Of a stretch of 64,000 nt of DNA, positions 1 to 64,000 are shown one piece after another (the stretch's first letter is position 1; each line of letters starts with the position of its first letter). The stretch lies in the NCBI RefSeq assembly GCF_029714325.1, contig NZ_CP121666.1:2914001-2978000 (forward strand). The letters run 5' to 3'. The DNA is from Bradyrhizobium sp. CB1717. Lineage in GTDB: Bacteria > Pseudomonadota > Alphaproteobacteria > Rhizobiales > Xanthobacteraceae. The position numbers were made by a program, and so were the translations under genes. A model generated the notes under the pieces. It was not told where the DNA came from. It worked only from the letters and a program-made list of their open reading frames with translations, and ran no database searches.

Positions 1-109
1 CGTCGAAGCCGGGAATGCCCGAGACGAACAGCAAGTCGCCGACGCGCGTCGCAAAGGACAGCGGCGGCGCCTTGACGTGCGGCGGGGCCGCGAAATGCTG
101 GATCGGCAT
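1..109 (-). CDS. RidA/YjgF-family protein, 3' part cut by the window edge
   Basis: Reading leftwards from an ATG at 109, the first 36 residues begin MPIQHFAAPPHVKAPP and run into a LLFVSG segment. That resembles the N-terminal strand region of RidA/YjgF/UK114 proteins, which hydrolyse reactive enamine/imine intermediates. The start is preferred over an out-of-frame ATG at 114 because GAGGTG lies five bases upstream of it. The gene continues beyond position 1, so the conserved catalytic arginine cannot be seen. Assignment rests on a short N-terminus and the subfamily is unknown. Confidence 0.6.
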   Translation of the reverse strand, partial: MPIQHFAAPPHVKAPPLSFATRVGDLLFVSGIPGFD

Positions 110-622
110 GGCATCACCTCGTCGGCGTGTCGGGAGCAGGAGCGTAGCGGGATGCGGGGGAGTGTTGCAATCGGGTTGCAGAGGGGCAAAGACAAAAAAT
201 GCGAAAACAACCCCATGCACAGTAGAGACCGGGCCGAAATCATTGGGCTTTTTCGATTTCGGGAAGAGCGAAATATTCGTTTGCGCCGTCGGGCAAAACA
301 GGGGCATAATGGCATGGTGGCGACGGTTGTTCGCGAGCGCGGTGGTTCGCCTTTCCCCGCATGCAGCCGCCGGCAGGAGAGGCCGGAATGCATCCATCCC
401 GTCATTGCGAGCGCAGCGAAGCAATCCAGATTGGCCCCGCGGAAGGATTCTGGATTGCTTCGCTGCGCTCGCAATGACCGAGAACGAGGGGCCTTCCGCG
501 AGTTCAGCCGCCGCCGTGCTTGCAGAGACTCCCTCCATCATGTTGCCGCCGCGATCGATCGGATAGATTTGGCCGCGTCTGATTCGTTTCCCTCCCAAAA
601 AAATAGCCCCCGGAGACACTCC
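110..622. other. Intergenic region without a supported gene
   Basis: About 510 bases between the divergent RidA-like gene and the secreted protein gene. It contains one palindromic repeat (401-478). An open frame on the plus strand runs through it into the next gene, but its translation has no recognisable protein character and crosses the repeat, so it is treated as non-coding. The stretch 190-310 looks like the non-coding sequence often dispersed in Bradyrhizobium genomes, but that is an impression from memory. Confidence 0.55.
401..478. repeat. Palindromic intergenic repeat, family A copy 1
   Basis: Inverted repeat whose outer arms read GTCATTGCGAGCGCAGCGAA and the reverse complement, with an inner GCAATCCAGA/TCTGGATTGC pair and a short variable centre. 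Four more copies occur in this window (9499, 17414, 36923 and 55826), always between genes. It resembles REP/RPE-type elements of rhizobia. Confidence 0.85.
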
Positions 623-1057
623 ATGAAGATCGCTAGCACCCTTCGCGCCGCGCTGGTCGCCATTGCCGCGCTCGCCGGCCTCTCGACCTCGGCGCTGGCC
701 GACGGCGGCACCGTGGTGCTGACGATCTACAAGGCGGGCTGGATCATCGGCGGCTCGGGCGGGAGCGGCGTGCTGAACTTCCGCGGCCGCTCCTATGGGC
801 TCTCGACCGGCGGGCTCGACTACGGCCTCGTGTTCGGGGGATCCAAGACCGTGCTGCGCGGCCGCGTCTCCAACATCAACCGTCCCTCCGACGTCGCCGG
901 CGTCTATGGCGCCGCCGGTGCGGGCCTCGCGGTCGGCCGCGGCGCCCGCGCCATCGTGCTCACCAACCAGAAGGGCGCGGTGCTGGAGCTGACCGGCACG
1001 CAGGTCGGCCTGATGGCGAATGCGGATCTCAGCGGGCTTGCGATCACGATGCGGTAG
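623..1057 (+). CDS. Conserved exported protein of unknown function
   Basis: A 144-residue protein with a clear signal peptide (residues 1-27, ending SALA before DGG). The mature part is glycine-rich, with repeated short beta-strand-like segments and no cysteines. The ATG at 623 is chosen because the open frame extends far upstream without protein character, while this start opens directly into the signal sequence. It follows CGGAGACACTCC. I do not recognise a named family with certainty; the pattern recalls small secreted beta-rich proteins of Rhizobiales. Function unknown; periplasmic location is inferred from the signal peptide. Confidence 0.75.
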   Translation: MKIASTLRAALVAIAALAGLSTSALADGGTVVLTIYKAGWIIGGSGGSGVLNFRGRSYGLSTGGLDYGLVFGGSKTVLRGRVSNINRPSDVAGVYGAAGAGLAVGRGARAIVLTNQKGAVLELTGTQVGLMANADLSGLAITMR

Positions 1058-1095
1058 GGCGCGGCGAAACCTGCCGGCGCGTAGCTCGAACCTTG

Positions 1096-1941
1096 CTACC
1101 GTAACGGCGGCCGCAATTGCACTGGCGGCTCCCGCTGCACTCTGGCCTGCGTCGGCGGCGTCGGCGTGCGCGCGGGGGCGGTCACGGGCCGTGGCAAGGG
1201 TGTCAGCGTCGCCGCCCGCTGATGCTGTTCGGCTGCGGTGGCAACGAGACGCGCCACCTGTTCCTGATTGGCCTTGACCTGCTCGGTGATAGTCGCCTGG
1301 TCGCGGGCCAGCTGGTCCTGGCTGGCTTTGAGCTCGTCGATCTTTTGCAGCACGCTGGCGAGATCGTGCGACATCGTCTCGATCAACTGTGTCAGCTCGG
1401 CGGGTATCGCGGCCGCGGTCGGCACCATCTCTTGCGGTGTCGTCTGAGCCGCAGGTGGGGCTTGCGAAAGGGTAGCGTCAGCCGCAGCCAACCGAACGAA
1501 AGGCGCTGCCGGCTGGATGGAGGGCTGGGTTTCTTCGTTCGGCAGCACGGCAGCCGAAACCGCTTGCGGCGCCCAGCGGGAAATCATCTGCTGCGTCGCG
1601 TCGCTGGCGAACTGCGAGGCAAAGGCAGCGCTGAAGATGCACGCCGCCAACAAGAGGCCGATCAAGCCGCGCAGCGCCGACCTGTGCCGGAAGGACCGGC
1701 GGTCGAGTTGGTGGCCCGCCTCGGGCCCTAATCTGGACATCTGCTGGTTTATACGTGCGAGTTGTTCATCGGCGAGCGCGATCTGTTCATAGGCATGCGC
1801 GAGCCTTTCATCGGCGCGTGCAACCAGCTCCTTGTCCGGCGCGGACAGTCCCGATCCCTGCGTGGAGCGTCCCGGATCGACGGCGGGTGGATCGGCTGGC
1901 TTGATGTCGGGAGTGGATTGCATTTCCAGCGTGGACTGCAT
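1096..1941 (-). CDS. Membrane-anchored coiled-coil protein, hypothetical
   Basis: 281 residues from an ATG at 1941 preceded by AGGAGG six bases upstream; the longer frame to 2157 lacks a ribosome site and protein-like composition. A charged helical N-terminus (residues 40-70, with repeats of the type ADEQLA) leads to one transmembrane helix (about residues 85-105). An Ala/Pro-rich linker follows, then a long coiled coil (about residues 175-235, ELTQLIETMSHDLASVLQK) and a basic, Pro-rich tail. This architecture is common among multi-copy hypothetical proteins of Bradyrhizobium. Function unknown; a scaffold role is speculation. Confidence 0.75.
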   Translation of the reverse strand: MQSTLEMQSTPDIKPADPPAVDPGRSTQGSGLSAPDKELVARADERLAHAYEQIALADEQLARINQQMSRLGPEAGHQLDRRSFRHRSALRGLIGLLLAACIFSAAFASQFASDATQQMISRWAPQAVSAAVLPNEETQPSIQPAAPFVRLAAADATLSQAPPAAQTTPQEMVPTAAAIPAELTQLIETMSHDLASVLQKIDELKASQDQLARDQATITEQVKANQEQVARLVATAAEQHQRAATLTPLPRPVTAPARTPTPPTQARVQREPPVQLRPPLR

Positions 1942-2217
1942 CTGCGCCTCCTGCCCGGGTTGACGCTGAATGAGGTGGTTCGTCCGACTTCCGCATTGCG
2001 CACTCCCCAGTGCAGCTTTGACCAAAGCAAGACTAAGGCATGGAAAGTCTGGGGCTGTTTTTGGGCGATAGCCTGTCAGTCGCAGACGAAGGCAGGATCT
2101 TGGCCGGTCACAACCGCGGGCGCGCCACACACGGCGGCGCAAGGCGTAACCCGCCACCTCGGCTTCCTCGGTTCAGACCAGATGGACAACCTCCTGAGAC
2201 ACCAAAGCTAACCCACC

Positions 2218-2913
2218 CTATTTTCCACCGACCGCCGCATGAATCCGCTCGCAATGCGCGACGAGGTTTGCATGCGCGTCGACGAAGGCCTTCAGCGGCG
2301 TCGGGATCGGAAAATAATAGATGTTGGCGACGAAGCCGTAGATGCCGGCATCACAGCTGGTTGGCGCCGCGCCATGGACGAAGCCCGTGGCCGGCACGAT
2401 CTCGGCCAGCACCTGCAGATCGGCGAGCCCCCGCGCATAGGCCTGCTCGGGCGTGTAGCGGCCGATGCCCTGGTAATGATAGCGCTGCGCGTTATACGCC
2501 TTCGCCTTCTCGAACCCTTCCGCACTCACTTGCGGATGCTGCGCGATGAAACCGTCGCGGAACGCCGGATAGAAGCGCTCGTCCTTCCAGCGCGAATACG
2601 ACATCACCCAGTAGAGATCGTCCAGCATGCGCGTGATCAGATGATTGGTTCGGCGCTGCTCCGCCGATAGCGCCGCATCGATGGTCAGGCGATATTTGGC
2701 GATGAGATGCGCGATGATGGTCTCGCTGTCGCCGATGGTCTCGCCGTCGTCGACGATGTAAGGCAGCTGCCCGCGCGGCGCGGCGGAGGCATCGAAGATA
2801 TGCTCGTGCACGAACGGCACGCCCGCGAGCTTCAGGAACGCGTAGACCTTGAGGCCATAGCCGTTGTTGTCGGCGACGCCGAAGAGTTTTGGATAGGAAT
2901 AGAGGGTCAGCAT
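2218..2913 (-). CDS. Glutathione S-transferase-like protein (Fax/Tom37-like)
   Basis: 231 residues. The N-terminus MLTLYSYPKLFGVADNNGY, followed by KVYAFLKLAGVPF and QLPYIVDDGETIGDSETI, matches a thioredoxin-fold GST N-domain with the cis-Pro and Glu-Ser glutathione-binding segment (near residues 50-66). The rest is helical, as in the GST C-domain. The ATG at 2913 follows GGAGGAG at good spacing; an upstream in-frame extension has no such signal. The type resembles the Fax/metaxin-like GST subgroup rather than classical transferases. Substrate unknown. A second GST gene follows upstream on the same strand, separated by a repeat. Confidence 0.8.
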   Translation of the reverse strand: MLTLYSYPKLFGVADNNGYGLKVYAFLKLAGVPFVHEHIFDASAAPRGQLPYIVDDGETIGDSETIIAHLIAKYRLTIDAALSAEQRRTNHLITRMLDDLYWVMSYSRWKDERFYPAFRDGFIAQHPQVSAEGFEKAKAYNAQRYHYQGIGRYTPEQAYARGLADLQVLAEIVPATGFVHGAAPTSCDAGIYGFVANIYYFPIPTPLKAFVDAHANLVAHCERIHAAVGGK

Positions 2914-2985
2914 TGGCGGGCTCCTCCGGGGTGGCGGGCGCCAGCATGCAGGGGTGTGATGGTGGACGCAATGGCCGTCTCGTTG

Positions 2986-3050
2986 CCCGGATGAGCGCAG
3001 CGACATGCGGAAACAGCGGCCCCGGATGTCGCTTCGCTCATCCGGGCTAC
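2986..3050. repeat. Palindromic repeat, family B copy 1
   Basis: Inverted repeat with arms CCCGGATGAGCGCAGCGACAT and a reverse-complement arm ending in CATCCGGG, lying between the two GST genes. Related copies are at 3791 and 42162. Confidence 0.8.
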
Positions 3051-3059
3051 GAAGCGACC

Positions 3060-3707
3060 CTACGAACGCGACGCCGCCTGAAACACCGCAAGCTGCGCAT
3101 CGAACGCGCGCCTGAACGCCGGCCGCGCCTCGCCGCGGGCGACATAGGCGGCGATGTCAGGGTATTCCTCCAGCAGGCCCGAGGTGTTCAGCCGGCGCAG
3201 CACCGTCACCATCATGAGATCGCCGGCGCTGAATGCGCCGTCGAGCCAATCGGCTTCGCCGAGGCGGCGGGACAATTCGCCGAGCCTGGTGCGGACGCGA
3301 TCCTGCAGCATGGGCAGCCGCTCCGCGTACCAGCTCCTGTCGCGCTCGAACAGCATGGCCATGCCGAGCTCGACGATCGGTGGCTCCAGCGTGTTCAGCG
3401 CGGCGAACATCCACGCGATCGCCCGGCTTCTGGCGTTGCCATCCGTCGGCAGCAGTCCGGCATGGCGCTCGGCGATATGGAGCACGATCGCGCCGGTTTC
3501 GAACAAAGCGAGACCGCCGTCCTCATAGGTCGGAATCTGCCCGAACGGATGCAGCGCCAGATGCGCCGGCTGCTTCATCGCCGCGAACGACACGAGGCGA
3601 ACGTCGTAGGGCTGGCCGGCCTCCTCCAGCGCCCAGCGCACGCGCATGTCACGCGCCTGCCCGCGGCCGCGGTCGGGCGAGTTTTCGAAGGCGGTGATGG
3701 TGGGCAT
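3060..3707 (-). CDS. Glutathione S-transferase family protein
   Basis: 215 residues with a thioredoxin-like N-domain: ITAFENSPDRGRGQARDMRVRWALEEAG at the start, HPFGQIPTYEDGG with the cis-Pro near residue 58, and LFETGAIV, the Glu-Thr/Ser glutathione site, near residue 70. A helical C-domain contains WLDGAFSAGDLMM, the usual N-capping motif of GSTs. The start has GGAG upstream. It probably acts in detoxification or conjugation, but the substrate cannot be deduced. It is only loosely similar to the neighbouring GST, so a recent tandem duplication is unlikely. Confidence 0.85.
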   Translation of the reverse strand: MPTITAFENSPDRGRGQARDMRVRWALEEAGQPYDVRLVSFAAMKQPAHLALHPFGQIPTYEDGGLALFETGAIVLHIAERHAGLLPTDGNARSRAIAWMFAALNTLEPPIVELGMAMLFERDRSWYAERLPMLQDRVRTRLGELSRRLGEADWLDGAFSAGDLMMVTVLRRLNTSGLLEEYPDIAAYVARGEARPAFRRAFDAQLAVFQAASRS

Positions 3708-3790
3708 GGGGGGCTCCGGGTTGTCGGCGTTGCGTCCAGAGGACGAGTGGCGGGGGCAGTTTCCGACAGGCTATCGCGTTTTGTGGGGCC

Positions 3791-3866
3791 TGTAGCCCGC
3801 ATGAGCGATAGCGATATGCGGGGCTGCTGCCGGTCCCGGATGTCGCTATCGCTCATCCGGGCTACA
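3791..3866. repeat. Palindromic repeat, family B copy 2
   Basis: Arms TGTAGCCCGCATGAGCGATA and a complementary arm ending GCTACA, between the GST and VOC genes. Same family as the elements at 2986 and 42162. Confidence 0.8.
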
Positions 3867-3967
3867 AGAAAATCCGGTCCTCACTGTCGGAACGCCGCTC
3901 CCCACCACGTCCTTGGAACACCGGCGCGCGGCCGTGCGCCCCGCCCGAGCCGAAAGGAGCCCCGTTC

Positions 3968-4405
3968 ATGACCTCGATCACGCCGTTTCTCTGGTTCGAC
4001 AACAACGTCCCCGAGGCCGTCGCGTTCTACAAATCGGTGTTTCCCAACGCCAGGGTCGAGGCCGTCAGCGACTTCATGGCGGTGTTCGAGCTCGAGGGCC
4101 AGCGCTTCCACGCGCTCAATGGCGGGCCGCAATACCGCTTCAACGAGGCGGTGTCGTTCTTCGTCAGCGTCGAGACGCAAGGCGAGGTCGATTATTTCTG
4201 GGAAGCGCTCACCGCCGACGGCGGTGAGGAATCGAGGTGCGGCTGGCTCAAGGACAAGTTCGGCCTGTCCTGGCAGGTGATCCCGACAGCGCTCGGCCGC
4301 TATCTCGGCGACCCCGACCGCACCAAAGCGAACCGCGTGATGCAGGCAATGCTGGGGATGCGGAAGCTCGTGATCGCGGAGCTGGACAAGGCGTATGCGG
4401 GGTGA
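3968..4405 (+). CDS. VOC-family (PhnB/3-demethylubiquinone methyltransferase-like) protein
   Basis: 145 residues, starting at an ATG with AAGGAG upstream. The sequence begins ITPFLWFDNNVPEAVAFYKSVFP, includes ALNGGPQYRFNEAVSFFV, and ends with WQVIPTALGRYL. These are hallmarks of the PhnB-like branch of the vicinal-oxygen-chelate superfamily, often annotated as 3-demethylubiquinone-9 3-methyltransferase-like. Members are small single-domain betaalphabetabetabeta proteins; enzymatic activity is usually unproven. Neighbours give no pathway hint. Confidence 0.85.
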   Translation: MTSITPFLWFDNNVPEAVAFYKSVFPNARVEAVSDFMAVFELEGQRFHALNGGPQYRFNEAVSFFVSVETQGEVDYFWEALTADGGEESRCGWLKDKFGLSWQVIPTALGRYLGDPDRTKANRVMQAMLGMRKLVIAELDKAYAG

Positions 4406-4420
4406 GGGGCTGACGGTGCC

Positions 4421-4512
4421 GTAGGGTGGGCAAAGGCGCGCTCTTCGCGCCGTGCCCACGACTCGCGAAGAAATCGTGGGCACGGCGCTGACGCGCCTTT
4501 GCCCACCCTACG
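4421..4512. repeat. Palindromic repeat with GTAGGGTGGGCAAAG arms
   Basis: Outer arms GTAGGGTGGGCAAAGGCGCG and the complementary CGCGCCTTTGCCCACCCTAC enclose a second inverted pair, CGTGCCCACGA/TCGTGGGCACG. It lies directly after the VOC gene stop. Together with the next repeat it fills the 313-base gap to 4718, in which no gene is seen. Confidence 0.85.
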
Positions 4513-4561
4513 AGGCTACGAAGTTTCGTGTTTGAGCAGGACCGCGAGTCCCACCCACGGT

Positions 4562-4687
4562 GTCGTCCTGGCGAAAGCCAGGACCCATACCGCGTGATGT
4601 TTCGGTTGCGGACGATCGCAGTACCGGACCGCGAGTCTTCGCCAAACTCCTCCCTGGGGTAATGGGTCCTGGCTTTCGCCAGGACGA
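4562..4687. repeat. Long inverted repeat with GTCGTCCTGGCGAAAGCC arms
   Basis: Outer arms GTCGTCCTGGCGAAAGCCAG and its complement near 4665-4687, about 75 bases apart. A short internal palindrome, TGGCGAAAGCCA, lies within the arms. Intergenic, downstream of the Mug-like gene. Confidence 0.8.
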
Positions 4688-4718
4688 TGACTGAGTTTGG
4701 CGCTGCCACTAACTCACC

Positions 4719-5231
4719 CTACGCAGCAATCCACTCCGCCAACTCTCGCCAAGGCTCAATCGTCCAACTCCCCGACGCCGCACCGGACGGCGAGGGCAGC
4801 ACGAAAATCTCCGGCCAGCTTCCATCCGATGCCTGCCGCCCCAGCGCAATCGCAGCTGACGGCCTGCCGTAAAACAAGCTCGCCGCCCTCTTGCTCGTGA
4901 ACGCAATCGTCCGCGGCCGGTACTTTTCCATCTTCGCCCTGAACCCCGCCACGTCGATCGTCTCCGCCGCGATCTGGTGATCCATCCCGGCGCCCGACTT
5001 GGAGAGATCGGTGAAGCCGATCCCGAGCTCGATCAGCTTTGCGAACTCGCCGGGCTGATAGCGCCGCGGCGTGATCCCGGCCTCATGGATCGCGCGCCAG
5101 AAGCGGTTGCCGGGATGGGCGTAGTAGTGCCCGAGCTCCGCCGAGCGCGTAGAGGCGGCGGTGCCGACGAAGACGAGGCGGAGATTGGGGCGGAGCTGGT
5201 CGGGGAGGCGGTGGAGCATAGTGCCCAACAT
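4719..5231 (-). CDS. mug: Mug/TDG-like mismatch-specific DNA glycosylase
   Basis: About 170 residues of the uracil-DNA glycosylase superfamily, family 2. Seen in order: LRLVFVGTAAS (motif A strand and loop), YYAHPGNRFWRAIHEAG (strongly Mug-like), IGFTDLSKSGAGMD, and FVLPSPSGAAS near the end (motif B, usually NPSGLS). The motif A loop reads GTAAS where Mug has GINPG, so the catalytic Asn position is not conserved. The frame can extend to a TTG at 5303, but that extension has no ribosome site; ATGs at 5231 and 5219 both precede the conserved core and the start between them is uncertain. Expected role is excision of mismatched uracil or thymine. Confidence 0.75.
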   Translation of the reverse strand: MLGTMLHRLPDQLRPNLRLVFVGTAASTRSAELGHYYAHPGNRFWRAIHEAGITPRRYQPGEFAKLIELGIGFTDLSKSGAGMDHQIAAETIDVAGFRAKMEKYRPRTIAFTSKRAASLFYGRPSAAIALGRQASDGSWPEIFVLPSPSGAASGSWTIEPWRELAEWIAA

Positions 5232-5466
5232 TGCGGTGTTGGCGCCTGCTGCAAGAGAACGGGCAGCCAACGTATCAGGAGATTGGATAGGGTGGAATTT
5301 CAAGAAGATCGGCCCATGTGAGTGACGCGCCTAAGCAAACGGAAGGATTGCGTCTTCCTGTCAGATCACTAGTCCCGAAGTTTACTTGCTAATTCGTTTT
5401 GATGCGTCGTAGGGTTGCAATGTCGGGGCGCATCGCAAGCGCGGTGTCGATGTTAGAAAGAGAGAT

Positions 5467-6519
5467 ATGCAAAGGAAAGCAACATTTCAGTCACTCTCCT
5501 GGCTGTGGGATTTGTACAAGCGGAAACTTCTCGATATGGATCCTCCATATCAGCGGAGGAGCATTTGGAATCAGCCTTACAAGGAGTTCTTTATCGATAC
5601 TGTCCTGAACGACTACCCATGCCCCGCCATATTCCTCTACGAGAATATAACCCCTGAAGGCGTGGCAAAATACAGTGTGGTGGACGGAAAGCAGCGTCTC
5701 CTAACGCTCTTCGAATTTGCCAATAACGAGTTCGCGGTCTCCTCGGAATCAACGGTCAGGAAGTATCGCGACAAATATTTCCAAGATCTCGACGATGACG
5801 CAAAGAGGGGGTTTTGGAGATATCAATTCGCCGTGGAGTTTATTCCGTCGGAGGACGAAACGCTTATCAATACGATCTTTGATCGCATCAACCGAAACGT
5901 TGCAAAACTTACACGGCAAGAGCTGCGGCACGCAAAATTCTCAGGCGTCTTTATAACGAAGGTCGAAGACCTTTCTGAGTGGATGTTTTCGACGTTGCCA
6001 AAGAACTTTCCATTCATTCAAGCTTCGTCCAGGAAGCAGATGAGAGACGATGAATTCGTCTCACAATTGCTGCTTTTACTGGAGGAGGGGCCGAAGTCGT
6101 ACTCTCAAGATGATTTAGATCAAGCGTTTAGCCTACGCGATCCTGAATGGGAGCGGGCCGAAGAGACCGAACGAGAGTTTCGCGAGGTTGTTCAGAAAAT
6201 CGACGAGATTGTTCGTGGAGATCAGACCGGTGAGCTAGTTCGGCGTCGCCTGAGAAATCAGGCCGACTTTTATTCGTTGGTGGGAGCGATCTCTAGTTTG
6301 ACGCGGTCGAGGGCATCATTGGACTCCGTTCAAGCTCGTGATTATCTCCAAACATTTATTGCGATAGTTGAGGATGAAGCTCTACGAAACGAATTTTCAC
6401 CAGCATTGGCGTACTTCGGAGCAAGTCGAGCTGCTTCAAATGATGCCGGCCCGCGAACGACAAGAATTACCATCATGAATGCGATTTTGACGGGCGTTCA
6501 TACTTTGCCGCGAGTCTAG
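5467..6519 (+). CDS. DUF262-domain protein (GmrSD N-domain-like)
   Basis: 350 residues. Near the N-terminus it has PPYQRR (26-31) and VVDGKQRLLTL (71-81). FDRINRN (138-144) and LTRQELRHAKFSG (148-160) follow. These are the ParB/sulfiredoxin-like motifs of DUF262, with DGKQR as the DGQQR-type nucleotide-handling motif. No HNH (DUF1524) domain follows; the remaining 190 residues are helical and unrecognised. DUF262 proteins are known from the modification-dependent GmrSD nuclease and several phage defence systems. Only one base separates its stop from the RelA/SpoT-like gene, so the two are probably cotranslated. Base composition is lower in G+C than the flanks (50% by hand count over 5881-5940), suggesting transfer. 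Confidence 0.85.
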   Translation: MQRKATFQSLSWLWDLYKRKLLDMDPPYQRRSIWNQPYKEFFIDTVLNDYPCPAIFLYENITPEGVAKYSVVDGKQRLLTLFEFANNEFAVSSESTVRKYRDKYFQDLDDDAKRGFWRYQFAVEFIPSEDETLINTIFDRINRNVAKLTRQELRHAKFSGVFITKVEDLSEWMFSTLPKNFPFIQASSRKQMRDDEFVSQLLLLLEEGPKSYSQDDLDQAFSLRDPEWERAEETEREFREVVQKIDEIVRGDQTGELVRRRLRNQADFYSLVGAISSLTRSRASLDSVQARDYLQTFIAIVEDEALRNEFSPALAYFGASRAASNDAGPRTTRITIMNAILTGVHTLPRV

Positions 6520-6520
6520 A

Positions 6521-7528
6521 GTGAATATTCCGCAACAGCTAATATCGATTTATTCGGAGCTTAAGCCTCGATTGGATGTCGTGGAACAGCGCGTCGCGGC
6601 TTCCTTATTGACCTACTCTCGCGAGAATATGTTGCCGTTTGTCGCCCGGATCAAAACGATAGAATCGGCGGCGGAAAAGATCGAGTCAGGGCGCTATCGC
6701 TCGTTCGCGGAGATTGATGACCTCGTCGCTGTTACCTTGGTCGTACCAACTCTTCGGCATGAAGCAGAGGCGATCTCGTACTGCCAAAGCATTTTTCATA
6801 TCGAAGAGGTGAAGCTTCGAACGTCTGTGAGGAAGCCACCCGAGTTGTTCAGATTTGATTCGACGCGCTTGTATGGATTTTTGCCAAGGCCATTGGGCCT
6901 CGACGTGGATGATCAAGAGACAATCTATGAGATAAAGTTCGAAATTCAAATTCGAACAGCGTTCGAGCATGCTTGGATTGTTGCTACTCATCCACTCACT
7001 TACAAGACGGATGTTGTTGACTGGAAAAGGATTCGACTTGCGGCGCAGATGAAGGCTGCGGCGGAGCAATTGGATTTATCTGTGCTTCAATTTGAGCATC
7101 TCGCAGATGGCATAGTCGAGGCTCCTTTTCCAGACATACAGGCGAAGCGAGAAATAGTGCAGTTGATTGAGCTATTGGGAAGGGATTCGGTTATACCGTC
7201 GGAGGCAAATCCAAAGGATATGTCGAGGTTTGCAGACAATTTAATAAATCTACTGCGCGCTTCGCAGAAAAAGACGGACATCCACGTTGCGCTTGCCGCG
7301 ATAGAAAAGCAGCTGCGACGCTTTACTTTAGAGACGTTCCCGAGAAGCGCATCGCTGTTGCAGGTCTGTATGGGAATTCTCCAAGAGGTTGGGCTGATCT
7401 CGGGGCCGCTACAGCGATATTCGTGCCACGTAACAGATCACCTGCTGGAAATTTTCCCTGGCGTGAGAGGGCTCACGCCAGTCTTCGAATATGCGCGCAC
7501 TAAGGCCCCTTCGTTGGAGGAGAAGTAA
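6521..7528 (+). CDS. RelA/SpoT-like nucleotidyltransferase-domain protein
   Basis: 335 residues from a GTG one base after the DUF262 stop. Residues 43-53 give R-x-K-x3-S-x3-K, the spacing of the ppGpp synthetase G-loop. D67 lies in EIDDLVAVTLVV, and EIQIRTAFEHAW (141-152) matches the C-terminal synthetase motif, followed by YK at 161-162. Two hallmarks are absent: the Arg five residues after the Asp is Thr72, and no GYxSxH motif is seen (nearest is RLYGF, 116-120). There is no HD hydrolase, TGS or ACT domain, so this is not a housekeeping Rel. The C-terminal half is helical. It may make an alarmone, modify tRNA like toxic small alarmone synthetases, or be a catalytically altered sensor; the sequence does not decide. 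It shares the low G+C of its partner. Confidence 0.8.
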   Translation: MNIPQQLISIYSELKPRLDVVEQRVAASLLTYSRENMLPFVARIKTIESAAEKIESGRYRSFAEIDDLVAVTLVVPTLRHEAEAISYCQSIFHIEEVKLRTSVRKPPELFRFDSTRLYGFLPRPLGLDVDDQETIYEIKFEIQIRTAFEHAWIVATHPLTYKTDVVDWKRIRLAAQMKAAAEQLDLSVLQFEHLADGIVEAPFPDIQAKREIVQLIELLGRDSVIPSEANPKDMSRFADNLINLLRASQKKTDIHVALAAIEKQLRRFTLETFPRSASLLQVCMGILQEVGLISGPLQRYSCHVTDHLLEIFPGVRGLTPVFEYARTKAPSLEEK

Positions 7529-7537
7529 TCAAGGCCC

Positions 7538-9584
<2,047 letters not shown>

Positions 9585-9604
9585 GACTGGAAAGAGCGCG
9601 TGCA

Positions 9605-10210
9605 TCACGCAGCTTCCTTCAGGCCGAGCCATTGCCGCACGCGGGCGTCCGGATCGGCGTTCTGGGTGACGTCGGACACCACGGCGATGGAATCCGCGCC
9701 CGCGGCAAAGATCTCCGCGGCGTGCTCGAACTTGATGCCGCCGATCGCGACCAGCGGGATGTTGCCGATGCGCTTCTTCCATTCCGTGATCTTTGGAATG
9801 CCCTGCGGCTCGAAGCGCATGGACTTCAGCGTGGTGAAGAAGATCGGGCCGAGCGCGATGTAATCGGGCTTGGCGGCCAGCGCGGTTTCAAGTTCGGCGT
9901 CGTCATGGGTGGAGATGCCGAGCAGGAGGCCCGCCTCGCGGATGGCTTTCAGGTCGGCATCCGCCAGATCCTCCTGGCCGAGATGAAGATATTTCGCGCC
10001 GGCGACGATCGCCGCGCGCCAGTAGTCGTTCACGACCAGCTTGACCTGCGTGTCCTTGGTGATCGCCAGCGCGTCGGTGACGATCTGCAACGCATCGGCG
10101 TCGTTCAGCTCCTTCGCGCGCAGCTGGATGGTGCCGACGCCGAGCTTGGTCAGGCGCTCGACCCAGTTGAGGCTGTCGACGACGGGATAGAAGCGATCAG
10201 GATACGGCAT
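9605..10210 (-). CDS. thiE: Thiamine phosphate synthase ThiE
   Basis: 201 residues from an ATG at 10210 that overlaps the end of thiG by 14 bases. An in-frame extension to 10264 lies inside thiG and is Pro-rich, so it is not used. The TIM-barrel motifs of ThiE are visible: [14 protein letters not shown] for the pyrophosphate side, [47 protein letters not shown] and VAIGGI. The enzyme joins hydroxymethylpyrimidine diphosphate and thiazole phosphate into thiamine phosphate. The DRFYPVVDS opening is typical of rhizobial forms. Translational coupling to thiG is likely. Confidence 0.92.
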
Positions 10211-10979
10211 GCCAGAACGGGGTCCCAACGACAGGGGTGGAGGGGGAGGCGAAGTCGCGGGCATTCATCAGCCCGGCTTCGTAAGCGGTGCGGCCGGCAT
10301 CACAGCCGAGACGGAAGGCGTTCGCCATCGCGACGGGATCGGCGGCCTTGGCGATCGCGGTGTTGAGCAGGACGGCGTCGTAGCCGAGCTCGAGCGCCTG
10401 CGCGGCGTGGGAGGGCGCGCCGATGCCGGCGTCGACCACCAGCGTGATGTCGGGCAGGCGCTCGCGCAGCAGTTTCAGCGCATCGCGGTTGGTGATGCCC
10501 TTGGCGCTGCCGATGGGCGCTGCCCACGGCATCACCACCTTGCAGCCGGCATCGACCAGGCGGTTGGCGACCGAGAGATCCTCGGTGCAATAGGGGAACA
10601 CCTCAAAGCCGTCCTTGATCAGGATGGTCGCGGCCTCGACGAGGCCGACGACGTCGGGCTGCAGCGTGTCGTTGTCGGCGATGACCTCTAACTTGATCCA
10701 GCTGGTGCCGAACAGCTCGCGCGCGAGTTTTGCGGTGGTCACGGCCTCGCGCACCGTGCGGCAACCGGCGGTGTTCGGCAGCACGGTGACGTCGAGCTCG
10801 CGGATCAGATTCCAGAACGCGTCGCCGGTCTTGCCGCCGGCGGATTCGCGCCGCAGCGACACCGTGACGATGTTCGAGCCGGAGGCGCGGATCGCGTCCT
10901 GCATGATCGCGGGGGATGGATAGAGCGCGCTGCCGATGAGCAGGCGCGAGGCGAAGGTTTTGCCGTAGAAATTGACCAT
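10197..10979 (-). CDS. thiG: Thiazole synthase ThiG
   Basis: 260 residues. The start [27 protein letters not shown] and WIKLEVI with Lys96 (Schiff-base lysine) are all ThiG hallmarks. So are the phosphate-binding end motifs [19 protein letters not shown] and [11 protein letters not shown]. It forms the thiazole ring from deoxyxylulose phosphate, dehydroglycine (from ThiO) and sulfur carried by ThiS thiocarboxylate. It is separated from thiS by about 190 bases occupied by a long inverted repeat, and overlaps thiE. Confidence 0.96.
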
Positions 10980-11004
10980 CAGTGCCTCCGCTTGCTGCGG
11001 TCTG

Positions 11005-11141
11005 CTCCCTCGCCCCGCTCTTGCGGGGAGAGGGTTGGGGTGAGGGGCTCTCTCCGCGCGTACCGATGCCGAGATACCTGTACCCCCTCACCCGGATCGC
11101 GAAGGGCGATCCGACCTCTCCCCGCAAGCGGGGAGAGGTTA
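11005..11141. repeat. Inverted repeat inside the thi operon (CCTCTCCCC type)
   Basis: A CCCCGCTCTTGCGGGGAGAGG hairpin at the left and ACCTCTCCCCGCAAGCGGGG at the right form nested inverted arms around a centre that also pairs CCCTCACCC with GGGTGAGGG. A similar element is at 18872. It lies between thiS and thiG and could form a stable RNA structure in the operon transcript. Confidence 0.8.
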
Positions 11142-11172
11142 AGAGGGCCGCGCGGCTGGAGTGACATCATCC

Positions 11173-11370
11173 TCACCCTCCCTGCCGCGGCGTGATGATC
11201 TCGATCTCGTCGCCGGCCTTCAGGCTCGTCTCGGCCCAGCGGCTTTTCGGCACGACGTCGTAGTTCAGCGCGATGGCGAAATGGGTGCCTTCGTAGTCGA
11301 GCTCTGCGAGCAGCGCGTCCACGCTCGCGGAGGCCACCTCGCGCTGTTCGCCGTTGACGATCACGCGCAT
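11173..11370 (-). CDS. thiS: Sulfur carrier protein ThiS
   Basis: 65 residues of the ubiquitin-like ThiS fold, starting MRVIVNGEQREV and ending in the required Gly-Gly (residues 64-65), which is adenylated and thiocarboxylated to donate sulfur to ThiG. Its start overlaps the end of thiO by ten bases, indicating coupled translation. No thiF is visible in the window, so the activating enzyme must be elsewhere. Confidence 0.95.
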   Translation of the reverse strand: MRVIVNGEQREVASASVDALLAELDYEGTHFAIALNYDVVPKSRWAETSLKAGDEIEIITPRQGG

Positions 11371-12380
11371 TGCATCACCTCATTGTCGATCTGCCCGCGC
11401 TGGACATAGGCGAGCGTCAGCTCGGCGAGCGCCGGCGCGATCAGGAAGCCGTGGCGGTAGAGGCCGTTGACGGCGATGGTCTCGCCGCGAATGCCGATAC
11501 GCGGCAGGTTGTCGGGGTAGGCGGGGCGAAGGCCGGAGCCGAATTCGACGATGCGGGCTTCGCCGAACGCCGGATGCACCGCATAGGCCGCGCCCAAGAG
11601 CTCCAGCGCCGAGCGCACGCTGACGCCGGTGTCCTCGGCCTCGATCGAGGTCGCGCCGAGCATGAACATGTTCTGCTCGCGCGGGATCACGTAGAGCGGC
11701 CAGCGCGGATGGATCAGCCGCACCGGCCGTGACAGCTGCACCTCGTCCGTCTCGATCAAAATCATCTCGCCCTTGACGCCGCGCAAGCCAGGCTGCTCCT
11801 CGCGTGCGGACAGGCCGCGGCAGTCGATCACGATGCCGTCGAGGCTTTGTAGATCTTGGGCGGTAACGTCGCTGTCGAACTTGATGGTGCCGCCGGCAGC
11901 TTTGATGCGCTCATGCAGCTTCGGCAGCACGCGCCGCGGCTCGACATGGCCCTCGGTCGGGAAGAACAGCGCATCGCGGAAGCGTCCCTCCAGCGACGGC
12001 TCGAGCTCGGCCAGGCCTGCGGCATCGAGCCGGCGATGGCCTTCGGTCATGCGGGCGAAGCGTTCGAAATCGTTGCGCTCGCGCGGATGGGCGACGACGA
12101 GGGAGCCGTTGAAGGGGGTGTCGGGCAGCTCGCGCCGCCAGATGTCGAGGGAGCGCAGGCCCAGCCTGGAGATGATGGGTTCGGCGACCTCCGCCTCGCA
12201 ATAGGGCGCCAGCATGCCGCCGGCCCAGTGGCTGGTGGAATCGGTCATCCCGGCGTCACTGCGCTCGTGTAGCGTCACGGCGTGGCCGGCCTGCGCGAAC
12301 AAAAGCGCCTGCCAGGCGCCGGCAATGCCTGCGCCGATGATGGATACCGGTGAATCCGGTCGCTTGGTCGTGTGCAACAT
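11361..12380 (-). CDS. thiO: Glycine oxidase ThiO (FAD-dependent)
   Basis: 339 residues of the D-amino-acid oxidase fold. The FAD-binding GAGIAG (residues 16-21) lies in a betaalphabeta start; TSHWAGGMLAPYCEAE is characteristic of ThiO, and PLYVIPREQNMFMLGATSIE plus GLYRHGFLIAPALAE form the C-terminal flavin region. It oxidises glycine to the imine used by ThiG for thiazole formation. It is the first gene of the thiamine operon, and its ATG follows the TPP riboswitch with almost no spacer. Confidence 0.92.
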   Translation of the reverse strand: MLHTTKRPDSPVSIIGAGIAGAWQALLFAQAGHAVTLHERSDAGMTDSTSHWAGGMLAPYCEAEVAEPIISRLGLRSLDIWRRELPDTPFNGSLVVAHPRERNDFERFARMTEGHRRLDAAGLAELEPSLEGRFRDALFFPTEGHVEPRRVLPKLHERIKAAGGTIKFDSDVTAQDLQSLDGIVIDCRGLSAREEQPGLRGVKGEMILIETDEVQLSRPVRLIHPRWPLYVIPREQNMFMLGATSIEAEDTGVSVRSALELLGAAYAVHPAFGEARIVEFGSGLRPAYPDNLPRIGIRGETIAVNGLYRHGFLIAPALAELTLAYVQRGQIDNEVMQCA

Positions 12381-12383
12381 CCC

Positions 12384-12496
12384 TGTCCCTTCGCCGGCAT
12401 GACCCGGATCAGGTTCAAAGGGTCACCGCGGTCCTGGGCGGTATTGCCCATTTAGCGGTATCTCAGCTCCTCCTCGGAGCACCCCTCGGAACGGGT
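12384..12496 (-). promoter_or_regulatory. TPP riboswitch (THI box) upstream of thiO
   Basis: On the minus strand the conserved THI-box pieces follow in order: GAGGGGTGCTCC, then GCTGAGATACCGC, then ACCCTTTGAACCTGATC, GGGTCATGCCGGCGAAGGGA. These match the aptamer helices P2-P5 and the pyrimidine-sensing CUGAGA loop. The last stretch, GAAGGGACAGGG, abuts the thiO ATG, so the ribosome-binding site lies in or next to the closing P1 strand. This suggests control of translation initiation, with thiamine diphosphate shutting off the operon. Confidence 0.95.
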
Positions 12497-12539
12497 CCAA
12501 TGTATGCCAGGGAGGCGGGGTGGTCAACGCGTGTTGCCG

Positions 12540-12675
12540 GGAACCCCACCGTTCCCCGGACGCGATGCAGCGCGCCGCCCTTTGCGGCGTGGTGCGTCGC
12601 AGGGCCGGGGCCCATTTGTTGCGTGGCTGGCATGGGTCCCACTGCGGCACTGCGGGCCGCAGTGCGCCCGGGACA
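12540..12675. repeat. Probable dispersed intergenic repeat with inverted segments
   Basis: Between the riboswitch and the lytic transglycosylase gene lies a block with several internal inverted pairs, for example GGGGCCC, GCCGCCCTTTGCGGC and CACTGCGGCACTGCGGGCCGCAGTG. It has no coding character. The motif set resembles a repeat seen widely between Bradyrhizobium genes, but only one copy is in this window. Confidence 0.45.
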
Positions 12676-12686
12676 CACGAGAGTTG

Positions 12687-13220
12687 CTATTTAAGCGCCT
12701 GCGCCCGCGCGTTGCGGACGCCTTGCGCGAGCTTCCTGTGCGGGGCGGTGCCGAACATCGGCTGCGGATTGCCGTTCGGCTCGAGCCAGGTCTCGCCGGC
12801 ATTGGCGACCTGCATGGCCTCCTGCCGCTGCCGCTTTGCAACGTAGTAATAGCCGCCCGCGAAATAACGCACAGCTCGCGCGTGGTCGCCATTGGCGGCG
12901 CGATAGGCGCCGGCGAGGTACTTCACCGCATAGGTGAGATTGGTGTTGGGATCGCGCAGGCCGGCGGCATCGCCGGTGTAGCCGACGCCGCGGGCGGTCG
13001 CGAGCTTGATCTGCATCAGCCCGATGGTGCCGCCACGGCCGACGAGGCCCGGCTGGTAGCGGCTTTCGCGCATGATGACGCGATGCACCAGCGCCTCCGG
13101 CACGCCGTTGGCGCGGGCATGCATCGCAACCATCGCGGCATATTCGGCTTCGCCCGCGAATGCGGCCTGCGTCATCATCAACCCTGCCGCAGCAAGCGCG
13201 GCAATATGCAAAGTTTTCAT
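12687..13220 (-). CDS. Lytic transglycosylase, SLT domain, exported
   Basis: 177 residues. A signal peptide (1-22, ending AAFAG) leads into an SLT fold: VHRVIMRESRYQPG with catalytic Glu52, GTIGLMQI (65-71), and NLTYAVKYLAGAYRAANGDHARAVRYFAGGYYY, the usual GLMQ, NI..G..YL and YN-type motifs. It cleaves the MurNAc-GlcNAc bond of peptidoglycan to anhydro products in the periplasm. GAGGAA precedes the start. The short C-terminal tail has no extra domain. It stands alone, so it could serve wall turnover or a local secretion apparatus. Confidence 0.9.
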   Translation of the reverse strand: MKTLHIAALAAAGLMMTQAAFAGEAEYAAMVAMHARANGVPEALVHRVIMRESRYQPGLVGRGGTIGLMQIKLATARGVGYTGDAAGLRDPNTNLTYAVKYLAGAYRAANGDHARAVRYFAGGYYYVAKRQRQEAMQVANAGETWLEPNGNPQPMFGTAPHRKLAQGVRNARAQALK

Positions 13221-13449
13221 CGAAATATTCCTCGGCAGAACGGACCTGCACCTCGCGCGTTAGGCCGTGGGAACACGGCGATGATGTGGCGAAATGCCAC
13301 CCGCGGCGATTTTCGCCGGCCCGTCGCTTTTACGACTTAAACCTAGGTTAAGTTCGGAGCTGGCGAAGCGTCTTACGCGACAGCGGGTCTGTCCATTCGC
13401 GCATTCGCCCAACAATCGCAATTCAAGAGCAGCACTCGGGAGGACGTCC

Positions 13450-13650
13450 ATGACCCCAGCAGACATCGACGACATTCCCATGCAGAACCCTTGTGCACAA
13501 TGTGGCACACCGATCCCGTTCCCGGACTGGATCGAGCCGGGCGAAGGCCGCGTTTCCTATCTCTGGAAGTGCCAGGCCTGCGGCTACCGCTTCGAGGCGG
13601 TTGCGATCTTCGATGAGCACGCGATCGAACATCCGCCGCTCGCTGCCTGA
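13450..13650 (+). CDS. Small zinc-ribbon protein, hypothetical
   Basis: 66 residues with two CxxC knuckles: C15-x2-C18 (NPCAQCGTPIP) and C41-x2-C44 (KCQACGYRFE), separated by 22 residues, as in a zinc ribbon. The ATG at 13450 has GGGAGGA upstream; an in-frame extension to 13294 lacks protein character. The fold probably binds one zinc and may act in nucleic-acid or protein binding, but no specific role is evident. It is not in an operon with its neighbours. Confidence 0.75.
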   Translation: MTPADIDDIPMQNPCAQCGTPIPFPDWIEPGEGRVSYLWKCQACGYRFEAVAIFDEHAIEHPPLAA

Positions 13651-13761
13651 GGCGTTGTCTTAAGGGCACATGATCTCCGCGCAAACGCGTTCCGCGTTTG
13701 TCGCGAGGGAAAACCGCTACACACTTTGCGCTAACGCGGCCCTTCGGGTCCGGATCATGCG

Positions 13762-15087
13762 CTACGCCGCGAGCCGCGGCGCCTGCCACACCGGCAATTG
13801 CATCCGCACGATCAGGCCGTGCGGCTCGCGGTCGTGCAGCGACAGCTCGCCGCCATGGGCGACCGCGATCGCGCGCGCGATCGACAGACCGAGGCCGAAG
13901 CCGGTGGAGTCGTCCATGGTGCGCGCGTCGTCGCCGCGCACGAACGGCTCCAGCATCTCCTGCTTGCGCGCATCCGAGATGCCGGGGCCGTCGTCCTCGA
14001 CGTCGATGACGAGCTTGGTGCCCGATATGTCGAGGCGGATCGTGACCTCGGCGCCGAAGCGCACTGCGTTCTCGACGAGATTGGTGACGCCGCGATGCAG
14101 ATCGTCGGGCCGCGCGGCGGCGGTCGCCGAGACGGGCCCCTCATAGTGCACGACGTGGCCCATGTCGCCGAACTGGTCGGCGACGAGCTGCAGCGTGCTG
14201 GCGATGTCGACCAGGGTCACGGCCTCGATCTTGCGGTCGTTGCGCAAGAGCGACAGCACGGATTCCAGCATCGAGCGCATCTGGTCGAGATCCATCAGCA
14301 TGCGCTTGCGGTTGCCCTCGTCCTCGATGAACTCGGCGCGCAGGCGCAGCCGCGTGATCGGCGTGCGCAGATCGTGGCTGATCGCGGCCAGCATCCGCGT
14401 GCGATCCGACATCAGCCGTGCGATCCGCTCGTGCATGCGGTTGAGCGCGCGCGCCACGGAGCGGATCTCTTCCGGCCCGCGCTCGGGCAGCGGGTCCGCG
14501 CCGCCGTCCAGGCTGAAATTCTCGGCGGCCCTGGCGAAGGAGGACAGCGGCGCGGCCAGCGCGCGCGCCGCCCACAGGCCGAGCACGGTGACGCAGATGA
14601 AGGCGGTCATCAGCGTCATCAGCCACGGGGCGCCCCAGAACCACGGCCGCGGGCCGCCCTCGACACGGCCGGCGATCACGGTGCCGTCGGGCAATTCGAC
14701 GCCGACGCGGTGCGCAGGGCCATCGGTGGCGAGCCGCACCACCTTGTAGCCGCGCCCGAGATGTCGGCGCATGCCGCGCAGATGCTGGTTGTCGCTCTCC
14801 TCGACGACGTCAGCCGTGCCCGGCGCGAACATCTCGATGCCGAGCTTGGGAAAGGCGCGCGCGAGATCGGCAATGAGGCGCGGCCGCTCGGCGGCGTCAG
14901 CCGAGCCGAGCAGCAGCGCGGCATCGGTCAGCTGATGGGCGCCGTCCGGCGGCGCGTCCGGACGGTCCGGCCGGCTGATCAGGAAGGCGGTGGTCACGAC
15001 GAGATGAAGCGCGACGGTCGAGGCCAGCACCAGCGCGGCGATCTGCCCGCCGATACCCCTGAGATGAAAGAACCCGAACGGCTTCAT
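13762..15087 (-). CDS. Two-component sensor histidine kinase (HAMP, EnvZ-like)
   Basis: 441 residues. TM1 at about 13-36, a periplasmic sensor of some 115 residues, TM2 at about 153-172 and a HAMP linker to about 225. The H box is ISHDLRTPITRLRLR with phospho-acceptor His238; the N box has Asn340 (NLVENAVRFG), G1 is DDGPGI (365-370), and G2 is GFGLGLS (396-402). These make it a complete, probably active class I kinase. It lies 13 bases downstream of its response regulator gene on the same strand, so the two form a cognate pair. The periplasmic domain is not recognised, so the signal is unknown. Confidence 0.92.
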   Translation of the reverse strand: MKPFGFFHLRGIGGQIAALVLASTVALHLVVTTAFLISRPDRPDAPPDGAHQLTDAALLLGSADAAERPRLIADLARAFPKLGIEMFAPGTADVVEESDNQHLRGMRRHLGRGYKVVRLATDGPAHRVGVELPDGTVIAGRVEGGPRPWFWGAPWLMTLMTAFICVTVLGLWAARALAAPLSSFARAAENFSLDGGADPLPERGPEEIRSVARALNRMHERIARLMSDRTRMLAAISHDLRTPITRLRLRAEFIEDEGNRKRMLMDLDQMRSMLESVLSLLRNDRKIEAVTLVDIASTLQLVADQFGDMGHVVHYEGPVSATAAARPDDLHRGVTNLVENAVRFGAEVTIRLDISGTKLVIDVEDDGPGISDARKQEMLEPFVRGDDARTMDDSTGFGLGLSIARAIAVAHGGELSLHDREPHGLIVRMQLPVWQAPRLAA

Positions 15088-15100
15088 CGTCGGCGTTCCC

Positions 15101-15856
15101 TCAGCTGCTCAGGGATGACGCGACCGCTTCAGTGCTTGCTACTTCAGTTCTGGGCGTGAACAGATAGCCGCCGGAGCGCACCGTCTTGATGATGGTGGGA
15201 TCGGCCGGATTGGGCTCGATCTTGCGGCGGATGCGGCTGACCAGCACGTCGATGGAGCGCTCGAACGAGCCGGTGTTGCGCCCTTGAGTGAGGTCGAGCA
15301 GGCTGTCGCGCGACAGAACGCGGCCGGGCCGCTCGCAGAAGGTGCGGAGCAGGTCGAACTCGGCGCTGGTCACCGCGACGCGCGCGCCTTCCGGATTGCG
15401 CAGCTCGCGCAGGCGCAGATCAATGCGCCAGCCCTCGAAGGCGAGCGTGCTTGCGCCTTCGATCGAGCTTGCCGCCTGCGCCGCGGCCTGGCGGCGCAGC
15501 ACCGCGTTGATGCGGGCGAGCAGCTCGCGCGGGTTGAAGGGTTTTGGCAGATAGTCGTCCGCGCCCATCTCGAGGCCGACGATGCGGTCGACGTCCTCGC
15601 CGCGCGCGGTCAGCATGATGATCGGCGTCTGCGCCTCGGAGCGCACCTTGCGGCAGAGGCTGAGCCCGTCCTCGCCCGGCAGCATGACGTCGAGGATGAT
15701 CAGGTCGATGCGGTGATCGGCCATGGCGCGCGACATCTCGCGGCCGTCGCTCACGGCGGTGACGTTGCAGGCGTTGTTGCGCAGGTACTTCGCAATCAAC
15801 GTCCGGGTTTCGCGGTCGTCCTCGACGACCAGGATGTTGGGATTGGGAATGGCCAT
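15101..15856 (-). CDS. OmpR-family response regulator
   Basis: 251 residues from an ATG at 15856 that opens directly into the receiver domain (ILVVEDD). Phospho-acceptor Asp56 lies in LIILDVMLPG, with Thr83 and Lys105 (LPKPFNP) as the switch residues. The C-terminal winged helix carries LTSAEFDLL-type VTSAEFDLLRTF, RNTGSFERSIDVLVSRIRRK and TVRSGGYLF. It is the first gene of the pair with the HAMP kinase. A longer frame to 15988 has no added domain. Targets are unknown; it may also read the divergent gene at 16034. Confidence 0.92.
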   Translation of the reverse strand: MAIPNPNILVVEDDRETRTLIAKYLRNNACNVTAVSDGREMSRAMADHRIDLIILDVMLPGEDGLSLCRKVRSEAQTPIIMLTARGEDVDRIVGLEMGADDYLPKPFNPRELLARINAVLRRQAAAQAASSIEGASTLAFEGWRIDLRLRELRNPEGARVAVTSAEFDLLRTFCERPGRVLSRDSLLDLTQGRNTGSFERSIDVLVSRIRRKIEPNPADPTIIKTVRSGGYLFTPRTEVASTEAVASSLSS

Positions 15857-16033
15857 GCGCTTTGTTTGTCCAAGATTCGGGCCAAATGGCGAAGATTTTT
15901 GTTTCAGATTGTTTCCGATAGCCTGTCCACAACATGGGGACATGCCGGGGCAGGGAAGCGGCAAGATCTCGTTAAGGCCGTTAACCATACCGTGGCGTGG
16001 TCACACAAGAAACCCCGCAAAACCCACGGAGCC

Positions 16034-16591
16034 ATGATGACTTCGATTTCGGCGGCATCCGCCGGTAGCTACCAGTCGCCCTTGCAGCGGCTGCAGCAGG
16101 AATTGCAATCGCAAGTTTCCGCCGGCACGATCTCGTCGTCGGACCAGTCGGCGCTCTCGACGGCACTGACCGACATCGACACCGCGCTCCAGCAGAGCCG
16201 GTCGAGCGACCAGTCGAGCGGCACGCGTCCCTCCAAGGAGGACATGCAGTCGAAGATCGACGATCTCATTTCCAGCGAAGTGTCGAACGGGACGCTGACC
16301 TCCGACCAGGCCGAGGAGCTGAAGAACGTCTTTCAGTCCGCCTTCGCGAACGGTCCCGGCGGCGCCGGTGGACCGCCGCCCGGCCCGCCGCCGGACGACA
16401 GCTCTTCGGATTCATCGTCGACGGACCAGGCGAGCAGCAGCAGCTCGACGGACCAGGCCACGGCCGAGATCCTCCAGCAGTTCCTGCAGGCGCTGCAGCA
16501 GTCGCAATCGTCGAGCTCCTCCTACGGCGCCAACGGCAGCTCATCGAGCAGCTCGAATTTCTCCGCGCTCCTGATCGACTACAAGAGCTGA
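16034..16591 (+). CDS. Ser/Gln-rich hypothetical protein
   Basis: 185 residues beginning MMTSISAASAGSYQSPLQRL. The first 110 residues are helical with a repeated Q- and D-containing pattern (SSDQSALSTALTDIDTAL and TSDQAEELKNVFQSAFA), recalling short EF-hand-like or calmodulin-like helical pairs without a clear calcium loop. A GPGGAGGPPPGPPP linker follows, then runs of Ser and Gln. There is no signal peptide. The pattern is common in uncharacterised Bradyrhizobium proteins. A second ATG at 16037 is an equally good start. Divergent from the response regulator. Confidence 0.7.
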   Translation: MMTSISAASAGSYQSPLQRLQQELQSQVSAGTISSSDQSALSTALTDIDTALQQSRSSDQSSGTRPSKEDMQSKIDDLISSEVSNGTLTSDQAEELKNVFQSAFANGPGGAGGPPPGPPPDDSSSDSSSTDQASSSSSTDQATAEILQQFLQALQQSQSSSSSYGANGSSSSSSNFSALLIDYKS

Positions 16592-16755
16592 CCTCGCGCG
16601 ACGCGGGTCGGCGCGTTCCCCGCCACGATCGTGCTTCACCCAGGGCGCATGATCGTCGGCGGGGAACAGTGCGCCCGCGGACGTCTCCTGCGTGACTCAG
16701 GAACTTTCCTCGCAGCGCAGCGCCATCATTGCGCGGCAAAATTGCAGCATCTTTA

Positions 16756-16780
16756 GGAACCGCGCGTGTTCAGCGCTGTT
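16756..16780 (+). promoter_or_regulatory. Candidate EcfG (general stress sigma) promoter
   Basis: GGAAC at 16756 followed after 17 bases by GTT at 16778 matches the alphaproteobacterial EcfG consensus (GGAAC, 16-17 bases, cGTT) except for T instead of C before GTT. It lies 39 bases before the PRC-barrel gene start, in the right orientation. PRC-barrel proteins of this kind are common EcfG targets. Confidence 0.45.
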
Positions 16781-16818
16781 CTCTCCTCACGAGTTTGCTG
16801 CTGAAGGAGAGGACAACA

Positions 16819-17349
16819 ATGTTGATGAAATCGATCGTCGCCGGCCTCGCCGGCACTGCACTGCTTGCGACCGCCGCGTTCGCGCAAAACCCGACGGCCA
16901 CCACCGACAAGGCAGCGCCTGCAGCCACCGCGACAACGACAACCACCGCGGCGTCGGGTGAATGGCGCGCCTCGAAGATGTCCGGCCTGAAGGTCTACAA
17001 CGAAGCCAACGAGAACATCGGCTCGGTCAACGATCTCCTGATGGACAAGAGCGGCGCCATCAAGATCGCCGTGATCGGCGTCGGCGGCTTCCTCGGCATG
17101 GGCGAGCATCTGGTCGCCGTGCCCTACGAGAAGCTGAAGTTCGTCAACGAGGCCGTGGCCTATACCGGCGCCAGCACGAACCCGGGCGCCAAGCCCGGCG
17201 CGACCACGACGACGGGCGCTGCGACTGGCACCGACAGGCCTGCGGCGACCACGACGTCGTCGACCTCGAAGTGGTATCCGGACCACGCCGTGTTCAATGC
17301 GAGCAAGGACGAGCTGAAGAACATGCCCGAGTTCAAGTACTCGGAGTAA
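16819..17349 (+). CDS. Exported PRC-barrel domain protein
   Basis: 176 residues with a signal peptide (1-22, ATAAFAQ) and an Ala/Thr-rich linker. A PRC-barrel spans about residues 52-115 (ASKMSGLKVYNEANENIGSVNDLLMDKSG, then VIGVGGFLGMGEHLVAVPYEKLKF), with a second Thr-rich tail. AAGGAGA precedes the ATG at 16819. Exported single PRC-barrel proteins are frequent in rhizobia and are often stress-induced; molecular function is not known. The upstream GGAAC-N17-GTT fits stress regulation. Confidence 0.85.
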   Translation: MLMKSIVAGLAGTALLATAAFAQNPTATTDKAAPAATATTTTTAASGEWRASKMSGLKVYNEANENIGSVNDLLMDKSGAIKIAVIGVGGFLGMGEHLVAVPYEKLKFVNEAVAYTGASTNPGAKPGATTTTGAATGTDRPAATTTSSTSKWYPDHAVFNASKDELKNMPEFKYSE

Positions 17350-17373
17350 TGGGTTTCTAGTCGGCGGAACGAA

Positions 17374-17400
17374 GCGCGCCTGGTTTTTCACCGGGCGCGC
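17374..17400. terminator. Hairpin downstream of the PRC-barrel gene
   Basis: GCGCGCCTGG and CCGGGCGCGC form a strong stem around a T-rich loop 25 bases after the stop codon. A long T-tract is missing, so termination efficiency is uncertain. Confidence 0.4.
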
Positions 17401-17413
17401 TGTCGCGTCTTTC

Positions 17414-17528
17414 GTCATTGCGAGGAGCTCGCGACAAAATTGCGAAGCAATTTTGCGCTGATGCGACGAAGCAATCCAGACTGTCGCCGGTGAGGGATTC
17501 TGGATTGTTTCGCTTCGCTCGCAATGAC
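17414..17528. repeat. Palindromic intergenic repeat, family A copy 3 (with extra inner hairpin)
   Basis: The family A arms GTCATTGCGAGG...GCTCGCAATGAC are interrupted in the left half by an additional inverted pair, ACAAAATTGCGAAGCAATTTTG, making this the longest copy in the window. Confidence 0.8.
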
Positions 17529-17533
17529 GGCAA

Positions 17534-18745
17534 CTAATGCGTCACCAGCGGGCAGCCGCCCTTGTCGAGTGGACGGAAGGCCTCGTCGCCGGGAACGGTG
17601 GCGATCAGCTTGTAGAGGTCCCACTCGCCCTTGGACTCCTCGGGCTTCTTGACCTCGAACAGATACATGTCGTGGACCATGCGGCCGTCGATGCGGATCT
17701 TGCCGTTCTTCGCGAAGAAGTCGTTGACCGGCGTCGCGCGCATCTGCGCCATCACCTTCGGCGCCTCGTCGGTCTTGATGGCTTCGATTGCCTTCAGATA
17801 GTGCATGGTCGCCGAATAGAGGCCGGCCTGGATCATGGTCGGCATGTGGCCGACCTTCTCGTTGAAACGCTTGGAGAAGGCACGCGTCTCATCGTTCATG
17901 TCCCAGTAGAAGGCGTCGGTGACGATCAGGCCCTGCGTCGCCTTGATGCCGAGCGAATGGGTGTCGGTGATCTCCTGCAGGAGCGCGATCATCTTCTGGC
18001 CGCCCTGGGTCAGGCCGAACTCGGCCGCCTGTTTCAGCGCATTGGTGGTGTCGCCGCCGGCGTTCGCCAGTGCGACCACCTTGGCCTTGGAGGCCTGGGC
18101 CTGCAGCAGGAACGAGGAGAAGTCCGACGAATTGAGGGGATGACGGACCTCGCCGAGCACCTTACCGCCGCTCTCCTTGACCACGTTGGCGGCGTCGCGC
18201 TGCAGCGCCATGCCGAAGGCGTAGTCGGCGGTGACGAAGAACCAGGTGTCCTCGCCGCGCTTGACCATCGCCTTGCCGGCGACGTTCGACAGCGCGTAGG
18301 TGTCGTAAGTCCAGTGCACGGTATTGGGCGAGCAGGCAACGCCGGTGATGTCCGACGAGCCGCCGCCCGAATTGATGTTGATCTTGTTCTTCTCGCGCGT
18401 CAGCGCCGAGATCGGCAGCGCCACCGACGACGTCGGCACGTCGAAGATCGCGTCGACCTTGTCGTTGTCGCACCAGTTGCGGGCGATGTTGACGCCGACG
18501 TCGGGCTTGTTCTGGTGATCGGCGGCGACCACCTGAACCGGCTTGCCCGCGACCTTGGCGCCGTAATCGGCGACCGCCATCTCGACGGCGGCGAGCGAAC
18601 CCTTGCCGGTCGCGTCCGCATAGAGGCTCGACATGTCCGTGAGCACGCCGATCTTGACGACATCGTCGGAAACCTGCGCCTGCGCGGCGCCGAAGGTCGC
18701 GGCGAGCGCGAGACCGGCCACGACCACGGCAATGAGTTTTTGCAT
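17534..18745 (-). CDS. ABC transporter substrate-binding protein, branched-chain amino acid type
   Basis: 403 residues. Signal peptide 1-23 (AAQAQ), then VVKIGVLTDMSSLYADATGKGSLAAVEMAVAD, the usual start of LivJ/LivK-like periplasmic binding proteins (peripla_BP_6). Later segments FFVTADYAFGMALQRDAANVVKESGGKVLGEVRHPL and LYSATMHYLKAIEA also fit. It belongs to the HAAT group of amide/amino acid uptake. No matching permease or ATPase is adjacent: the next transporter is polyamine-type and separated by a repeat. The gene is therefore an orphan here and the ligand is unknown; such genes are very numerous in Bradyrhizobium. Confidence 0.9.
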   Translation of the reverse strand: MQKLIAVVVAGLALAATFGAAQAQVSDDVVKIGVLTDMSSLYADATGKGSLAAVEMAVADYGAKVAGKPVQVVAADHQNKPDVGVNIARNWCDNDKVDAIFDVPTSSVALPISALTREKNKININSGGGSSDITGVACSPNTVHWTYDTYALSNVAGKAMVKRGEDTWFFVTADYAFGMALQRDAANVVKESGGKVLGEVRHPLNSSDFSSFLLQAQASKAKVVALANAGGDTTNALKQAAEFGLTQGGQKMIALLQEITDTHSLGIKATQGLIVTDAFYWDMNDETRAFSKRFNEKVGHMPTMIQAGLYSATMHYLKAIEAIKTDEAPKVMAQMRATPVNDFFAKNGKIRIDGRMVHDMYLFEVKKPEESKGEWDLYKLIATVPGDEAFRPLDKGGCPLVTH

Positions 18746-18871
18746 GTTGTTTCTCCCTGTGTGTTGTTGTTTGGGCGTTATTTGCGGGGACTGTTCTAGC
18801 TTCTATCGGTCGCGGCAGCTAAGCGGTGCGCGCCATAGCGGAATGCAAAATCAGAAGGGGCGGCCGGTGTT

Positions 18872-19028
18872 CCCTAACCCTCTCCCCTTGTGGGAGAGGG
18901 TGGCTCGCCGCGATAGCGGCAAGACGGGTGAGGGGTTCTCCGCGCGCACCTATCTTGCATTCGAGTTTGGGGAAGCAACCCCTCATCCGGCGCTTCGCGC
19001 CACCTTCTCCCACAAGGGGAGAAGGAAG
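18872..19028. repeat. Inverted repeat with CCCTCTCCCC arms
   Basis: Left half CCCTAACCCTCTCCCCTTGT continues as GTGAGGGG; the right half carries CCCCTCATCC and TTCTCCCACAAGGGGAGAAG. Nested inverted arms like those at 11005. It fills most of the gap between the orphan binding protein and the ABC importer genes. Confidence 0.75.
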
Positions 19029-19042
19029 AAGAGTGCCGCCTT

Positions 19043-19873
19043 TCAAGCGCTGCCGCTCTTGAGCCGTTCGTTGCGCCGGCGCAAGCCTTCCAACGTCGCG
19101 AGCAGGATGACCGATACCGTCGTCAGGATGACCGCCGCTGCCGTGATGGTTGGGCTGATGTTCTCGCGGATGCCGCTGAACATCTCGCGGGGCAAAGTGC
19201 GCTGTTCCGGCCCTGCCATGAACAGCACGATCACGACCTCATCGAAGCTGGTCGCGAAGGCGAACAGCGCACCCGAGGCGAGGCCCGGCAGGATCAGCGG
19301 CAGGATCACGCGGCGGAACGCTTGAAGCGGCGAGGCGCCGAGCGAGGCGGCGGCGCGCGCCAGGTTGGTGTCGAAGCTTTGCAGCGTCGCGCCGACCGTG
19401 ATCACCACGAAAGGCGTTGCCAGCGCGGTGTGGGCCAGGATCAGGCCGAGATAACTGCCGGTCAGTCCGATCGGCGCGAAGAAGAAATACAGGCCGACCG
19501 CAGTGATGACACCGGGCACGACGACCGGCGACAGCACGAAAGCCAGCACCAGCGGCTTGAACCGGCTCTTCCACTGCGCCAGCCCCAGTGCGGCCAGCGT
19601 GCCGAGCACCATCGACAACAGCGTCGAGGCGACGCCAATGATCATGCTGTTTTTCAGCGAGTTCATCCAGCGCGGCGAATTGATGAAGTCATCGTACCAG
19701 CGCAAGGAGAAGCCCGGCAGCGGATAGGTGAGGTACGAGCCCGAGCTGAAGGACAGCGGCATGATCGCAAGGATCGGCGCGATCAGGAAGATGAACACCA
19801 GCGTCGAGATGGCGATGGTCGCGGTCCACGCGATGCGCTGGCTGGGTGTGCGGAGGGAGGAATTATCGCTCAA
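19043..19873 (-). CDS. ABC transporter permease, spermidine/putrescine type (PotC-like)
   Basis: 276 residues with about six transmembrane helices. The binding-protein-dependent loop is near residues 190-215 (AAASLGASPLQAFRRVILPLILPG, the EAA motif), and the C-terminus ends GLRRRNERLKSG. The open frame continues far upstream through the other permease, but that part has no hydrophobic character. The likely start is TTG at 19873, overlapping the upstream stop as TTGA and with GGGAGG eight bases before it. It is the last gene of the importer, cotranslated with the PotB-like permease. Confidence 0.88.
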   Translation of the reverse strand: MSDNSSLRTPSQRIAWTATIAISTLVFIFLIAPILAIMPLSFSSGSYLTYPLPGFSLRWYDDFINSPRWMNSLKNSMIIGVASTLLSMVLGTLAALGLAQWKSRFKPLVLAFVLSPVVVPGVITAVGLYFFFAPIGLTGSYLGLILAHTALATPFVVITVGATLQSFDTNLARAAASLGASPLQAFRRVILPLILPGLASGALFAFATSFDEVVIVLFMAGPEQRTLPREMFSGIRENISPTITAAAVILTTVSVILLATLEGLRRRNERLKSGSA

Positions 19874-21132
19874 TTCTTCATGCCTCCCGTGACTTGCTGG
19901 CCCTGCACCAGCTTGCCGTAGACAAGCGCGAGCAGAAGCGTGGCCAGCAGCAGCACCGCGCCCAACGCCGAGGCAAGGCCCCAATTCGCCGTCTCGGTCG
20001 TGTAGAGCGCGATGAAGTAGCTGATCATCTGGTCGGCGGCGCCCCCGACGAGTGCCGGCGTGATGTAGTAGCCGAGCGCCAGGATGAAGACGAGCAGGCT
20101 TCCGGCGCCGATGCCGGGCAGGGTCTGCGGCAGATAGATCCGCAGGAAGGCGGTGAGGGGTGGCGCGCCGAGCGAGGCGGCGGCGCGCATATAGGCAGGC
20201 GAGATCGCCTTCATGCTGCTGTACAGCGGCAGGATCATGAACGGCAGGAGCACGTGGGTCATGGCCACGCAGACGCCGAAGCGGTTGTAGATCAGGCGGA
20301 GCGGCTCGTCGATGATGCCGAGCCAGTGCAGGCTGTCGTTCACGACGCCCTTGCTCTGCAGCAGCACGATCCAGGCGCAGGTGCGGACCAGCAGCGATGT
20401 CCAGAACGGTAGCAGGACGAAGATCATCAGCAGGTTCGACCGGCCCGGTGGCAGTGTCGCCAATAGATAGGCGACCGGGAAGCCAAGGATGAGGCAGAGT
20501 GCCGTGACACCGAGGCTGATGAGAAAGGTGCGGACGAAAATGTCGCGGTAGATGGCCTGATCCGCCGGAGCCGCGACGATCGCGCCGTCCGCGTTCCGCG
20601 TCAGGTCGAGCGCGGCGAGAAGGTAGAAGCCGGTCATTGGGCCACCGGCGTCCTTGATGGTCGTCCAGGTGGCGCGTTCGCGCCAAGCGGGATTGATCTT
20701 GGCGAGCGTCTCCTTGGCCGTGCCGGGCTCCGGCACCGCCTTCAGATTGCGGGCCGTGCTGGTCAGGATCGTGCGAAAACCGTTCAGTGCGTAGTTGAGC
20801 CGCTTGGCCGCAATCGCAATGGTGCCGGCGGCGCGCGCCGCCAGGATGTCGCTCGCCAACGCCGCATAGGCCCCTTCATTCGGCAGGTCCTTGCCGTCCC
20901 AATTGGCGAGAGCCGCTATGGTTTGCGGCAGAACCTGGCGCACCTCCCGGTCGTCGACCGCGCGCCACAGCATGCCGGCGATGGGGCCTGCGAAGGTGAA
21001 GAGCAGGAAGACGAGAAGCGGTGCTACCAGCGCCAATGCCTTGACCTGGCGTGTCCGCTCCGCACGCCTCAATCGGCGCTTCAGCGGCACCTCGGTCGAC
21101 GCATTGGCGCCGGTCAAGAGCGCGTTCGTCAT
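19870..21132 (-). CDS. ABC transporter permease, spermidine/putrescine type (PotB-like), with long first loop
   Basis: 420 residues. TM1 lies at about 32-55. A hydrophilic stretch of some 140 residues follows before the remaining five helices, which begin near residue 200 (FVRTFLISLGVTALCLILGFPVAYLLA). The EAA loop is AAASLGAPPLTAFLRIYLPQTLPG. Typical PotB-like permeases are about 280-300 residues, so the extra periplasmic segment is notable. It would form the heterodimeric channel with the overlapping PotC-like protein. The binding protein gene lies six bases upstream, so the genes are one operon. Confidence 0.9.
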   Translation of the reverse strand: MTNALLTGANASTEVPLKRRLRRAERTRQVKALALVAPLLVFLLFTFAGPIAGMLWRAVDDREVRQVLPQTIAALANWDGKDLPNEGAYAALASDILAARAAGTIAIAAKRLNYALNGFRTILTSTARNLKAVPEPGTAKETLAKINPAWRERATWTTIKDAGGPMTGFYLLAALDLTRNADGAIVAAPADQAIYRDIFVRTFLISLGVTALCLILGFPVAYLLATLPPGRSNLLMIFVLLPFWTSLLVRTCAWIVLLQSKGVVNDSLHWLGIIDEPLRLIYNRFGVCVAMTHVLLPFMILPLYSSMKAISPAYMRAAASLGAPPLTAFLRIYLPQTLPGIGAGSLLVFILALGYYITPALVGGAADQMISYFIALYTTETANWGLASALGAVLLLATLLLALVYGKLVQGQQVTGGMKN

Positions 21133-21138
21133 TGGTCG

Positions 21139-22197
21139 CTATTTCGCGGCCCATTTGTTGAAGCGCTCGGTCAGGCGGTCGATGTTCTCGAGCCAGAAGC
21201 CGACGTTGATCTCGACCGCGTTCTTGATGTTGTCGGGCGCCGTCGGCAGGTCCTTCAGGACGGCGGGCGCGAGCCGGCCGGCTGCGTCCTTGTTCGAGGT
21301 GCCATAGGCAATGTTCTCCGACAGTTTGGACTGGTTCTCCGCCTTGCCTGCGAAGTCGAGGAACTTGTAGGCCGCGTCCTTGTTCGGGCTGCCCTTCAGG
21401 ATCACCCAGCTGTCGAGCGTGAAGAGCGCGCCGTCCCACACCATGCCAAAATTCTTCTTCTCGTTCTTGTTCGCGGTGTCGATGCGGCCATTGTAGACCG
21501 AGGTCATCGCCACCTCGCCGGAGGCGAGCAATTGCGGTGGCTGGGCGCCGGCCTTCCACCACACGATGTCGCCCTTGATGGTGTCGAGCTTCCTGAACGC
21601 GCGATCGACACCCTCGTCGGTCGCCAGCACCTTGTAGACGTCCTTCGGCGCGACGCCGTCGGCCATCAGCGCGATCTCCAGCGTGGTCTTCGGGCCCTGG
21701 CGCAGTGCGCGCTTGCCGGGAATCTTCTTGGTGTCGAAGAAGTCGGCCCAGCCGCCCGGCGCCTCCTTCAGCTTGTCCTTGTCGTAGCCGAGAACGAAAT
21801 CGTAGAGGATGGCGCCGACGCCGCAAGGATTGACCGACGGCGGGATATAGGCGGCCTCGCCGCCGATCCTGGAATAATCCAGCTTCTCGAACAGGCCTTC
21901 CTCGCAGCCGACCGCGAGTTCGTCGCTCTCGACCTGAACGACGTCCCAGGTCGCGGCACCTCCCTGCACCTTGGCGCGCAACACGCCGACGCCGCCGTCC
22001 CAGGACTCGTCGTTCATCGGAGCGCCCGACGCCTTCTTGAACGGCTCGAAATAGACCTTCTTCTGGGCATCCTGATACGCGCCGCCCCACGACACGACGG
22101 TGAGGTCACGCGCCTCTCCGACCGTGGCCAGCGCAGCGCTGGCGCCGAGTGCCGCGGCGAAACCCAGAGCGATCTTGCCAATCTTGCGCTTCAGCAT
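21139..22197 (-). CDS. Periplasmic substrate-binding protein, polyamine-type (PotD-like)
   Basis: 352 residues from an ATG at 22197 with AAGGA upstream. Signal peptide 1-29 (ending GEARD), then LTVVSWGGAYQDAQKKVYFEPF, the standard opening of extracellular solute-binding family 1/PotD proteins. Further blocks are WDVVQVE, PCGVGAILYDFV, GWADFFDTKKIPGKRAL and SVYNGRI, and it ends RLTERFNKWAAK. It delivers ligand to the two downstream permeases. Polyamine is the default guess from family membership; opines, mannopine or other compounds are possible in rhizobia. Confidence 0.9.
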   Translation of the reverse strand: MLKRKIGKIALGFAAALGASAALATVGEARDLTVVSWGGAYQDAQKKVYFEPFKKASGAPMNDESWDGGVGVLRAKVQGGAATWDVVQVESDELAVGCEEGLFEKLDYSRIGGEAAYIPPSVNPCGVGAILYDFVLGYDKDKLKEAPGGWADFFDTKKIPGKRALRQGPKTTLEIALMADGVAPKDVYKVLATDEGVDRAFRKLDTIKGDIVWWKAGAQPPQLLASGEVAMTSVYNGRIDTANKNEKKNFGMVWDGALFTLDSWVILKGSPNKDAAYKFLDFAGKAENQSKLSENIAYGTSNKDAAGRLAPAVLKDLPTAPDNIKNAVEINVGFWLENIDRLTERFNKWAAK

Positions 22198-22252
22198 GGT
22201 CCTTGTTCCTTCTAGCTGTGAGTTGCGTTGATGTTGATCGATGCCGGTCGGA

Positions 22253-23362
22253 TCAGACGGGATCGAGGGCCAGGCAGTCCTCCGGGCGGAAGGTGATGAA
22301 GACGCTTTCGCCAGTTTGCAGGCTGTCATGCGCTCCCGGTTGAAGCTTGACCATGAACTCCCCGTTGCCGGCGACATCGAGCACGGCCAGCGCGTGGTCG
22401 CCGAGATAGATGGTGTTCTGCACTTTTGCCGGCAGCCGGTTCGGTCCTTCGCCGGCGTCACCGTCCCGAACAATCGCGACACGCTCCGGCCGCACCGACA
22501 GAGAAGTCGATGCGCCCGCGCCTGAGACATTGACCGCCCGTGCGGTGACGGCGCCGCAGCCGGCCAGCGCGACGCGACAATAGTCCTTGTCGATGGTCTC
22601 GACGGTGCCGGGCAGCACGTTGTTCTCGCCGATGAAGTGGGCGACGAAGCTGTTCACCGGATGCTCGTACAGCGCGTCGGGCCTGTCGATCTGCTGCACG
22701 ATGCCGTCGTTGAACACGGCGATGCGGTCCGACATGGTGAGTGCTTCACTCTGGTCGTGGGTGACGTAGACGATGGTGATGCCCATCGTCTCGTGCAGCT
22801 GCTTGATCTCCAGCTGCATCTGCTCCCGCAGGCGCTTGTCCAGGGCGCCCAGGGGCTCGTCCATCAGCACGAGTTGCGGATTGAACACCAGCGCGCGGGC
22901 CAGCGCCACGCGCTGCTGCTGACCGCCGGACAGCTGCCCGGGCCGCCGCTGCGCCATGGTTTCCATCTTGATCATGCGCAGCGCCGCGCTGACGCGCTCC
23001 TGCACGTCCGCCTTGCTCGTCTTGCGAACGGAGAGCGGGAAGGCGATGTTTTCCGCGATGGTCAGGTGCGGAAACAGGGCGTAGTTCTGGAACACCATGC
23101 CGATGTCGCGCCTGTGCGGCGGCACGTTCTTGATCGGCCGGTCCGCGAGGTAGATCTCGCCATGGGTCGGAACCTCGAAGCCGGCCAGCATCATCAGCGT
23201 GGTCGTCTTGCCCGAGCCCGACGGGCCGAGCAGGGTGATGAACTCGCCCTTCCTGATGTCGAGATCGAGGTTCTTCACCACGAGGTGCTCGCCATCGTAG
23301 GTCTTCTGAATGCCGGAAAAGCGCACCAGCGCCGGCGCAGGCGTGACCATGCCGGCTTCCAT
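22253..23362 (-). CDS. ABC transporter ATP-binding protein, polyamine-type (PotA-like)
   Basis: 369 residues. Walker A GPSGSGKT at 46-53, Q-loop MVFQNYALFPHLT near 89-101, signature LSGGQQQR at 144-151, Walker B LVLMDEP at 164-170, and switch His in VTHDQSEA. A C-terminal TOBE-like domain spans about 290-369. The long frame reaching 24286 is antisense-like sequence and is excluded; GAGGATAAC precedes the ATG at 23362. It energises the importer and is the first gene of its four-gene operon (ATPase, binding protein, two permeases). Confidence 0.92.
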   Translation of the reverse strand: MEAGMVTPAPALVRFSGIQKTYDGEHLVVKNLDLDIRKGEFITLLGPSGSGKTTTLMMLAGFEVPTHGEIYLADRPIKNVPPHRRDIGMVFQNYALFPHLTIAENIAFPLSVRKTSKADVQERVSAALRMIKMETMAQRRPGQLSGGQQQRVALARALVFNPQLVLMDEPLGALDKRLREQMQLEIKQLHETMGITIVYVTHDQSEALTMSDRIAVFNDGIVQQIDRPDALYEHPVNSFVAHFIGENNVLPGTVETIDKDYCRVALAGCGAVTARAVNVSGAGASTSLSVRPERVAIVRDGDAGEGPNRLPAKVQNTIYLGDHALAVLDVAGNGEFMVKLQPGAHDSLQTGESVFITFRPEDCLALDPV

Positions 23363-23457
23363 GTTATCCTCGCGTTGTCCCCTACAGTGCCGTGTGAGAC
23401 TAGCATCCTGCGGCGAGAATGCCAGCGGGGCAAGCAGCGAAGAGGCGTGCGGGCGGG

Positions 23458-25026
23458 CTACATCCCCGACAGCTTCGTCACGGACACGTTGAGCGTTCCG
23501 CCGGCTTCCGCGACCACGCGCAGCGTCTTGGAGTCGAAGGCGATGTCGGCGAGGGTCAGGCTGTCGATCTTGGCGTCGACCCTGAGGCCGTCCTCGCTCT
23601 TCTGGTAGTCGGCGATCGCGGCCGCGATCTTCTCGCGCGCGTTGGCGGCGATCGGCTTCAGGTCGAGCGTCGCCTTCTGCAGCAGCGCCTGCTGCATCTG
23701 CGGCACGACCGCACGCGCCGCCGCGCCCAGCAGGCCGAAGGCCGCCTCGGACTCGACTGCGAGCTGGATGTCGGCGAGCCGCAGCGTCTGCTGCGCCTGG
23801 TCGAGCATCGGCCGGCCCCAGATGTGGACGGTCGCCTCCGCGCCGAGACCGAGCCAGCTCTTCTTTTCCTTGGCGCGCACCAGGAGCGAGATCAGCAGCC
23901 GGTCGCCCGACGGGATCACGTTGACGCTCTTCACGGTGACGTCGACCGGGCCCGAACCGTCCTCGGGATAGGTGTGGCCGACCATCTGCGCGGCGATCAG
24001 CTTGTTGATCTCGGTGAAGGGAACGTCGATCGGCACGCCGATGTTCACGCCGGTGCCGGTCGGCGGCACGATCGAGATCTTGTCGGGGAACGGGCATTCC
24101 GGCTTGGTCGAGCTCGAGGTCACGCGTGTCTCGGCCTCGAGGCCGAGCAGCAGCGTCACCGCCTGCGCATCGACGCGCGGTTGTGCCGCGATGGCGCGGA
24201 CCGGCTTCATCTCCAGCCAGAGCGGCGGCAGCGCCGCCGAGGTGCCCGAGCCTTGCAGCGGGATCGAGCGGCACGCCTTGGCCCATTGCACCTTGGCGTT
24301 CTCGCGCAGCGAGGGATCGTTGCGGATGCGCTCGGAGACGATGTTGATCTGCTCGCCGACGTTCTTGTCGATCAGCGGCTTCACCTGCGCCGGCACGTTG
24401 ACCTTGGCGCCGGAGACATTGAGGTTGGTGTCGCCGAGATTGACCTGTGCGCCGAGATTGGGCTCGAGATGCCAGTTCGCGGCGAGCTTCGGACGCGAGG
24501 TGACGATGACGTTGCCCTTGATCTCGGCGCTGGCGTTCAAATTCTTGATGTTGACCGCGCCGATCCGTTTCGCCGCGTCACCGCCGAGCACGCTGCCGAG
24601 CGCGTCGCCCAGCGCGCCGGTGGCCTTTGCCGACAAGGAGCCCGTCACGTTCAGCTTGCCGGTGAGCGGCGTCGAGATCGTCAGCACCTCCTTGTCGCCG
24701 GCGGTCGCCATCGGCCCGCGCACCGCGGTCCAGCCGATATCGGCGTTCTCCAGGATCTGCGAGATCGGATTGTCGGCCTTGCCGGCAAAATTGCGCGGCG
24801 CGGCCTTCTCGGCCTGCTCGCGGATCGCCGACAGCGCGATGGCGACCGGCGCGATCACGATCGAGCTCTTCGAGGCCGGCGGCAGCGGCGGCAGTTGCGC
24901 CACCGGCGGCGCGGAATTCGTCGCGCGCGGCGCGAGCCAGTCCATCGCCTTCAGGCTGATGAAGAACGACGCCGCGAGCACCGCGACGGCGATCAGGATA
25001 GTCTTCAGATTCAACGTCAGTCGCAT
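23458..25026 (-). CDS. DUF4403-family membrane-anchored protein
   Basis: 522 residues from an ATG at 25026 preceded by GGGGGA. One N-terminal transmembrane helix (about 7-27) is followed by a Pro-rich linker and a long soluble region rich in alternating hydrophobic residues. Segments include IVIAPVAIALSAI, VQWAKACRSIPL, WLEMKPVRAIAAQPRVDAQAV, GVNIGVPIDVPFTEINKLI and WGRPMLDQAQQTLRLADIQL. These match DUF4403, a family proposed to have a BPI/TULIP-like lipid-binding fold. It is probably anchored in the inner membrane facing the periplasm. Function not established. Confidence 0.82.
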   Translation of the reverse strand: MRLTLNLKTILIAVAVLAASFFISLKAMDWLAPRATNSAPPVAQLPPLPPASKSSIVIAPVAIALSAIREQAEKAAPRNFAGKADNPISQILENADIGWTAVRGPMATAGDKEVLTISTPLTGKLNVTGSLSAKATGALGDALGSVLGGDAAKRIGAVNIKNLNASAEIKGNVIVTSRPKLAANWHLEPNLGAQVNLGDTNLNVSGAKVNVPAQVKPLIDKNVGEQINIVSERIRNDPSLRENAKVQWAKACRSIPLQGSGTSAALPPLWLEMKPVRAIAAQPRVDAQAVTLLLGLEAETRVTSSSTKPECPFPDKISIVPPTGTGVNIGVPIDVPFTEINKLIAAQMVGHTYPEDGSGPVDVTVKSVNVIPSGDRLLISLLVRAKEKKSWLGLGAEATVHIWGRPMLDQAQQTLRLADIQLAVESEAAFGLLGAAARAVVPQMQQALLQKATLDLKPIAANAREKIAAAIADYQKSEDGLRVDAKIDSLTLADIAFDSKTLRVVAEAGGTLNVSVTKLSGM

Positions 25027-25263
25027 CAATCCCCCAAGCCGCCCCGGCGGGGATTTTACAGGGCGGGCGAGGAGGGCGCTAGAGCGCACCAAGGGGGTGG
25101 AATTGGGGCGGCACGGCCCGGGCTGCGCCAACGAATCCACTATTGGGCGCTCTCAAGCAATTCGTCCGCGAAGCGAGTGACCTCCTGCGCGCCGCGGCCG
25201 CGTGCTCGTTTTGGTTGAAAATGCCAAAAAACCGTTCCAGAATGCTGTCCGGGGGGCGTTGGA

Positions 25264-25644
25264 ATGGATAAGCGACTTGAAAATCTTCGAATGTACTTTC
25301 CGGCCGAGGTGACGGGCGCCTATTTGGCAATTCAGTCTTTGCTAAAAGCGAACAACGTCAAGCCCACGGAGTACACGACGTTCATGCTTTGGGTATTGGG
25401 TGGGCTCGCCATCATCAATATCGCGATGTACTGGAAGTTCTACAATGTGAGAAACGTTTTCATTCAGTTTGTTCTTCTGTGCGGTTTCTTCATTTGGGCG
25501 ATCAATATTGACACCCCGCGATTCAAGGATGCGCGATATATCGGTGAACATCTCGAGATTGTCGCGCCGAGTCTGCTGATTTTTTACAGTCTTCTCACTC
25601 TGTTTTTTGCGTCTCCGCAAAGGAATTCTGATGCGCCTGGTTAG
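25264..25644 (+). CDS. Small three-helix membrane protein, unknown function
   Basis: 126 residues. A soluble N-terminus reading YFPAEVTGAYLAIQSLLK (residues 11-28) precedes three predicted transmembrane helices at about 38-56, 64-81 and 98-116. No family is recognised. G+C is clearly below that of the flanks (40% by hand count over 25441-25500), suggesting recent acquisition. The start ATG follows GGGGGCGTTGGA. It overlaps the next gene by 14 bases, so the two products are probably made together. A membrane effector role is possible but is only inference. Confidence 0.7.
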   Translation: MDKRLENLRMYFPAEVTGAYLAIQSLLKANNVKPTEYTTFMLWVLGGLAIINIAMYWKFYNVRNVFIQFVLLCGFFIWAINIDTPRFKDARYIGEHLEIVAPSLLIFYSLLTLFFASPQRNSDAPG

Positions 25645-26125
25645 AGCGGTAGTCCTTCTGTTTTTGTGTTTTGGATGCAAGGCTTTATCTGCGCCGCTTG
25701 GAACAGCGTACGATAGCTATAGGGATATGCATCGCGAAACAGCGTATGGAAGCCTGTTCTTTAACGAGACTGCAATCAGACACCGGGAGAACCTCGAGAG
25801 AAAGCGATTTCGTGCCGTGCCGGCGGGCGGGGATGTCGAGCTGCCCGTGCAGCAGGGATATTGTTTCGTGTTCAACCATTACGGGCGACCGACCTACGAC
25901 GGCAGGGCGCGCAGCTATCTTGCCAAGATTACGAAAACATTGGTCGATGGAACGAGCAGGGTCGAGACTGTTGAGCAGGCCTTCGAGCCCACGGATGACA
26001 TATCTTCCTCAAATCCGCCCGATCTGTGCGTTTCCGGAATCAGGAATGTTTCGAAGGTGACGGTCGACTTTACGTCAAACGATGGCGATTATTTCGATTG
26101 GCACATTTCATTCATTCCTCGCTAG
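25631..26125 (+). CDS. Exported protein of unknown function, partner of the membrane protein
   Basis: 164 residues from an ATG at 25631 with AAAGGA six bases upstream; a TTG 24 bases earlier is an alternative. The N-terminus (residues 1-21, VVLLFLCFGCKALSA) is a signal sequence; Cys16 stands in an imperfect lipobox (CFGC), so a lipoprotein is possible but not certain. The mature part has two cysteines (78 and 133) that could pair, and a beta-rich character ending VTVDFTSNDGDYFDWHIS. No family recognised. Its composition matches the upstream membrane protein gene, and the two overlap. Confidence 0.68.
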   Translation: MRLVRAVVLLFLCFGCKALSAPLGTAYDSYRDMHRETAYGSLFFNETAIRHRENLERKRFRAVPAGGDVELPVQQGYCFVFNHYGRPTYDGRARSYLAKITKTLVDGTSRVETVEQAFEPTDDISSSNPPDLCVSGIRNVSKVTVDFTSNDGDYFDWHISFIPR

Positions 26126-26276
26126 CCAGCGGAAAAGTGCTGCGTATGGCAACGATGCTTTCCGTCGTGCCCAATCAACGTGCCGATAAACGTAGCCAAA
26201 CTCCCGATGGTTCGCGACCAATGGCCGATGCCGAGCTGCGACCGCCGTTGCCCGATGTTCAGGTGTTATGGCGCAC

Positions 26277-26915
26277 CTAGCCGCGCCGCGGACGGCGGAC
26301 CGCTCTCACATTGCCGCGATCTCCGCCACCGCAATAGAAGCGGTCACCGCCGTCGGACTCCAGGCCCGAGACCATGGTGCCTGCGGGCAGGTCGAGCTGC
26401 TCCAGCACCTTGCCCGTATCGGGGTCGACCCGCCTGATGTCGCTGTCCTCGCCTTCCCAGGTGCCGTGCCAGAGCTCGCCGTCGACCCAGGTGACGCCGG
26501 TGACGAAGCGCCTGCTTTCAATGGTGCGGAGGACCTTCCCTGTGGCCGGATCGATCTGATGGATCTTGCGCTCCCGGTATTGACCGACCCAGAGCGAGCC
26601 TTCCGCCCAGGCCAGCCCGGAATCGCCACCACCGCCAGGCGCCGGGATCGTGCTGATCACCTTGCCCGTCGCCGCATCGATCTTCTGGATGCGGTCCTCG
26701 GCGATCTGGAACAGGTGCCGGCCGTCGAATGCGGTGCCCGCATGTGCGGCGACGTCGATGGAGCGGTCGATCCTGCCGCTGGCCGGATCGACCGCGTTCA
26801 GCTTGTCGCCGGATGCGAACCAGACATGGGTGCCGTCATAGGTGACGCCATGCACGGCTTCGACGCCCGCAAAAGGTCCGTACTCCCTGACGATCTCGGC
26901 GGCTGAACGCTTCAT
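26277..26915 (-). CDS. Beta-propeller protein, glutamine cyclotransferase-like
   Basis: 212 residues with four or five repeats of the form TGKV-x-T-x8-GLAW-x2-GxLW (for example KIDAATGKVISTIPAPGGGGDSGLAWAEGSLWVG and VDPDTGKVLEQLDLPAGTMVSGLESDGGDRFYCGG). These are blades of a small PQQ/NHL-type propeller. There is no signal peptide, so the protein is cytoplasmic. The start at 26915 follows AGGGATC. The family is often labelled glutamine cyclotransferase, but conserved catalytic residues cannot be confirmed. It sits 28 bases downstream of the TPR/winged-helix gene on the same strand. Confidence 0.75.
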   Translation of the reverse strand: MKRSAAEIVREYGPFAGVEAVHGVTYDGTHVWFASGDKLNAVDPASGRIDRSIDVAAHAGTAFDGRHLFQIAEDRIQKIDAATGKVISTIPAPGGGGDSGLAWAEGSLWVGQYRERKIHQIDPATGKVLRTIESRRFVTGVTWVDGELWHGTWEGEDSDIRRVDPDTGKVLEQLDLPAGTMVSGLESDGGDRFYCGGGDRGNVRAVRRPRRG

Positions 26916-26943
26916 GTGCTTGATCCCTGTGAGGCGATGCACC

Positions 26944-28164
26944 TTACGTCTTCAGCAGCGGCGTGGGGAGTAACAAGCCTGTCGGGAAACCCGGGACGGG
27001 CGGGGTCATCCAGCGGCGCGCACGCCCGTGCCCGAAGAACTGGACCTTGTTCGACCGCGCCAGCTCCTCGAGGGCTCGCTGCACCGTGCGCGGACTGATT
27101 CCAAGCGCAAGGGCGAGCGCGGAGCTCGACCACGGCTCGCCGTCGGTGAGAAAGGCGAGGAGGGCGGCGTGCTTCTCCTCATTGGGGCGCGCCAGCACGA
27201 GGACGTCGCGCGTCTTCCGCGGCGCCAGCACGAAACCCTGCCTGGTCGCGCTGATGTCGGCCAGCGGCTCGAGCTGGGTGCGGAGCCGCCCGATCTCGAC
27301 GCGCAATCGTGCGCGGTGCGACTCATCGACGTGCCGTGCTTGAAACGCACCTGATATCAACCTCTCGCGCGATACATCCGCCGGCCAGGCCTGCGCCAGA
27401 AGGCGGGCGAGCGCGAACAGCACCGGCCGCGTTCCGAGCGACACGACGACGCCCTGCCTGCGAACGACATGATGGAAGGTGTCCACGACGAGCGCCGTCG
27501 AGCTCGCCAGCCTTTCGACCTCCCCGAGCAGCAACGGATGTTCGCTGCCGCGTGCAATCAGGCGCGCGGCCGGCGTGTCGAGGACCAGGTTGGCGCTGTC
27601 GACCTCGGCCATGAGCGCCGGGATTCTTGCCTGCCGCGCTGCACGGCCTGCGCGGTCGAGCGCCGCGCGGGCATCCCCTGTTTTCAGCCGCCTGATCGCG
27701 ATGCCGGCAACCACGAGCTCGCGTACGACGTGCGATGCCGGCGGGAGCGCGGAGTTGCCGAGGGCGGCCAAGGTGCGCTCGGCCTCGTCGAGCCGCCCGA
27801 GGAGAAGGAGCCGGCGCGCTTCGATGTGGCCCGCATGGGCCGCATTGGCGAGATCGCCGTGCCTTTCGAGCGTCGCGCGTGCTGCTGCGAGCGTTTTCAC
27901 CGGCCAGCTCAGGTCGCGTGAGACCAGCGCGATCTCGGCTTCGGCCACCACGCATCTTGCACGCGCCACAGCCTCGCGCGGACCGAAGCCGCGCGCAGCG
28001 CTGCGCAGCAGCGCCTTGGCCTTGGCGAGATCGCCGAGCTGCGCCATCGCGATGCCGCGCAGCGCCAGCGACGGTGCATCGTTGCGCAGCGCCACGCGGT
28101 TCAGCGCGCCGAGCGGATCGCCGGCTTCGAGTGCGCGGGCGGCGGCGGTGATCAGCGACTCCAT
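26944..28164 (-). CDS. TPR-like/winged-helix transcriptional regulator
   Basis: 406 residues from an ATG at 28164. Residues 1-190 are helix pairs of TPR type (ALEAGDPLGALNRVAL, AMAQLGDLAKAKALLRSAARGF, LLLLGRLDEAERTLAALG). A central region (about 235-320, VVSLGTRPVLFALARLLAQ and RARLRVEIGRLRTQLEPL) looks like an OmpR-type DNA-binding fold. The C-terminus has a second helix-turn-helix (ALALALGISPRTVQRALEELARSNKVQFFG). It is divergent from the DUF899 gene with 90 bases between starts, so it probably regulates it. No close family name is known to me. Confidence 0.75.
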   Translation of the reverse strand: MESLITAAARALEAGDPLGALNRVALRNDAPSLALRGIAMAQLGDLAKAKALLRSAARGFGPREAVARARCVVAEAEIALVSRDLSWPVKTLAAARATLERHGDLANAAHAGHIEARRLLLLGRLDEAERTLAALGNSALPPASHVVRELVVAGIAIRRLKTGDARAALDRAGRAARQARIPALMAEVDSANLVLDTPAARLIARGSEHPLLLGEVERLASSTALVVDTFHHVVRRQGVVVSLGTRPVLFALARLLAQAWPADVSRERLISGAFQARHVDESHRARLRVEIGRLRTQLEPLADISATRQGFVLAPRKTRDVLVLARPNEEKHAALLAFLTDGEPWSSSALALALGISPRTVQRALEELARSNKVQFFGHGRARRWMTPPVPGFPTGLLLPTPLLKT

Positions 28165-28254
28165 GTCAATCCCGCCACACTTGTTACTCCCACCGCGCAA
28201 CCGCTTGGTGCCAGAAGTCGTTGGCAGAACGTCAAGCAAACGCTTTGGAGAGTC

Positions 28255-29049
28255 ATGATGACATCAGCAGAAAAGGCCGGAACCAACGGACAGACCGCCA
28301 TGCAGACCCCGCCGGTGGTGTCGGCGCAGGACTGGGAGGCCGCCCGCCAGCAACTGCTCGTGAAGGAAAAAGCGCATACCCGTGCCCGCGACGCCCTGGC
28401 CGCCGAGCGCCGGCGCATGCCATGGATGGAAGTTGCCAAAACCTATGCGTTCGAGGGGCCCGGCGGCAAGGTCAGTCTGGCTGATCTGTTCCAGGGCCGG
28501 CGGCAGCTGATCGTCTACCGCGCCTTCTTCGAGCCGGGCGTGTTCGGCTGGCCCGATCATGCCTGCCGCGGCTGCTCCATGGTGGCCGACCAGGTCGCCC
28601 ATGTCTCGCACCTGAACGCCCGCGACACCACGCTGGTGTTCGCCTCGCGCGCGCCGCAGGCCGACATTGCGCGGCTGAAGAAGCGGATGGGCTGGACCAT
28701 GCCCTGGGTCACCGTCACCGACAGCTTCGATGCCGATTTCGGCGTCGACGAGTGGCACGGCACCAACGTGTTCTACCGCGACGGCATGCGCATCTTCCGC
28801 ACCTATTTCGTCAAGAGCCGCGGTGATGAACAGATGGGCGGCACCTGGAACTATCTCGACATCACCCCGCTCGGCCGCCAGGAGGTCTGGGAGGATTCAC
28901 CGAAGGGCTATCCGCAGACGCCGACCTACAAATGGTGGAACTGGCACGACAGCTACGAGGAAGGTGCCGCGCCCGACAAGAAATGGGTCGAGGTCACGGA
29001 TGCCGGCGAGAAGGCGTTTCGCAAGGAGGCCGCGGAAGGTCGTGACTAG
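28255..29049 (+). CDS. DUF899 thioredoxin-like protein
   Basis: 264 residues. KAHTRARDALAAERRRMPWMEVAKTYAFEGPGG and LIVYRAFFEPG lead to HACRGCSMVADQVAHVSHLNARDTTLVFASRAP, with C104-x2-C107, then GTNVFYRDG and TYFVKSRGDEQMGGTWNYLDITPLGRQE. This is the full DUF899 pattern, a thioredoxin-superfamily group of unknown substrate. GGAGAGTC precedes overlapping ATG codons at 28255 and 28258. The next membrane-protein gene overlaps it by eight bases. Divergent from the TPR/winged-helix regulator. Confidence 0.88.
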   Translation: MMTSAEKAGTNGQTAMQTPPVVSAQDWEAARQQLLVKEKAHTRARDALAAERRRMPWMEVAKTYAFEGPGGKVSLADLFQGRRQLIVYRAFFEPGVFGWPDHACRGCSMVADQVAHVSHLNARDTTLVFASRAPQADIARLKKRMGWTMPWVTVTDSFDADFGVDEWHGTNVFYRDGMRIFRTYFVKSRGDEQMGGTWNYLDITPLGRQEVWEDSPKGYPQTPTYKWWNWHDSYEEGAAPDKKWVEVTDAGEKAFRKEAAEGRD

Positions 29050-29311
29050 TCCCGTCATCGCAACGGCGCCCGCCAGCTGCGATGGCGTCGTGGCCGCGCG
29101 CCGTATCGCCAGATGGCTAGCCTTGGCGGCGACGCCGACCTTCGCGGTCATGGCCATGCTGACCGCCGCGCCCAGCGGCGGCTCGGCGGACATGCTGTGC
29201 GGCGCCGGGCAGGGGTCTCTGCTCGGCGGGATGGCGCCGATGTATCTCCTGATGAGCGCGTTTCATTCGGCCGCGTGGCTGAGGCTGATCGCGGAGCGGC
29301 GGGGCCGCTAA
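29042..29311 (+). CDS. Small inner-membrane protein, hypothetical
   Basis: 89 residues from a GTG at 29042 that overlaps the DUF899 stop; GGAAGG lies just upstream. Two transmembrane helices, at about residues 24-44 (ARWLALAATPTFAVMAMLT) and 60-82 (LLGGMAPMYLLMSAFHSAAWLRLI). Coupling with the DUF899 gene suggests a common role, perhaps redox chemistry at the membrane. The longer open frame in this reading frame overlaps DUF899 and is not used. Its end overlaps the convergent cytochrome gene by four bases. Confidence 0.68.
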   Translation: MTSPVIATAPASCDGVVAARRIARWLALAATPTFAVMAMLTAAPSGGSADMLCGAGQGSLLGGMAPMYLLMSAFHSAAWLRLIAERRGR

Positions 29312-29724
29312 TGCGCTCCCGCCGCCTGCAGATAAGTGACCACCTTCGCCGCTTCCTCTGCCGAGATGCCGCCATAGGGCTGCATCTTGTTGCCGGACAC
29401 GACCTCGTCCGGCTTGACCATGAAGCGGGTGAGCTTGTCCTGGTCCCAGGCGAAGCCGGCGTCCTTCATCGACGGAGAGTAGTTGTAGTCCGGCAGCGCG
29501 CCGGCCTTGCGGCCGACGATCTTGTTGAGGTTGGGACCGAGGCGATTGTCGCCTTCCTTCACGGAGTGGCAGGTGCGGCAGGCATTGTTGAAGGCCTGCT
29601 GAGCCGCCGCGTCGCTCGACGGCTGCTGCGCGGAAGCGGTCGCGGACAGGAGCGATGTCAGTGCTGCCGCACTGACAATCGTGCGCAGCCAGGCGCTTGG
29701 CGATGTCTGCTGGCGTGATTGCAT
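29308..29724 (-). CDS. Class I c-type cytochrome, periplasmic
   Basis: 138 residues. Signal peptide 1-32 (TASAQ), haem motif C49-R-T-C52-H53, conserved GPNLNKIVGRKAG near 63-75, and the axial Met114 in GNKMQPYGG, ending AAKVVTYLQA. This is a soluble mono-haem cytochrome of the c2/c550 type, an electron carrier in the periplasm. GGAGG precedes the ATG at 29724. Downstream of a terminator that ends the L,D-transpeptidase gene, so it is probably transcribed on its own. Confidence 0.92.
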   Translation of the reverse strand: MQSRQQTSPSAWLRTIVSAAALTSLLSATASAQQPSSDAAAQQAFNNACRTCHSVKEGDNRLGPNLNKIVGRKAGALPDYNYSPSMKDAGFAWDQDKLTRFMVKPDEVVSGNKMQPYGGISAEEAAKVVTYLQAAGAH

Positions 29725-29780
29725 CGGCGCCTCCGTCGGGGACCGCGCCGCAGCGAGCGCGCGTCGGGATGTCGAGGGCA

Positions 29781-29814
29781 AACGAAAACGGCCCCGGTGG
29801 GTTCCGGGGCCGTT
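29781..29814 (-). terminator. Intrinsic terminator of the L,D-transpeptidase gene
   Basis: AACGGCCCCGG and CCGGGGCCGTT form a perfect 11-base stem with a six-base loop, 22 bases beyond the stop at 29837. On the minus strand a TTTTCGTTT run follows the stem. Confidence 0.8.
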
Positions 29815-29836
29815 CGCGTCACAATGTCCTGTCGCG

Positions 29837-30562
29837 CTAGCGCGTCGCGGCGCCAAGATCCGCGCGGCGTTCCGTCATCGGCAGCACGATCACCTTGGTG
29901 CCGACGTTGACGCGGGAGTAGAGGTCGGTGACGTCGTCGTTGGTCAGGCGGATGCAGCCGGACGAGACGCGCTTGCCGATGGTCTCGGGGGCGTTGGTGC
30001 CGTGGATGCGGTAGATGGTGCCGCCGAGATACATGGCGCGGGCCCCTAACGGGTTGCCGGGGCCGCCGGCCATGTGGCGCGGCAGATAGGGCTGGCGGGC
30101 GATCATTTCCGGCGGCGGGGTCCAGGCCGGCCACTCGGCCTTCCTGGTCACCGACTGGATACCCGACCAGGTGAAACCGTCGCGGCCGACGCCGATGCCG
30201 TAGCGCAGCGCCTGGCCGTTGCCGAGCACGTAATAGAGATAGGTGTTGGGCGTATCGATGATGATCGTGCCCGGCGCCTCGCGGGTCGCGTAAGCGACGG
30301 TCTGGCGACGGAAGCGGGCCGGCGTCTCGACCGCGTCCTGATCCTCGGACGGCTCGTTCTGGTAGGTTGGCGCCTGATAGGGCTGATACGGCTGATAGGG
30401 TTGCAGCGGCTGCGGCGAAGCCATCGGCGGCAGCGGCTGGAAGAAGGGGAAGAGCTGCACTGGCGCGGCCTCGGCCGGGCCTGCGAATGCGATCGCGGAA
30501 ATCGCGACTGCGCCGAAGGCAACGGCGCGCGAATACGTCTTGAACGTGTCCAGATTGAACAT
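29837..30562 (-). CDS. L,D-transpeptidase (YkuD domain)
   Basis: 241 residues from an ATG at 30562. Signal sequence 1-32, a QPYQPYQPYQ low-complexity stretch (52-64), then a YkuD domain. Its catalytic motif is H187-G-T-x12-S-S-G-C203-I-R-L. Conserved WSGIQSVTRKAEWPAWTPPPEMI and GGPGNPLGARAMYLG precede it. It forms 3-3 (mDAP-mDAP) crosslinks or attaches proteins to peptidoglycan in the periplasm. The open frame to 30742 lacks a ribosome site. Terminated by a strong hairpin. Confidence 0.93.
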   Translation of the reverse strand: MFNLDTFKTYSRAVAFGAVAISAIAFAGPAEAAPVQLFPFFQPLPPMASPQPLQPYQPYQPYQAPTYQNEPSEDQDAVETPARFRRQTVAYATREAPGTIIIDTPNTYLYYVLGNGQALRYGIGVGRDGFTWSGIQSVTRKAEWPAWTPPPEMIARQPYLPRHMAGGPGNPLGARAMYLGGTIYRIHGTNAPETIGKRVSSGCIRLTNDDVTDLYSRVNVGTKVIVLPMTERRADLGAATR

Positions 30563-30836
30563 TGGTCGCCCCTGTTTGCGCGGGTGTTCTTGGCCACCCC
30601 GGCACCGTTGCGGTGCTCCGTTGCGTAAGTCACTAACGGAAACAAGTTTCGGGACGTTTGCGCGGAAAACCGAAAACGGTTTCATCGCGGCAAGGATTGT
30701 TTCATGACAGTTTCGTGGCTGCAGGGCTCCGTTAACGAACAAAACAGCGGGCCGACACTTCTATGACGTCACACGCCTGAAATATCCTTGGTTGATGGTC
30801 GAAAGCCGAGAATCATCAAACTCTCGGGATTTCCCC

Positions 30837-31889
30837 ATGCGGGTATTAATCGCGACTGACGCCTGGCATCCGCAGGTCAACGGTGTGGTCCGCACGCTGA
30901 CCTCGCTGGCGAACGCAGCCAAGGCGCTCGATGTCGAGATCGACTTCCTCACCCCGGACGGCTTTTCGTCCTGGCCGCTGCCGACCTATCCGGGCCTGCG
31001 CATCGCGCTGCCCTCGGCTAAGGAGATCGCGCGGCGGATCGAGAAGGCGGCGCCCGAGGCGCTGCACATCGCGACCGAAGGTCCGATCGGCTGGGCCGCG
31101 CGGGCCTATTGCCGGCGCAACCGGCTCGCCTTCACCACCTCCTATACGACGCGCTTTCCGGAATACGTCTCGGTGCGGACTGGTATCCCTGATGCCGTCG
31201 GCTATGCCGTGCTGCGCCACTTCCACGATGCCGCCGCGATGACCATGGTGGCGACGCCCTCGCTGCGGCAGGAGTTGTCCGAGCGCGGGTTCAAGCGGCT
31301 CGGCTTCTGGACGCGCGGCGTCAACACCGAGTTGTTCCATCCCGATCATCCTGCCAAGCTCGACCTGCCGGGCCCGATCTTCATGACCATGGGCCGCGTG
31401 GCGGTGGAGAAGAATCTCGAAGCGTTCCTCTCGCTCGACCTGCCCGGCACCAAGGTCGTCGTCGGCGACGGCCCGCAGAAGGCGGCGCTCGAGAAGAAGT
31501 ATCCGGACGCGGTGTTCCTCGGCGAGAAGAAGGGCGCGGATCTCACCGCGCATCTCGCCGCAGCCGACGTGTTCGTGTTTCCGAGCCTCACCGACACCTT
31601 TGGCGTCGTGCAGCTCGAGGCGCTCGCCTGCGGCACGCCGGTTGCGGCATTTCCGGTGACGGGTCCCAAGGACGTCATCGCGGATCACCCGATCGGCGCG
31701 ATCGACCACGATTTGCGTACCGCGTGCCTGCGCGCACTCACCATGTCGCGCGAGACCTGCCGTAATTTTGCGCTGGAGCGTTCCTGGGAGAACAGTGCGC
31801 GGCAGTTCGTCGGAAATCTCACGTCACTTCAGCCCAGCCGCGTCCTGCGCGCCTCGCCTCGCATGGCGCGGCGGCCGGTGCGCGGTTGA
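30837..31889 (+). CDS. Glycosyltransferase family 4 (mannosyltransferase-like)
   Basis: 350 residues starting MRVLIATDAWHPQVNGVVRTL, the usual N-terminus of GT4 enzymes acting on lipid acceptors. It has FMTMGRVAVEKNLEAFL (nucleotide-sugar domain start) and VFVFPSLTDTFGVVQLEALACGTPVAAFPVTGP, the E-x7-E type donor site. The fold is GT-B. An earlier in-frame ATG at 30795 is less convincing. Donor and acceptor are unknown; similarity is to alpha-mannosyltransferases and sulfoquinovosyl-type enzymes. It lies 33 bases upstream of a PmtA-like gene, so a membrane-lipid role is plausible. Confidence 0.85.
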   Translation: MRVLIATDAWHPQVNGVVRTLTSLANAAKALDVEIDFLTPDGFSSWPLPTYPGLRIALPSAKEIARRIEKAAPEALHIATEGPIGWAARAYCRRNRLAFTTSYTTRFPEYVSVRTGIPDAVGYAVLRHFHDAAAMTMVATPSLRQELSERGFKRLGFWTRGVNTELFHPDHPAKLDLPGPIFMTMGRVAVEKNLEAFLSLDLPGTKVVVGDGPQKAALEKKYPDAVFLGEKKGADLTAHLAAADVFVFPSLTDTFGVVQLEALACGTPVAAFPVTGPKDVIADHPIGAIDHDLRTACLRALTMSRETCRNFALERSWENSARQFVGNLTSLQPSRVLRASPRMARRPVRG

Positions 31890-31922
31890 CCTTTCATTGG
31901 ATCCACAGCGAGAACCTCATCG

Positions 31923-32612
31923 ATGGCTAAGATCATGAACCTTGACGGCACCCAGCAGATCGACCTCACCCGCGGTACGGTCGAGCAGGCCTACGATCGC
32001 TGGGCGCCCGTCTACGATCTCGTGTTCGGCGGCGTGTTCGCCAAGGGCCGGCAGGCCGCGATCGCGGCCACCAACAAGATCGGCGGCCGCGTGCTCGAGG
32101 TCGGCGTCGGCACCGGCATATCGCTGCCGCTCTACGCGCCGCACCTGCGCATCTTCGGCACCGACATTTCGGAAGCCATGCTCGACAAGGCGCGCCAGCG
32201 CGTCACCGAAGGCAATCTGAAGAACGTCGAGGGTCTCGCGGTGATGGACGCCGAGAAGCTCGAGTTCCCCGACAACTCATTCGACGTGGTGATGGCGCAG
32301 TACGTCGTCACCGCCGTGCCGAACCCGGAGAAGGCGCTCGACGAATTCGCCCGCGTGCTGCGTCCGGGCGGCGAGCTGATCATCCTCACCCGCGTCAGCG
32401 CGGATGCCGGCATGCGCCGCTTCATCGAGCAGAAGCTGCAGCCGGTGGTGCGTCCGCTCGGCTTCCGCACCGCGGAGTTCGCCTGGTCGCGCTACGCCAA
32501 GTGGCTGGCCGGTGCCAAGGGCATCGAGCTCGCCGAGCGCCGCCTGATTCCGCCGCTCGGCCATTTCTCGCTGGTGCGCTTCCGCAAGGTCGACGTCGCC
32601 AAGGCGGCTTGA
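31923..32612 (+). CDS. pmtA: Phosphatidylethanolamine N-methyltransferase-like (PmtA), class I SAM enzyme
   Basis: 229 residues. An N-terminal YDRWAPVYDLVFGGVFAKGRQAA segment precedes motif I VLEVGVGTGISLPL (57-70). FGTDISEAMLDKARQRV and LEFPDNSFDVVMAQYVVTAVPNPEKALDEFARVLRPGGELIILTRV complete a Rossmann SAM-binding fold. This matches the PmtA group that methylates phosphatidylethanolamine towards phosphatidylcholine at the inner membrane. Bradyrhizobium has several Pmt paralogues, so the extent of methylation cannot be deduced. It probably shares a transcript with the GT4 gene; a phosphatidylserine decarboxylase is 3 kb away. Confidence 0.8.
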   Translation: MAKIMNLDGTQQIDLTRGTVEQAYDRWAPVYDLVFGGVFAKGRQAAIAATNKIGGRVLEVGVGTGISLPLYAPHLRIFGTDISEAMLDKARQRVTEGNLKNVEGLAVMDAEKLEFPDNSFDVVMAQYVVTAVPNPEKALDEFARVLRPGGELIILTRVSADAGMRRFIEQKLQPVVRPLGFRTAEFAWSRYAKWLAGAKGIELAERRLIPPLGHFSLVRFRKVDVAKAA

Positions 32613-32767
32613 GCAAGGCTGCGTAAGAGCGGCGGCACGATCCGCCGCTCACGCGTTCACGTGCGTCATCGCGCCGCTGCACATCGTCACATGACAAAAT
32701 GATGATGTCACACGGCCTACATCGAATCCCTGTAAATCCAGAACCCGAAAGCATTTTGGGGGAGAGC

Positions 32768-33427
32768 ATGATCAAGAATTATCTCGAGCAGCTGCGGATC
32801 CAGCGCTGGGACGACCATCGCTACTATCACCACAGCCGCATCAATCAGAGCCTGCATTTCGTCAGCGCGCTGAGCTTTCTCTTCGCCTATGTCTGGCTGT
32901 TCGTCGATCCCATGATCTCCGCGCTGGTTGGCTGGCTGGTCTCGATGACCTCGCGCCAGGCCGGTCACTTCTTCTTCGAGCCGCACGATTACGATCACAT
33001 CAACCAGGCGACGCACGAGTACAAGGAAGATATCAAGGTCGGCTACAACCTTCAGCGCAAGGTCGTGCTGATGGCGATCTGGGCGCTGTCGCCGCTGGTG
33101 CTGGTCGTCGATCCGACGCTGTTCGGCCTGTTCACGCCCTGGGCTTCGGCGACCGACTTCATGCGTCAGGTGGCCAAGATCTGGCTGGTGATCGGCGGCG
33201 GCGGTCTGTTGTTCCGCACGGTGCATCTGTTCTTCATCCGCGACGTCGAGACCGGCCTCGTCTGGATGACCAAGATCCTGACCGACCCCTTCCACGATCT
33301 GATGCTCTATCGCAGTGCGCCGCTGGCGCTGATGCGCGGCGAGCTGATGGACCCCGGCCTGCACCTCAACCCCGAGCACACGCTCGGCCTGATCGGCGAG
33401 CCCACGCTTGAAGAGCAGCACGCCTGA
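32768..33427 (+). CDS. Integral membrane protein, Mpo1/DUF962-like features
   Basis: 219 residues from an ATG at 32768 with GGGGAGA upstream. His-rich N-terminus (RWDDHRYYHHSRINQSLHF), two helices near 28-65, a GHFFFEPHDYDH stretch, then two more helices (about 98-120 and 138-160). The RINQSLHF and GHFFFEP positions recall the histidine pattern of the Mpo1/DUF962 fatty-acid dioxygenase family, but the resemblance is partial. With PmtA upstream, a lipid-related function is possible. Confidence in a real membrane protein is high; in the family, low. Confidence 0.7.
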   Translation: MIKNYLEQLRIQRWDDHRYYHHSRINQSLHFVSALSFLFAYVWLFVDPMISALVGWLVSMTSRQAGHFFFEPHDYDHINQATHEYKEDIKVGYNLQRKVVLMAIWALSPLVLVVDPTLFGLFTPWASATDFMRQVAKIWLVIGGGGLLFRTVHLFFIRDVETGLVWMTKILTDPFHDLMLYRSAPLALMRGELMDPGLHLNPEHTLGLIGEPTLEEQHA

Positions 33428-33543
33428 TACGGCCGTCGCCCAGATCCAATACTCCGATGTCTAATGGTTACGTCATGCCCGGCCTCGTGCCGGGCATCCA
33501 CGTCTTGGGGGCTGCTTACGCGGCGGGCTTCGCCACGAACGCT

Positions 33544-33623
33544 GTCATTCCGGGATGGTCCGAAGGACCAGACCCGGAATCTCGAGATTCCGGGTTCGGC
33601 TCTTCGAGCCGCCCCGGAATGAC
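33544..33623. repeat. Palindromic repeat, GTCATTCCGGG family copy 1
   Basis: Outer arms GTCATTCCGGG and CCCCGGAATGAC, with inner inverted pairs GGTCCGAAGGACC and CCGGAATCTCGAGATTCCGG. Related elements are at 38680 and 53377. Confidence 0.8.
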
Positions 33624-33648
33624 GGTGGTTGTGGGGAGAGAGCCAGCC

Positions 33649-35313
33649 TCAGCGCCCAAAGCGCTTGGCCAGCATTTCCTTCAAAATCTGCCGCTTGATA
33701 TTCTTGTTGGTGAGCGCGCCATCGTGCCACCAGAAGCCGTCGGCCTTCATCTTCTCGCCGGCGCGGACGAAACGCTCGGCGACCTCGGTGAAGTCGGCGT
33801 CGGTGTAGTTCAGGCTGAAGATCAGCCGTCCCGTGCCGACCCAGCTCAGCGCCAGGCCTTCGGCGCGCAGGTAATATTGCAGCATCCAGTTGTAGCGGGA
33901 CGGCGTGGTGTATTTCACCGTCCAGATCGACGAGAAGTTGGCGAACCGGACCGGCAGGTCGGCGCTCTCCATCATCTCGTTGATCTTCCTGACGCGACCG
34001 TTCCAGGTTTCCTCCAGCCCGTCATAGACGGCGCGGAAGTTCGGGCTGGCAAGCCGGCTCAGGAACTCGTCCATCGCGGTCATGACGTAGGGGTGCGAGT
34101 TGAAGGTGCCGCGGGCAAAGCAGATGTCGGCGGGACGATCGTCGCGGAAGCGGCGCATCAGTTCGCGTCTGCCGCAGACCACGCCGACCGGCAGGCCGCC
34201 GGCGAGGCTCTTGCCGTAGGTCACCATGTCGGCCTTGACGCCAAAGTATTCCTGGGCGCCGCCGGCGGCGAGGCGGAAGCCGACGAAGACCTCGTCGAAG
34301 ATCAGGACGATGCCGCGCTCGGTGCAGACATCGCGCAGCTTCTTCAGCCATTCGGTGTAGGCCGCGCGATCGAAATTGCCGCCGCGGGAGGAATCGACCA
34401 GCGAGGAATCGCCGGGCGCGTTGACGTTGGGATGCAGGCCCTGCAGCGGATTGACCAGCACGCAGGCGATGTCCTTGCGCGTGCGCAGGACATGCAGCGT
34501 CTTCTCCGACATCTCGGAGAGGGTGTAGGTCTCGTGCGCGGGAATCGGGTTGCCGACGCCGGGCTGCACGTCACCCCACCAGCCGTGATAGGCGCCGGCG
34601 AAGCGAACCAGATGCGTGCGCTTGGTGTGGTAGCGCGCGAGCCGCACCGCCTGCATCACGGCCTCGGTGCCGGACATGTGGAACGAGACTTCGTCGAGGC
34701 CGGAGATCTGGCAGAGCCGCTGCACGTTCTCGAGGATGACGGGGTGGTAGGGGCCGAGCACGGGGCCCAGCGCATGCGCCCGCTTCTCGGAGCCCTCGAT
34801 GCATTCCTTGTAGAAGTCGTTGCCGAAGATGTTGACGCCGTAGGACCCCGTGAGGTCGTAGGAGGTGTTGCCGTCGACATCGGTGACGGTGACGCCGCTG
34901 GACGATTCCATGAAGGTCGAGGTGCCCAGATGCTCGCGGACGAGACGCGAGAACTGGAACGGCACGCGGTAGCTCTCGGTGAAGTTCAGGTCGGAGATCG
35001 TCTCGGCGGCCTCCTTCGTCATCGCGCGACCCCTGGGGTAGCGCTCGGCGTAGAGAGCTGCGAGCCGGAAGAAGGCGTCCTTGCGCTGGGCCACGATGTT
35101 TGCGGGTGCGCCGTCGCAACCGAAATATTTGTCGCCTTCGAACTCGTAGAACGGGAGCAGCTTTGCCACCCGGCGCGACATCTTGGAGTGCCCGGCGAGC
35201 GACCGGTGCTTGGCGCGGGACAACTCGACCCGCGCCTTGATCTTCGGGAGGACGGCGGCAGCAGACGCTGCGGCGGCCACGGACATCGAGAGAATCGGGA
35301 GTGTCGTTTCCAT
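33649..35313 (-). CDS. Class III aminotransferase (glutamate-1-semialdehyde aminomutase-like)
   Basis: 554 residues, about 100 longer at the N-terminus than typical class III enzymes. The PLP fold is evident: FHMSGTEAVMQAVRLAR, FAGAYHGWWGD, LIFDEVFVGFR with Asp340, and YGKSLAGGLPVG with the Schiff-base Lys368. A hydrophobic segment near residues 6-22 could be a membrane anchor or a signal. The substrate is not evident. It is divergent from phosphatidylserine decarboxylase with only 35 bases between the starts, so the two may share control and a lipid context. Confidence 0.88.
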   Translation of the reverse strand: METTLPILSMSVAAAASAAAVLPKIKARVELSRAKHRSLAGHSKMSRRVAKLLPFYEFEGDKYFGCDGAPANIVAQRKDAFFRLAALYAERYPRGRAMTKEAAETISDLNFTESYRVPFQFSRLVREHLGTSTFMESSSGVTVTDVDGNTSYDLTGSYGVNIFGNDFYKECIEGSEKRAHALGPVLGPYHPVILENVQRLCQISGLDEVSFHMSGTEAVMQAVRLARYHTKRTHLVRFAGAYHGWWGDVQPGVGNPIPAHETYTLSEMSEKTLHVLRTRKDIACVLVNPLQGLHPNVNAPGDSSLVDSSRGGNFDRAAYTEWLKKLRDVCTERGIVLIFDEVFVGFRLAAGGAQEYFGVKADMVTYGKSLAGGLPVGVVCGRRELMRRFRDDRPADICFARGTFNSHPYVMTAMDEFLSRLASPNFRAVYDGLEETWNGRVRKINEMMESADLPVRFANFSSIWTVKYTTPSRYNWMLQYYLRAEGLALSWVGTGRLIFSLNYTDADFTEVAERFVRAGEKMKADGFWWHDGALTNKNIKRQILKEMLAKRFGR

Positions 35314-35348
35314 GACAACAAGCGCTAATACTGTGAGCTGACAGATTC

Positions 35349-36212
35349 ATGACAGTCAAAGCCCTCATCGCCTCTTTCACCCAGCAGGAAGACCTCAACT
35401 TCCTGTTGACCAATCGCATCCCCCGCGCGGCGCTGACCCGCTTCATGGGCTGGTTCTCCAAGATCGAGAATCCCTTCGTGCGGGACTTCTCGATCGCGCT
35501 GTGGAAGCTGTTCTCCGACCTCGATCTGTCGGAGGCACGCAAGACCCATTTTAGGAGTCTGCACGATTGCTTCACCCGGGAGCTCAAGCCGGGCCTGCGG
35601 CCGTTCGATCCGGATCCTTCCATTGTCGCCAGCCCGTCCGACGGCATCGTCGGCGCCCACGGGAAGATCGCCGACACCGAGCTGTTCCAGGTGAAGGGCG
35701 CGCCCTATTCGCTGCTGGACCTGCTCGGCGATTCCGCCCTCGTCGATCAGCACCGCAACGGCTCCTTTGTCACGCTGCGGCTGACCTCGAGCATGTATCA
35801 TCGCTTCCACGCGCCCTATGACGCGCATATCGAGCGCGTCACGCTGATCCATGGCGACGTCTGGAACGTCAACCCGATCGCGCTCAAGCGGGTCGAGCGT
35901 CTGTTCTGCAAGAACGAGCGCGCGGTGATCCGGACGCATTTGTCGACCGGCGAAGCCGTGACGCTGGTGCCGGTGGCGGCGATCCTGGTTGCGAGCATCC
36001 GCCTGCACTTCCTCGACATGGTGCTGAACGCGCAGACGAAGGGACCGGTCAATTTCCCGTGCGACGTCTACGTGAGCAAGGGTGAGGAGCTCGGCTGGTT
36101 CGAGCACGGTTCGACCATCATCATCCTCGCGCCCGGCGATTTTGCCTTCTGCGACGGTATTGGCGAAGGCACGCGCATTCGCGCGGGCGAGGCGCTGCTC
36201 AGGAGAAAGTAG
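35349..36212 (+). CDS. psd: Phosphatidylserine decarboxylase
   Basis: 287 residues, proenzyme type. Motifs are VASPSDGIVG (Asp98), MYHRFHAPYDAHI with His151 and His154, GPVNFPCDVYVSKGEELGWFEHGSTI and a basic C-terminus. The self-cleavage site is G254-S255-T256 (HGST instead of the common LGST), generating the pyruvoyl group on the alpha chain. The enzyme makes phosphatidylethanolamine, which PmtA can methylate. Length is that of the larger E. coli-like group. Divergent from the class III aminotransferase. Confidence 0.93.
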   Translation: MTVKALIASFTQQEDLNFLLTNRIPRAALTRFMGWFSKIENPFVRDFSIALWKLFSDLDLSEARKTHFRSLHDCFTRELKPGLRPFDPDPSIVASPSDGIVGAHGKIADTELFQVKGAPYSLLDLLGDSALVDQHRNGSFVTLRLTSSMYHRFHAPYDAHIERVTLIHGDVWNVNPIALKRVERLFCKNERAVIRTHLSTGEAVTLVPVAAILVASIRLHFLDMVLNAQTKGPVNFPCDVYVSKGEELGWFEHGSTIIILAPGDFAFCDGIGEGTRIRAGEALLRRK

Positions 36213-36276
36213 CCTTCAATCCGCCGCGCCGGCCGCCTATATCGTCTTTCGGGGACGACGATACTGGATGTGAGCT

Positions 36277-36840
36277 ATGGCGCGGGCGCCGGTGATGGCG
36301 GCGGGTGGTATTGTGCTGCGGCGGGGAGCGGTGCCGCTGGTTGCGGTCGTGCGTCAGCGCAAGCGCAATGAATGGGTCCTGCCCAAGGGTAAGCTCGACG
36401 ACGGCGAGACGCCGAAGGAAGCCGCGCACCGCGAGGTGCTGGAGGAGACCGGCCACGACGTCGCCATCCACGAATTTTTGGGCACGCTGGTCTACCAGTC
36501 CGGCGGCCGCTCAAAAGTCGTGCACTTCTGGCGGATGGAGGCCGACGGCGGTCCGGTTCGCAAGCTGATGAGCGACATCAAGGCGGTCGACTGGCTGACG
36601 CTGGACGATGCGATCGCCCGCCTGTCGCGCGAATATGAGCGCGTGTTCTTGACTCAGATCGGCCCGATCGCGCTCGCGGCGGCAGGACTGGCGCCATCGC
36701 CGGCGCCCGCGCCATCGCTGGCGGCCGACGATATCGATGCCGCCTTGCAGACGTTGACGCCGGCGGAAGCTGCGTCTGTCGAGGAGCTGCGGCATGGCCT
36801 TTTGCAGAAGGTGAAGGCCTGGCTGCGCGGTGAGGCGTGA
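36277..36840 (+). CDS. Nudix hydrolase
   Basis: 187 residues. The complete Nudix box G38-x5-E44-x7-R52-E53-x2-E56-E57-x-G59 (GKLDDGETPKEAAHREVLEETG) follows NEWVLPKGK. A conserved SGGRSKVVHFWRMEADGG fold segment comes next, then an Ala/Pro-rich linker and a helical tail (about 148-187). It hydrolyses a nucleoside diphosphate linked to another moiety; the NEWVLPKGK opening resembles ADP-ribose or diadenosine polyphosphate pyrophosphatases. It may follow psd on one transcript (64-base gap). Confidence 0.9.
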   Translation: MARAPVMAAGGIVLRRGAVPLVAVVRQRKRNEWVLPKGKLDDGETPKEAAHREVLEETGHDVAIHEFLGTLVYQSGGRSKVVHFWRMEADGGPVRKLMSDIKAVDWLTLDDAIARLSREYERVFLTQIGPIALAAAGLAPSPAPAPSLAADDIDAALQTLTPAEAASVEELRHGLLQKVKAWLRGEA

Positions 36841-36922
36841 GGTCTGTTTACGCCTCGTAGTTGGCGGTGAGCCAGTCTCCGCGAGCTAGTATGTGTGCAG
36901 GAGCCTCAGCTCTCTCTAAGCC

Positions 36923-37000
36923 GTCATTGCGAGCGCAGCGAAGCAATCCAGAGTCCCTCCGCGGAAAGATTCTGGATTGCTTCGCTGCGCTCGCAATGAC
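36923..37000. repeat. Palindromic intergenic repeat, family A copy 4
   Basis: Arms GTCATTGCGAGCGCAGCGAA and the complementary half ending CTCGCAATGAC, very similar to copy 1 at 401. Confidence 0.85.
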
Positions 37001-37092
37001 GGAGAGGAGACAGAGAAGCGCTTCACTCGCACCATCGTTGCGGAAGCAGCCACCGCGCTGAACTGTTACTTATGTCGCTGGTTGCTCAAAGG

Positions 37093-38535
37093 TCACCGCC
37101 GCTCCTTGTCCTTCGGAGCAGGCGCGGGTTTGCGCGGAGCCGCAGGGCGCTGCGTGGCGGGGAGTCGCTGCTGGAATCCGCCCTGGCGCTGGATGCTGCC
37201 TGGCTGCTGAGCCGCAGGTGGCTGACCCGGCTGCGTGCCGGTGCGCGGCGCTTGCGGCTGCGGGCTGGGTTGCGGCGTCGCGCTCGGCTTCGGCGGCACG
37301 ACTCCTCCAGGCTGAATTTGTCCGCCGCGTTGCGGCTGGGTTTGCGGCGTGCCGTTGGGCGCTGTGCCCTGTCCAGCGCGCGGTGCACCCGGACGTCCGG
37401 CGCCTTGCTGCTGGCCACGCTGCTGACCCTGACCCGCGCGCTGGCCACCCGGCTGCACCGCGCCGCCTTGTTGACCCTGGCCCTGCCGCTGCGGCGGCTG
37501 TGTTCCTTGCCGGCCCGGCGTGCCCGGCTGCTGCTGGCCCGGACGGTTGTTCTGGCCGGGCTGGCCGTTCGGCCGCTGTTGGCCCGGCGCCGTCGTCGGC
37601 CGCAATTGCTGCTGCTGCGGCGGTTGCGTCGGCCGCGGAATGCGGCTGATCGCGGCCGGATTGGCGCGGCGGAAGTCGCGCTGCTCGGTCACGATCTGGC
37701 GGCCCGTGGTCTGGGCCAGATGCACCTGGCTGACGAAGCCGCGGTCGCGTGCGATCTGCTGCGCGGGAATCGCGATCGGCACGGCCGCAAAACGCATGCC
37801 GCCGGCCGTGGCTGCGCCCGGCCGGATCGCAAAGCCGCTCGCGGCCTGTGTCAGCGCGCCTAGCCGCGCGCCGCTGCTGCGGTCGTTGACCTCGATGTGG
37901 CCGACCCGGCCGTCGGCGTCGGGATAGAGTTTTATGTTGACGTTGTTCGCAGTGTTCGCGGTCGCGTTTTCGGGCACGTCGACGACGCCGGTGGTGCCGC
38001 GGATGCCGAGCGTCGCAGTCGGCGTCGCGATCTTCATGTCGCCGGTCTTCGCCACCGCAGCCGCAACGAAGGCGACGGTGCCCTTGCCGACGTCGAAGAT
38101 CGCCGAGTTCTGCTTGCCGCCGTCCTCATAGACGTAATTGTCGATGGCGATCCTGGCGCTGGCGGAGAGGTTGAACGTGGTCGCATCGTTGAAGGTGATG
38201 CCGAGCGAGGAGTTCGACGAGGTCTGCACGACGTCGTTGAGATAGATGTCGTCGCGCACCCGCAGCGGATACGAGTTCTTGTCGCGGATCACGGTCGCGA
38301 TCCCCGTCACGGTCGCAACGTTGCCGATCGGCTCGACGGCGGTGGATTGCGAGTCCGGCGCCGGTGTTGGCGAAGCGGATGGCGTCGGTGAAGGTGCGGG
38401 CGCCGGTTGAGCCTGTGGCTGTGCCTGCGCAAGCTCGATCGCATCGGATGCGAAAGCCACGCTGCTGCCGGCCACCGGCAAGGCCAGCAGCACGAGCGCG
38501 AACACGGAGCGGCGCCAAGCCACCATTGAAGTCAC
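37093..38535 (-). CDS. FecR-domain exported protein with Gln/Pro/Gly-rich tail
   Basis: 480 residues. A signal peptide (about 1-29, SSVAFASD) and a Pro-rich linker precede a FecR-like domain of about 150 residues: ATVIRDKNSYPLRVRDDIYLNDVVQTSSNSSLGITFNDATTFNLSASARIAIDNYVYED and DVGKGTVAFVAAAVAKTGDMKIATPTATLGIRGTTGVV. From about residue 310 onwards the sequence is almost entirely Q, P, G, A and R (PGQQRPNGQPGQNNRPGQQQ). The likely start is GTG at 38535; an internal ATG nine bases on is an alternative. Such secreted FecR proteins have no proven role. Confidence 0.8.
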   Translation of the reverse strand: MTSMVAWRRSVFALVLLALPVAGSSVAFASDAIELAQAQPQAQPAPAPSPTPSASPTPAPDSQSTAVEPIGNVATVTGIATVIRDKNSYPLRVRDDIYLNDVVQTSSNSSLGITFNDATTFNLSASARIAIDNYVYEDGGKQNSAIFDVGKGTVAFVAAAVAKTGDMKIATPTATLGIRGTTGVVDVPENATANTANNVNIKLYPDADGRVGHIEVNDRSSGARLGALTQAASGFAIRPGAATAGGMRFAAVPIAIPAQQIARDRGFVSQVHLAQTTGRQIVTEQRDFRRANPAAISRIPRPTQPPQQQQLRPTTAPGQQRPNGQPGQNNRPGQQQPGTPGRQGTQPPQRQGQGQQGGAVQPGGQRAGQGQQRGQQQGAGRPGAPRAGQGTAPNGTPQTQPQRGGQIQPGGVVPPKPSATPQPSPQPQAPRTGTQPGQPPAAQQPGSIQRQGGFQQRLPATQRPAAPRKPAPAPKDKERR

Positions 38536-38679
38536 GAGGATGTCCCGGTGAGAACGCGAGGCGAGATCGGGCCGATATCAGCCGCATGAGGCTGAATGGC
38601 GGATGAACGTCTGTCACAGGGGAAGGGCGAACGTTCAGACGTCACGTTCGGTGAGGGACGTGGCGCTATACTTTTGGCA

Positions 38680-38836
38680 GTCATTCCGGGGCGTGCGATA
38701 GCGCGAACCCGGAATCGCGAACTTGTCGTAGGACTCTGCCGCGCGAGATCCTCAGGTGCGCAATTGCGCACCATAGTTCGATGCTGCGCATCGCCCCCAT
38801 TGCGCAATTGCGCAATAGGGATGACGCGCTCCGCGC
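38680..38836. repeat. GTCATTCCGGG-family repeat with GCGCAATTGCGC palindromes
   Basis: Begins GTCATTCCGGGGCGTGCGAT and carries two copies of the GCGCAATTGCGC palindrome and a GACGCGCTCCGCGCGTC hairpin, ending at the DUF2147 stop. It is related to the repeats at 33544 and 53377. The gap 38536-38837 holds nothing else recognised. Confidence 0.65.
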
Positions 38837-38837
38837 G

Positions 38838-39602
38838 TCAGCTCACGCGCTTCCAGGTCTGGCCGCCGCAGAACATGCCGCCGAAGGCGCAGCCCTGCAC
38901 GCGCAGTGCGTTCGGGCCCTTCATCGCGATCGTGGAGTCGTAGTTGCGGCCGGAGTCGGGATCGTGGATGCGGCCGCTCCACTTCGCACCGTCGGGCTTC
39001 ATGTTGATCAGGATCCGCTCGTTGGTCTTCTGGGCGTAGCCGCAGAGATTGGCACCGCACTGCTCGACGCGGACATTGCCCTTGTTCTCTTCGGTCGCCC
39101 AGACGCCGATCGGCGAGTTCGGGGCCGCCACAGGCGCGGCGGCGACGGGAGCCGGAGCGGGCACATAGGCAGGAGCGGGGGCCGCAACGGGCGCGGGCTG
39201 CGCCGCCGTATCGACGGACGGCGCGGCGGCGGCGGTCGGCGCGGGCGCGGCAGGAGCAACAACGGGGGCTGCCGGTGCGGTCGCCTGAACCGGCGCCTGC
39301 TGCACGGGCTGCTGCTGCACCGGAGCCGGTGCGGGCTGGGTGGTCGTAGCCGGAGGCGGCGTGGTGTCGACGTCATCATCCTTGGAGCCGCCGAGGCCCT
39401 TGAGGTTGATGTTGTTCAGCTTGATCGGCTTGTCCGACAGGCCCGGCGCAACGATGGTGACGCAATCGAGCGAGGCGCAGTTGCGCGGTGTCTCGATGCG
39501 GATGTGCTGGCCCTCGATCTGGAACGAGATCGAATTGCCGGCATGCGCAGCGGCGGTCGAAGCGAGGAAGAGCGCGGTAGCGGCGATGGTGAGCTTGTTC
39601 AT
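38838..39602 (-). CDS. Exported DUF2147-type protein
   Basis: 254 residues from an ATG at 39602 with GGAGG upstream. A signal peptide (1-21) is followed by SISFQIEGQHIRIETPRNC and CVTIVAPGLSD, a Pro/Ala-rich linker (about 80-170), and a C-terminal DUF2147-like domain: SPIGVWATEENKGNVRVEQCGANLCGYA, ILINMKPDGAKWSGRIHDPDSGRNYDSTI and CAFGGMFCGGQTWKRV. The domain is a small beta-barrel of unknown ligand, typical of secreted proteins. Divergent from a paralogue of the same architecture. Confidence 0.85.
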   Translation of the reverse strand: MNKLTIAATALFLASTAAAHAGNSISFQIEGQHIRIETPRNCASLDCVTIVAPGLSDKPIKLNNINLKGLGGSKDDDVDTTPPPATTTQPAPAPVQQQPVQQAPVQATAPAAPVVAPAAPAPTAAAAPSVDTAAQPAPVAAPAPAYVPAPAPVAAAPVAAPNSPIGVWATEENKGNVRVEQCGANLCGYAQKTNERILINMKPDGAKWSGRIHDPDSGRNYDSTIAMKGPNALRVQGCAFGGMFCGGQTWKRVS

Positions 39603-39797
39603 GACAACCTCCGAAATGGCGCGGTCCCGAGATGGACTGAAGTCGCTGGTGGATGAAGCGTGGTTCGACCCTAGGCCGGGCCGGTCCCGCCGTCCGTGAC
39701 GGACGTCACAACGGCTGGCGCGCGCGTCTGGGTGAGGCAGCGCACATTCAGCCCCGGCTCGTCCCGCGTAACCTCGTCGCGACATGAGGAGGCGCCG

Positions 39798-40607
39798 ATG
39801 CAGCGGTTTGCGACTTCGCTTGGCCTATTGATCGTACTGACAGCGATGGCGCCCGCGGCCCAGGCCGGTTCCTACGCCTTCTCGATCGGCGGTCACCGGT
39901 TCCATATCGAGGCGTCCAGGAATTGCCGATCCGCCTCCTGTGTTTCGGTGTCCAGCCGCAGTCTTCGGCCGAGGGAAGAGGCCAACACGATACCGGCCCC
40001 GTCGCTTGCGCCCGCGCCGATTGTAAGGGCACCGCAGCCGGTCACTCCGGCCGTTCCGATCCGGCCGCCGCAGCCAGCTGTGGTTGCTCCATCACCGGTG
40101 TCGACCGCTCCCGTCCTTGCCGCGACGACGTCGCAGCCCGTTGTGCCGCCATCGGCGCCAAGACTCGAGGCATCAAGAGTTGAGGCGCCGGTGCTTGCCT
40201 CGAGGCCCGAGAGCAAGCCGGCCACAACGATCGCGAAGCGTAGCGACGGCGAGGCGACCTATTTGCCGCTGGGTGAGTGGGAAAGCCTAGGTGCCAAGAG
40301 CACGGTCCGCATCGAGCGGTGCGGCCCGGCCCTGTGCGGCTTTGCGCTCACCGAGACGTCGAGCCGCGGCGAGAGCGTGCTCGTCAACATGAAGCCGAAG
40401 ACGCACAATGTATGGACCGGCAGCATCTACAGCCGCTCCAGCGGCAACACCTACTATGCGAGGATGACGCTGAAGAGCTCCGGCAGGCTTTACGTCGAGG
40501 CCTGCGCGATCGGCCGCTTCTGGTGCTCCGGCAACGACTGGGCGCGCGTGGAGGAGCAGCAGGAGAAGGTGGTGACCTCGTCGCAGCAGTGGAGCGCGCG
40601 GTCGTAG
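39798..40607 (+). CDS. Exported DUF2147-type protein, paralogue
   Basis: 269 residues from an ATG at 39798 with GAGGAGG six bases upstream. A signal peptide (1-23, AAQAG) is followed by SYAFSIGGHRFHIEASRNC and CVSV, a Pro/Ser-rich linker, and a DUF2147-like C-domain: GEWESLGAKSTVRIERCGPALCGFALTE, VLVNMKPKTHNVWTGSIYSRSSGNTYYA and CAIGRFWCSGNDWARVEE. N-terminal and C-terminal motifs line up with the divergent neighbour, so the two arose by duplication. The C-terminal tail is longer and Gln/Ser-rich. Function unknown. Confidence 0.85.
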   Translation: MQRFATSLGLLIVLTAMAPAAQAGSYAFSIGGHRFHIEASRNCRSASCVSVSSRSLRPREEANTIPAPSLAPAPIVRAPQPVTPAVPIRPPQPAVVAPSPVSTAPVLAATTSQPVVPPSAPRLEASRVEAPVLASRPESKPATTIAKRSDGEATYLPLGEWESLGAKSTVRIERCGPALCGFALTETSSRGESVLVNMKPKTHNVWTGSIYSRSSGNTYYARMTLKSSGRLYVEACAIGRFWCSGNDWARVEEQQEKVVTSSQQWSARS

Positions 40608-40666
40608 CGTTTTTCTTACCTCCCCTGTAGGGGGAGGGTAAGCGGCCGCGATGTGGTTGATCGATG

Positions 40667-40750
40667 CTAGATCATGCCGAGCACGATGGCGCCGACAAAG
40701 GCGATGGCGAGGTACGCGGTGACTACGCTCAGTCTCCCGGCGAACGTCAT
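40667..40750 (-). CDS. 27-residue single-helix membrane peptide
   Basis: An ATG at 40750 opens a 27-codon frame. Its product starts MTFAGRLSVVTAYLAIAFVG and is nearly all hydrophobic, with one arginine near the N-terminus, as for an inner-membrane micropeptide. GGAGGG lies about ten bases before the start. Very small proteins of this pattern recur in Rhizobiales genomes from memory. No function known; convergent with the DUF2147 paralogue. Confidence 0.55.
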   Translation of the reverse strand: MTFAGRLSVVTAYLAIAFVGAIVLGMI

Positions 40751-40940
40751 GAGGTCGGCCCTCCATGCGCGCCGTTTGGCGCGCAGCCCTTATGGTTAAC
40801 AGAAAGTCTCTTTTCGAAAAAGTCAGCCTCGCTGTCGCTCGTCATCAGCAGCCGTCGGCGCTGCCGCGCCCGGTATGGTTAAAGAACACTGAAATCAACG
40901 TGTTGAAGAGTCTTTAAGTAAATTCACCGAACGTGCGCGC

Positions 40941-42149
40941 ATGACGCGCGGAGTTCGTTTGTATCTCGTCGGCTCCATCGTCCTTGTTTCGCTAGCGGGT
41001 TGCGGACGCGGCTTCTTCCAGGCCGAACGTGAACCATGGCGGGCCGAGGCCGAAGCGGCGTGCCTGAAATCGGGCGCCGTGAAAGAGAGCGCGGACATCG
41101 TCCGCATCGACCCGATCTCGGGGCCCGGCATGTGCGGCGCCGAGTATCCGCTGAAAGTCGCCGCCATTGGCGAAGCCTCCAGCAGCTACGGTTTTGCCGA
41201 CGAGGCGTTGCGCCCGCCCGGCAGCATCGGCAACCAGCCGCGCTGGCCAGTGCAGCCGCAGTCGAACTACCCGCAGAGCCAGAATTATCCGGCATCGTCC
41301 TATCCGCAGCGGCCGAACTATCCCGAGAGCGCGGTGCGCCAGCCATCGGGTTATGGTGCATCCTCCGGCCCGATGTCGCTGAACGCGCCCGGCGTCGCGC
41401 CGCAGGAAGACGAGATCGACCTGCCGCCCGAGGGCACCGATGCCGCCGGCGCGGCGCGCTACATGAATGCGCCGAGCTATCCGGCGCGGCAGCCCGGTCC
41501 GGCACCTTATTCGCAGCCGCCGGCGCAGCAGCCGCTGCCGCGCCTTGGTCCGGCGCAGGGCAATCCCGTCACCGCCGTCGGCCCCGTCGCGATCAAGCCG
41601 ACCGCGACGCTCGCCTGTCCGATCGTGTCGGAACTCGACCGCTGGCTCGCCGACACCGTGCAGCCCTCGGCAATGCGCTGGTTCGGCGTCCGCGTCGCCG
41701 AGATCAAGCAGATCTCGGCCTATTCCTGCCGAGGCATGAACGGCAATTCGCACGCCCACATCTCCGAGCACGCCTTCGGCAACGCGCTCGACATCTCCGC
41801 CTTCGTGCTCGCCGACGGGCGCCGCGTCACCGTGAAGGACGGCTGGCGCGGCATGCCGGAAGAGCAGGGCTTTTTGCGCGACGTGCAGTCGGGCGCGTGT
41901 GCGCATTTCACCACGGTGCTGGCGCCGGGCTCGAACGTCTATCACTACGATCACATCCACGTCGATCTGATGCGCCGCGCCAGCCGCCGCCTGATCTGCC
42001 AGCCCGCCGCGGTGTCGGGCGAAGAGGTCGCCGGCCGCGCCCAGCAGCGCAATCCCTACGCCGGCAGGCGCGATCCCTATGTCACCGGCTCGCTCGGTAC
42101 GCGCAAGAGCACGCGGAAGCAGGAAGAGGACGAGTACGCTGACGATTAG
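40941..42149 (+). CDS. Extensin-like C-terminal domain lipoprotein
   Basis: 402 residues. A lipobox LAG-C21 ends the signal peptide. A conserved N-terminal region (about 30-75), a long Pro/Gln/Tyr-rich linker (about 90-220) and an extensin-like C-domain follow. The C-domain carries HISEHAFGNALDISAFVL with His277 and Asp284, and YHYDHIHVDLM with His338 and His340. These metal-binding positions resemble the LAS/VanY fold of peptidoglycan peptidases. It is probably an outer- or inner-membrane lipoprotein trimming peptidoglycan; that is inference from the fold. The start at 40941 is an ATG in a short upstream frame. Confidence 0.87.
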   Translation: MTRGVRLYLVGSIVLVSLAGCGRGFFQAEREPWRAEAEAACLKSGAVKESADIVRIDPISGPGMCGAEYPLKVAAIGEASSSYGFADEALRPPGSIGNQPRWPVQPQSNYPQSQNYPASSYPQRPNYPESAVRQPSGYGASSGPMSLNAPGVAPQEDEIDLPPEGTDAAGAARYMNAPSYPARQPGPAPYSQPPAQQPLPRLGPAQGNPVTAVGPVAIKPTATLACPIVSELDRWLADTVQPSAMRWFGVRVAEIKQISAYSCRGMNGNSHAHISEHAFGNALDISAFVLADGRRVTVKDGWRGMPEEQGFLRDVQSGACAHFTTVLAPGSNVYHYDHIHVDLMRRASRRLICQPAAVSGEEVAGRAQQRNPYAGRRDPYVTGSLGTRKSTRKQEEDEYADD

Positions 42150-42161
42150 GCGGGTTTGCCC

Positions 42162-42232
42162 GTAGCCCGGATGCAGCGAAGGGCAATCCAGGAAAAGCGT
42201 CCCCGCATTCCGCTTCGCTCCATGCGGGCTAT
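42162..42232. repeat. Palindromic repeat, family B copy 3
   Basis: Arms GTAGCCCGGATGCAGCGAA and a complementary arm ending CGCTCCATGCGGGCTA, between the extensin-like gene and the DUF6665 gene; more diverged than copies 1 and 2. Confidence 0.7.
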
Positions 42233-42260
42233 GATCGCGCAGCTCTACGGAGCTGGAAAA

Positions 42261-42602
42261 TCATTTCGATCCCTGCTTCGACGGTGCTGGGGCCAGCCCC
42301 ATGCAGCGCTGCACCTCGGCCGGGACGTTGTAGGTGCGCATGATGTGGCGGCTGTCGCGCAGGCCCGTCGCCTCACGTTGCACCACGAACATCCAGAGGG
42401 CCTGGCCGGCTTCCAGCACCAGCTTGCGCCTCGCCGGCTGCATCGAGGCCGCAGTCGGCGTGGCAGCGTGGGCGGCGTCGAACTCGCGCAAACGCGCCAG
42501 CGCCTGTTCGAGCGTGCGGCCCATCCGTCCAAGCGCCGAAGCTTGTTCCTGGACGATCTCGTAATGGAGGATATCGACAGGCGGGCGAAGATCACGGGAC
42601 AT
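42261..42602 (-). CDS. DUF6665-type small helical protein
   Basis: 113 residues: VDILHYEIVQEQASALGRMGRTLEQALARLREFDAA, an Ala-rich linker, then AGQALWMFVVQREATGLRDSRHIMRTYNVPAEV. It has two long helices with conserved Gln/Glu and no signal peptide. This matches the pattern of DUF6665, small uncharacterised proteins of Nitrobacteraceae. The role is unknown. Confidence 0.72.
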   Translation of the reverse strand: MSRDLRPPVDILHYEIVQEQASALGRMGRTLEQALARLREFDAAHAATPTAASMQPARRKLVLEAGQALWMFVVQREATGLRDSRHIMRTYNVPAEVQRCMGLAPAPSKQGSK

Positions 42603-42656
42603 GCCTCAAATATAGTGCCGTGAGACGGGCCCGCGCAACGCGCGGCCCGCTTGCCG

Positions 42657-43292
42657 CTACTTGACCCGGTACGCCGCCAGGAACATCCGCGTCGCGCTGT
42701 CGACCACTTCGGTCATGCGCTCTTCCGACGGCGCGGGCGCGGCCTGGAACACGAAGGGCAGGAACAGCGAGGCCTTGCACAGCTCCATGAACTGCGACGC
42801 TGCGAGGTCGCAATCCTCGATCCTGAGATCGCCGGAGGCGACATGGATTTTGAGACAATCGGAGAGGCGGTTGATGGTCTTGTCCAGCACCCGCGCATAG
42901 TAGCGGCGGCCGACATCAGGCATGCGCTCGGCGATCGCCATCACGGTCCGGATCGCTGATCCGCCGCCGGGCCGGCACAGCAGGTGGATGTAGGCCCGGC
43001 CGAACTCCTTCAGCGTGGTCTCGGCATCGCGCACCGGATCGAAATTGAACACGACCTGGCCGTGCTGGAGCGCTTCCTGCTCGAGGATGGCTTCGAACAG
43101 CGCGCATTTGTCGGCGAAGTAGACGTAGAGCGTGCCTTTGGAGACCTGCGCGGAACGCGCGATCTCGCCCATGCTGGCGCCGTCGAAACCGAGATCCATG
43201 AACACCTTGCGGGCCCCGTCGAGGATCTGGCGGCGCTTGGAGCTGTCCTCCTCCTGGATGACGTGCAGATGTTCGCTGGCAGCTACAACCAT
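42657..43292 (-). CDS. TetR/AcrR-family repressor of the adjacent efflux operon
   Basis: 211 residues. N-terminal helix-turn-helix RRQILDGARKVFMDLGFDGASMGEIARSAQVSKGTLYVYFADKCALFEAIL, followed by a helical ligand-binding domain. The gene is divergent from the HlyD/MFS operon with a near-perfect palindrome between them. The usual arrangement is a repressor that controls the pump and itself and is relieved by a substrate of the pump. Ligand not known. Start is uncertain by a few codons. Confidence 0.9.
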   Translation of the reverse strand: MVVAASEHLHVIQEEDSSKRRQILDGARKVFMDLGFDGASMGEIARSAQVSKGTLYVYFADKCALFEAILEQEALQHGQVVFNFDPVRDAETTLKEFGRAYIHLLCRPGGGSAIRTVMAIAERMPDVGRRYYARVLDKTINRLSDCLKIHVASGDLRIEDCDLAASQFMELCKASLFLPFVFQAAPAPSEERMTEVVDSATRMFLAAYRVK

Positions 43293-43392
43293 TGGTTCAG
43301 GGTCTCGGAAGTTTCTGGACGAGGTGCCGACCTGTGAAACGCAAATAAAGGATTCGGGCCAGTAGGGTCCCGACCCGGTAATATTATCTATA

Positions 43393-43413
43393 TTGACCGA
43401 ACGGTTCGGTCAA
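43393..43413. promoter_or_regulatory. Palindromic TetR operator between the divergent genes
   Basis: Arms TTGACCGAAC and GTTCGGTCAA flank a single central base, giving a perfect 21-base palindrome apart from the centre. On both strands TTGACC can serve as a -35 element with an AT-rich -10 about 17 bases on (ATATTT rightwards, TAGATA leftwards). A repressor bound here would cover both promoters. A symmetrical site of this kind is typical of AcrR-type operators. Confidence 0.8.
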
Positions 43414-43489
43414 TGATATTTGGAATGAGCGAGAGGGAACTGGCCGCGAGGCGGCGGTCCTTGGTCGCGCTTTTTTTGGGGAGGCCTTT

Positions 43490-44803
43490 ATGGCCGTATC
43501 GAGAGACCAGGCTGCGCGCGTCATTCGCCAGGACATGGTGGAGACGATGTCGGCGAACGACGAGGCTGCGGCCGAGACGCCTGCGGCCCTCGCCGAGCAG
43601 TTGCGCTCCCACGTCGCCGAGGAAACCAAGCGCCGCAGCGAGGCGCCCGAGAAGCCCGTAACGGACAAACCGGCCCCAGCGCCGGACGCGCCCGCCGCAG
43701 GCGGCGCGCCGAAGTCCGGCAAGCGCAAATTCGTGCTGATGGGCGTCGGTCTCGTGCTGGCGCTCGCGGCCGCGAGCTATGCCGGCTATTACACGCTGGT
43801 TGGCCGCTTCTATATCTCCACTGACGACGCCTATGTTCGCGCCAACAACACCATGCTCGGCGCGCGCGTTGCCGGCCACATCTCCTCGATCCTTGCCGGC
43901 GACAACACGACGGTGCGCGCCGGCGACATCATCCTCCGCATCGACGATGGCGACTACAAGATCGCAGTCGATGCCGCGGCGACCAAGATCGCGACCCAGC
44001 AGGCGACGATCGATCGTATCGGCCGCCAGGTCGCAGCCCTCGACAGCCAGGTCGCCCAGGCCAAGGCGCAGCTCGTCTCGGCCGAAGCCGGCCTCAAGCG
44101 CGCCGACCTCGACTATGAGCGCCAGCAGGCGCTGAGCAGCAAGGGCTTTGCCTCGCGCGCCACTTTCGAGAGCTCGGAAGCCGGACGCGACCAGGGCGCC
44201 GCCGCCGTCAAGGCCGCGCAGGCCGCCTATGACGTCGCGGTCAGCAACGTCGATGTCGCCAAGGCGCAGCAGGCCGAAGCGCAGGCGCAGCTCGCCGAGT
44301 TCAAGACCTCGCTCGCAAAGGCCGAGCGCGATCTCGCCTTCACCGCGGTGCGCGCGCCGGTTGGCGGCACGTTCTCCAACCGCCTGGTCAATGCCGGCGA
44401 CTTCGTCGCGGTCGGCCAGCGGCTCGGCAACGTCGTGCCGCTCGACGACGTCTATATCGACGCCAACTTCAAGGAGACGCAGCTCAAGCGCATCCGTCCC
44501 GGCCAGCCGGTGACGATCAAGGTCGATGCCTATGGCATGCGCAAGTTCTCCGGCGTGGTCGACAGCATCGCGGCGGGCGCAGGCTCGGTGTTCACGCTGC
44601 TGCCGCCCGACAACGCCACCGGCAATTTCACCAAGATCGTGCAGCGCGTGCCGGTCCGCATCCGCGTGCCGAAATCGGTGGCGAAGCAGAACCTGCTCCG
44701 CGCCGGCATGTCGGTCTACGCCACCGTCGACACCAACAAGGGCGCCGCCGACGCCGACAGCGAGGTCGATCTCGACGATCCCACCATGATCCATCCGCAG
44801 TAG
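43490..44803 (+). CDS. HlyD-family membrane fusion protein (EmrA-like)
   Basis: 437 residues from an ATG preceded by GGGGAGG. A cytoplasmic N-terminus of about 80 residues rich in Ala, Glu and Pro is followed by one transmembrane helix (81-103). The barrel-sandwich hybrid is YISTDDAYVRANNTMLGARVAGHISSILAGDNTTVRAGDIILRIDDGDY. A long alpha-hairpin (about 155-275) and a beta-barrel with DVYIDANFKETQLKRIRPGQPVTIKVDAYG complete the EmrA/HlyD adaptor. It connects the MFS pump to an outer-membrane channel. First gene of the operon, 29 bases before the pump gene. Confidence 0.92.
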   Translation: MAVSRDQAARVIRQDMVETMSANDEAAAETPAALAEQLRSHVAEETKRRSEAPEKPVTDKPAPAPDAPAAGGAPKSGKRKFVLMGVGLVLALAAASYAGYYTLVGRFYISTDDAYVRANNTMLGARVAGHISSILAGDNTTVRAGDIILRIDDGDYKIAVDAAATKIATQQATIDRIGRQVAALDSQVAQAKAQLVSAEAGLKRADLDYERQQALSSKGFASRATFESSEAGRDQGAAAVKAAQAAYDVAVSNVDVAKAQQAEAQAQLAEFKTSLAKAERDLAFTAVRAPVGGTFSNRLVNAGDFVAVGQRLGNVVPLDDVYIDANFKETQLKRIRPGQPVTIKVDAYGMRKFSGVVDSIAAGAGSVFTLLPPDNATGNFTKIVQRVPVRIRVPKSVAKQNLLRAGMSVYATVDTNKGAADADSEVDLDDPTMIHPQ

Positions 44804-44832
44804 CCAGAACCCGAGCGCTGCGAGGTCAGACC

Positions 44833-46416
44833 ATGGCCAACGCCACGACCGCTTCACCCGCCATGATGGCGAGCCCCGCTTCGGAGCGCATCGCGCCGAA
44901 GCGGCTGCTCGCGTTCATCATCATGGTGTTCGGGATGTTCATGTCGATCCTGGACATCCAGATCGTCTCGGCGTCCCTCAGCGAAATCCAGGCCGGCCTG
45001 TCGGCGAGCTCCAGCGAAGTCTCCTGGGTCCAGACCGCTTATCTGATCGCCGAGGTCATCGCGATCCCGCTGTCGGGCTTCCTGTCGCGCGCCTTCGGCA
45101 CGCGGCTCTTGTTCGCGATCTCGGCGGCCGGCTTCACCGCCTCGAGCCTGCTCTGCGGCTTCGCAACGACGATCGAGGAGATGATCCTCTGGCGCGCGCT
45201 GCAAGGCTTCCTTGGCGCCGGCATGATCCCGACCGTGTTCGCCTCGGCCTACACCGTCTTCCCGCGCACGAAATTCCACATCGTCGGTCCCATCATCGGG
45301 CTTGTTGCGACCCTGGCTCCCACGATCGGGCCGACCGTCGGCGGCTACATCACCGACCTGATGTCATGGAACTGGCTGTTCTTCATCAACGTCGTGCCCG
45401 GCATCGGCATCACCTTGGGCGTTCTCGCGCTGGTCGATTTCGACGAGCCGCATTTCGAATTGCTCGACCGCTTCGACTGGTGGGGCCTCTTGTTCATGGC
45501 CGGCTTCCTCGGCACGCTGGAATATGTGCTGGAGGAAGGTCCGCAATATGAATGGATGCAGGACACTTCGGTGGCGATCTGCGCCTGGATCTGCGCCATC
45601 TCGGCGATCGCCTTCTTCTGGCGCGTGTTCACCGCGGCCGAGCCGATCGTCAATTTGCGCACCTTCTCCAACCGCAATTTCGCGATCGGCTGCGTCCTGC
45701 AGTTTTGCATCGGCATCGGTCTCTACGGCCTGACCTACATCTATCCGCGCTATCTCGCCGAGGTGCGCGGCTACAGCGCGCTGATGATCGGCGAGACCAT
45801 GTTCGTCTCGGGCATCACCATGTTCCTGGTCGCCCCGCTGGTCGGCCGGCTCATGGTCAAGATCGACATGCGCTACATGATCGCGTTCGGCCTCGTCGTG
45901 TTCGCGATCGGCTCGTACCAGATGACCTGGATCACGCGCGACTACGATTTCTACGAGCTGCTGGTGCCGCAGATCCTGCGCGGCGTCGGCATGATGTTCG
46001 CGATGGTGCCGACCAACAACATCGCGCTCGGCACGCTGGCGCCAGACCGGGTGAAGAACGCGAGCGGCCTGTTCAATTTGATGCGCAACCTCGGCGGCGC
46101 GGTGGGCCTCGCCGTCATCAACACGGTGCTGAACGACCGCACCGATTTGCACATCACGCGCCTGCAGGAGCGCGTGACCTGGGGCAATGCCACCGCGACC
46201 GAGACCCTGACCATGCTCCAGCAGAAATTCCAGGGGCTCGGCGATTCCACGCTGATGGCGATGAAGCAGCTCAGCCAGATCGTGCACCGCCAAGCCGTGG
46301 TGATGAGCTTTGGCGATGCCTTCTTCGTGTTGACGGTTTTCTATCTCGGCCTCAGCCTGCTGGTGACACTGCTGAACAAGCCGGCTTCGATGACCGGCGG
46401 CGGCGACGCGCATTGA
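44833..46416 (+). CDS. DHA2-family MFS multidrug efflux pump (EmrB/QacA-like)
   Basis: 527 residues with about 14 predicted helices. SILDIQIVSASLSEIQAGLSASSSEVSWVQTAYLIAEVIAIPLSGFLSRAFGTRLLF at the N-terminus carries the EmrB motif D1 region and the loop 2-3 motif A-like end. GFLGAGMIPTVFA and IGPTVGGYITDLMSWNWLFFINVVPG contain motif C (antiporter signature) of the DHA2 group. It exports drugs or other small molecules with proton exchange, working with the EmrA-like adaptor. Repressible through the TetR-type operator. Confidence 0.93.
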   Translation: MANATTASPAMMASPASERIAPKRLLAFIIMVFGMFMSILDIQIVSASLSEIQAGLSASSSEVSWVQTAYLIAEVIAIPLSGFLSRAFGTRLLFAISAAGFTASSLLCGFATTIEEMILWRALQGFLGAGMIPTVFASAYTVFPRTKFHIVGPIIGLVATLAPTIGPTVGGYITDLMSWNWLFFINVVPGIGITLGVLALVDFDEPHFELLDRFDWWGLLFMAGFLGTLEYVLEEGPQYEWMQDTSVAICAWICAISAIAFFWRVFTAAEPIVNLRTFSNRNFAIGCVLQFCIGIGLYGLTYIYPRYLAEVRGYSALMIGETMFVSGITMFLVAPLVGRLMVKIDMRYMIAFGLVVFAIGSYQMTWITRDYDFYELLVPQILRGVGMMFAMVPTNNIALGTLAPDRVKNASGLFNLMRNLGGAVGLAVINTVLNDRTDLHITRLQERVTWGNATATETLTMLQQKFQGLGDSTLMAMKQLSQIVHRQAVVMSFGDAFFVLTVFYLGLSLLVTLLNKPASMTGGGDAH

Positions 46417-46431
46417 CGCCGCACACTCGGT

Positions 46432-46533
46432 GTCGTCGCCCGGCTTGACCGGGCGACCCAGTACGCCGAGACAGTTGTGAGTGAGCCGATGGGCCGCGGC
46501 GTACTGGATTCCCCGCCTTCGCGGGGAATGACG
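46432..46533. repeat. Palindromic repeat with CCGGGCGAC and TACGCCG arms
   Basis: GTCGCCCGGCTTGACCGGGCGAC forms one hairpin, and CAGTACGCCG pairs with CGGCGTACTG further on. CCCCGCCTTCGCGGGG forms a third. It follows the MFS gene stop. The 445-base gap to 46861 also holds a possible small reading frame (next entry). Confidence 0.75.
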
Positions 46534-46662
46534 GCGGAGTGGGAGGCGACACCCCGCACCAAATTGCAACACTCATCCGTGATCTCGCGCGGGCCCCGTT
46601 GCAAATCGCCCGCGGCACATCTATAAAGCGCACCTCATTCAATCGAACCGGGGAGATTTGCA

Positions 46663-46737
46663 TGATTTCGTCGCTTTCGCAGATCGTACGCCCGCGCTCG
46701 ATGATCTTCTGGTTCGGTATGTACGCGGCCTGTTAGA
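46663..46737 (+). CDS. Possible leader peptide upstream of the ABC exporter gene
   Basis: A 24-codon frame starting MISSLSQIVRPRSM and ending FWFGMYAAC, with GGGGAG seven bases before its ATG. It lies 125 bases before the ABC exporter start. Between the two, TGACGC...GCGTCA and CGGCC/GGCCG arms (46821-46857) can form a stem. Arrangement and size fit an attenuation-type leader peptide, but no function is known. Alternatively it may be a chance frame. Confidence 0.45.
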
Positions 46738-46861
46738 GGCCTCTTCCGCCAGCTTCGATTGGGCCAAGGTTTCGACCAGGCGTCCCGATCGCTCCGCTTC
46801 CCAAGTCAAAATCAGTCTTACGTGACGCCGTCGCGGCCTTCGGGCCGACTTGCGTCAATCG

Positions 46862-48697
46862 ATGGAGCCGGCCCGCGCGAAGCGGCCGGATGATGCCATG
46901 ACCGCTTTGTCAAAAAAGCCCGCGGCGATACGCGTGGTGCTGCCCTTCGTGTTCAAGCACTGGCTGAAGCAGCCGGGGCGTACGCTGATCGTCGCCGGCG
47001 GCCTCTTGGGCGCGACCGTCGCCGACCTGTTCATGCCGGTTTTCTCCGGACAATTGGTTGATGCGTTGACGCGCGGCTCGTCCGACCCCGATGCGCGCCA
47101 CGCCGCGCTGGCCGCATTCGGCGCCATCGTGGCGCTCGGTGCAGCCTCCGTGGTGCTCAGGCTGATCGGTCTCCAGGCGATCGTGCCGTTCACGCTGAAG
47201 ACCATGACGGAGGTGGCGCAGGACGCGTTCATGCGCGTGCAGCGTTTCTCGACCGACTGGCACGCCAACGCCTTCGCCGGCTCCACCGTGCGCAAGATCA
47301 CGCGCGGCATGTGGGCGCTCGACCTGCTCAACGACACCATCCTGATGGCGTTGGCGCCCTCGTTGCTGGTGCTGATCGGCTCTGTGGTCCTAATCGGCCT
47401 GCACTGGGCGTCGCTCGGCGCGGTGATCGCGGTGGGAGCGCTGTTTTACGTCGCCATCACCGTGCTGTTCTCGACCCGGTACATCGCGCCGGCCGCGCGC
47501 ATCTCCAATGCCTGGGACACCAAGGTCGGCGGCACGCTGGCTGACGCGCTGACCTGCAACGCGGTGGTGAAATCCTTCGGCGCGGAGGCGCGGGAGGACG
47601 CGCGGCTCGCCCGTGTCGTCAACCGCTGGCGCGTGCGGGTGCGGCGGACCTGGTTCCGCTACAACTACACGGCCATGGCGCAGCTCGCGCTGCTGCTGGC
47701 GTTGCGCGCCTCGGTGATCGGCGGCTCGGTGCTGCTGTGGATCTCGGGGCATGCCTCGCCCGGCGACGTCACCTATGTGCTGACGAGTTACTACGTCATC
47801 CACGCCTATTTGCGCGACGTGGGTATGCACATCAACAACCTGCAGCGCGCGGTGAACGACATGGACGAGCTGGTGGCGATCCATGACGAGCCGATCGGGA
47901 TTGTCGATGCCGCGGGCGCCCGGCCGATCGCGATCGAGGGCGGCGAGATCGTGTTCGACGACGTCACGTTCCATTATGGCGGCCATCGCGCGCCGCTGTA
48001 TGACGGCCTGTCGCTCACGATCCGTGCCGGCGAACGCGTCGGCCTGGTCGGCCGCTCCGGCTCCGGCAAGACCACCTTCGTCAAGCTGGTGCAGCGGCTC
48101 TACGACGTCACCGATGGTCGCGTGCTGATCGACGGGCAGGACATCGCGCTGGCGACGCAGCAATCGCTGCGCAGCCAGATCGCGATCGTGCAGCAGGAGC
48201 CGATCCTGTTTCACCGCTCGCTCGCCGAGAACATCGCCTATGGCCGGCCCGGCGCCAGCCTCGAGGCGATCGAGCAGGCGGCGCGGCTCGCCAATGCGCA
48301 CGACTTCATCCTGCGCCTGCCCAAGGGCTACGGCACGCTGGTCGGCGAGCGCGGCGTAAAGCTGTCGGGCGGCGAGCGGCAGCGCGTGGCGCTCGCGCGC
48401 GCGTTCCTGGCGGACGCGCCGGTGCTGATCCTGGACGAGGCGACGTCGAGCCTCGATTCGGAATCGGAGGCGCTGATCCAGCAGGCGATGGAGCGGCTGA
48501 TGAAAGGCCGCACCTCGATCGTGATCGCGCACCGGCTGTCGACGGTGCGGAGCCTCGATCGGATCCTGGTGTTCGACCGCGGCGAGATCGTCGAGCAGGG
48601 CACGCATGCCCTGCTCGCGGGCAAGCCGGGGGGAATCTATCGCGGCCTGTTCGAGCGCCAGGTGGTGGAGCTCGGGCAGATCGCAGCAGCGGAATGA
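46862..48697 (+). CDS. ABC exporter (fused transmembrane and ATP-binding domains)
   Basis: About 611 residues (603 if the next ATG at 46898 minus a few codons is used; starts at 46850, 46862 and 46898 all lack strong ribosome sites). Six transmembrane helices in residues 40-330 are followed by an ATP-binding domain. Walker A reads GRSGSGKTT, the Q-loop is IVQQEPILFHRSLAENIAYG, the signature LSGGERQR and the Walker B LILDEATSSLD, with a HRLST switch. It is a type IV half-transporter working as a homodimer, similar to MsbA-like or multidrug exporters. Substrate unknown. Followed by a MATE pump gene. Confidence 0.9.
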   Translation: MEPARAKRPDDAMTALSKKPAAIRVVLPFVFKHWLKQPGRTLIVAGGLLGATVADLFMPVFSGQLVDALTRGSSDPDARHAALAAFGAIVALGAASVVLRLIGLQAIVPFTLKTMTEVAQDAFMRVQRFSTDWHANAFAGSTVRKITRGMWALDLLNDTILMALAPSLLVLIGSVVLIGLHWASLGAVIAVGALFYVAITVLFSTRYIAPAARISNAWDTKVGGTLADALTCNAVVKSFGAEAREDARLARVVNRWRVRVRRTWFRYNYTAMAQLALLLALRASVIGGSVLLWISGHASPGDVTYVLTSYYVIHAYLRDVGMHINNLQRAVNDMDELVAIHDEPIGIVDAAGARPIAIEGGEIVFDDVTFHYGGHRAPLYDGLSLTIRAGERVGLVGRSGSGKTTFVKLVQRLYDVTDGRVLIDGQDIALATQQSLRSQIAIVQQEPILFHRSLAENIAYGRPGASLEAIEQAARLANAHDFILRLPKGYGTLVGERGVKLSGGERQRVALARAFLADAPVLILDEATSSLDSESEALIQQAMERLMKGRTSIVIAHRLSTVRSLDRILVFDRGEIVEQGTHALLAGKPGGIYRGLFERQVVELGQIAAAE

Positions 48698-48764
48698 CGC
48701 GCGTGGCCGGCGGACGAGGGAGAACGTCCGCAGGCCGCGAAGGATTGGGCTGGATTGGACTGAC

Positions 48765-50171
48765 ATGAAAGACCTGACGCGCGGCTCCATCGTGGGCCAC
48801 ATCCTGAGCATGGCACCGCCGATCGTGGTCGGCATGATCACGATCATGATCTGCCAGCTCGTCGACCTCTACTTCGTCTCGAGCCTGGGCGAGGCTGCGA
48901 TCGCCGGCGTCGCCGCGGCCGGCAACGCCGGCTTCCTCGTCAATGCCCTGATGCAGGTGCTCGGCGTCGGTACAGTTGCCTTGATGGCGCATGCCGTGGG
49001 CCGCAAGGACCGTGACGATGCCAATCTGGTGTTCAACCAGTCGGCCGTCCTGTCGGTGCTGTTCGGGCTGCTGACACTGGTTGCGGGTTTCGTGCTGTCG
49101 CGTCCCTATATGCGCGCGGTTGCGGCCGACGAGGCAACAGTCAAAGCCGGCACCGTCTATCTGCTCTGGTTCATGCCGGCACTGGCGCTGCAATTCGCGA
49201 CGCAAGTGATGGCGTCCGCGTTGCGGGCGACCGGCATCGTGCGGCCGAGCATGCTGGTGCAGGCGCTGGCGGTGGGCATCAACATTGCGCTCGCGCCGAT
49301 CCTGATCTCGGGCTGGGGCACGGGGCATCCGCTCGGTGTCGCCGGGGCCGGCCTAGCAAGCTCGATTGCCGTCTTCATCGGGGTGCTGATGCTGCTCGCG
49401 TATTTCCTGAAGCTGGAGCGTTACGTCGCCTTTCATCCCGCGCAATGGCGGCCTCAGCTTCGGCAGTGGAAGAGAATCCTCAATGTCGGCCTGCCCGCTG
49501 GCGGTGAGTTCGTTATGGTCTTCATCATCATGGCCGTGGGCTATTATGTGCTGAGCGTTTTCGGCCCGGCGGCGCAGGCCGGATTTGGTATCGGCACGCG
49601 TCTCCTCGGCCTAATCCAGATGCCTGCGCTCGCCGTCGCGCTGGCTGCGGGACCCATCGCCGGTCAGAATTTCGGCGCAGGCAATGGTGCGCGCGTGCGG
49701 GAGACCTTTGTCAAGGCGGCGCTTGTCGCGACCGCGGTGATGACTGTCCTCCTGATGCTCGCGCAGCTCGCGCCAGGTCTGTTGCTTGCCGGCTTCTCGA
49801 ATGATCGAGAGACGATGGCAGTTGCGTCGCTCTTTCTGCGCATCGTCTCGTTCAACATGGTGGCGCAGGGGCTGATCTTCACCACGTCCAGCATGTTCCA
49901 GGGGCTCGGCAACACCAAGCCCGTGCTGGTGACTTCGGCAATGCGGGTCCTCAGCTATTCCCTGCCGTCGATCTGGCTCTCGACGTGGCCGGGCTTTCGG
50001 ATGGAGCATGTCTGGTATTTGTCGATCGCGACAACGACGCTTCAGGCCGGGCTGAGCGTGTGGTTGCTGCACCGCGAGTTCGGCAAGCGCCTGGCGCCAC
50101 TGCGGCACCCCGAGGTTCCGGCGCAGATGGAGGCTGAGCCTGAAGCGCCTCCCGCGCGCGCACCGGCGTAG
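48765..50171 (+). CDS. MATE-family efflux transporter
   Basis: 468 residues, about 12 helices. The N-terminus LTRGSIVGHILSMAPPIVVGMITIMICQLVDLYFVSSLGEAAIAGVAA is the usual MATE start. ALRATGIVRPSMLVQALAVGINIALAPILI and IGTRLLGLIQMPALAVALAAGPIAGQNFGAGN mark the two halves. GGAATG-rich sequence upstream offers no strong site; the ATG at 48765 is chosen because the frame before it overlaps the ABC gene. It exports cationic compounds with Na+ or H+. The stop of the ABC exporter is 67 bases upstream, so the two may be cotranscribed. Confidence 0.92.
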   Translation: MKDLTRGSIVGHILSMAPPIVVGMITIMICQLVDLYFVSSLGEAAIAGVAAAGNAGFLVNALMQVLGVGTVALMAHAVGRKDRDDANLVFNQSAVLSVLFGLLTLVAGFVLSRPYMRAVAADEATVKAGTVYLLWFMPALALQFATQVMASALRATGIVRPSMLVQALAVGINIALAPILISGWGTGHPLGVAGAGLASSIAVFIGVLMLLAYFLKLERYVAFHPAQWRPQLRQWKRILNVGLPAGGEFVMVFIIMAVGYYVLSVFGPAAQAGFGIGTRLLGLIQMPALAVALAAGPIAGQNFGAGNGARVRETFVKAALVATAVMTVLLMLAQLAPGLLLAGFSNDRETMAVASLFLRIVSFNMVAQGLIFTTSSMFQGLGNTKPVLVTSAMRVLSYSLPSIWLSTWPGFRMEHVWYLSIATTTLQAGLSVWLLHREFGKRLAPLRHPEVPAQMEAEPEAPPARAPA

Positions 50172-50201
50172 CGACGGCTGATTGTTGTGTTGGCGTGCGC
50201 G

Positions 50202-50948
50202 TCAGTGCGCGCCAACGCTGTTCCAGACGAGGGTGAGGCCCGACAGAAACAGCAGGCCTAGCACGACATCGCCAAAATGCTTGTCGTTCAGCGCGTGGTA
50301 GACGCGCGCGCCGGCCCAGGCTCCGATCAGCGTGCCCGGAAAGGCGACAGCTGCGAGCCAGACCACCTTGAGGGCGACGAGGCCGGACGCCGTCTGCAAC
50401 ACCAGCGCGGTGGCGAGCACCGTGAAATTGAAGAGCTGGAAGATGCCGCGCCGCTCGTGCTTGTTCCAGCCGCGGATGTTCGCCCACAGGATCGGCAGCG
50501 GCCCGGACAGTCCGGCAAGCCCGCCCAGAATGCCGCCGGCAAAACCGATCGCGCCGTCGGCGATGCGGCCGCCGAACTTGAAGGCGAGCGGCCGCTTGTT
50601 GAGATAGAGCGCCGTCGAAAAGATCAGCAGCAACACGCCGACGCTCAGCTTGAACACTTTCGGATCTGCGGAAGCGACCATCATGGTTCCTAGCGGCACG
50701 CCGATCAGTCCGCCGATCAGGAACGGCCACACCAGCGAAAGATCAAAACTCTTCCACATCGACGGCAGCGTCGAGGTCTGCGCGATCACCGAGCAGATCA
50801 GCACCAGCGGCACCGCGAGCGAGGGCGGCAGGACGTAGAGCCAGATCCCGAGCGCCATCAGCGCGGTGCCGAATCCGGCAAGGCCCGAGACGAAGCCGCC
50901 GGCCAGCGCGCCGAACAGCAGCAGCGCGTAAGTGGACGTTTCCACCAA
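50202..50948 (-). CDS. TSUP/TauE-SafE family membrane permease
   Basis: 248 residues with about eight helices. The pair of conserved motifs GGFVSGLAGFGTALMALGIWL (near residue 17) and GGILGGLAGLSGPLPILWANIRGW (near 135) match the two halves of TauE/SafE transporters, which carry sulfite, sulfoacetate or other organosulfur anions. Convergent with the MATE gene. Ligand unknown. Confidence 0.9.
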   Translation of the reverse strand: MVETSTYALLLFGALAGGFVSGLAGFGTALMALGIWLYVLPPSLAVPLVLICSVIAQTSTLPSMWKSFDLSLVWPFLIGGLIGVPLGTMMVASADPKVFKLSVGVLLLIFSTALYLNKRPLAFKFGGRIADGAIGFAGGILGGLAGLSGPLPILWANIRGWNKHERRGIFQLFNFTVLATALVLQTASGLVALKVVWLAAVAFPGTLIGAWAGARVYHALNDKHFGDVVLGLLFLSGLTLVWNSVGAH

Positions 50949-51188
50949 TCATTTCCTGTTGTTAGCGGCGATGCCCAGCTTCGATCGCCGCTTTTGAGCG
51001 TCATCTGGCGCATAGCACAGATGCGGCCGGGCAGGTCAATTTCAAAACCGCACGCAAGCGTGATCCCCAAGGGAGGGTCAGGGGCGAGCGTTCGCCTGGG
51101 AGGCTCCTACATGACGCCTGTACTTTGATCCTGGGGGCCTGCCGGGCGTCATGCCGCACCGTCCCTGACGAGATGATGGAGCGTGATC

Positions 51189-51449
51189 ATGACCCGCGTG
51201 AACATTGCCGTTGCGGCCGCATTGTTGTCGGCCGCCGCCCTGACGCCGACATTGGCGCAGGCACAGTTTTCCGAGCCCGCCGCCTATCAGGCCGCGCATC
51301 CCGACCGCGATGTGCTCAATGGCGGCCAGCTCACGCCCGCGGGACGCGCGGCCCGTGGCGAGACAGTGGTCCCGAGCGAGGCCTATGCGGCTTATCCCGC
51401 AGCCGTTGCACCGGTCGTTCGCCCGCGCCATCGCCGTCACCATCAATAA
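51189..51449 (+). CDS. Small exported protein, hypothetical
   Basis: 86 residues from an ATG at 51189 (GGAG eight bases upstream; an in-frame GTG at 51183 is an alternative). Signal peptide 1-26, ending LAQAQ. The short mature part (FSEPAAYQAAHPDRDVLNGGQLTPAGRAARGE) has a basic, His-rich end (RPRHRRHHQ). No cysteines. The pattern is frequent among small periplasmic proteins of Bradyrhizobium. Function unknown. Its stop lies seven bases from the convergent MocR-type gene. Confidence 0.68.
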   Translation: MTRVNIAVAAALLSAAALTPTLAQAQFSEPAAYQAAHPDRDVLNGGQLTPAGRAARGETVVPSEAYAAYPAAVAPVVRPRHRRHHQ

Positions 51450-51456
51450 GAGGAGT

Positions 51457-52827
51457 CTAGACGATCTGCCTGGTGTCGGCGGGCTTGTGCAGCGCGCCGA
51501 CCAGGATGCGCAGCGCTTCGGTCAACTCCGCCCTGTTGCGCGCCGCGCCGAGCGAGACGCGCGCCGCGCGCGGCCCTGTTCCGTCCACGGTGAAGGCATC
51601 GCCGGCGACGATCGCGAGGCCATTGCGCAGCAGATACGCCGCGACATCGGGCCGGCTCTCCGGCAATCGTAGCCACAGATGGTGGGCGGCGGGTTTGGCC
51701 AGGAACTCAAATCCCTTCAGAGCCCGCTGCGCGAGTTGCTGGCGGCCGACCGCCTCGTTGCGAATGGCGGAGATGATGCGATCGGCAATGCCGCTCTCGA
51801 TCCAGTGCGTCACCAGAGCGACCATCAACGGTGCTGGCATCTGCACCGTCGCTTGCAAGGAGGCGCGCATCTCTTGCTGCGCAGCGTTGTCGGGCGTCAC
51901 CAGATAGGCGACGCGCAGCGCCGGCGCGATGCATTTTGACAGCGTGGTTGCAAGATACGTCCGCTCCGGAATGAGGTTCGCGATCGGCGATGCCGAGCGA
52001 TCGAGCAGCCCGTAGGCGTCGTCCTCGATCAGGGTCGTATCGGCATCGCGGATGATCTTGGCGATGGCGCTGCGGCGCTCAGGAGGAAGCGTCGCGGTGG
52101 TCGGATTGTGCAGCGTCGGAATGAGATAGACGGCCTTCGGCCTGTGCGTGCGGCAGGCTTTTTCCAGCGCTTCGGGCAGGATGCCGCCGTCATCCATGGC
52201 GACGCCGACGAGCTTGACGCCGAGCCGCGCGGCGGCGGCCTTGATGCCGGGGAAGGTGAGCGCTTCGGTCAGCACGATGTCGCCAGGCCGCGTGAGATGG
52301 GCGAGCAGGTTGAACAGGATCGTCTGCGCGCCGGGATAGATCACGAGCCTGTCAGCATGCGCGTGCGGGACGCGTGCGCGCATCCAGCGCGCCGCGACCT
52401 CGCGCTCATGCGCGCTGCCGCCGGGCGGCTGGTAGTTCAGGAACGCGGTCAGGCCCGATTGCGCGCGGAGGGCTTCCATCCCGGCGATGATCCGCTCGTC
52501 GAGCTGTGCCTCGAGCGGATGCGGCGGCACGTTCATCGAGAGGTCGATCGCGACCGGATGCGGCAGGTCGACCGCGCGGCGCGCGCTGGTCTCCGACACG
52601 AACGATCCCTGTCCGACCCGGGCCTCCGTGATGCCGCGGCGCCGCGCCTCGGTATAGGCGCGCGTCACGGTGGTGAGGTCGATCCCGAGCGCCTTTGCCA
52701 GCGCGCGCTGTGTCGGCAGCTGCTGGCCGCGCACGAGCCGGCCGGCGGCGATGTCGGCCTCCATGGCCTCGACGATGCGCCGATACCGCGGCCCGCTCAG
52801 CTCCGAGATTGTAGGGGTCCAGTCCAT
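51457..52827 (-). CDS. MocR-type (GntR/aminotransferase fusion) transcriptional regulator
   Basis: 456 residues. GntR winged helix at about 10-75 (RYRRIVEAMEADIAAGRLVRGQQLPTQRALAKALGIDLTTVTRAYTEARRRGI), then a fold type I aminotransferase domain (about 100-456). The latter has YPGAQTILFNLLAHL, IPTLHNPTTATLPPERR and the PLP lysine in TLSKCIAPALRVAYL. Such MocR proteins bind PLP and a small amine and act as regulators rather than enzymes. The longer frame to 52887 is not used because the ATG at 52827 opens the HTH. Divergent from a DUF983 gene. Confidence 0.88.
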   Translation of the reverse strand: MDWTPTISELSGPRYRRIVEAMEADIAAGRLVRGQQLPTQRALAKALGIDLTTVTRAYTEARRRGITEARVGQGSFVSETSARRAVDLPHPVAIDLSMNVPPHPLEAQLDERIIAGMEALRAQSGLTAFLNYQPPGGSAHEREVAARWMRARVPHAHADRLVIYPGAQTILFNLLAHLTRPGDIVLTEALTFPGIKAAAARLGVKLVGVAMDDGGILPEALEKACRTHRPKAVYLIPTLHNPTTATLPPERRSAIAKIIRDADTTLIEDDAYGLLDRSASPIANLIPERTYLATTLSKCIAPALRVAYLVTPDNAAQQEMRASLQATVQMPAPLMVALVTHWIESGIADRIISAIRNEAVGRQQLAQRALKGFEFLAKPAAHHLWLRLPESRPDVAAYLLRNGLAIVAGDAFTVDGTGPRAARVSLGAARNRAELTEALRILVGALHKPADTRQIV

Positions 52828-52851
52828 GCAATTTAGGCCATATTCTTTGAA

Positions 52852-52881
52852 TGTATGGATACAAGAGATTATTGTATGGAT
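52852..52881. promoter_or_regulatory. Pair of direct repeats in the MocR/DUF983 intergenic region
   Basis: TGTATGGAT occurs at 52852-52860 and at 52873-52881, a 21-base start-to-start distance, which places both on one face of the helix. The first is extended to TGTATGGATACA, which has TGTAT/ATACA inverted ends. MocR-type regulators bind spaced direct repeats of this kind, so this is the likely operator for the divergent genes. Confidence 0.6.
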
Positions 52882-52905
52882 CATCAAAAAGGAAGAGGTG
52901 TGGTC

Positions 52906-53334
52906 ATGGCGACCGGTTCAATCTCTCTGGCGAAGGCGATGTGGCGCGGCTTCTTGGGCAGGTGCCCGAACTGTGGCGAAGGACATATGTTCGGACGCTT
53001 CCTGAAAGTCGCCGAGGCTTGCGATCATTGCGGCGAAGAGCTGTTCCATCAGCGCGCGGATGATTTTCCCGCCTATCTGGTGATGGTCGTGGTCGGCCAC
53101 CTCGTCGTGCCTGCGATCCTCGCAATCGAGACCGCCTACGCGCCGCCGGTCTGGCTGCAATTGGCGGTGTGGCTGCCGGTGACGCTGTTCGCCTCGCTCG
53201 CGCTGCTGCAACCGACCAAGGGCGCCATCGTCGGCCTGCAATGGCAGCTCGGCATGCATGGCTTCGAGGCGAGCAAGCTGCGGCGCGAGGCCGGTGCGCT
53301 CGTCCTCGCAAAAGTGAATACGCGCGCGGCCTGA
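52906..53334 (+). CDS. DUF983-family zinc-ribbon membrane protein
   Basis: 142 residues from an ATG at 52906 with AGAGGTG upstream; earlier in-frame ATGs at 52855 and 52876 overlap the putative operator. SLAKAMWRGFLGRCPNCGEGHMFGRFLKVAEACDHCGEELFHQRADDFPAYLVM contains the two CxxC knuckles (C20/C23 and C39/C42). Two helices follow at about 58-78 and 85-105, then a cytoplasmic tail. DUF983 proteins are found near cytochrome oxidase biogenesis genes, but the role is unknown. Probably controlled by the divergent MocR protein. Confidence 0.87.
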   Translation: MATGSISLAKAMWRGFLGRCPNCGEGHMFGRFLKVAEACDHCGEELFHQRADDFPAYLVMVVVGHLVVPAILAIETAYAPPVWLQLAVWLPVTLFASLALLQPTKGAIVGLQWQLGMHGFEASKLRREAGALVLAKVNTRAA

Positions 53335-53376
53335 AGCCGCCGCAGCGTTTACATCGCGCGCGGCCGTTACACAGCC

Positions 53377-53498
53377 GTCATTCCGGGGCGCGCGCAGCAC
53401 GAACTACGATGCGCAATTGCGCATCTGAGAATCCATTCATCCACCGACACTGCCGCGCGATGGATTCCGGGCTCGTGCTTCGCACGCCCCGGAATGAC
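53377..53498. repeat. Palindromic repeat, GTCATTCCGGG family copy 3
   Basis: Outer arms GTCATTCCGGGGCGCGC and GCACGCCCCGGAATGAC; the inside holds GATGCGCAATTGCGCATC and a CATCGCGCGGCAGT-like stretch. Intergenic, next to the RNase P RNA gene. Confidence 0.75.
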
Positions 53499-53534
53499 AC
53501 CATTTGAATGGTTGCGCGGTGGAGCCCAAATGGT

Positions 53535-53566
53535 GAGGGGCCCGATGCGCTGGCATCGGACCCCTC
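53535..53566 (-). terminator. Hairpin downstream of rnpB
   Basis: GAGGGG...GATGC and GCATC...CCCCTC pair with one G-U and a four-base loop, about ten bases past the 3' end of the RNase P RNA on the minus strand. The T-run after it is weak. Confidence 0.6.
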
Positions 53567-53576
53567 GTTGCAAGAC

Positions 53577-54052
53577 ATCAGCCGGCCTGTAAGCCGGGTT
53601 CTGTAGGGCACCGCCCGCTTGCGCGAACGATACGTGACGGCCATTCCTCTGGGACCATGTTTGCACATGGCCTCGAGCAACCTACCCGGACGGCGGGCCT
53701 GACATCGCCCCGCGGCGTTATCGCTTTCGCGAACAGCCCGCTACGCCGTCCCTATTCGGTTTTGCTCCCGGTGGGGTTTACCATGCCGGCCCCGTTGCCG
53801 GCGCCGCGGTGCGCTCTTACCGCACCTTTTCACCCTTACCTGCCTACGCAGCTTGCGCTGCTACGGCACGGCAGGCCCGAGGGCTTGCCGCGCCGAAGCC
53901 CAAAGGGCGAAGGCGGGCGGTTCGTTCTCTGTGGCACTTTCCCTGGGGTTGCCCCCGCCGGATGTTATCCGGCACCGCATGTCAAGGGAGCCCGGACTTT
54001 CCTCCCCGGCGGCCTTTCGGCACCTGCCGGAGCGGCCGTCCGGCCGACTGAC
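53577..54052 (-). ncRNA. rnpB: RNase P RNA
   Basis: On the minus strand the 5' region reads CAGTCGGCCGG...GGGGAGGAAAGTCCGGGCTCC, the universal RNase P start with the conserved GAGGAAAGTCC (53990-54005). AAGGGTGAAAAGGTGCGGTAAGAGCGCACCG matches the central P10-P12 region. The 3' end CAGAACCCGGCTTACAGGCCGGCTGA carries the conserved ACAGAACCCGGCUUA element and pairs with the 5' end as P1. The catalytic RNA processes tRNA 5' ends. Ends are set to within a few bases. The apparent open frames through it are chance. Confidence 0.95.
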
Positions 54053-54060
54053 GGGGTTAC

Positions 54061-54089
54061 GCATGGAGCATTTGTGACGGTTCCGTCAA
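54061..54089 (-). promoter_or_regulatory. Candidate promoter of rnpB
   Basis: TTGACG (54084-54089, minus strand) and an AT-poor -10-like CCATGC near 54061-54066, about 17 bases apart, lie just upstream of the RNase P RNA 5' end. The -35 match is good and the -10 match is poor. Confidence 0.35.
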
Positions 54090-54202
54090 GCCGAGATCGT
54101 CGCGCACGCGTTCTCGAAAATAATTTATCCTGAAGATGTCGTTTGGAGCGCGCCCCGTTCGACTGGATGTCGGCGACACAGCCGAACAACAGGAGTGAAG
54201 CG

Positions 54203-54556
54203 ATGCAGTATCTGCTGATGATCTACCAGAACGAGGTCGAGTACGCGAAGGTTGACACGGGAACCACCCAGAAGATGTCGGCGGAGTATGAGGCCTTTAC
54301 GCAATCCATCATCCGGAACGGCAATTTCAAGGCCGGCGACCGGCTTCGGCCGACAACCACCGCCACGACCGTCCGCGTGCGCGACGGCAAGACATTGACG
54401 ACCGACGGACCGTTCGCGGAGACGCGCGAGCAACTCGGCGGCTATTACCTGATCGAGGCGAAGGATCTCGATGCGGCGATCGAGATCGCGGCGCGGATTC
54501 CCAGCGCGCGCGTCGGATCGATCGAGGTGCGGCCGATCTGGGTGTACGACAAGTGA
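54203..54556 (+). CDS. YCII/DGPF-domain protein
   Basis: 117 residues from an ATG with AGGAGTGAAG upstream. [14 protein letters not shown] at the start and [33 protein letters not shown] match the DGPF/YCII family (DGPF near residue 69). ECF sigma factors of the ECF42 group are usually encoded beside such proteins, as here (22 bases to the sigma gene). The DGPF protein may be a target or partner of the sigma factor. Enzymatic role not established. Confidence 0.9.
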
Positions 54557-54578
54557 CGGCGAAGCCGCGCGTCGGCGC

Positions 54579-55811
54579 ATGACCCCCGGCGAAATCGAAA
54601 CCATCTTCCGCGACGAGGCGGGGCGGGCGCTGGCCACGCTGATCCGCCTCGTCGGCGATTTCGATCTTGCCGAGGACGCGCTGCAGGACGCGTTCGCGGT
54701 CGCGCTGGAGCGTTGGGCGGCGTGCGAGATCCCTGACAATCCCCGCGCCTGGCTGGTCAATGTCGCCCGCAATAAGGCGATCGACCGCATCCGCCGCCGG
54801 GCCGTCTTCCGCGGCAAGCAGCAGGCGCTGGTGCATGAGCTCGAGCTCAACGCGCTGGGGCCCGACGAGCCACCGGCAACACTCGACGACGACATGCTGC
54901 GGCTGATCTTCACCTGCTGCCATCCCGCGTTCGCGCCCGAGGTTCGGGTCGCGCTGACGCTGCGCACCGTTTGCGGGCTGTCGACGGCGCAGGTGGCGCG
55001 CGCCTTCCTCGTCGGCGAGGAGGCGATGGCGCAGCGGCTGGTCCGCGCCAAGCAGAAGATCAGGCTTGCCGGCATTCCCTATGAGGTGCCGGAACGCGAG
55101 GCGCTGGCGCCGCGGCTCGATGGCGTGCTCGCCGTGATCTATCTCGTCTTCACCGAAGGCTATGTCGCAACCTCGGGCGCGGACCTGATGCGGCCGGATC
55201 TCGCTGTCGAAGCCATCCGGCTTGGCCGGTTGCTCGACCGGCTGATGCCCGATCGCGGCGGCGTCAAGGGCCTCCTCGCCCTGATGCTGCTGCATGATGC
55301 GCGCCGCGCCGGGCGCGAGACGTCGGCCGGCGACATCGTGCTGCTCGAAGAGCAGGACCGCACGCTGTGGGATCGCGCGCAGATCGAAGAGGGATTGCGT
55401 CTGGTTGACGAGGCGCTACGCATGTCCGGCCGGCCGCAAGCCTATGCGGTGCAGGCCGCGATCGCTGCGCTGCATGCGCGCGCGCCGAGCTTCGATGCGA
55501 CCGACTGGCCGCAGATTGCAGGGCTGTACGAGGTGCTGCTGCGCATCAGTCCGTCGCCGGTGATCGAACTGAACCACGCCGCGGCGGTGTCGATGGTCGA
55601 CGGCCCGGCACGCGCGCTCGATCTCGTCGATGCGACTGCAGCGCGCGGCGGGCTCGACGGTTACGAGCTGTTGCCGGCCGTGCGCGCGGATCTGTTGCGG
55701 CGGTTAGGGCGGAAGGAAGAGGCGACGGCCGCCTATGTTGCCGCTACGGCTGCGACACAGCTGGAGCCGTTGCGGCGGCTCTATGCGCGGCGAATGAGGG
55801 AGATGGGGTAG
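54579..55811 (+). CDS. ECF42-type RNA polymerase sigma factor
   Basis: 410 residues. Sigma-2 ([38 protein letters not shown] and [20 protein letters not shown]) and sigma-4 ([45 protein letters not shown]) fill the first 175 residues. A long C-terminal helical TPR-like extension follows (DUF6596-type; [31 protein letters not shown], then [10 protein letters not shown]). The extension and the DGPF neighbour identify the ECF42 group, which lacks a classical anti-sigma factor. Known members regulate DGPF genes. It may autoregulate this pair. The ATG at 54579 was chosen because upstream codons have no family match. Confidence 0.88.
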
Positions 55812-55825
55812 TCGCCACACACTCC

Positions 55826-55910
55826 GTCATTGCGAGCGTAGCGAAGCAATCCAGACTGGCTCGGTGGAAACGGTCTGGATTGCTTCGTCGCAAGTGCTCC
55901 TCGCAATGAC
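55826..55910. repeat. Palindromic intergenic repeat, family A copy 5
   Basis: Arms GTCATTGCGAGCGTAGCGAA and a complementary half ending CTCGCAATGAC, between the sigma factor gene and the amidase gene. Confidence 0.85.
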
Positions 55911-55930
55911 GGAGTGTGCGGCTGCCGCCG

Positions 55931-56788
55931 TCACTTCGACGCGACCGTCGTCCCATCCTGCGGCAGGCTCGCCAGCAGCGCCTGCAAGGTCGAGAGCGTC
56001 GAGTGATCCGCGACACCGTCCAGCCGCGCCGGGCGGAAATGGCGCTGGAAGGCGGTGACGACCTCCATCGTCGCGGCGTCGTATTTGCCGTTCAGCGGCA
56101 CGCCATAGCCGTACTTTGCGAGCGCCTGCTGCATGCTCAGCACCGCATCGCTGATCGTGCCGAGCATCAGTGTCTCGCCGCGCACGACCGGTGCGGGCGT
56201 GACCCAGTGACCGACGCCGGAATTGGCCAGCGAATGCCACGGAAACTTTTCGCCGGGATCCTTCTTGCGCGCGGGGGCGACGTCGGAATGGCCGAGCACC
56301 CGGTGCGCGGGTACCTTGCGGCGAAGCATGATGCCGCGGCACAGCGCGATCACGGCCGCGATCTGGCGCAGCGGAAACTCCGGATAGCCCCAGTCGTGAC
56401 CGCGATTGACGATCTCGATGCCGATCGAGCAGGAATTGACGTCGTCCTCGCCGGCCCAGGACGAGACGCCGGCGTGCCAGGCGCGCTTGGCCTCGGGCAC
56501 GCATTGCACGATGCGGCCGTCCTCCAGCACGACGTAATGTGCCGATACTTCCGTCCCCGCCGTGCACAGCCGCGCCAGCGCACCCTCGACGTCGGGCATG
56601 CCGGTGTAGTGCAGCACGATCATGTCCACCTGCCGTCCCTTGTTGCGCTCGCCATGGTTGGGCGAAGGGATGATGTCGGAGACGATCGAGGAATCCGGCT
56701 CGAACGTGCGCATGTTCGCCGCGGCCTTGGGAACCGGGAGGACGCGCTGACGCTTCGAATCAGATCCAGACGGCGAACCGGACGACAT
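55931..56788 (-). CDS. N-acetylmuramoyl-L-alanine amidase (AmpD-like) with peptidoglycan-binding domain
   Basis: 285 residues. The amidase_2 fold has VDMIVLHYTGM with His60, SAHYVVLEDGRI, WHAGVSSWAGEDDVNSCSIGIEIVN with Glu125, and VLGHSDVAPARKKDPGEKFPW with His167 and Asp177, giving the zinc site. The C-terminal 70 residues (MLGTISDAVLSMQQALAKYGYGVPLNGKYDAATMEVVTAFQRHF) form a peptidoglycan-binding domain. No signal peptide, so it is cytoplasmic like AmpD, where it would recycle anhydro-muropeptides. Start is not fully certain. Divergent from the dcw cluster. Confidence 0.9.
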   Translation of the reverse strand: MSSGSPSGSDSKRQRVLPVPKAAANMRTFEPDSSIVSDIIPSPNHGERNKGRQVDMIVLHYTGMPDVEGALARLCTAGTEVSAHYVVLEDGRIVQCVPEAKRAWHAGVSSWAGEDDVNSCSIGIEIVNRGHDWGYPEFPLRQIAAVIALCRGIMLRRKVPAHRVLGHSDVAPARKKDPGEKFPWHSLANSGVGHWVTPAPVVRGETLMLGTISDAVLSMQQALAKYGYGVPLNGKYDAATMEVVTAFQRHFRPARLDGVADHSTLSTLQALLASLPQDGTTVASK

Positions 56789-57234
56789 AGGCAGCTCAAG
56801 TCGGAACAGGAGAGTGGGCCAAGCCCTTCTCTTTACTATTCCTTTACCCTCCGCCGTGCGCAATCGCGCGACGCGGTTAACGGATGCATTTTGAACAGGT
56901 GTGTGGATGAGGCATCACCATCGCCTCACCTTTTCGACTTGTAACGAGCCGATCAACGCTTTCTTAACGCTAAGGGCCGTTACTGAGGGATGAAGAGCCG
57001 ACCCGCGTCCGGAGGCGGCCAAAGCGTATTTTGGCTCGAAATCCCATGGCTGCCCGACAAATTCCACTGGGAACTCTGGGTTTGGCGCCCGGGACGGCCG
57101 GGCTCGGTAACCATGTTGGACTGGGGCTTGGTCGTGGAACCGCCGCGACGCGGAATCATTCGAGGCGTTATGGGCTGGTTCGCCCCCGATCTGGCTTGGT
57201 CGTTCGGCAGGCCTTGTGCTGGAAGGCGTGGCGC
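56789..57234. other. Regulatory region before the dcw cluster; no mraZ
   Basis: 446 bases between the divergent amidase and rsmH. An 82-residue frame (56990-57238) and others run here but have no protein-like composition or homology to MraZ. The usual mraZ gene that precedes rsmH in many bacteria is not seen. The region probably carries the dcw promoter and 5' leader, but no consensus could be assigned. Confidence 0.5.
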
Positions 57235-58224
57235 ATGAGCACCGCTCCTCACATTCCCGTGCTCGGCCGCGAGGCGATCGATCATCTCGCCCCGCGCGCT
57301 GGCGGCATCTATGTCGACGCCACCTTCGGCGCCGGCGGCTATAGCCGCGCCATCCTCGACGTACCGGGAACCCGGCTGATCGCGATCGACCGTGATCGCA
57401 CCGCGATCGCAGGCGGTGCCGAGCTTGTCGCGCGCGCCACGGGCCGGCTGACGCTGGTCGAGGACCGCTTCTCCAATCTTGCAGAAGTTTGCGCGGCCCA
57501 AGGCATCGATGGCGTGGACGGCGTCGTGATGGATGTCGGCGTGTCCTCGATGCAGCTCGACCAGGCCGGCCGCGGCTTCTCCTTCCGCCTCGACGGCCCG
57601 CTCGACATGCGGATGGGACAGACGGGGCCGACCGCGGCCGACGTGGTCGCGCGTGCCTCGGAAGGCGATCTCGCCGACATCATTTATCAGCTCGGTGAGG
57701 AGCGGCAGTCACGCCGCATCGCCCGCGCCATCGTCGCCGACCGGCAGGAGACGCCGTTCACGACGACGCGCGCGCTCGCCGATCTCATCGGCAGGATCGT
57801 GCGGTCCAAGCCCGGCGACATCCATCCCGCGACGCGGACGTTCCAGGCCCTGCGCATCTTCGTCAACGAAGAGCTCGACGAGCTCCAGACCGCGCTCGCG
57901 GCGGCCGAGCGCGTGCTCAAGCCCGGCGGCCGTCTCGTCGTCGTCTCGTTCCATTCGCTGGAAGACCGCATCGTCAAGAATTTCCTTGGCGAACGCTCGA
58001 AGACCGGCGGCGGCTCGCGGCATCTTCCGGAGATGGCGCAGGCTGCGCCGAGCTTCCAGCTGCTGACCCGACGCCCCGTAGTCGCGGGCGAAGACGAAGT
58101 CGCGAACAATCCGCGTGCGCGTTCCGCCAAGCTGCGCGCCGCGGAACGCACAGATGCGCCTGCGCACAAGGACGATGAGTCCTCGCCCTGGCCAAAACTC
58201 TCCGACGTGATGAGGGGAGGCTAG
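57235..58224 (+). CDS. rsmH: 16S rRNA (cytosine-1402-N4)-methyltransferase RsmH
   Basis: 329 residues. [18 protein letters not shown] (28-41) is the SAM motif; [32 protein letters not shown] and [14 protein letters not shown] are RsmH/MraW hallmarks. It methylates C1402 of 16S rRNA. First gene of the dcw cluster; ftsL starts three bases after its stop. GGAAGG is upstream of the ATG. The open frame to 57031 lacks RsmH features. Confidence 0.95.
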
Positions 58225-58227
58225 CGC

Positions 58228-58620
58228 ATGCGCATCATCCACCTCCTCGTCATCGGCGCGCTGATCTTCGCAGCGGCCTATGTCTACCGGATCAAGATGG
58301 ACTCCACCGCGCGCACCGAGAGGGTGCTGCGGCTGCATGCGGAGATCCGCGAGCAGCGCGATGCGATCGCCGCGCTCCGCTCCGAATGGGCCAAGCTCGA
58401 TGCGCCCCTGCGCCTGCAGGGCTTGTCCGAGCGGCATCTGCCGCTCAAGCCGGTCAACGGCACGCAATATGACTCGCTGAAGAATCTGCCCGAGCGTCCG
58501 CCGCGGATGTTCAGGCCCGGCGAGCCCGACCCGATCGGGGCCATGCTCAACACCATTGAAGCTGCGAGCGATCCTGACACCGTGACGGGCTCCGTGCCTC
58601 GGCCCGAGGACAAGCAATGA
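58228..58620 (+). CDS. ftsL: Cell division protein FtsL
   Basis: 130 residues. Short N-terminus, one transmembrane helix (about 4-20), then a coiled coil (TERVLRLHAEIREQRDAIAALRSEWAKLDAPLRLQGLSERHL) and a Pro-rich periplasmic tail of about 50 residues. Position between rsmH and ftsI fixes the identity. FtsL is part of the FtsQLB divisome complex. Its stop overlaps the ftsI start (ATGA). Confidence 0.9.
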   Translation: MRIIHLLVIGALIFAAAYVYRIKMDSTARTERVLRLHAEIREQRDAIAALRSEWAKLDAPLRLQGLSERHLPLKPVNGTQYDSLKNLPERPPRMFRPGEPDPIGAMLNTIEAASDPDTVTGSVPRPEDKQ

Positions 58621-60371
58621 GCCCGGCAACGCCTGCAAAGCCCACCGAAAAGCCGACCGAACCCTGGCGGCAGCGGCTGATCCGCAGCCTGCTCTACGGG
58701 CGCAATGTCGATCGCGCGGCCAAGGCGCGCGCACGCGTTGGTCTCGCGATGCTCGCCTTCGCCTCGGTCTACGCCCTGATCGGCGGCCGGCTCGTGATGT
58801 TCGCGATCGGTGCCGACGCGCACAGTGCGCGCCGCGCGGCGTCGCAGGAGGTGGTCGCGACCGCGCGTCCCGACATCGTCGACCGCAACGGCGCGATCCT
58901 CGCGACCGACGTCAAGGCTTCGAGCCTTTTCGGCGAGCCGCGCCGCATCATCGACAAGGACGAGGCGATCGAGCTTCTGACCGCCACCGTGCCCGACCTC
59001 GACGAGGCCGAGGTGCGCGAGCGCCTGAGGACGCGCAAGGGTTTCGTCTGGCTCAAGCGCGAGGTCACGGCGAAGCAGCAGCAGGACATCCACAAGCTCG
59101 GCATTCCCGGCATCGGCTTCCTGCGCGAGAACAAGCGCGTCTATCCGACCGGCAACGAGGTCGCCCACCTCATCGGTCTCGTCAACATCGACAACCAGGG
59201 CATCGCCGGCATGGAGAAGTGGCTCGACAATCAGGGCCTCGCCGATCTCCACCGCGCCGGCTTCGCAACCGACCGGCTGCAGAAGCCGATCGAGCTCTCG
59301 ATCGACCTGCGCGTCGAGCACGCGCTGCGCGACGAGCTGCTCAAGGCCAAGGACAAGTTCCACGCCAAGGCCGCCTCCGGCATCGTCTCCAACGTCAAGA
59401 CCGGCGAGATCGTCGCGATGGTCTCGCTGCCGGACTTCGACCCCAACAATCCGAAGGAAGCGCACGACCCTGACCGCATCAATCGCCTGACCACCGGCGT
59501 CTACGAGATGGGCTCGACCTTCAAGGCGTTCACGCTGGCGATGGCGCTCGACTCCGGAAAGATCAACCTGAACTCGTCGTGGGATGCACGCGGAAACCTG
59601 CACTACGGCAAGTTCACCATCCACGACAGCCATCCGCTCGGGCGCTTCATCAATACCAAGGAAGTGTTCACCTACTCGTCCAACATCGGCGCCGCGCGGA
59701 TCGCGCTCGGCCAGGGCGTCGAGGCGCACAAGGCGTTCCTCGCCAAGATGGGCCAGCTGACGCGCCTGCGCACCGAGCTGCCGGAGAGCGCGGCGCCGCT
59801 GGTGCCGCGGCGCTGGGGTGAGCTGAATACGGTGACCATCGCATTCGGCCAAGGCATGTCGGTGGCGCCGCTCCAGGCGGTGATGGGTATCAACTCGCTG
59901 GTGAACGGCGGCTATCTGATTCCGCCGACCTTCATGAAGCGGACCCCCGAGGAAGCCGCGGCGCTAGCCAAGCGCGTCATCAAGCCGGAGACCAGCGACA
60001 AGATGCGGTTCCTGATGCGGCTCAATGCCGAAATCGGCACTGCCAAGACCGCCGACATCAAGGGCTATTACGTCGGCGGCAAGACCGGAACGTCCGAGAA
60101 GGTCATCAACGGCCGCTATGCCAAGAAGCGCGTGCTGAACTCGTTCACCGCGATCATGCCCTGCGACGATCCGAAATATCAGATCCTGGTGATGCTGGAC
60201 GAGCCGCAGGCGATCCCTGAGACGAAGGGTTTCATCACCTCGGGCTGGAACGCGGTGCCGACCGGGGGCAAGGTGATCGAGCGGATTGCGCCGCTTCTGG
60301 GCGTCGAGCCGCGGTTCGACCTGCCGCCGTCCGAGCGCCTTATTCTTGCAGCATCCAGGACAACCCAGTAA
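58617..60371 (+). CDS. ftsI: Penicillin-binding protein FtsI (PBP3)
   Basis: 584 residues. TM helix at about 41-61, dimerisation/pedestal domain, and a transpeptidase domain with the serine motif S300-T-F-K303, SSN (354-356) and KTGT (489-492). It crosslinks septal peptidoglycan in the divisome. Length and order are normal for alphaproteobacteria. ATG overlaps the ftsL stop. 83 bases before murE. Confidence 0.95.
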
Positions 60372-60454
60372 TCAACCGGAGTGGCCATCGCCGGTGCTGA
60401 TTCGGCTTTTCCTGACGATTCGGCTCTCCGGCGCGGCGTGTCGACTGGAAGACC

Positions 60455-61927
60455 ATGAAGCTGCGCGACCTCATAGGTCAGGATGTTTTGGGCAATGATG
60501 CCGCAATCGAGCCCGCCGTCGCGGCGCTCGAGGTGACCGGCGTTGCGCTCGACAGCCGCGTGGTCAAGCCCGGCGACCTCTTCTTCGCGCTGGCAGGCAG
60601 CAAGACCGACGGCGCCCGCTTCATCGATGCCGCAATTGACGCAGGCGCAGTCGCCGTGGTCGGCGATCACGCGCCGTCCGCCAGCAAGGTGCCGTTCGTC
60701 GCCGTCGCCAATCCGCGTCGCGCGCTGGCGCTGGCGGCGGCAAGGTTCTTCCCGGCGCAGCCCGCGACCATTGCGGCAGTGACCGGCACCAGCGGCAAGA
60801 CCTCGGTCGCCGCGTTCACGCGGCAGATCTGGGAGCGGCTCGGGCAGGCCTCGGCCAGCATTGGAACCATCGGCCTCGTCTCGTCCAAGCGCACGGTCTA
60901 CGGCTCGCTGACGACGCCGGATCCGATCGCGCTGCACCGGCAGCTCGATGAGATCGCGCGCGAAGGCGTCACGCATCTCGCCTTCGAAGCGTCCTCGCAC
61001 GGGCTCGACCAATATCGCCTTGACGGCGTGCGCGTCTCCGCCGGCGGCTTCACGAATCTCTCGCGCGACCACATGGATTATCATCCGACCGTCGCGCACT
61101 ATCTCGCGGCAAAACTCCGGCTGTTCCGCGAGCTTGTGCCGCCTGACGGAGCTGCCGTGATCTCGGCCGATCATGATTGCTCGGCGGAGGCGATCGAGGC
61201 GGCGACGTCGCGCGGCCTGCGTGTCATGGCGGTCGGGCGCAACGGCGACGGAGCAGGCGAGGGCATCCGTCTCACCGAGGCCGTGGTCGAGGGCTTTTCG
61301 CAAAAGCTGACGGTCGAGCATCGCGGCAAGAGCTACGCGATCCGGCTGCCGCTGGTCGGTGAGTTCCAGATCGAGAATGCGCTGGTCTCGGCTGGTCTTG
61401 CCATCGGAACCGGCAGCGACGCCGCAAGCGTATTCGCCAGCCTCGAGCATCTCGAAGGCGCCAAGGGGCGGCTGGAGCGCGTCGGCGAGCGCAACGGCGC
61501 GCCGATCTTCGTCGACTATGCGCACAAGCCCGATGCGCTGGCGAAGGCGCTGCAGGCGCTGCGTCCCTATGCGAAGCGCAGGCTTATCGTCGTGTTCGGC
61601 GCCGGCGGCGACCGCGATGCCGGCAAGCGCCCGATCATGGGCGGGATCGCGGCCGAGAACGCAGATGGCGTCATCATCACCGACGACAATCCGCGCAGCG
61701 AGGAGCCGGAAGCGATCCGTGCCGCGATCCTCGCCGCGGCGAAAGGCGCGCGCGAGATCGGCGACCGCGCCGAGGCCATTCGCATCGCGATCGAGGAACT
61801 GGAGAACGGCGATGCGCTCCTCATCGCCGGCAAGGGCCATGAGACCGGGCAGATCGTCGGCAGCGAAGTGCTGCCCTTCAGTGATCACGAGGCGGTCGCC
61901 GCCGCATTAGCGTCGAGGATTGCATGA
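60455..61927 (+). CDS. murE: UDP-MurNAc-tripeptide synthetase MurE
   Basis: 490 residues. ATP-binding GTSGKTS at 111-117, YDRLTTPD-like [28 protein letters not shown] and DNPRSEEP near 410, the meso-diaminopimelate-selecting motif. The enzyme adds meso-DAP to UDP-MurNAc-L-Ala-D-Glu. Its stop overlaps the murF start (ATGA). Confidence 0.95.
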
Positions 61928-63301
61928 GCGCGCCAATTTGGACGGTTGCCGAGGTCGCGCGTGCGCTGGGCGCCGCCGGATCGTTTCCGAACACGCCGAT
62001 CGACTTCGTCACCCAGGACAGCCGGCTGGTGAAGCCGGGCAGCCTGTTCGTCGCGCTCAGCGGCACGCCGAGCGGCGGCTTCATCTCGGCCTTCGCCAGC
62101 GCGCGCGACGGCTGGGAGTTCGCCGACAAGGCGGAAGCCTCAGGCGCGGTCGCGATGATCGTGCCGCACGAGATCGCGGGCATCCGCATTCCCCAGATCG
62201 TCGTGAAGGACACGCTGATCGATGGCCTCTGGGGCCTCGCGCGCCGCACGCGCGCGCTTCCACGGGCCGGTGATCGGCCTCACCGGCAGCGCCGGCAAGA
62301 CCAGCACCAAGGAATTCCTGGCGGCCTATCCGAACGCCTATGCCAGCCCGTCCAGCTTCAACAATTTCTGGGGCGTGCCGTTGACGCTGTGCAATGCGAA
62401 GGCAGATGCCAGCCTGTGGGTCGTCGAGATGGGCATGAACCAGCGAGGGGAAATCGCGCGGCTCAGCGAACTGACGCGGCCGACGGTCGCGCTGGTCGTC
62501 AATGTCCAGCCGGTGCATCTGGAAAAGCTCGGCTCGCTCGAAGCTATCAGGCGCGAGAAGGTGTCGATCGCCGTCGGCCTGCCCGAGGACGGCGTGCTGG
62601 TGCTGCCCGCCGGGATCAAGGCGTCGGAGTGGAAGGGCAAGGTGGTGCGCTTCGGCGAGCATGCCGAGGTGCACGAGGTCGCGCATGCGCCGCACGGCGA
62701 GAGCTGGCAGGTCGTGGCCATGATCGGCAAGAAGGAGATCGCCTTCAGCCTGACGCCGGGCGCGCCGCACCGCGTCCAGAATGCGCTCGCCGCGCTCGCT
62801 TCGATCCGCGCCGCCAACCTCGATCCGGCGACGCTCGCGATCAAGCTCGACCGCGTCGGCATCATGACCGGCCGCGGCGTCGAGCAGGCGGTCGGCGGCA
62901 TCACCGTGATCGACGACAGCTTCAACGGTAATCCGGCCAGCGTGGCTGCTGCGTTGCAAAGCCTGCAGGCACGCCACATGACGGGCGGTCGCCGCATCGC
63001 GGTACTCGGCGACATGCTGGAACTGGGCGACGACGCACCAAGCTACCACACCGCCCTCACCAAGCATCTCGACGGCATCGACGGCGTCTATTGCGTCGGT
63101 CCCCTGATGCGCAACCTCTATGACGTGCTGCCATCAGGCAAGGGCCTCGGCTGGCACGACGATCCCGCCACGCTGAAGCCGAGTGAGGTCGCAAGCCTGC
63201 TGCAGGCAGGCGATGTCGTGGTTGTCAAGGGCAGCAAGAAGATGTTCTGGGTCAACAAGTTTGTGCCGGGCCTAGTGGCCGCCTTGCAGGCAAAGGCGTA
63301 A
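61924..63301 (+). pseudogene. murF: murF with an apparent frameshift
   Basis: The gene for UDP-MurNAc-pentapeptide synthetase. The first part ([35 protein letters not shown], to GLWGLARR near 62248) is in one frame. The second part (VIGLTGSAGKTSTKEFLAAYPN, FWGVPLTL, NPASVAAALQSL, GDMLELG, VVVKGSKKMFW) is in the next, ending at 63301. The two join across a run of GC dinucleotides (about 62240-62260), consistent with loss of two bases. All three ATP- and substrate-binding blocks are present. As murF is essential in known bacteria, a sequencing error is more probable than a true loss. Confidence 0.85.
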
Positions 63302-63449
63302 ACTGCTTGGAAGGCGCAGTTCCCAATCCACCGTTTGCGGCATCAAGCCGTCCATTGAGGTCGCCCGACCCATGATGAAGCGAATGCGCGTGAGGCACGT
63401 CGGGGCCAGAAACAAGGCCGCGTGCGAAAGGCGCCATAGGACCGTCTGA

Positions 63450-64000
63450 ATGTTTTACTGGCTGATCGAGCTCTCCAATACATTTCCGAGCCTGGGTGCG
63501 TTTCGTACCCTCCTGAATGTTTTCCGCTACATCACCTTCCGCACCGGCGGCGCGATCGTCACCGGCGCGCTGTTCGTGTTCCTGTTCGGGCCCTGGATCA
63601 TCGACCACTTACGCATCCGCCAGGGCAAGGGCCAGCCGATCCGCGCTGACGGCCCGCAATCGCATCTGAGCAAGAAGGGCACGCCCACCATGGGCGGCCT
63701 GATGATCCTGTCCGGCCTCACGGTCGGCACCGTGCTGTGGGCCAATCCGCTCAATCCCTATGTCTGGATCGTGCTCGCCGTGACGCTCGGCTTCGGCTTC
63801 GTCGGCTTCTACGACGACTACCTCAAGGTGACCAAGCAGACCACGACCGGTTTCGGCGGCAAGCTCCGCCTGCTGATCGAGGCGGCGATCGCGCTGGTCG
63901 CCTGCTACGCGCTGGTGCGGCTGAACCGCGATCCCGCGTCGACCGCGCTGACGGTCCCGTTCCTGAAGGACACTGTGCTGCATTTCGGCTGGTTCTTCGT
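63450..64000 (+). CDS. mraY: Phospho-MurNAc-pentapeptide transferase MraY (3' part missing)
   Basis: The first 183 residues, from [18 protein letters not shown], with [20 protein letters not shown], a cytoplasmic loop [22 protein letters not shown] and [10 protein letters not shown] (the DDD-type catalytic loop, here Asp-Asp), are diagnostic for MraY. It transfers phospho-MurNAc-pentapeptide to undecaprenyl phosphate (lipid I). It continues past the window. 148 bases separate it from murF. Confidence 0.95.

Follow-up and report, generated by a model that had tools for sequence, protein, structure and literature searches.

In a 64,000-nucleotide stretch of DNA from Bradyrhizobium sp. CB1717 (hereafter, the window), two adjoining genes, encoding a DUF262 protein and a protein of the RelA/SpoT fold (RSH), form a unit that is conserved across bacteria and has moved between lineages. 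To judge from sequence, this unit is probably a horizontally transferred, two-gene abortive-infection cassette of a toxin-antitoxin-like kind, with DUF262 as the switch and RSH as the effector. The cassette joins two widespread defence parts, namely DUF262 switches and RelA-fold enzymes, across about ten phyla, and the changed acceptor site found in a natural RelA-fold lineage makes its chemistry and control mechanism directly testable. The features on which this reading is based are collected in Table 1.

Table 1. Positions in the window of the DUF262-RSH cassette, its surroundings and the protein regions discussed in the text.
Feature	Position	Strand	Details
DUF262 (GmrSD N-domain) gene	5467..6519	+	ATG start, 350 aa
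RelA/SpoT-fold gene (RSH)	6521..7528	+	GTG start, 335 aa
Inserted low-G+C segment, mug-like gene to thiC	5226..7530 (approximate ends)	.	homology breaks and G+C
mug-like gene (UDG superfamily)	4719-5303	-	left flank
ThiC gene	7538-9436	-	right flank
D-G-K-Q-R motif of DUF262, residues 73-77	5683..5697	+	alignment of 42 sequences
SYNTH (pyrophosphokinase) domain of RSH, residues 1-197	6521..7111	+	
RSH D67..T72, catalytic Asp kept, GxR changed to AxT	6719..6736	+	alignment
RSH rebuilt G-loop, residues 110-116, F-R-F-D-S-T-R	6848..6868	+	replaces x-G-Y-x-S-x-H
RSH helical C-terminal region, residues 198-335	7112..7525	+	barely covered by structural matches

The original prediction had described two plus-strand genes one base apart, of a composition unlike that of their neighbours and located between mug and thiC, and each of these points was borne out. 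Both open reading frames were recovered, with one base between the stop codon of DUF262 and the start codon of RSH; G+C content is 0.46-0.51 in 500-base windows across the pair, and 0.57-0.59 in the two windows at its boundaries, as compared with 0.61-0.73 in those windows of positions 1-16000 that are clear of it; and Pfam identified the flanking genes as a UDG-superfamily (mug-like) gene and ThiC. Same-genus relatives without the pair are homologous up to 5207-5225 on the left side and again from 7527-7551 on the right, and because homology breaks at these two points the insert is estimated at about 2.3 kb, including some 240 bases ahead of the DUF262 gene. No repeats marking either end of the insert were found. 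Near the mug-like gene lies an inverted repeat (4562-4588 and 4662-4687), of which L060 and L080 contain exact or near-exact short copies and L077 a single arm; this suggests a dispersed REP-like element.

The insertion site was compared within the genus. Of 60 same-genus genomes, 58 gave a thiC match. Among the best 30 of these loci, which include the window, 18 of the 29 from other genomes have a mug-like gene no more than 1.5 kb from the thiC end, and in 11 none was found over this distance. The 18 thiC-mug spacers measure 2 to 1414 bases, with G+C contents of 0.47-0.60, and only two pairs among them resemble each other. The main open reading frame of ten spacers gave matches to DUF4062 (one), HNH_2 (one), CBS with weak HEPN_Swt1 (two) and, below threshold, DUF6188 (two), or no match (four). 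Part of this cargo looks defence-like, to go by such domains, and since the spacers carry differing small genes of low G+C, the thiC-mug spacer (L060-L088) is an insertion hotspot in the genus. In G040 a solo RSH occupies the thiC site, in an orientation convergent to thiC that is also seen in the window, and in L002 the pair itself is also beside the thiC end, with a different gene on its far side.

A scan of genome contigs with the RSH alignment yielded 67 pattern matches and 47 loci. A DUF262 profile match was found directly upstream, on the same strand, in 45 of them, the exceptions being L041, where RSH starts at the contig end, and L037, from which DUF262 and the first 85 RSH positions are missing. 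Because it recurs in this way, the DUF262-RSH order cannot be attributed to chance. The gap between both genes goes from -7 to 31 nt, with a median of 5, in the 43 loci with a measurable junction. According to record titles, and in some cases to what we take genus names to imply, these loci belong to about ten phyla, namely, Pseudomonadota, Cyanobacteriota (to which many of the loci belong), Bacteroidota, Bacillota, Actinomycetota, Nitrospirota, Verrucomicrobiota, Planctomycetota, Thermodesulfobacteriota and Bipolaricaulota. In an all-against-all comparison of neighbouring open reading frames, only DUF262 and RSH recur across non-syntenic loci, other shared neighbours being confined to small syntenic or related groups.

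The two genes were also compared across loci. First, DUF262 and RSH distances are correlated (Mantel r 0.90, n 37, i.e. 36 loci plus the window; none of 2000 permutations as high), a value that ignores species relatedness; the tree, however, mixes phyla. Second, in this tree Nitrospira groups with a verrucomicrobial sequence (100/99), and the Bacteroidota sequence of L031 groups with two from Pseudomonadota (96/77), apart from three other Bacteroidota (94/82). Third, eight pairings of nine cyanobacterial loci gave dN/dS values of 0.11-0.43 for the two genes (one pairing saturated, with dS about 2), and both genes of these cyanobacterial pairs are under purifying selection. The original prediction had named, as outcomes that would speak against it, homologues that are not co-localised in other genomes, or a core locus that is stable in all related strains; the genomes gave neither overall, with 45 of 47 loci paired and at different sites.

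As for the core locus, the distribution is patchy in the genus of the window, and one cyanobacterial group of six loci, which hold the pair in a shared syntenic place, resembles the stable situation. The full-length window RSH was detected in one of 146 sampled same-genus genomes, its own, with remote RSH in seven others (E 1.3e-4 to 7e-9); outside this sample the genus holds at least L002 and the truncated P0003. In the family, strong RSH matches were found in 3 of 248 genomes, own included, with DUF262 adjoining in all three, and in the phylum 13 of 398 genomes match at E 1e-10 or better, the only strong one being its own (443 bits; next 66). Among the family loci with strong matches, the pair has a G+C content of 0.38-0.41 in L099, against mostly 0.62-0.74 around it, and of 0.47-0.48 against 0.64-0.70 in L100.

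To describe the company of the pair, 30 neighbouring proteins of 17 loci, picked for size and nearness, were surveyed, and L039 was added by homology. In 9 of these 18 loci, by raw count, the pair adjoins genes of restriction-modification (RM) systems, of mobile elements or of other defence-like kinds. The pair sits between HsdS- and HsdM-type genes of a type I RM system in L025, with a homologous layout in L039, and has MmeI/Eco57I-type genes on both sides in L032; the remaining six have integrases (L034 and L038), a transposase of the Mu type (L003), the reverse transcriptase of a group II intron (L043), an AAA_15 ATPase together with a second DUF262 (L018), and a HATPase protein that matches SIR2 below threshold (L031). 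The other nine comprise ordinary genes (L002, L005, L009, L022, L023 and L024), no identified neighbour (L006 and L030) and a sub-threshold HEPN match (L035). Five plasmid records match, all of them conjugative and from Rhizobium, none over more than 61% of the query. Of two plasmids opened, L057 has DUF262-RSH with an N6-methylase, and in L058 a BsuBI-type endonuclease is followed by DUF262, after which a short unnamed gene and then an IS5 transposase precede the remainder of RSH (sub-threshold Pfam). A search of 50,697 phage records with the window RSH found nothing, and no RSH match was confirmed in a scan of viral contigs; both results count against the reading proposed here.

The first protein of the cassette matches Pfam GmrSD_N/DUF262 above the curated cut-off (E 5e-20) and is predicted to consist of a ParB/Srx-like NTP-binding domain (about residues 1-145) followed by a helical C-terminal domain. 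That it lacks HNH, as originally proposed, agrees with Pfam, which gave no HNH/DUF1524 match at E up to 1. Among 42 DUF262 sequences, D73, G74, Q76 and R77 are invariant and K75 is present in at least 90%, and this motif is the counterpart of the DGQQR motif of the nucleotide pocket in GmrS and SspE, whose role, together with the hydrolysis of NTPs by the DUF262 relatives that have been studied, is described in PMC10952713. In fold, DUF262 comes closest to BrxU and SspE, with a high rmsd, and it is better conserved than RSH (mean identity, 0.53 versus 0.43). Remote DUF262 relatives were also seen beside other genes, i.e. a SIR2-like gene (sub-threshold Pfam), or a PLD-type gene with a protein kinase gene (L102:466-2544 and L103:389-3475).

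The second protein matches Pfam RelA_SpoT (PF04607) above the curated cut-off (E 4e-10), and no other Pfam family. Its predicted model (pLDDT 92.4, pTM 0.80) contains the SYNTH pyrophosphokinase fold; RelQ and RelP are the nearest solved folds in Foldseek, with RelQ 5dec_B as the best match (E 2.9e-8), and the N-terminus is common to relatives. The ATP-donor residues of FaRel2 are R64, K66, S70, K74, D90, E145 and Q147, as given in PMC11782079, and their counterparts are near-invariant among the aligned RSH letters, namely R43 (133/134), K45 (134/134), S49, K53 and D67 (135/135 each), and E141 and Q143 (139/139 each). The acceptor site differs: GxR has become AxT, and G-Y-x-S-x-H has become R-F-D-x-T-R. 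At the position of the FaRel2 G-loop Tyr (Y128), 133 of 136 RSH have Phe and three have Tyr, and at that of the GxR Arg (R95), Thr is found in 118 of 134 listed letters, with no Arg listed. Twelve other RSH, which lie across a 100/100 branch from the DUF262-paired lineage, all keep both residues. By its alignment, RSH of the cassette forms a naturally occurring RelA-fold lineage in which the ATP-donor residues are kept and the acceptor signature is changed. Since the G-loop Y-to-F mutation compromises FaRel2 (PMC11782079), RSH could have little or no activity if nothing else in its site makes up for this change.

The pattern of gene loss bears on which protein may be toxic. Both genes are complete in 36 of the 47 loci. 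A full DUF262 accompanies a broken RSH in five (L019, L042, L043, L044 and L046), three have a deletion that spans the junction or removes DUF262 with the beginning of RSH (L026, L037 and L047), three are cut by contig ends (L040, L041 and L048), and none of the 47 has an intact RSH without DUF262. In P0003, from Bradyrhizobium yuanmingense, residues like the first 13 of DUF262 are fused to an RSH that lacks its N-terminal part. The asymmetry of five to zero gives a one-sided sign test of 0.03 if the cases are independent; all five are cyanobacterial, four are MAGs and two have the same species name, so that sequencing error or shared descent may explain some of the broken RSH. One-sided loss in such small numbers is thus weak evidence; it fits an RSH that is harmful alone and agrees with RSH as the toxic part, as does the IS5 transposase gene between DUF262 and the RSH remainder of L058.

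We propose that DUF262 would be an NTP-binding switch of the ParB/Srx type, which keeps RSH silent or licenses it, and which would sense infection, probably via DNA or nucleotide state. RSH would be the effector, a pyrophosphokinase using ATP as donor through the seven retained residues, and, its acceptor site having been rebuilt, would modify something else than the guanosine nucleotide that usually serves as acceptor; growth would then stop before the phage matures. NTP use, sensing, toxicity, the acceptor, the direction of regulation, the chemistry of RSH and the anti-phage role are what we infer from these data. The original prediction, with DUF262 as sensor or partner and RSH as effector, is supported, and the loss asymmetry agrees with a toxic RSH. 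It is tempting to speculate, although more tentatively, that this may be a new immune system of two components, with a ParB/Srx NTPase controlling a RelA-fold pyrophosphokinase that acts on a target unused by known alarmone synthetases and toxSAS.

The roles could be reversed, as in CBASS-like signalling, RSH making a nucleotide signal upon infection and DUF262 being both receptor and effector, as a ParB/Srx NTPase or nickase. RSH does have the fold of an enzyme that modifies nucleotides, and its acceptor site is changed, the studied DUF262 relatives hydrolyse NTPs (PMC10952713), DUF262 is the more conserved partner, and its weaker relatives adjoin other genes (SIR2-like below threshold, PLD-type and kinase). 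However, Pfam detected no nuclease or membrane domain in DUF262, the loss is one-sided in the opposite sense, in small numbers, and RSH of other lineages occur with no DUF262 match within about 1.5 kb on each side, which makes this arrangement unlikely. Less probable still is a stress-regulation module devoid of a defence role, i.e. an alarmone synthetase with an NTP-sensing regulator: the RelQ/RelP-like fold, the six syntenic cyanobacterial loci, where the pair looks stable, and purifying selection are consistent with it, but not its rarity and patchiness (1/146, 3/248 and, by strong score, 1/398 genomes of genus, family and phylum), the RM and mobile-element company at part of the loci, or the loss of the acceptor motifs of other RSH. 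That RSH is a catalytically dead, nucleotide-binding scaffold serving DUF262 as sensor subunit, as the lost G-loop Tyr and GxR Arg might indicate, is highly improbable, given that D67, E141 and the basic donor residues are near-invariant in up to 139 sequences, unexpected for a dead enzyme.

The cassette, read as a DUF262 switch with an RSH effector, was compared with known systems. It shares with toxSAS and CapRel the predicted SYNTH fold and the ATP-donor residues of RSH, but lacks the G-loop Tyr and the GxR Arg, has its own helical C-terminal region, and its partner is DUF262 instead of the antitoxins of the pZFD/ATfaRel2 type or Panacea that are named in the sources consulted. No known antitoxin family was found adjoining or fused to RSH by Pfam, the neighbour being DUF262, and a known toxSAS or CapRel is ruled out by partner and acceptor motifs. 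With GmrSD, BrxU and SspE, which combine DUF262 and DUF1524, it has in common the DUF262 N-domain and its motif; here no DUF1524/HNH was matched, which rules out a GmrSD type IV restriction system, and the candidate effector is the separate RSH protein. RelQ and RelP, although nearest in fold, are shorter (about 180-200 residues modelled) than the 335-aa RSH, and their aligned relatives carry the canonical G-x-R and G-Y-R-S-x-H motifs that RSH lacks; to our knowledge, a DUF262 partner is no part of what is known of them.

NsnA, NsnB and NsnC we take to be the gene names of Menshen. The likeness to this system is an NsnA-like DUF262 protein, NsnA being the best-scoring PADLOC model (E 2e-39), matched by 42 of 42 relatives. 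In Menshen, DUF262 is combined with a predicted OLD nuclease (PMC10952713), whereas in the window there is no adjacent AAA/OLD ATPase, and RSH takes the place of the partner; with mug-like, RSH and ThiC as the adjacent genes, Menshen is ruled out. Separately, a second DUF262, an AAA_15/DUF3696 ATPase and a third gene shortly follow the pair in L018:7396-10650 and L019:7463-11175, starting in L018 about 400 bases past the cassette; this set, scanned in L018 and homologous in L019, looks Menshen-like. No description of a DUF262-RSH pair was found in the literature searched, whose scope leaves aside most subscription papers and preprints, and the accessible parts of PMC10952713, PMC11782079, PMC12704722, PMC9712102, PMC3710099 and PMC12839542 make no mention of it.

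The PADLOC candidate-defence model PDC-S33 is matched by 38 of 43 RSH of the cassette, weakly by the window RSH (E 5e-5), and more strongly by all five RSH scanned from outside the cassette lineage (E 8e-14 to 7e-21); GxR and G-Y are retained in the 12 other RSH used for comparison, unlike in those paired with DUF262. Further RSH arrangements were encountered along the way. First, in two same-genus genomes (L095:2906-5902 and L096:2889-5797), an OLD-like AAA_15 ATPase of 572-596 aa accompanies another RSH of 357-366 aa, at a G+C content of 0.48-0.51, and the ATPase of L096 matches PADLOC NsnB (E 9e-30) and AriA; by its gene content, this is another uncharacterised RSH module. Second, two tandem RSH-like genes of 387-402 aa each, one of them diverged, occur in L109:656-3034, L110:337-2697 and L115:859-3243. 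Third, the solo RSH genes of L105, L106, L108, L112 and L116, with G+C contents of 0.32-0.41 in loci of 0.43-0.53, apparently form a scattered, horizontally moved group, of which L105 and L106, the ones scanned, match PDC-S33.
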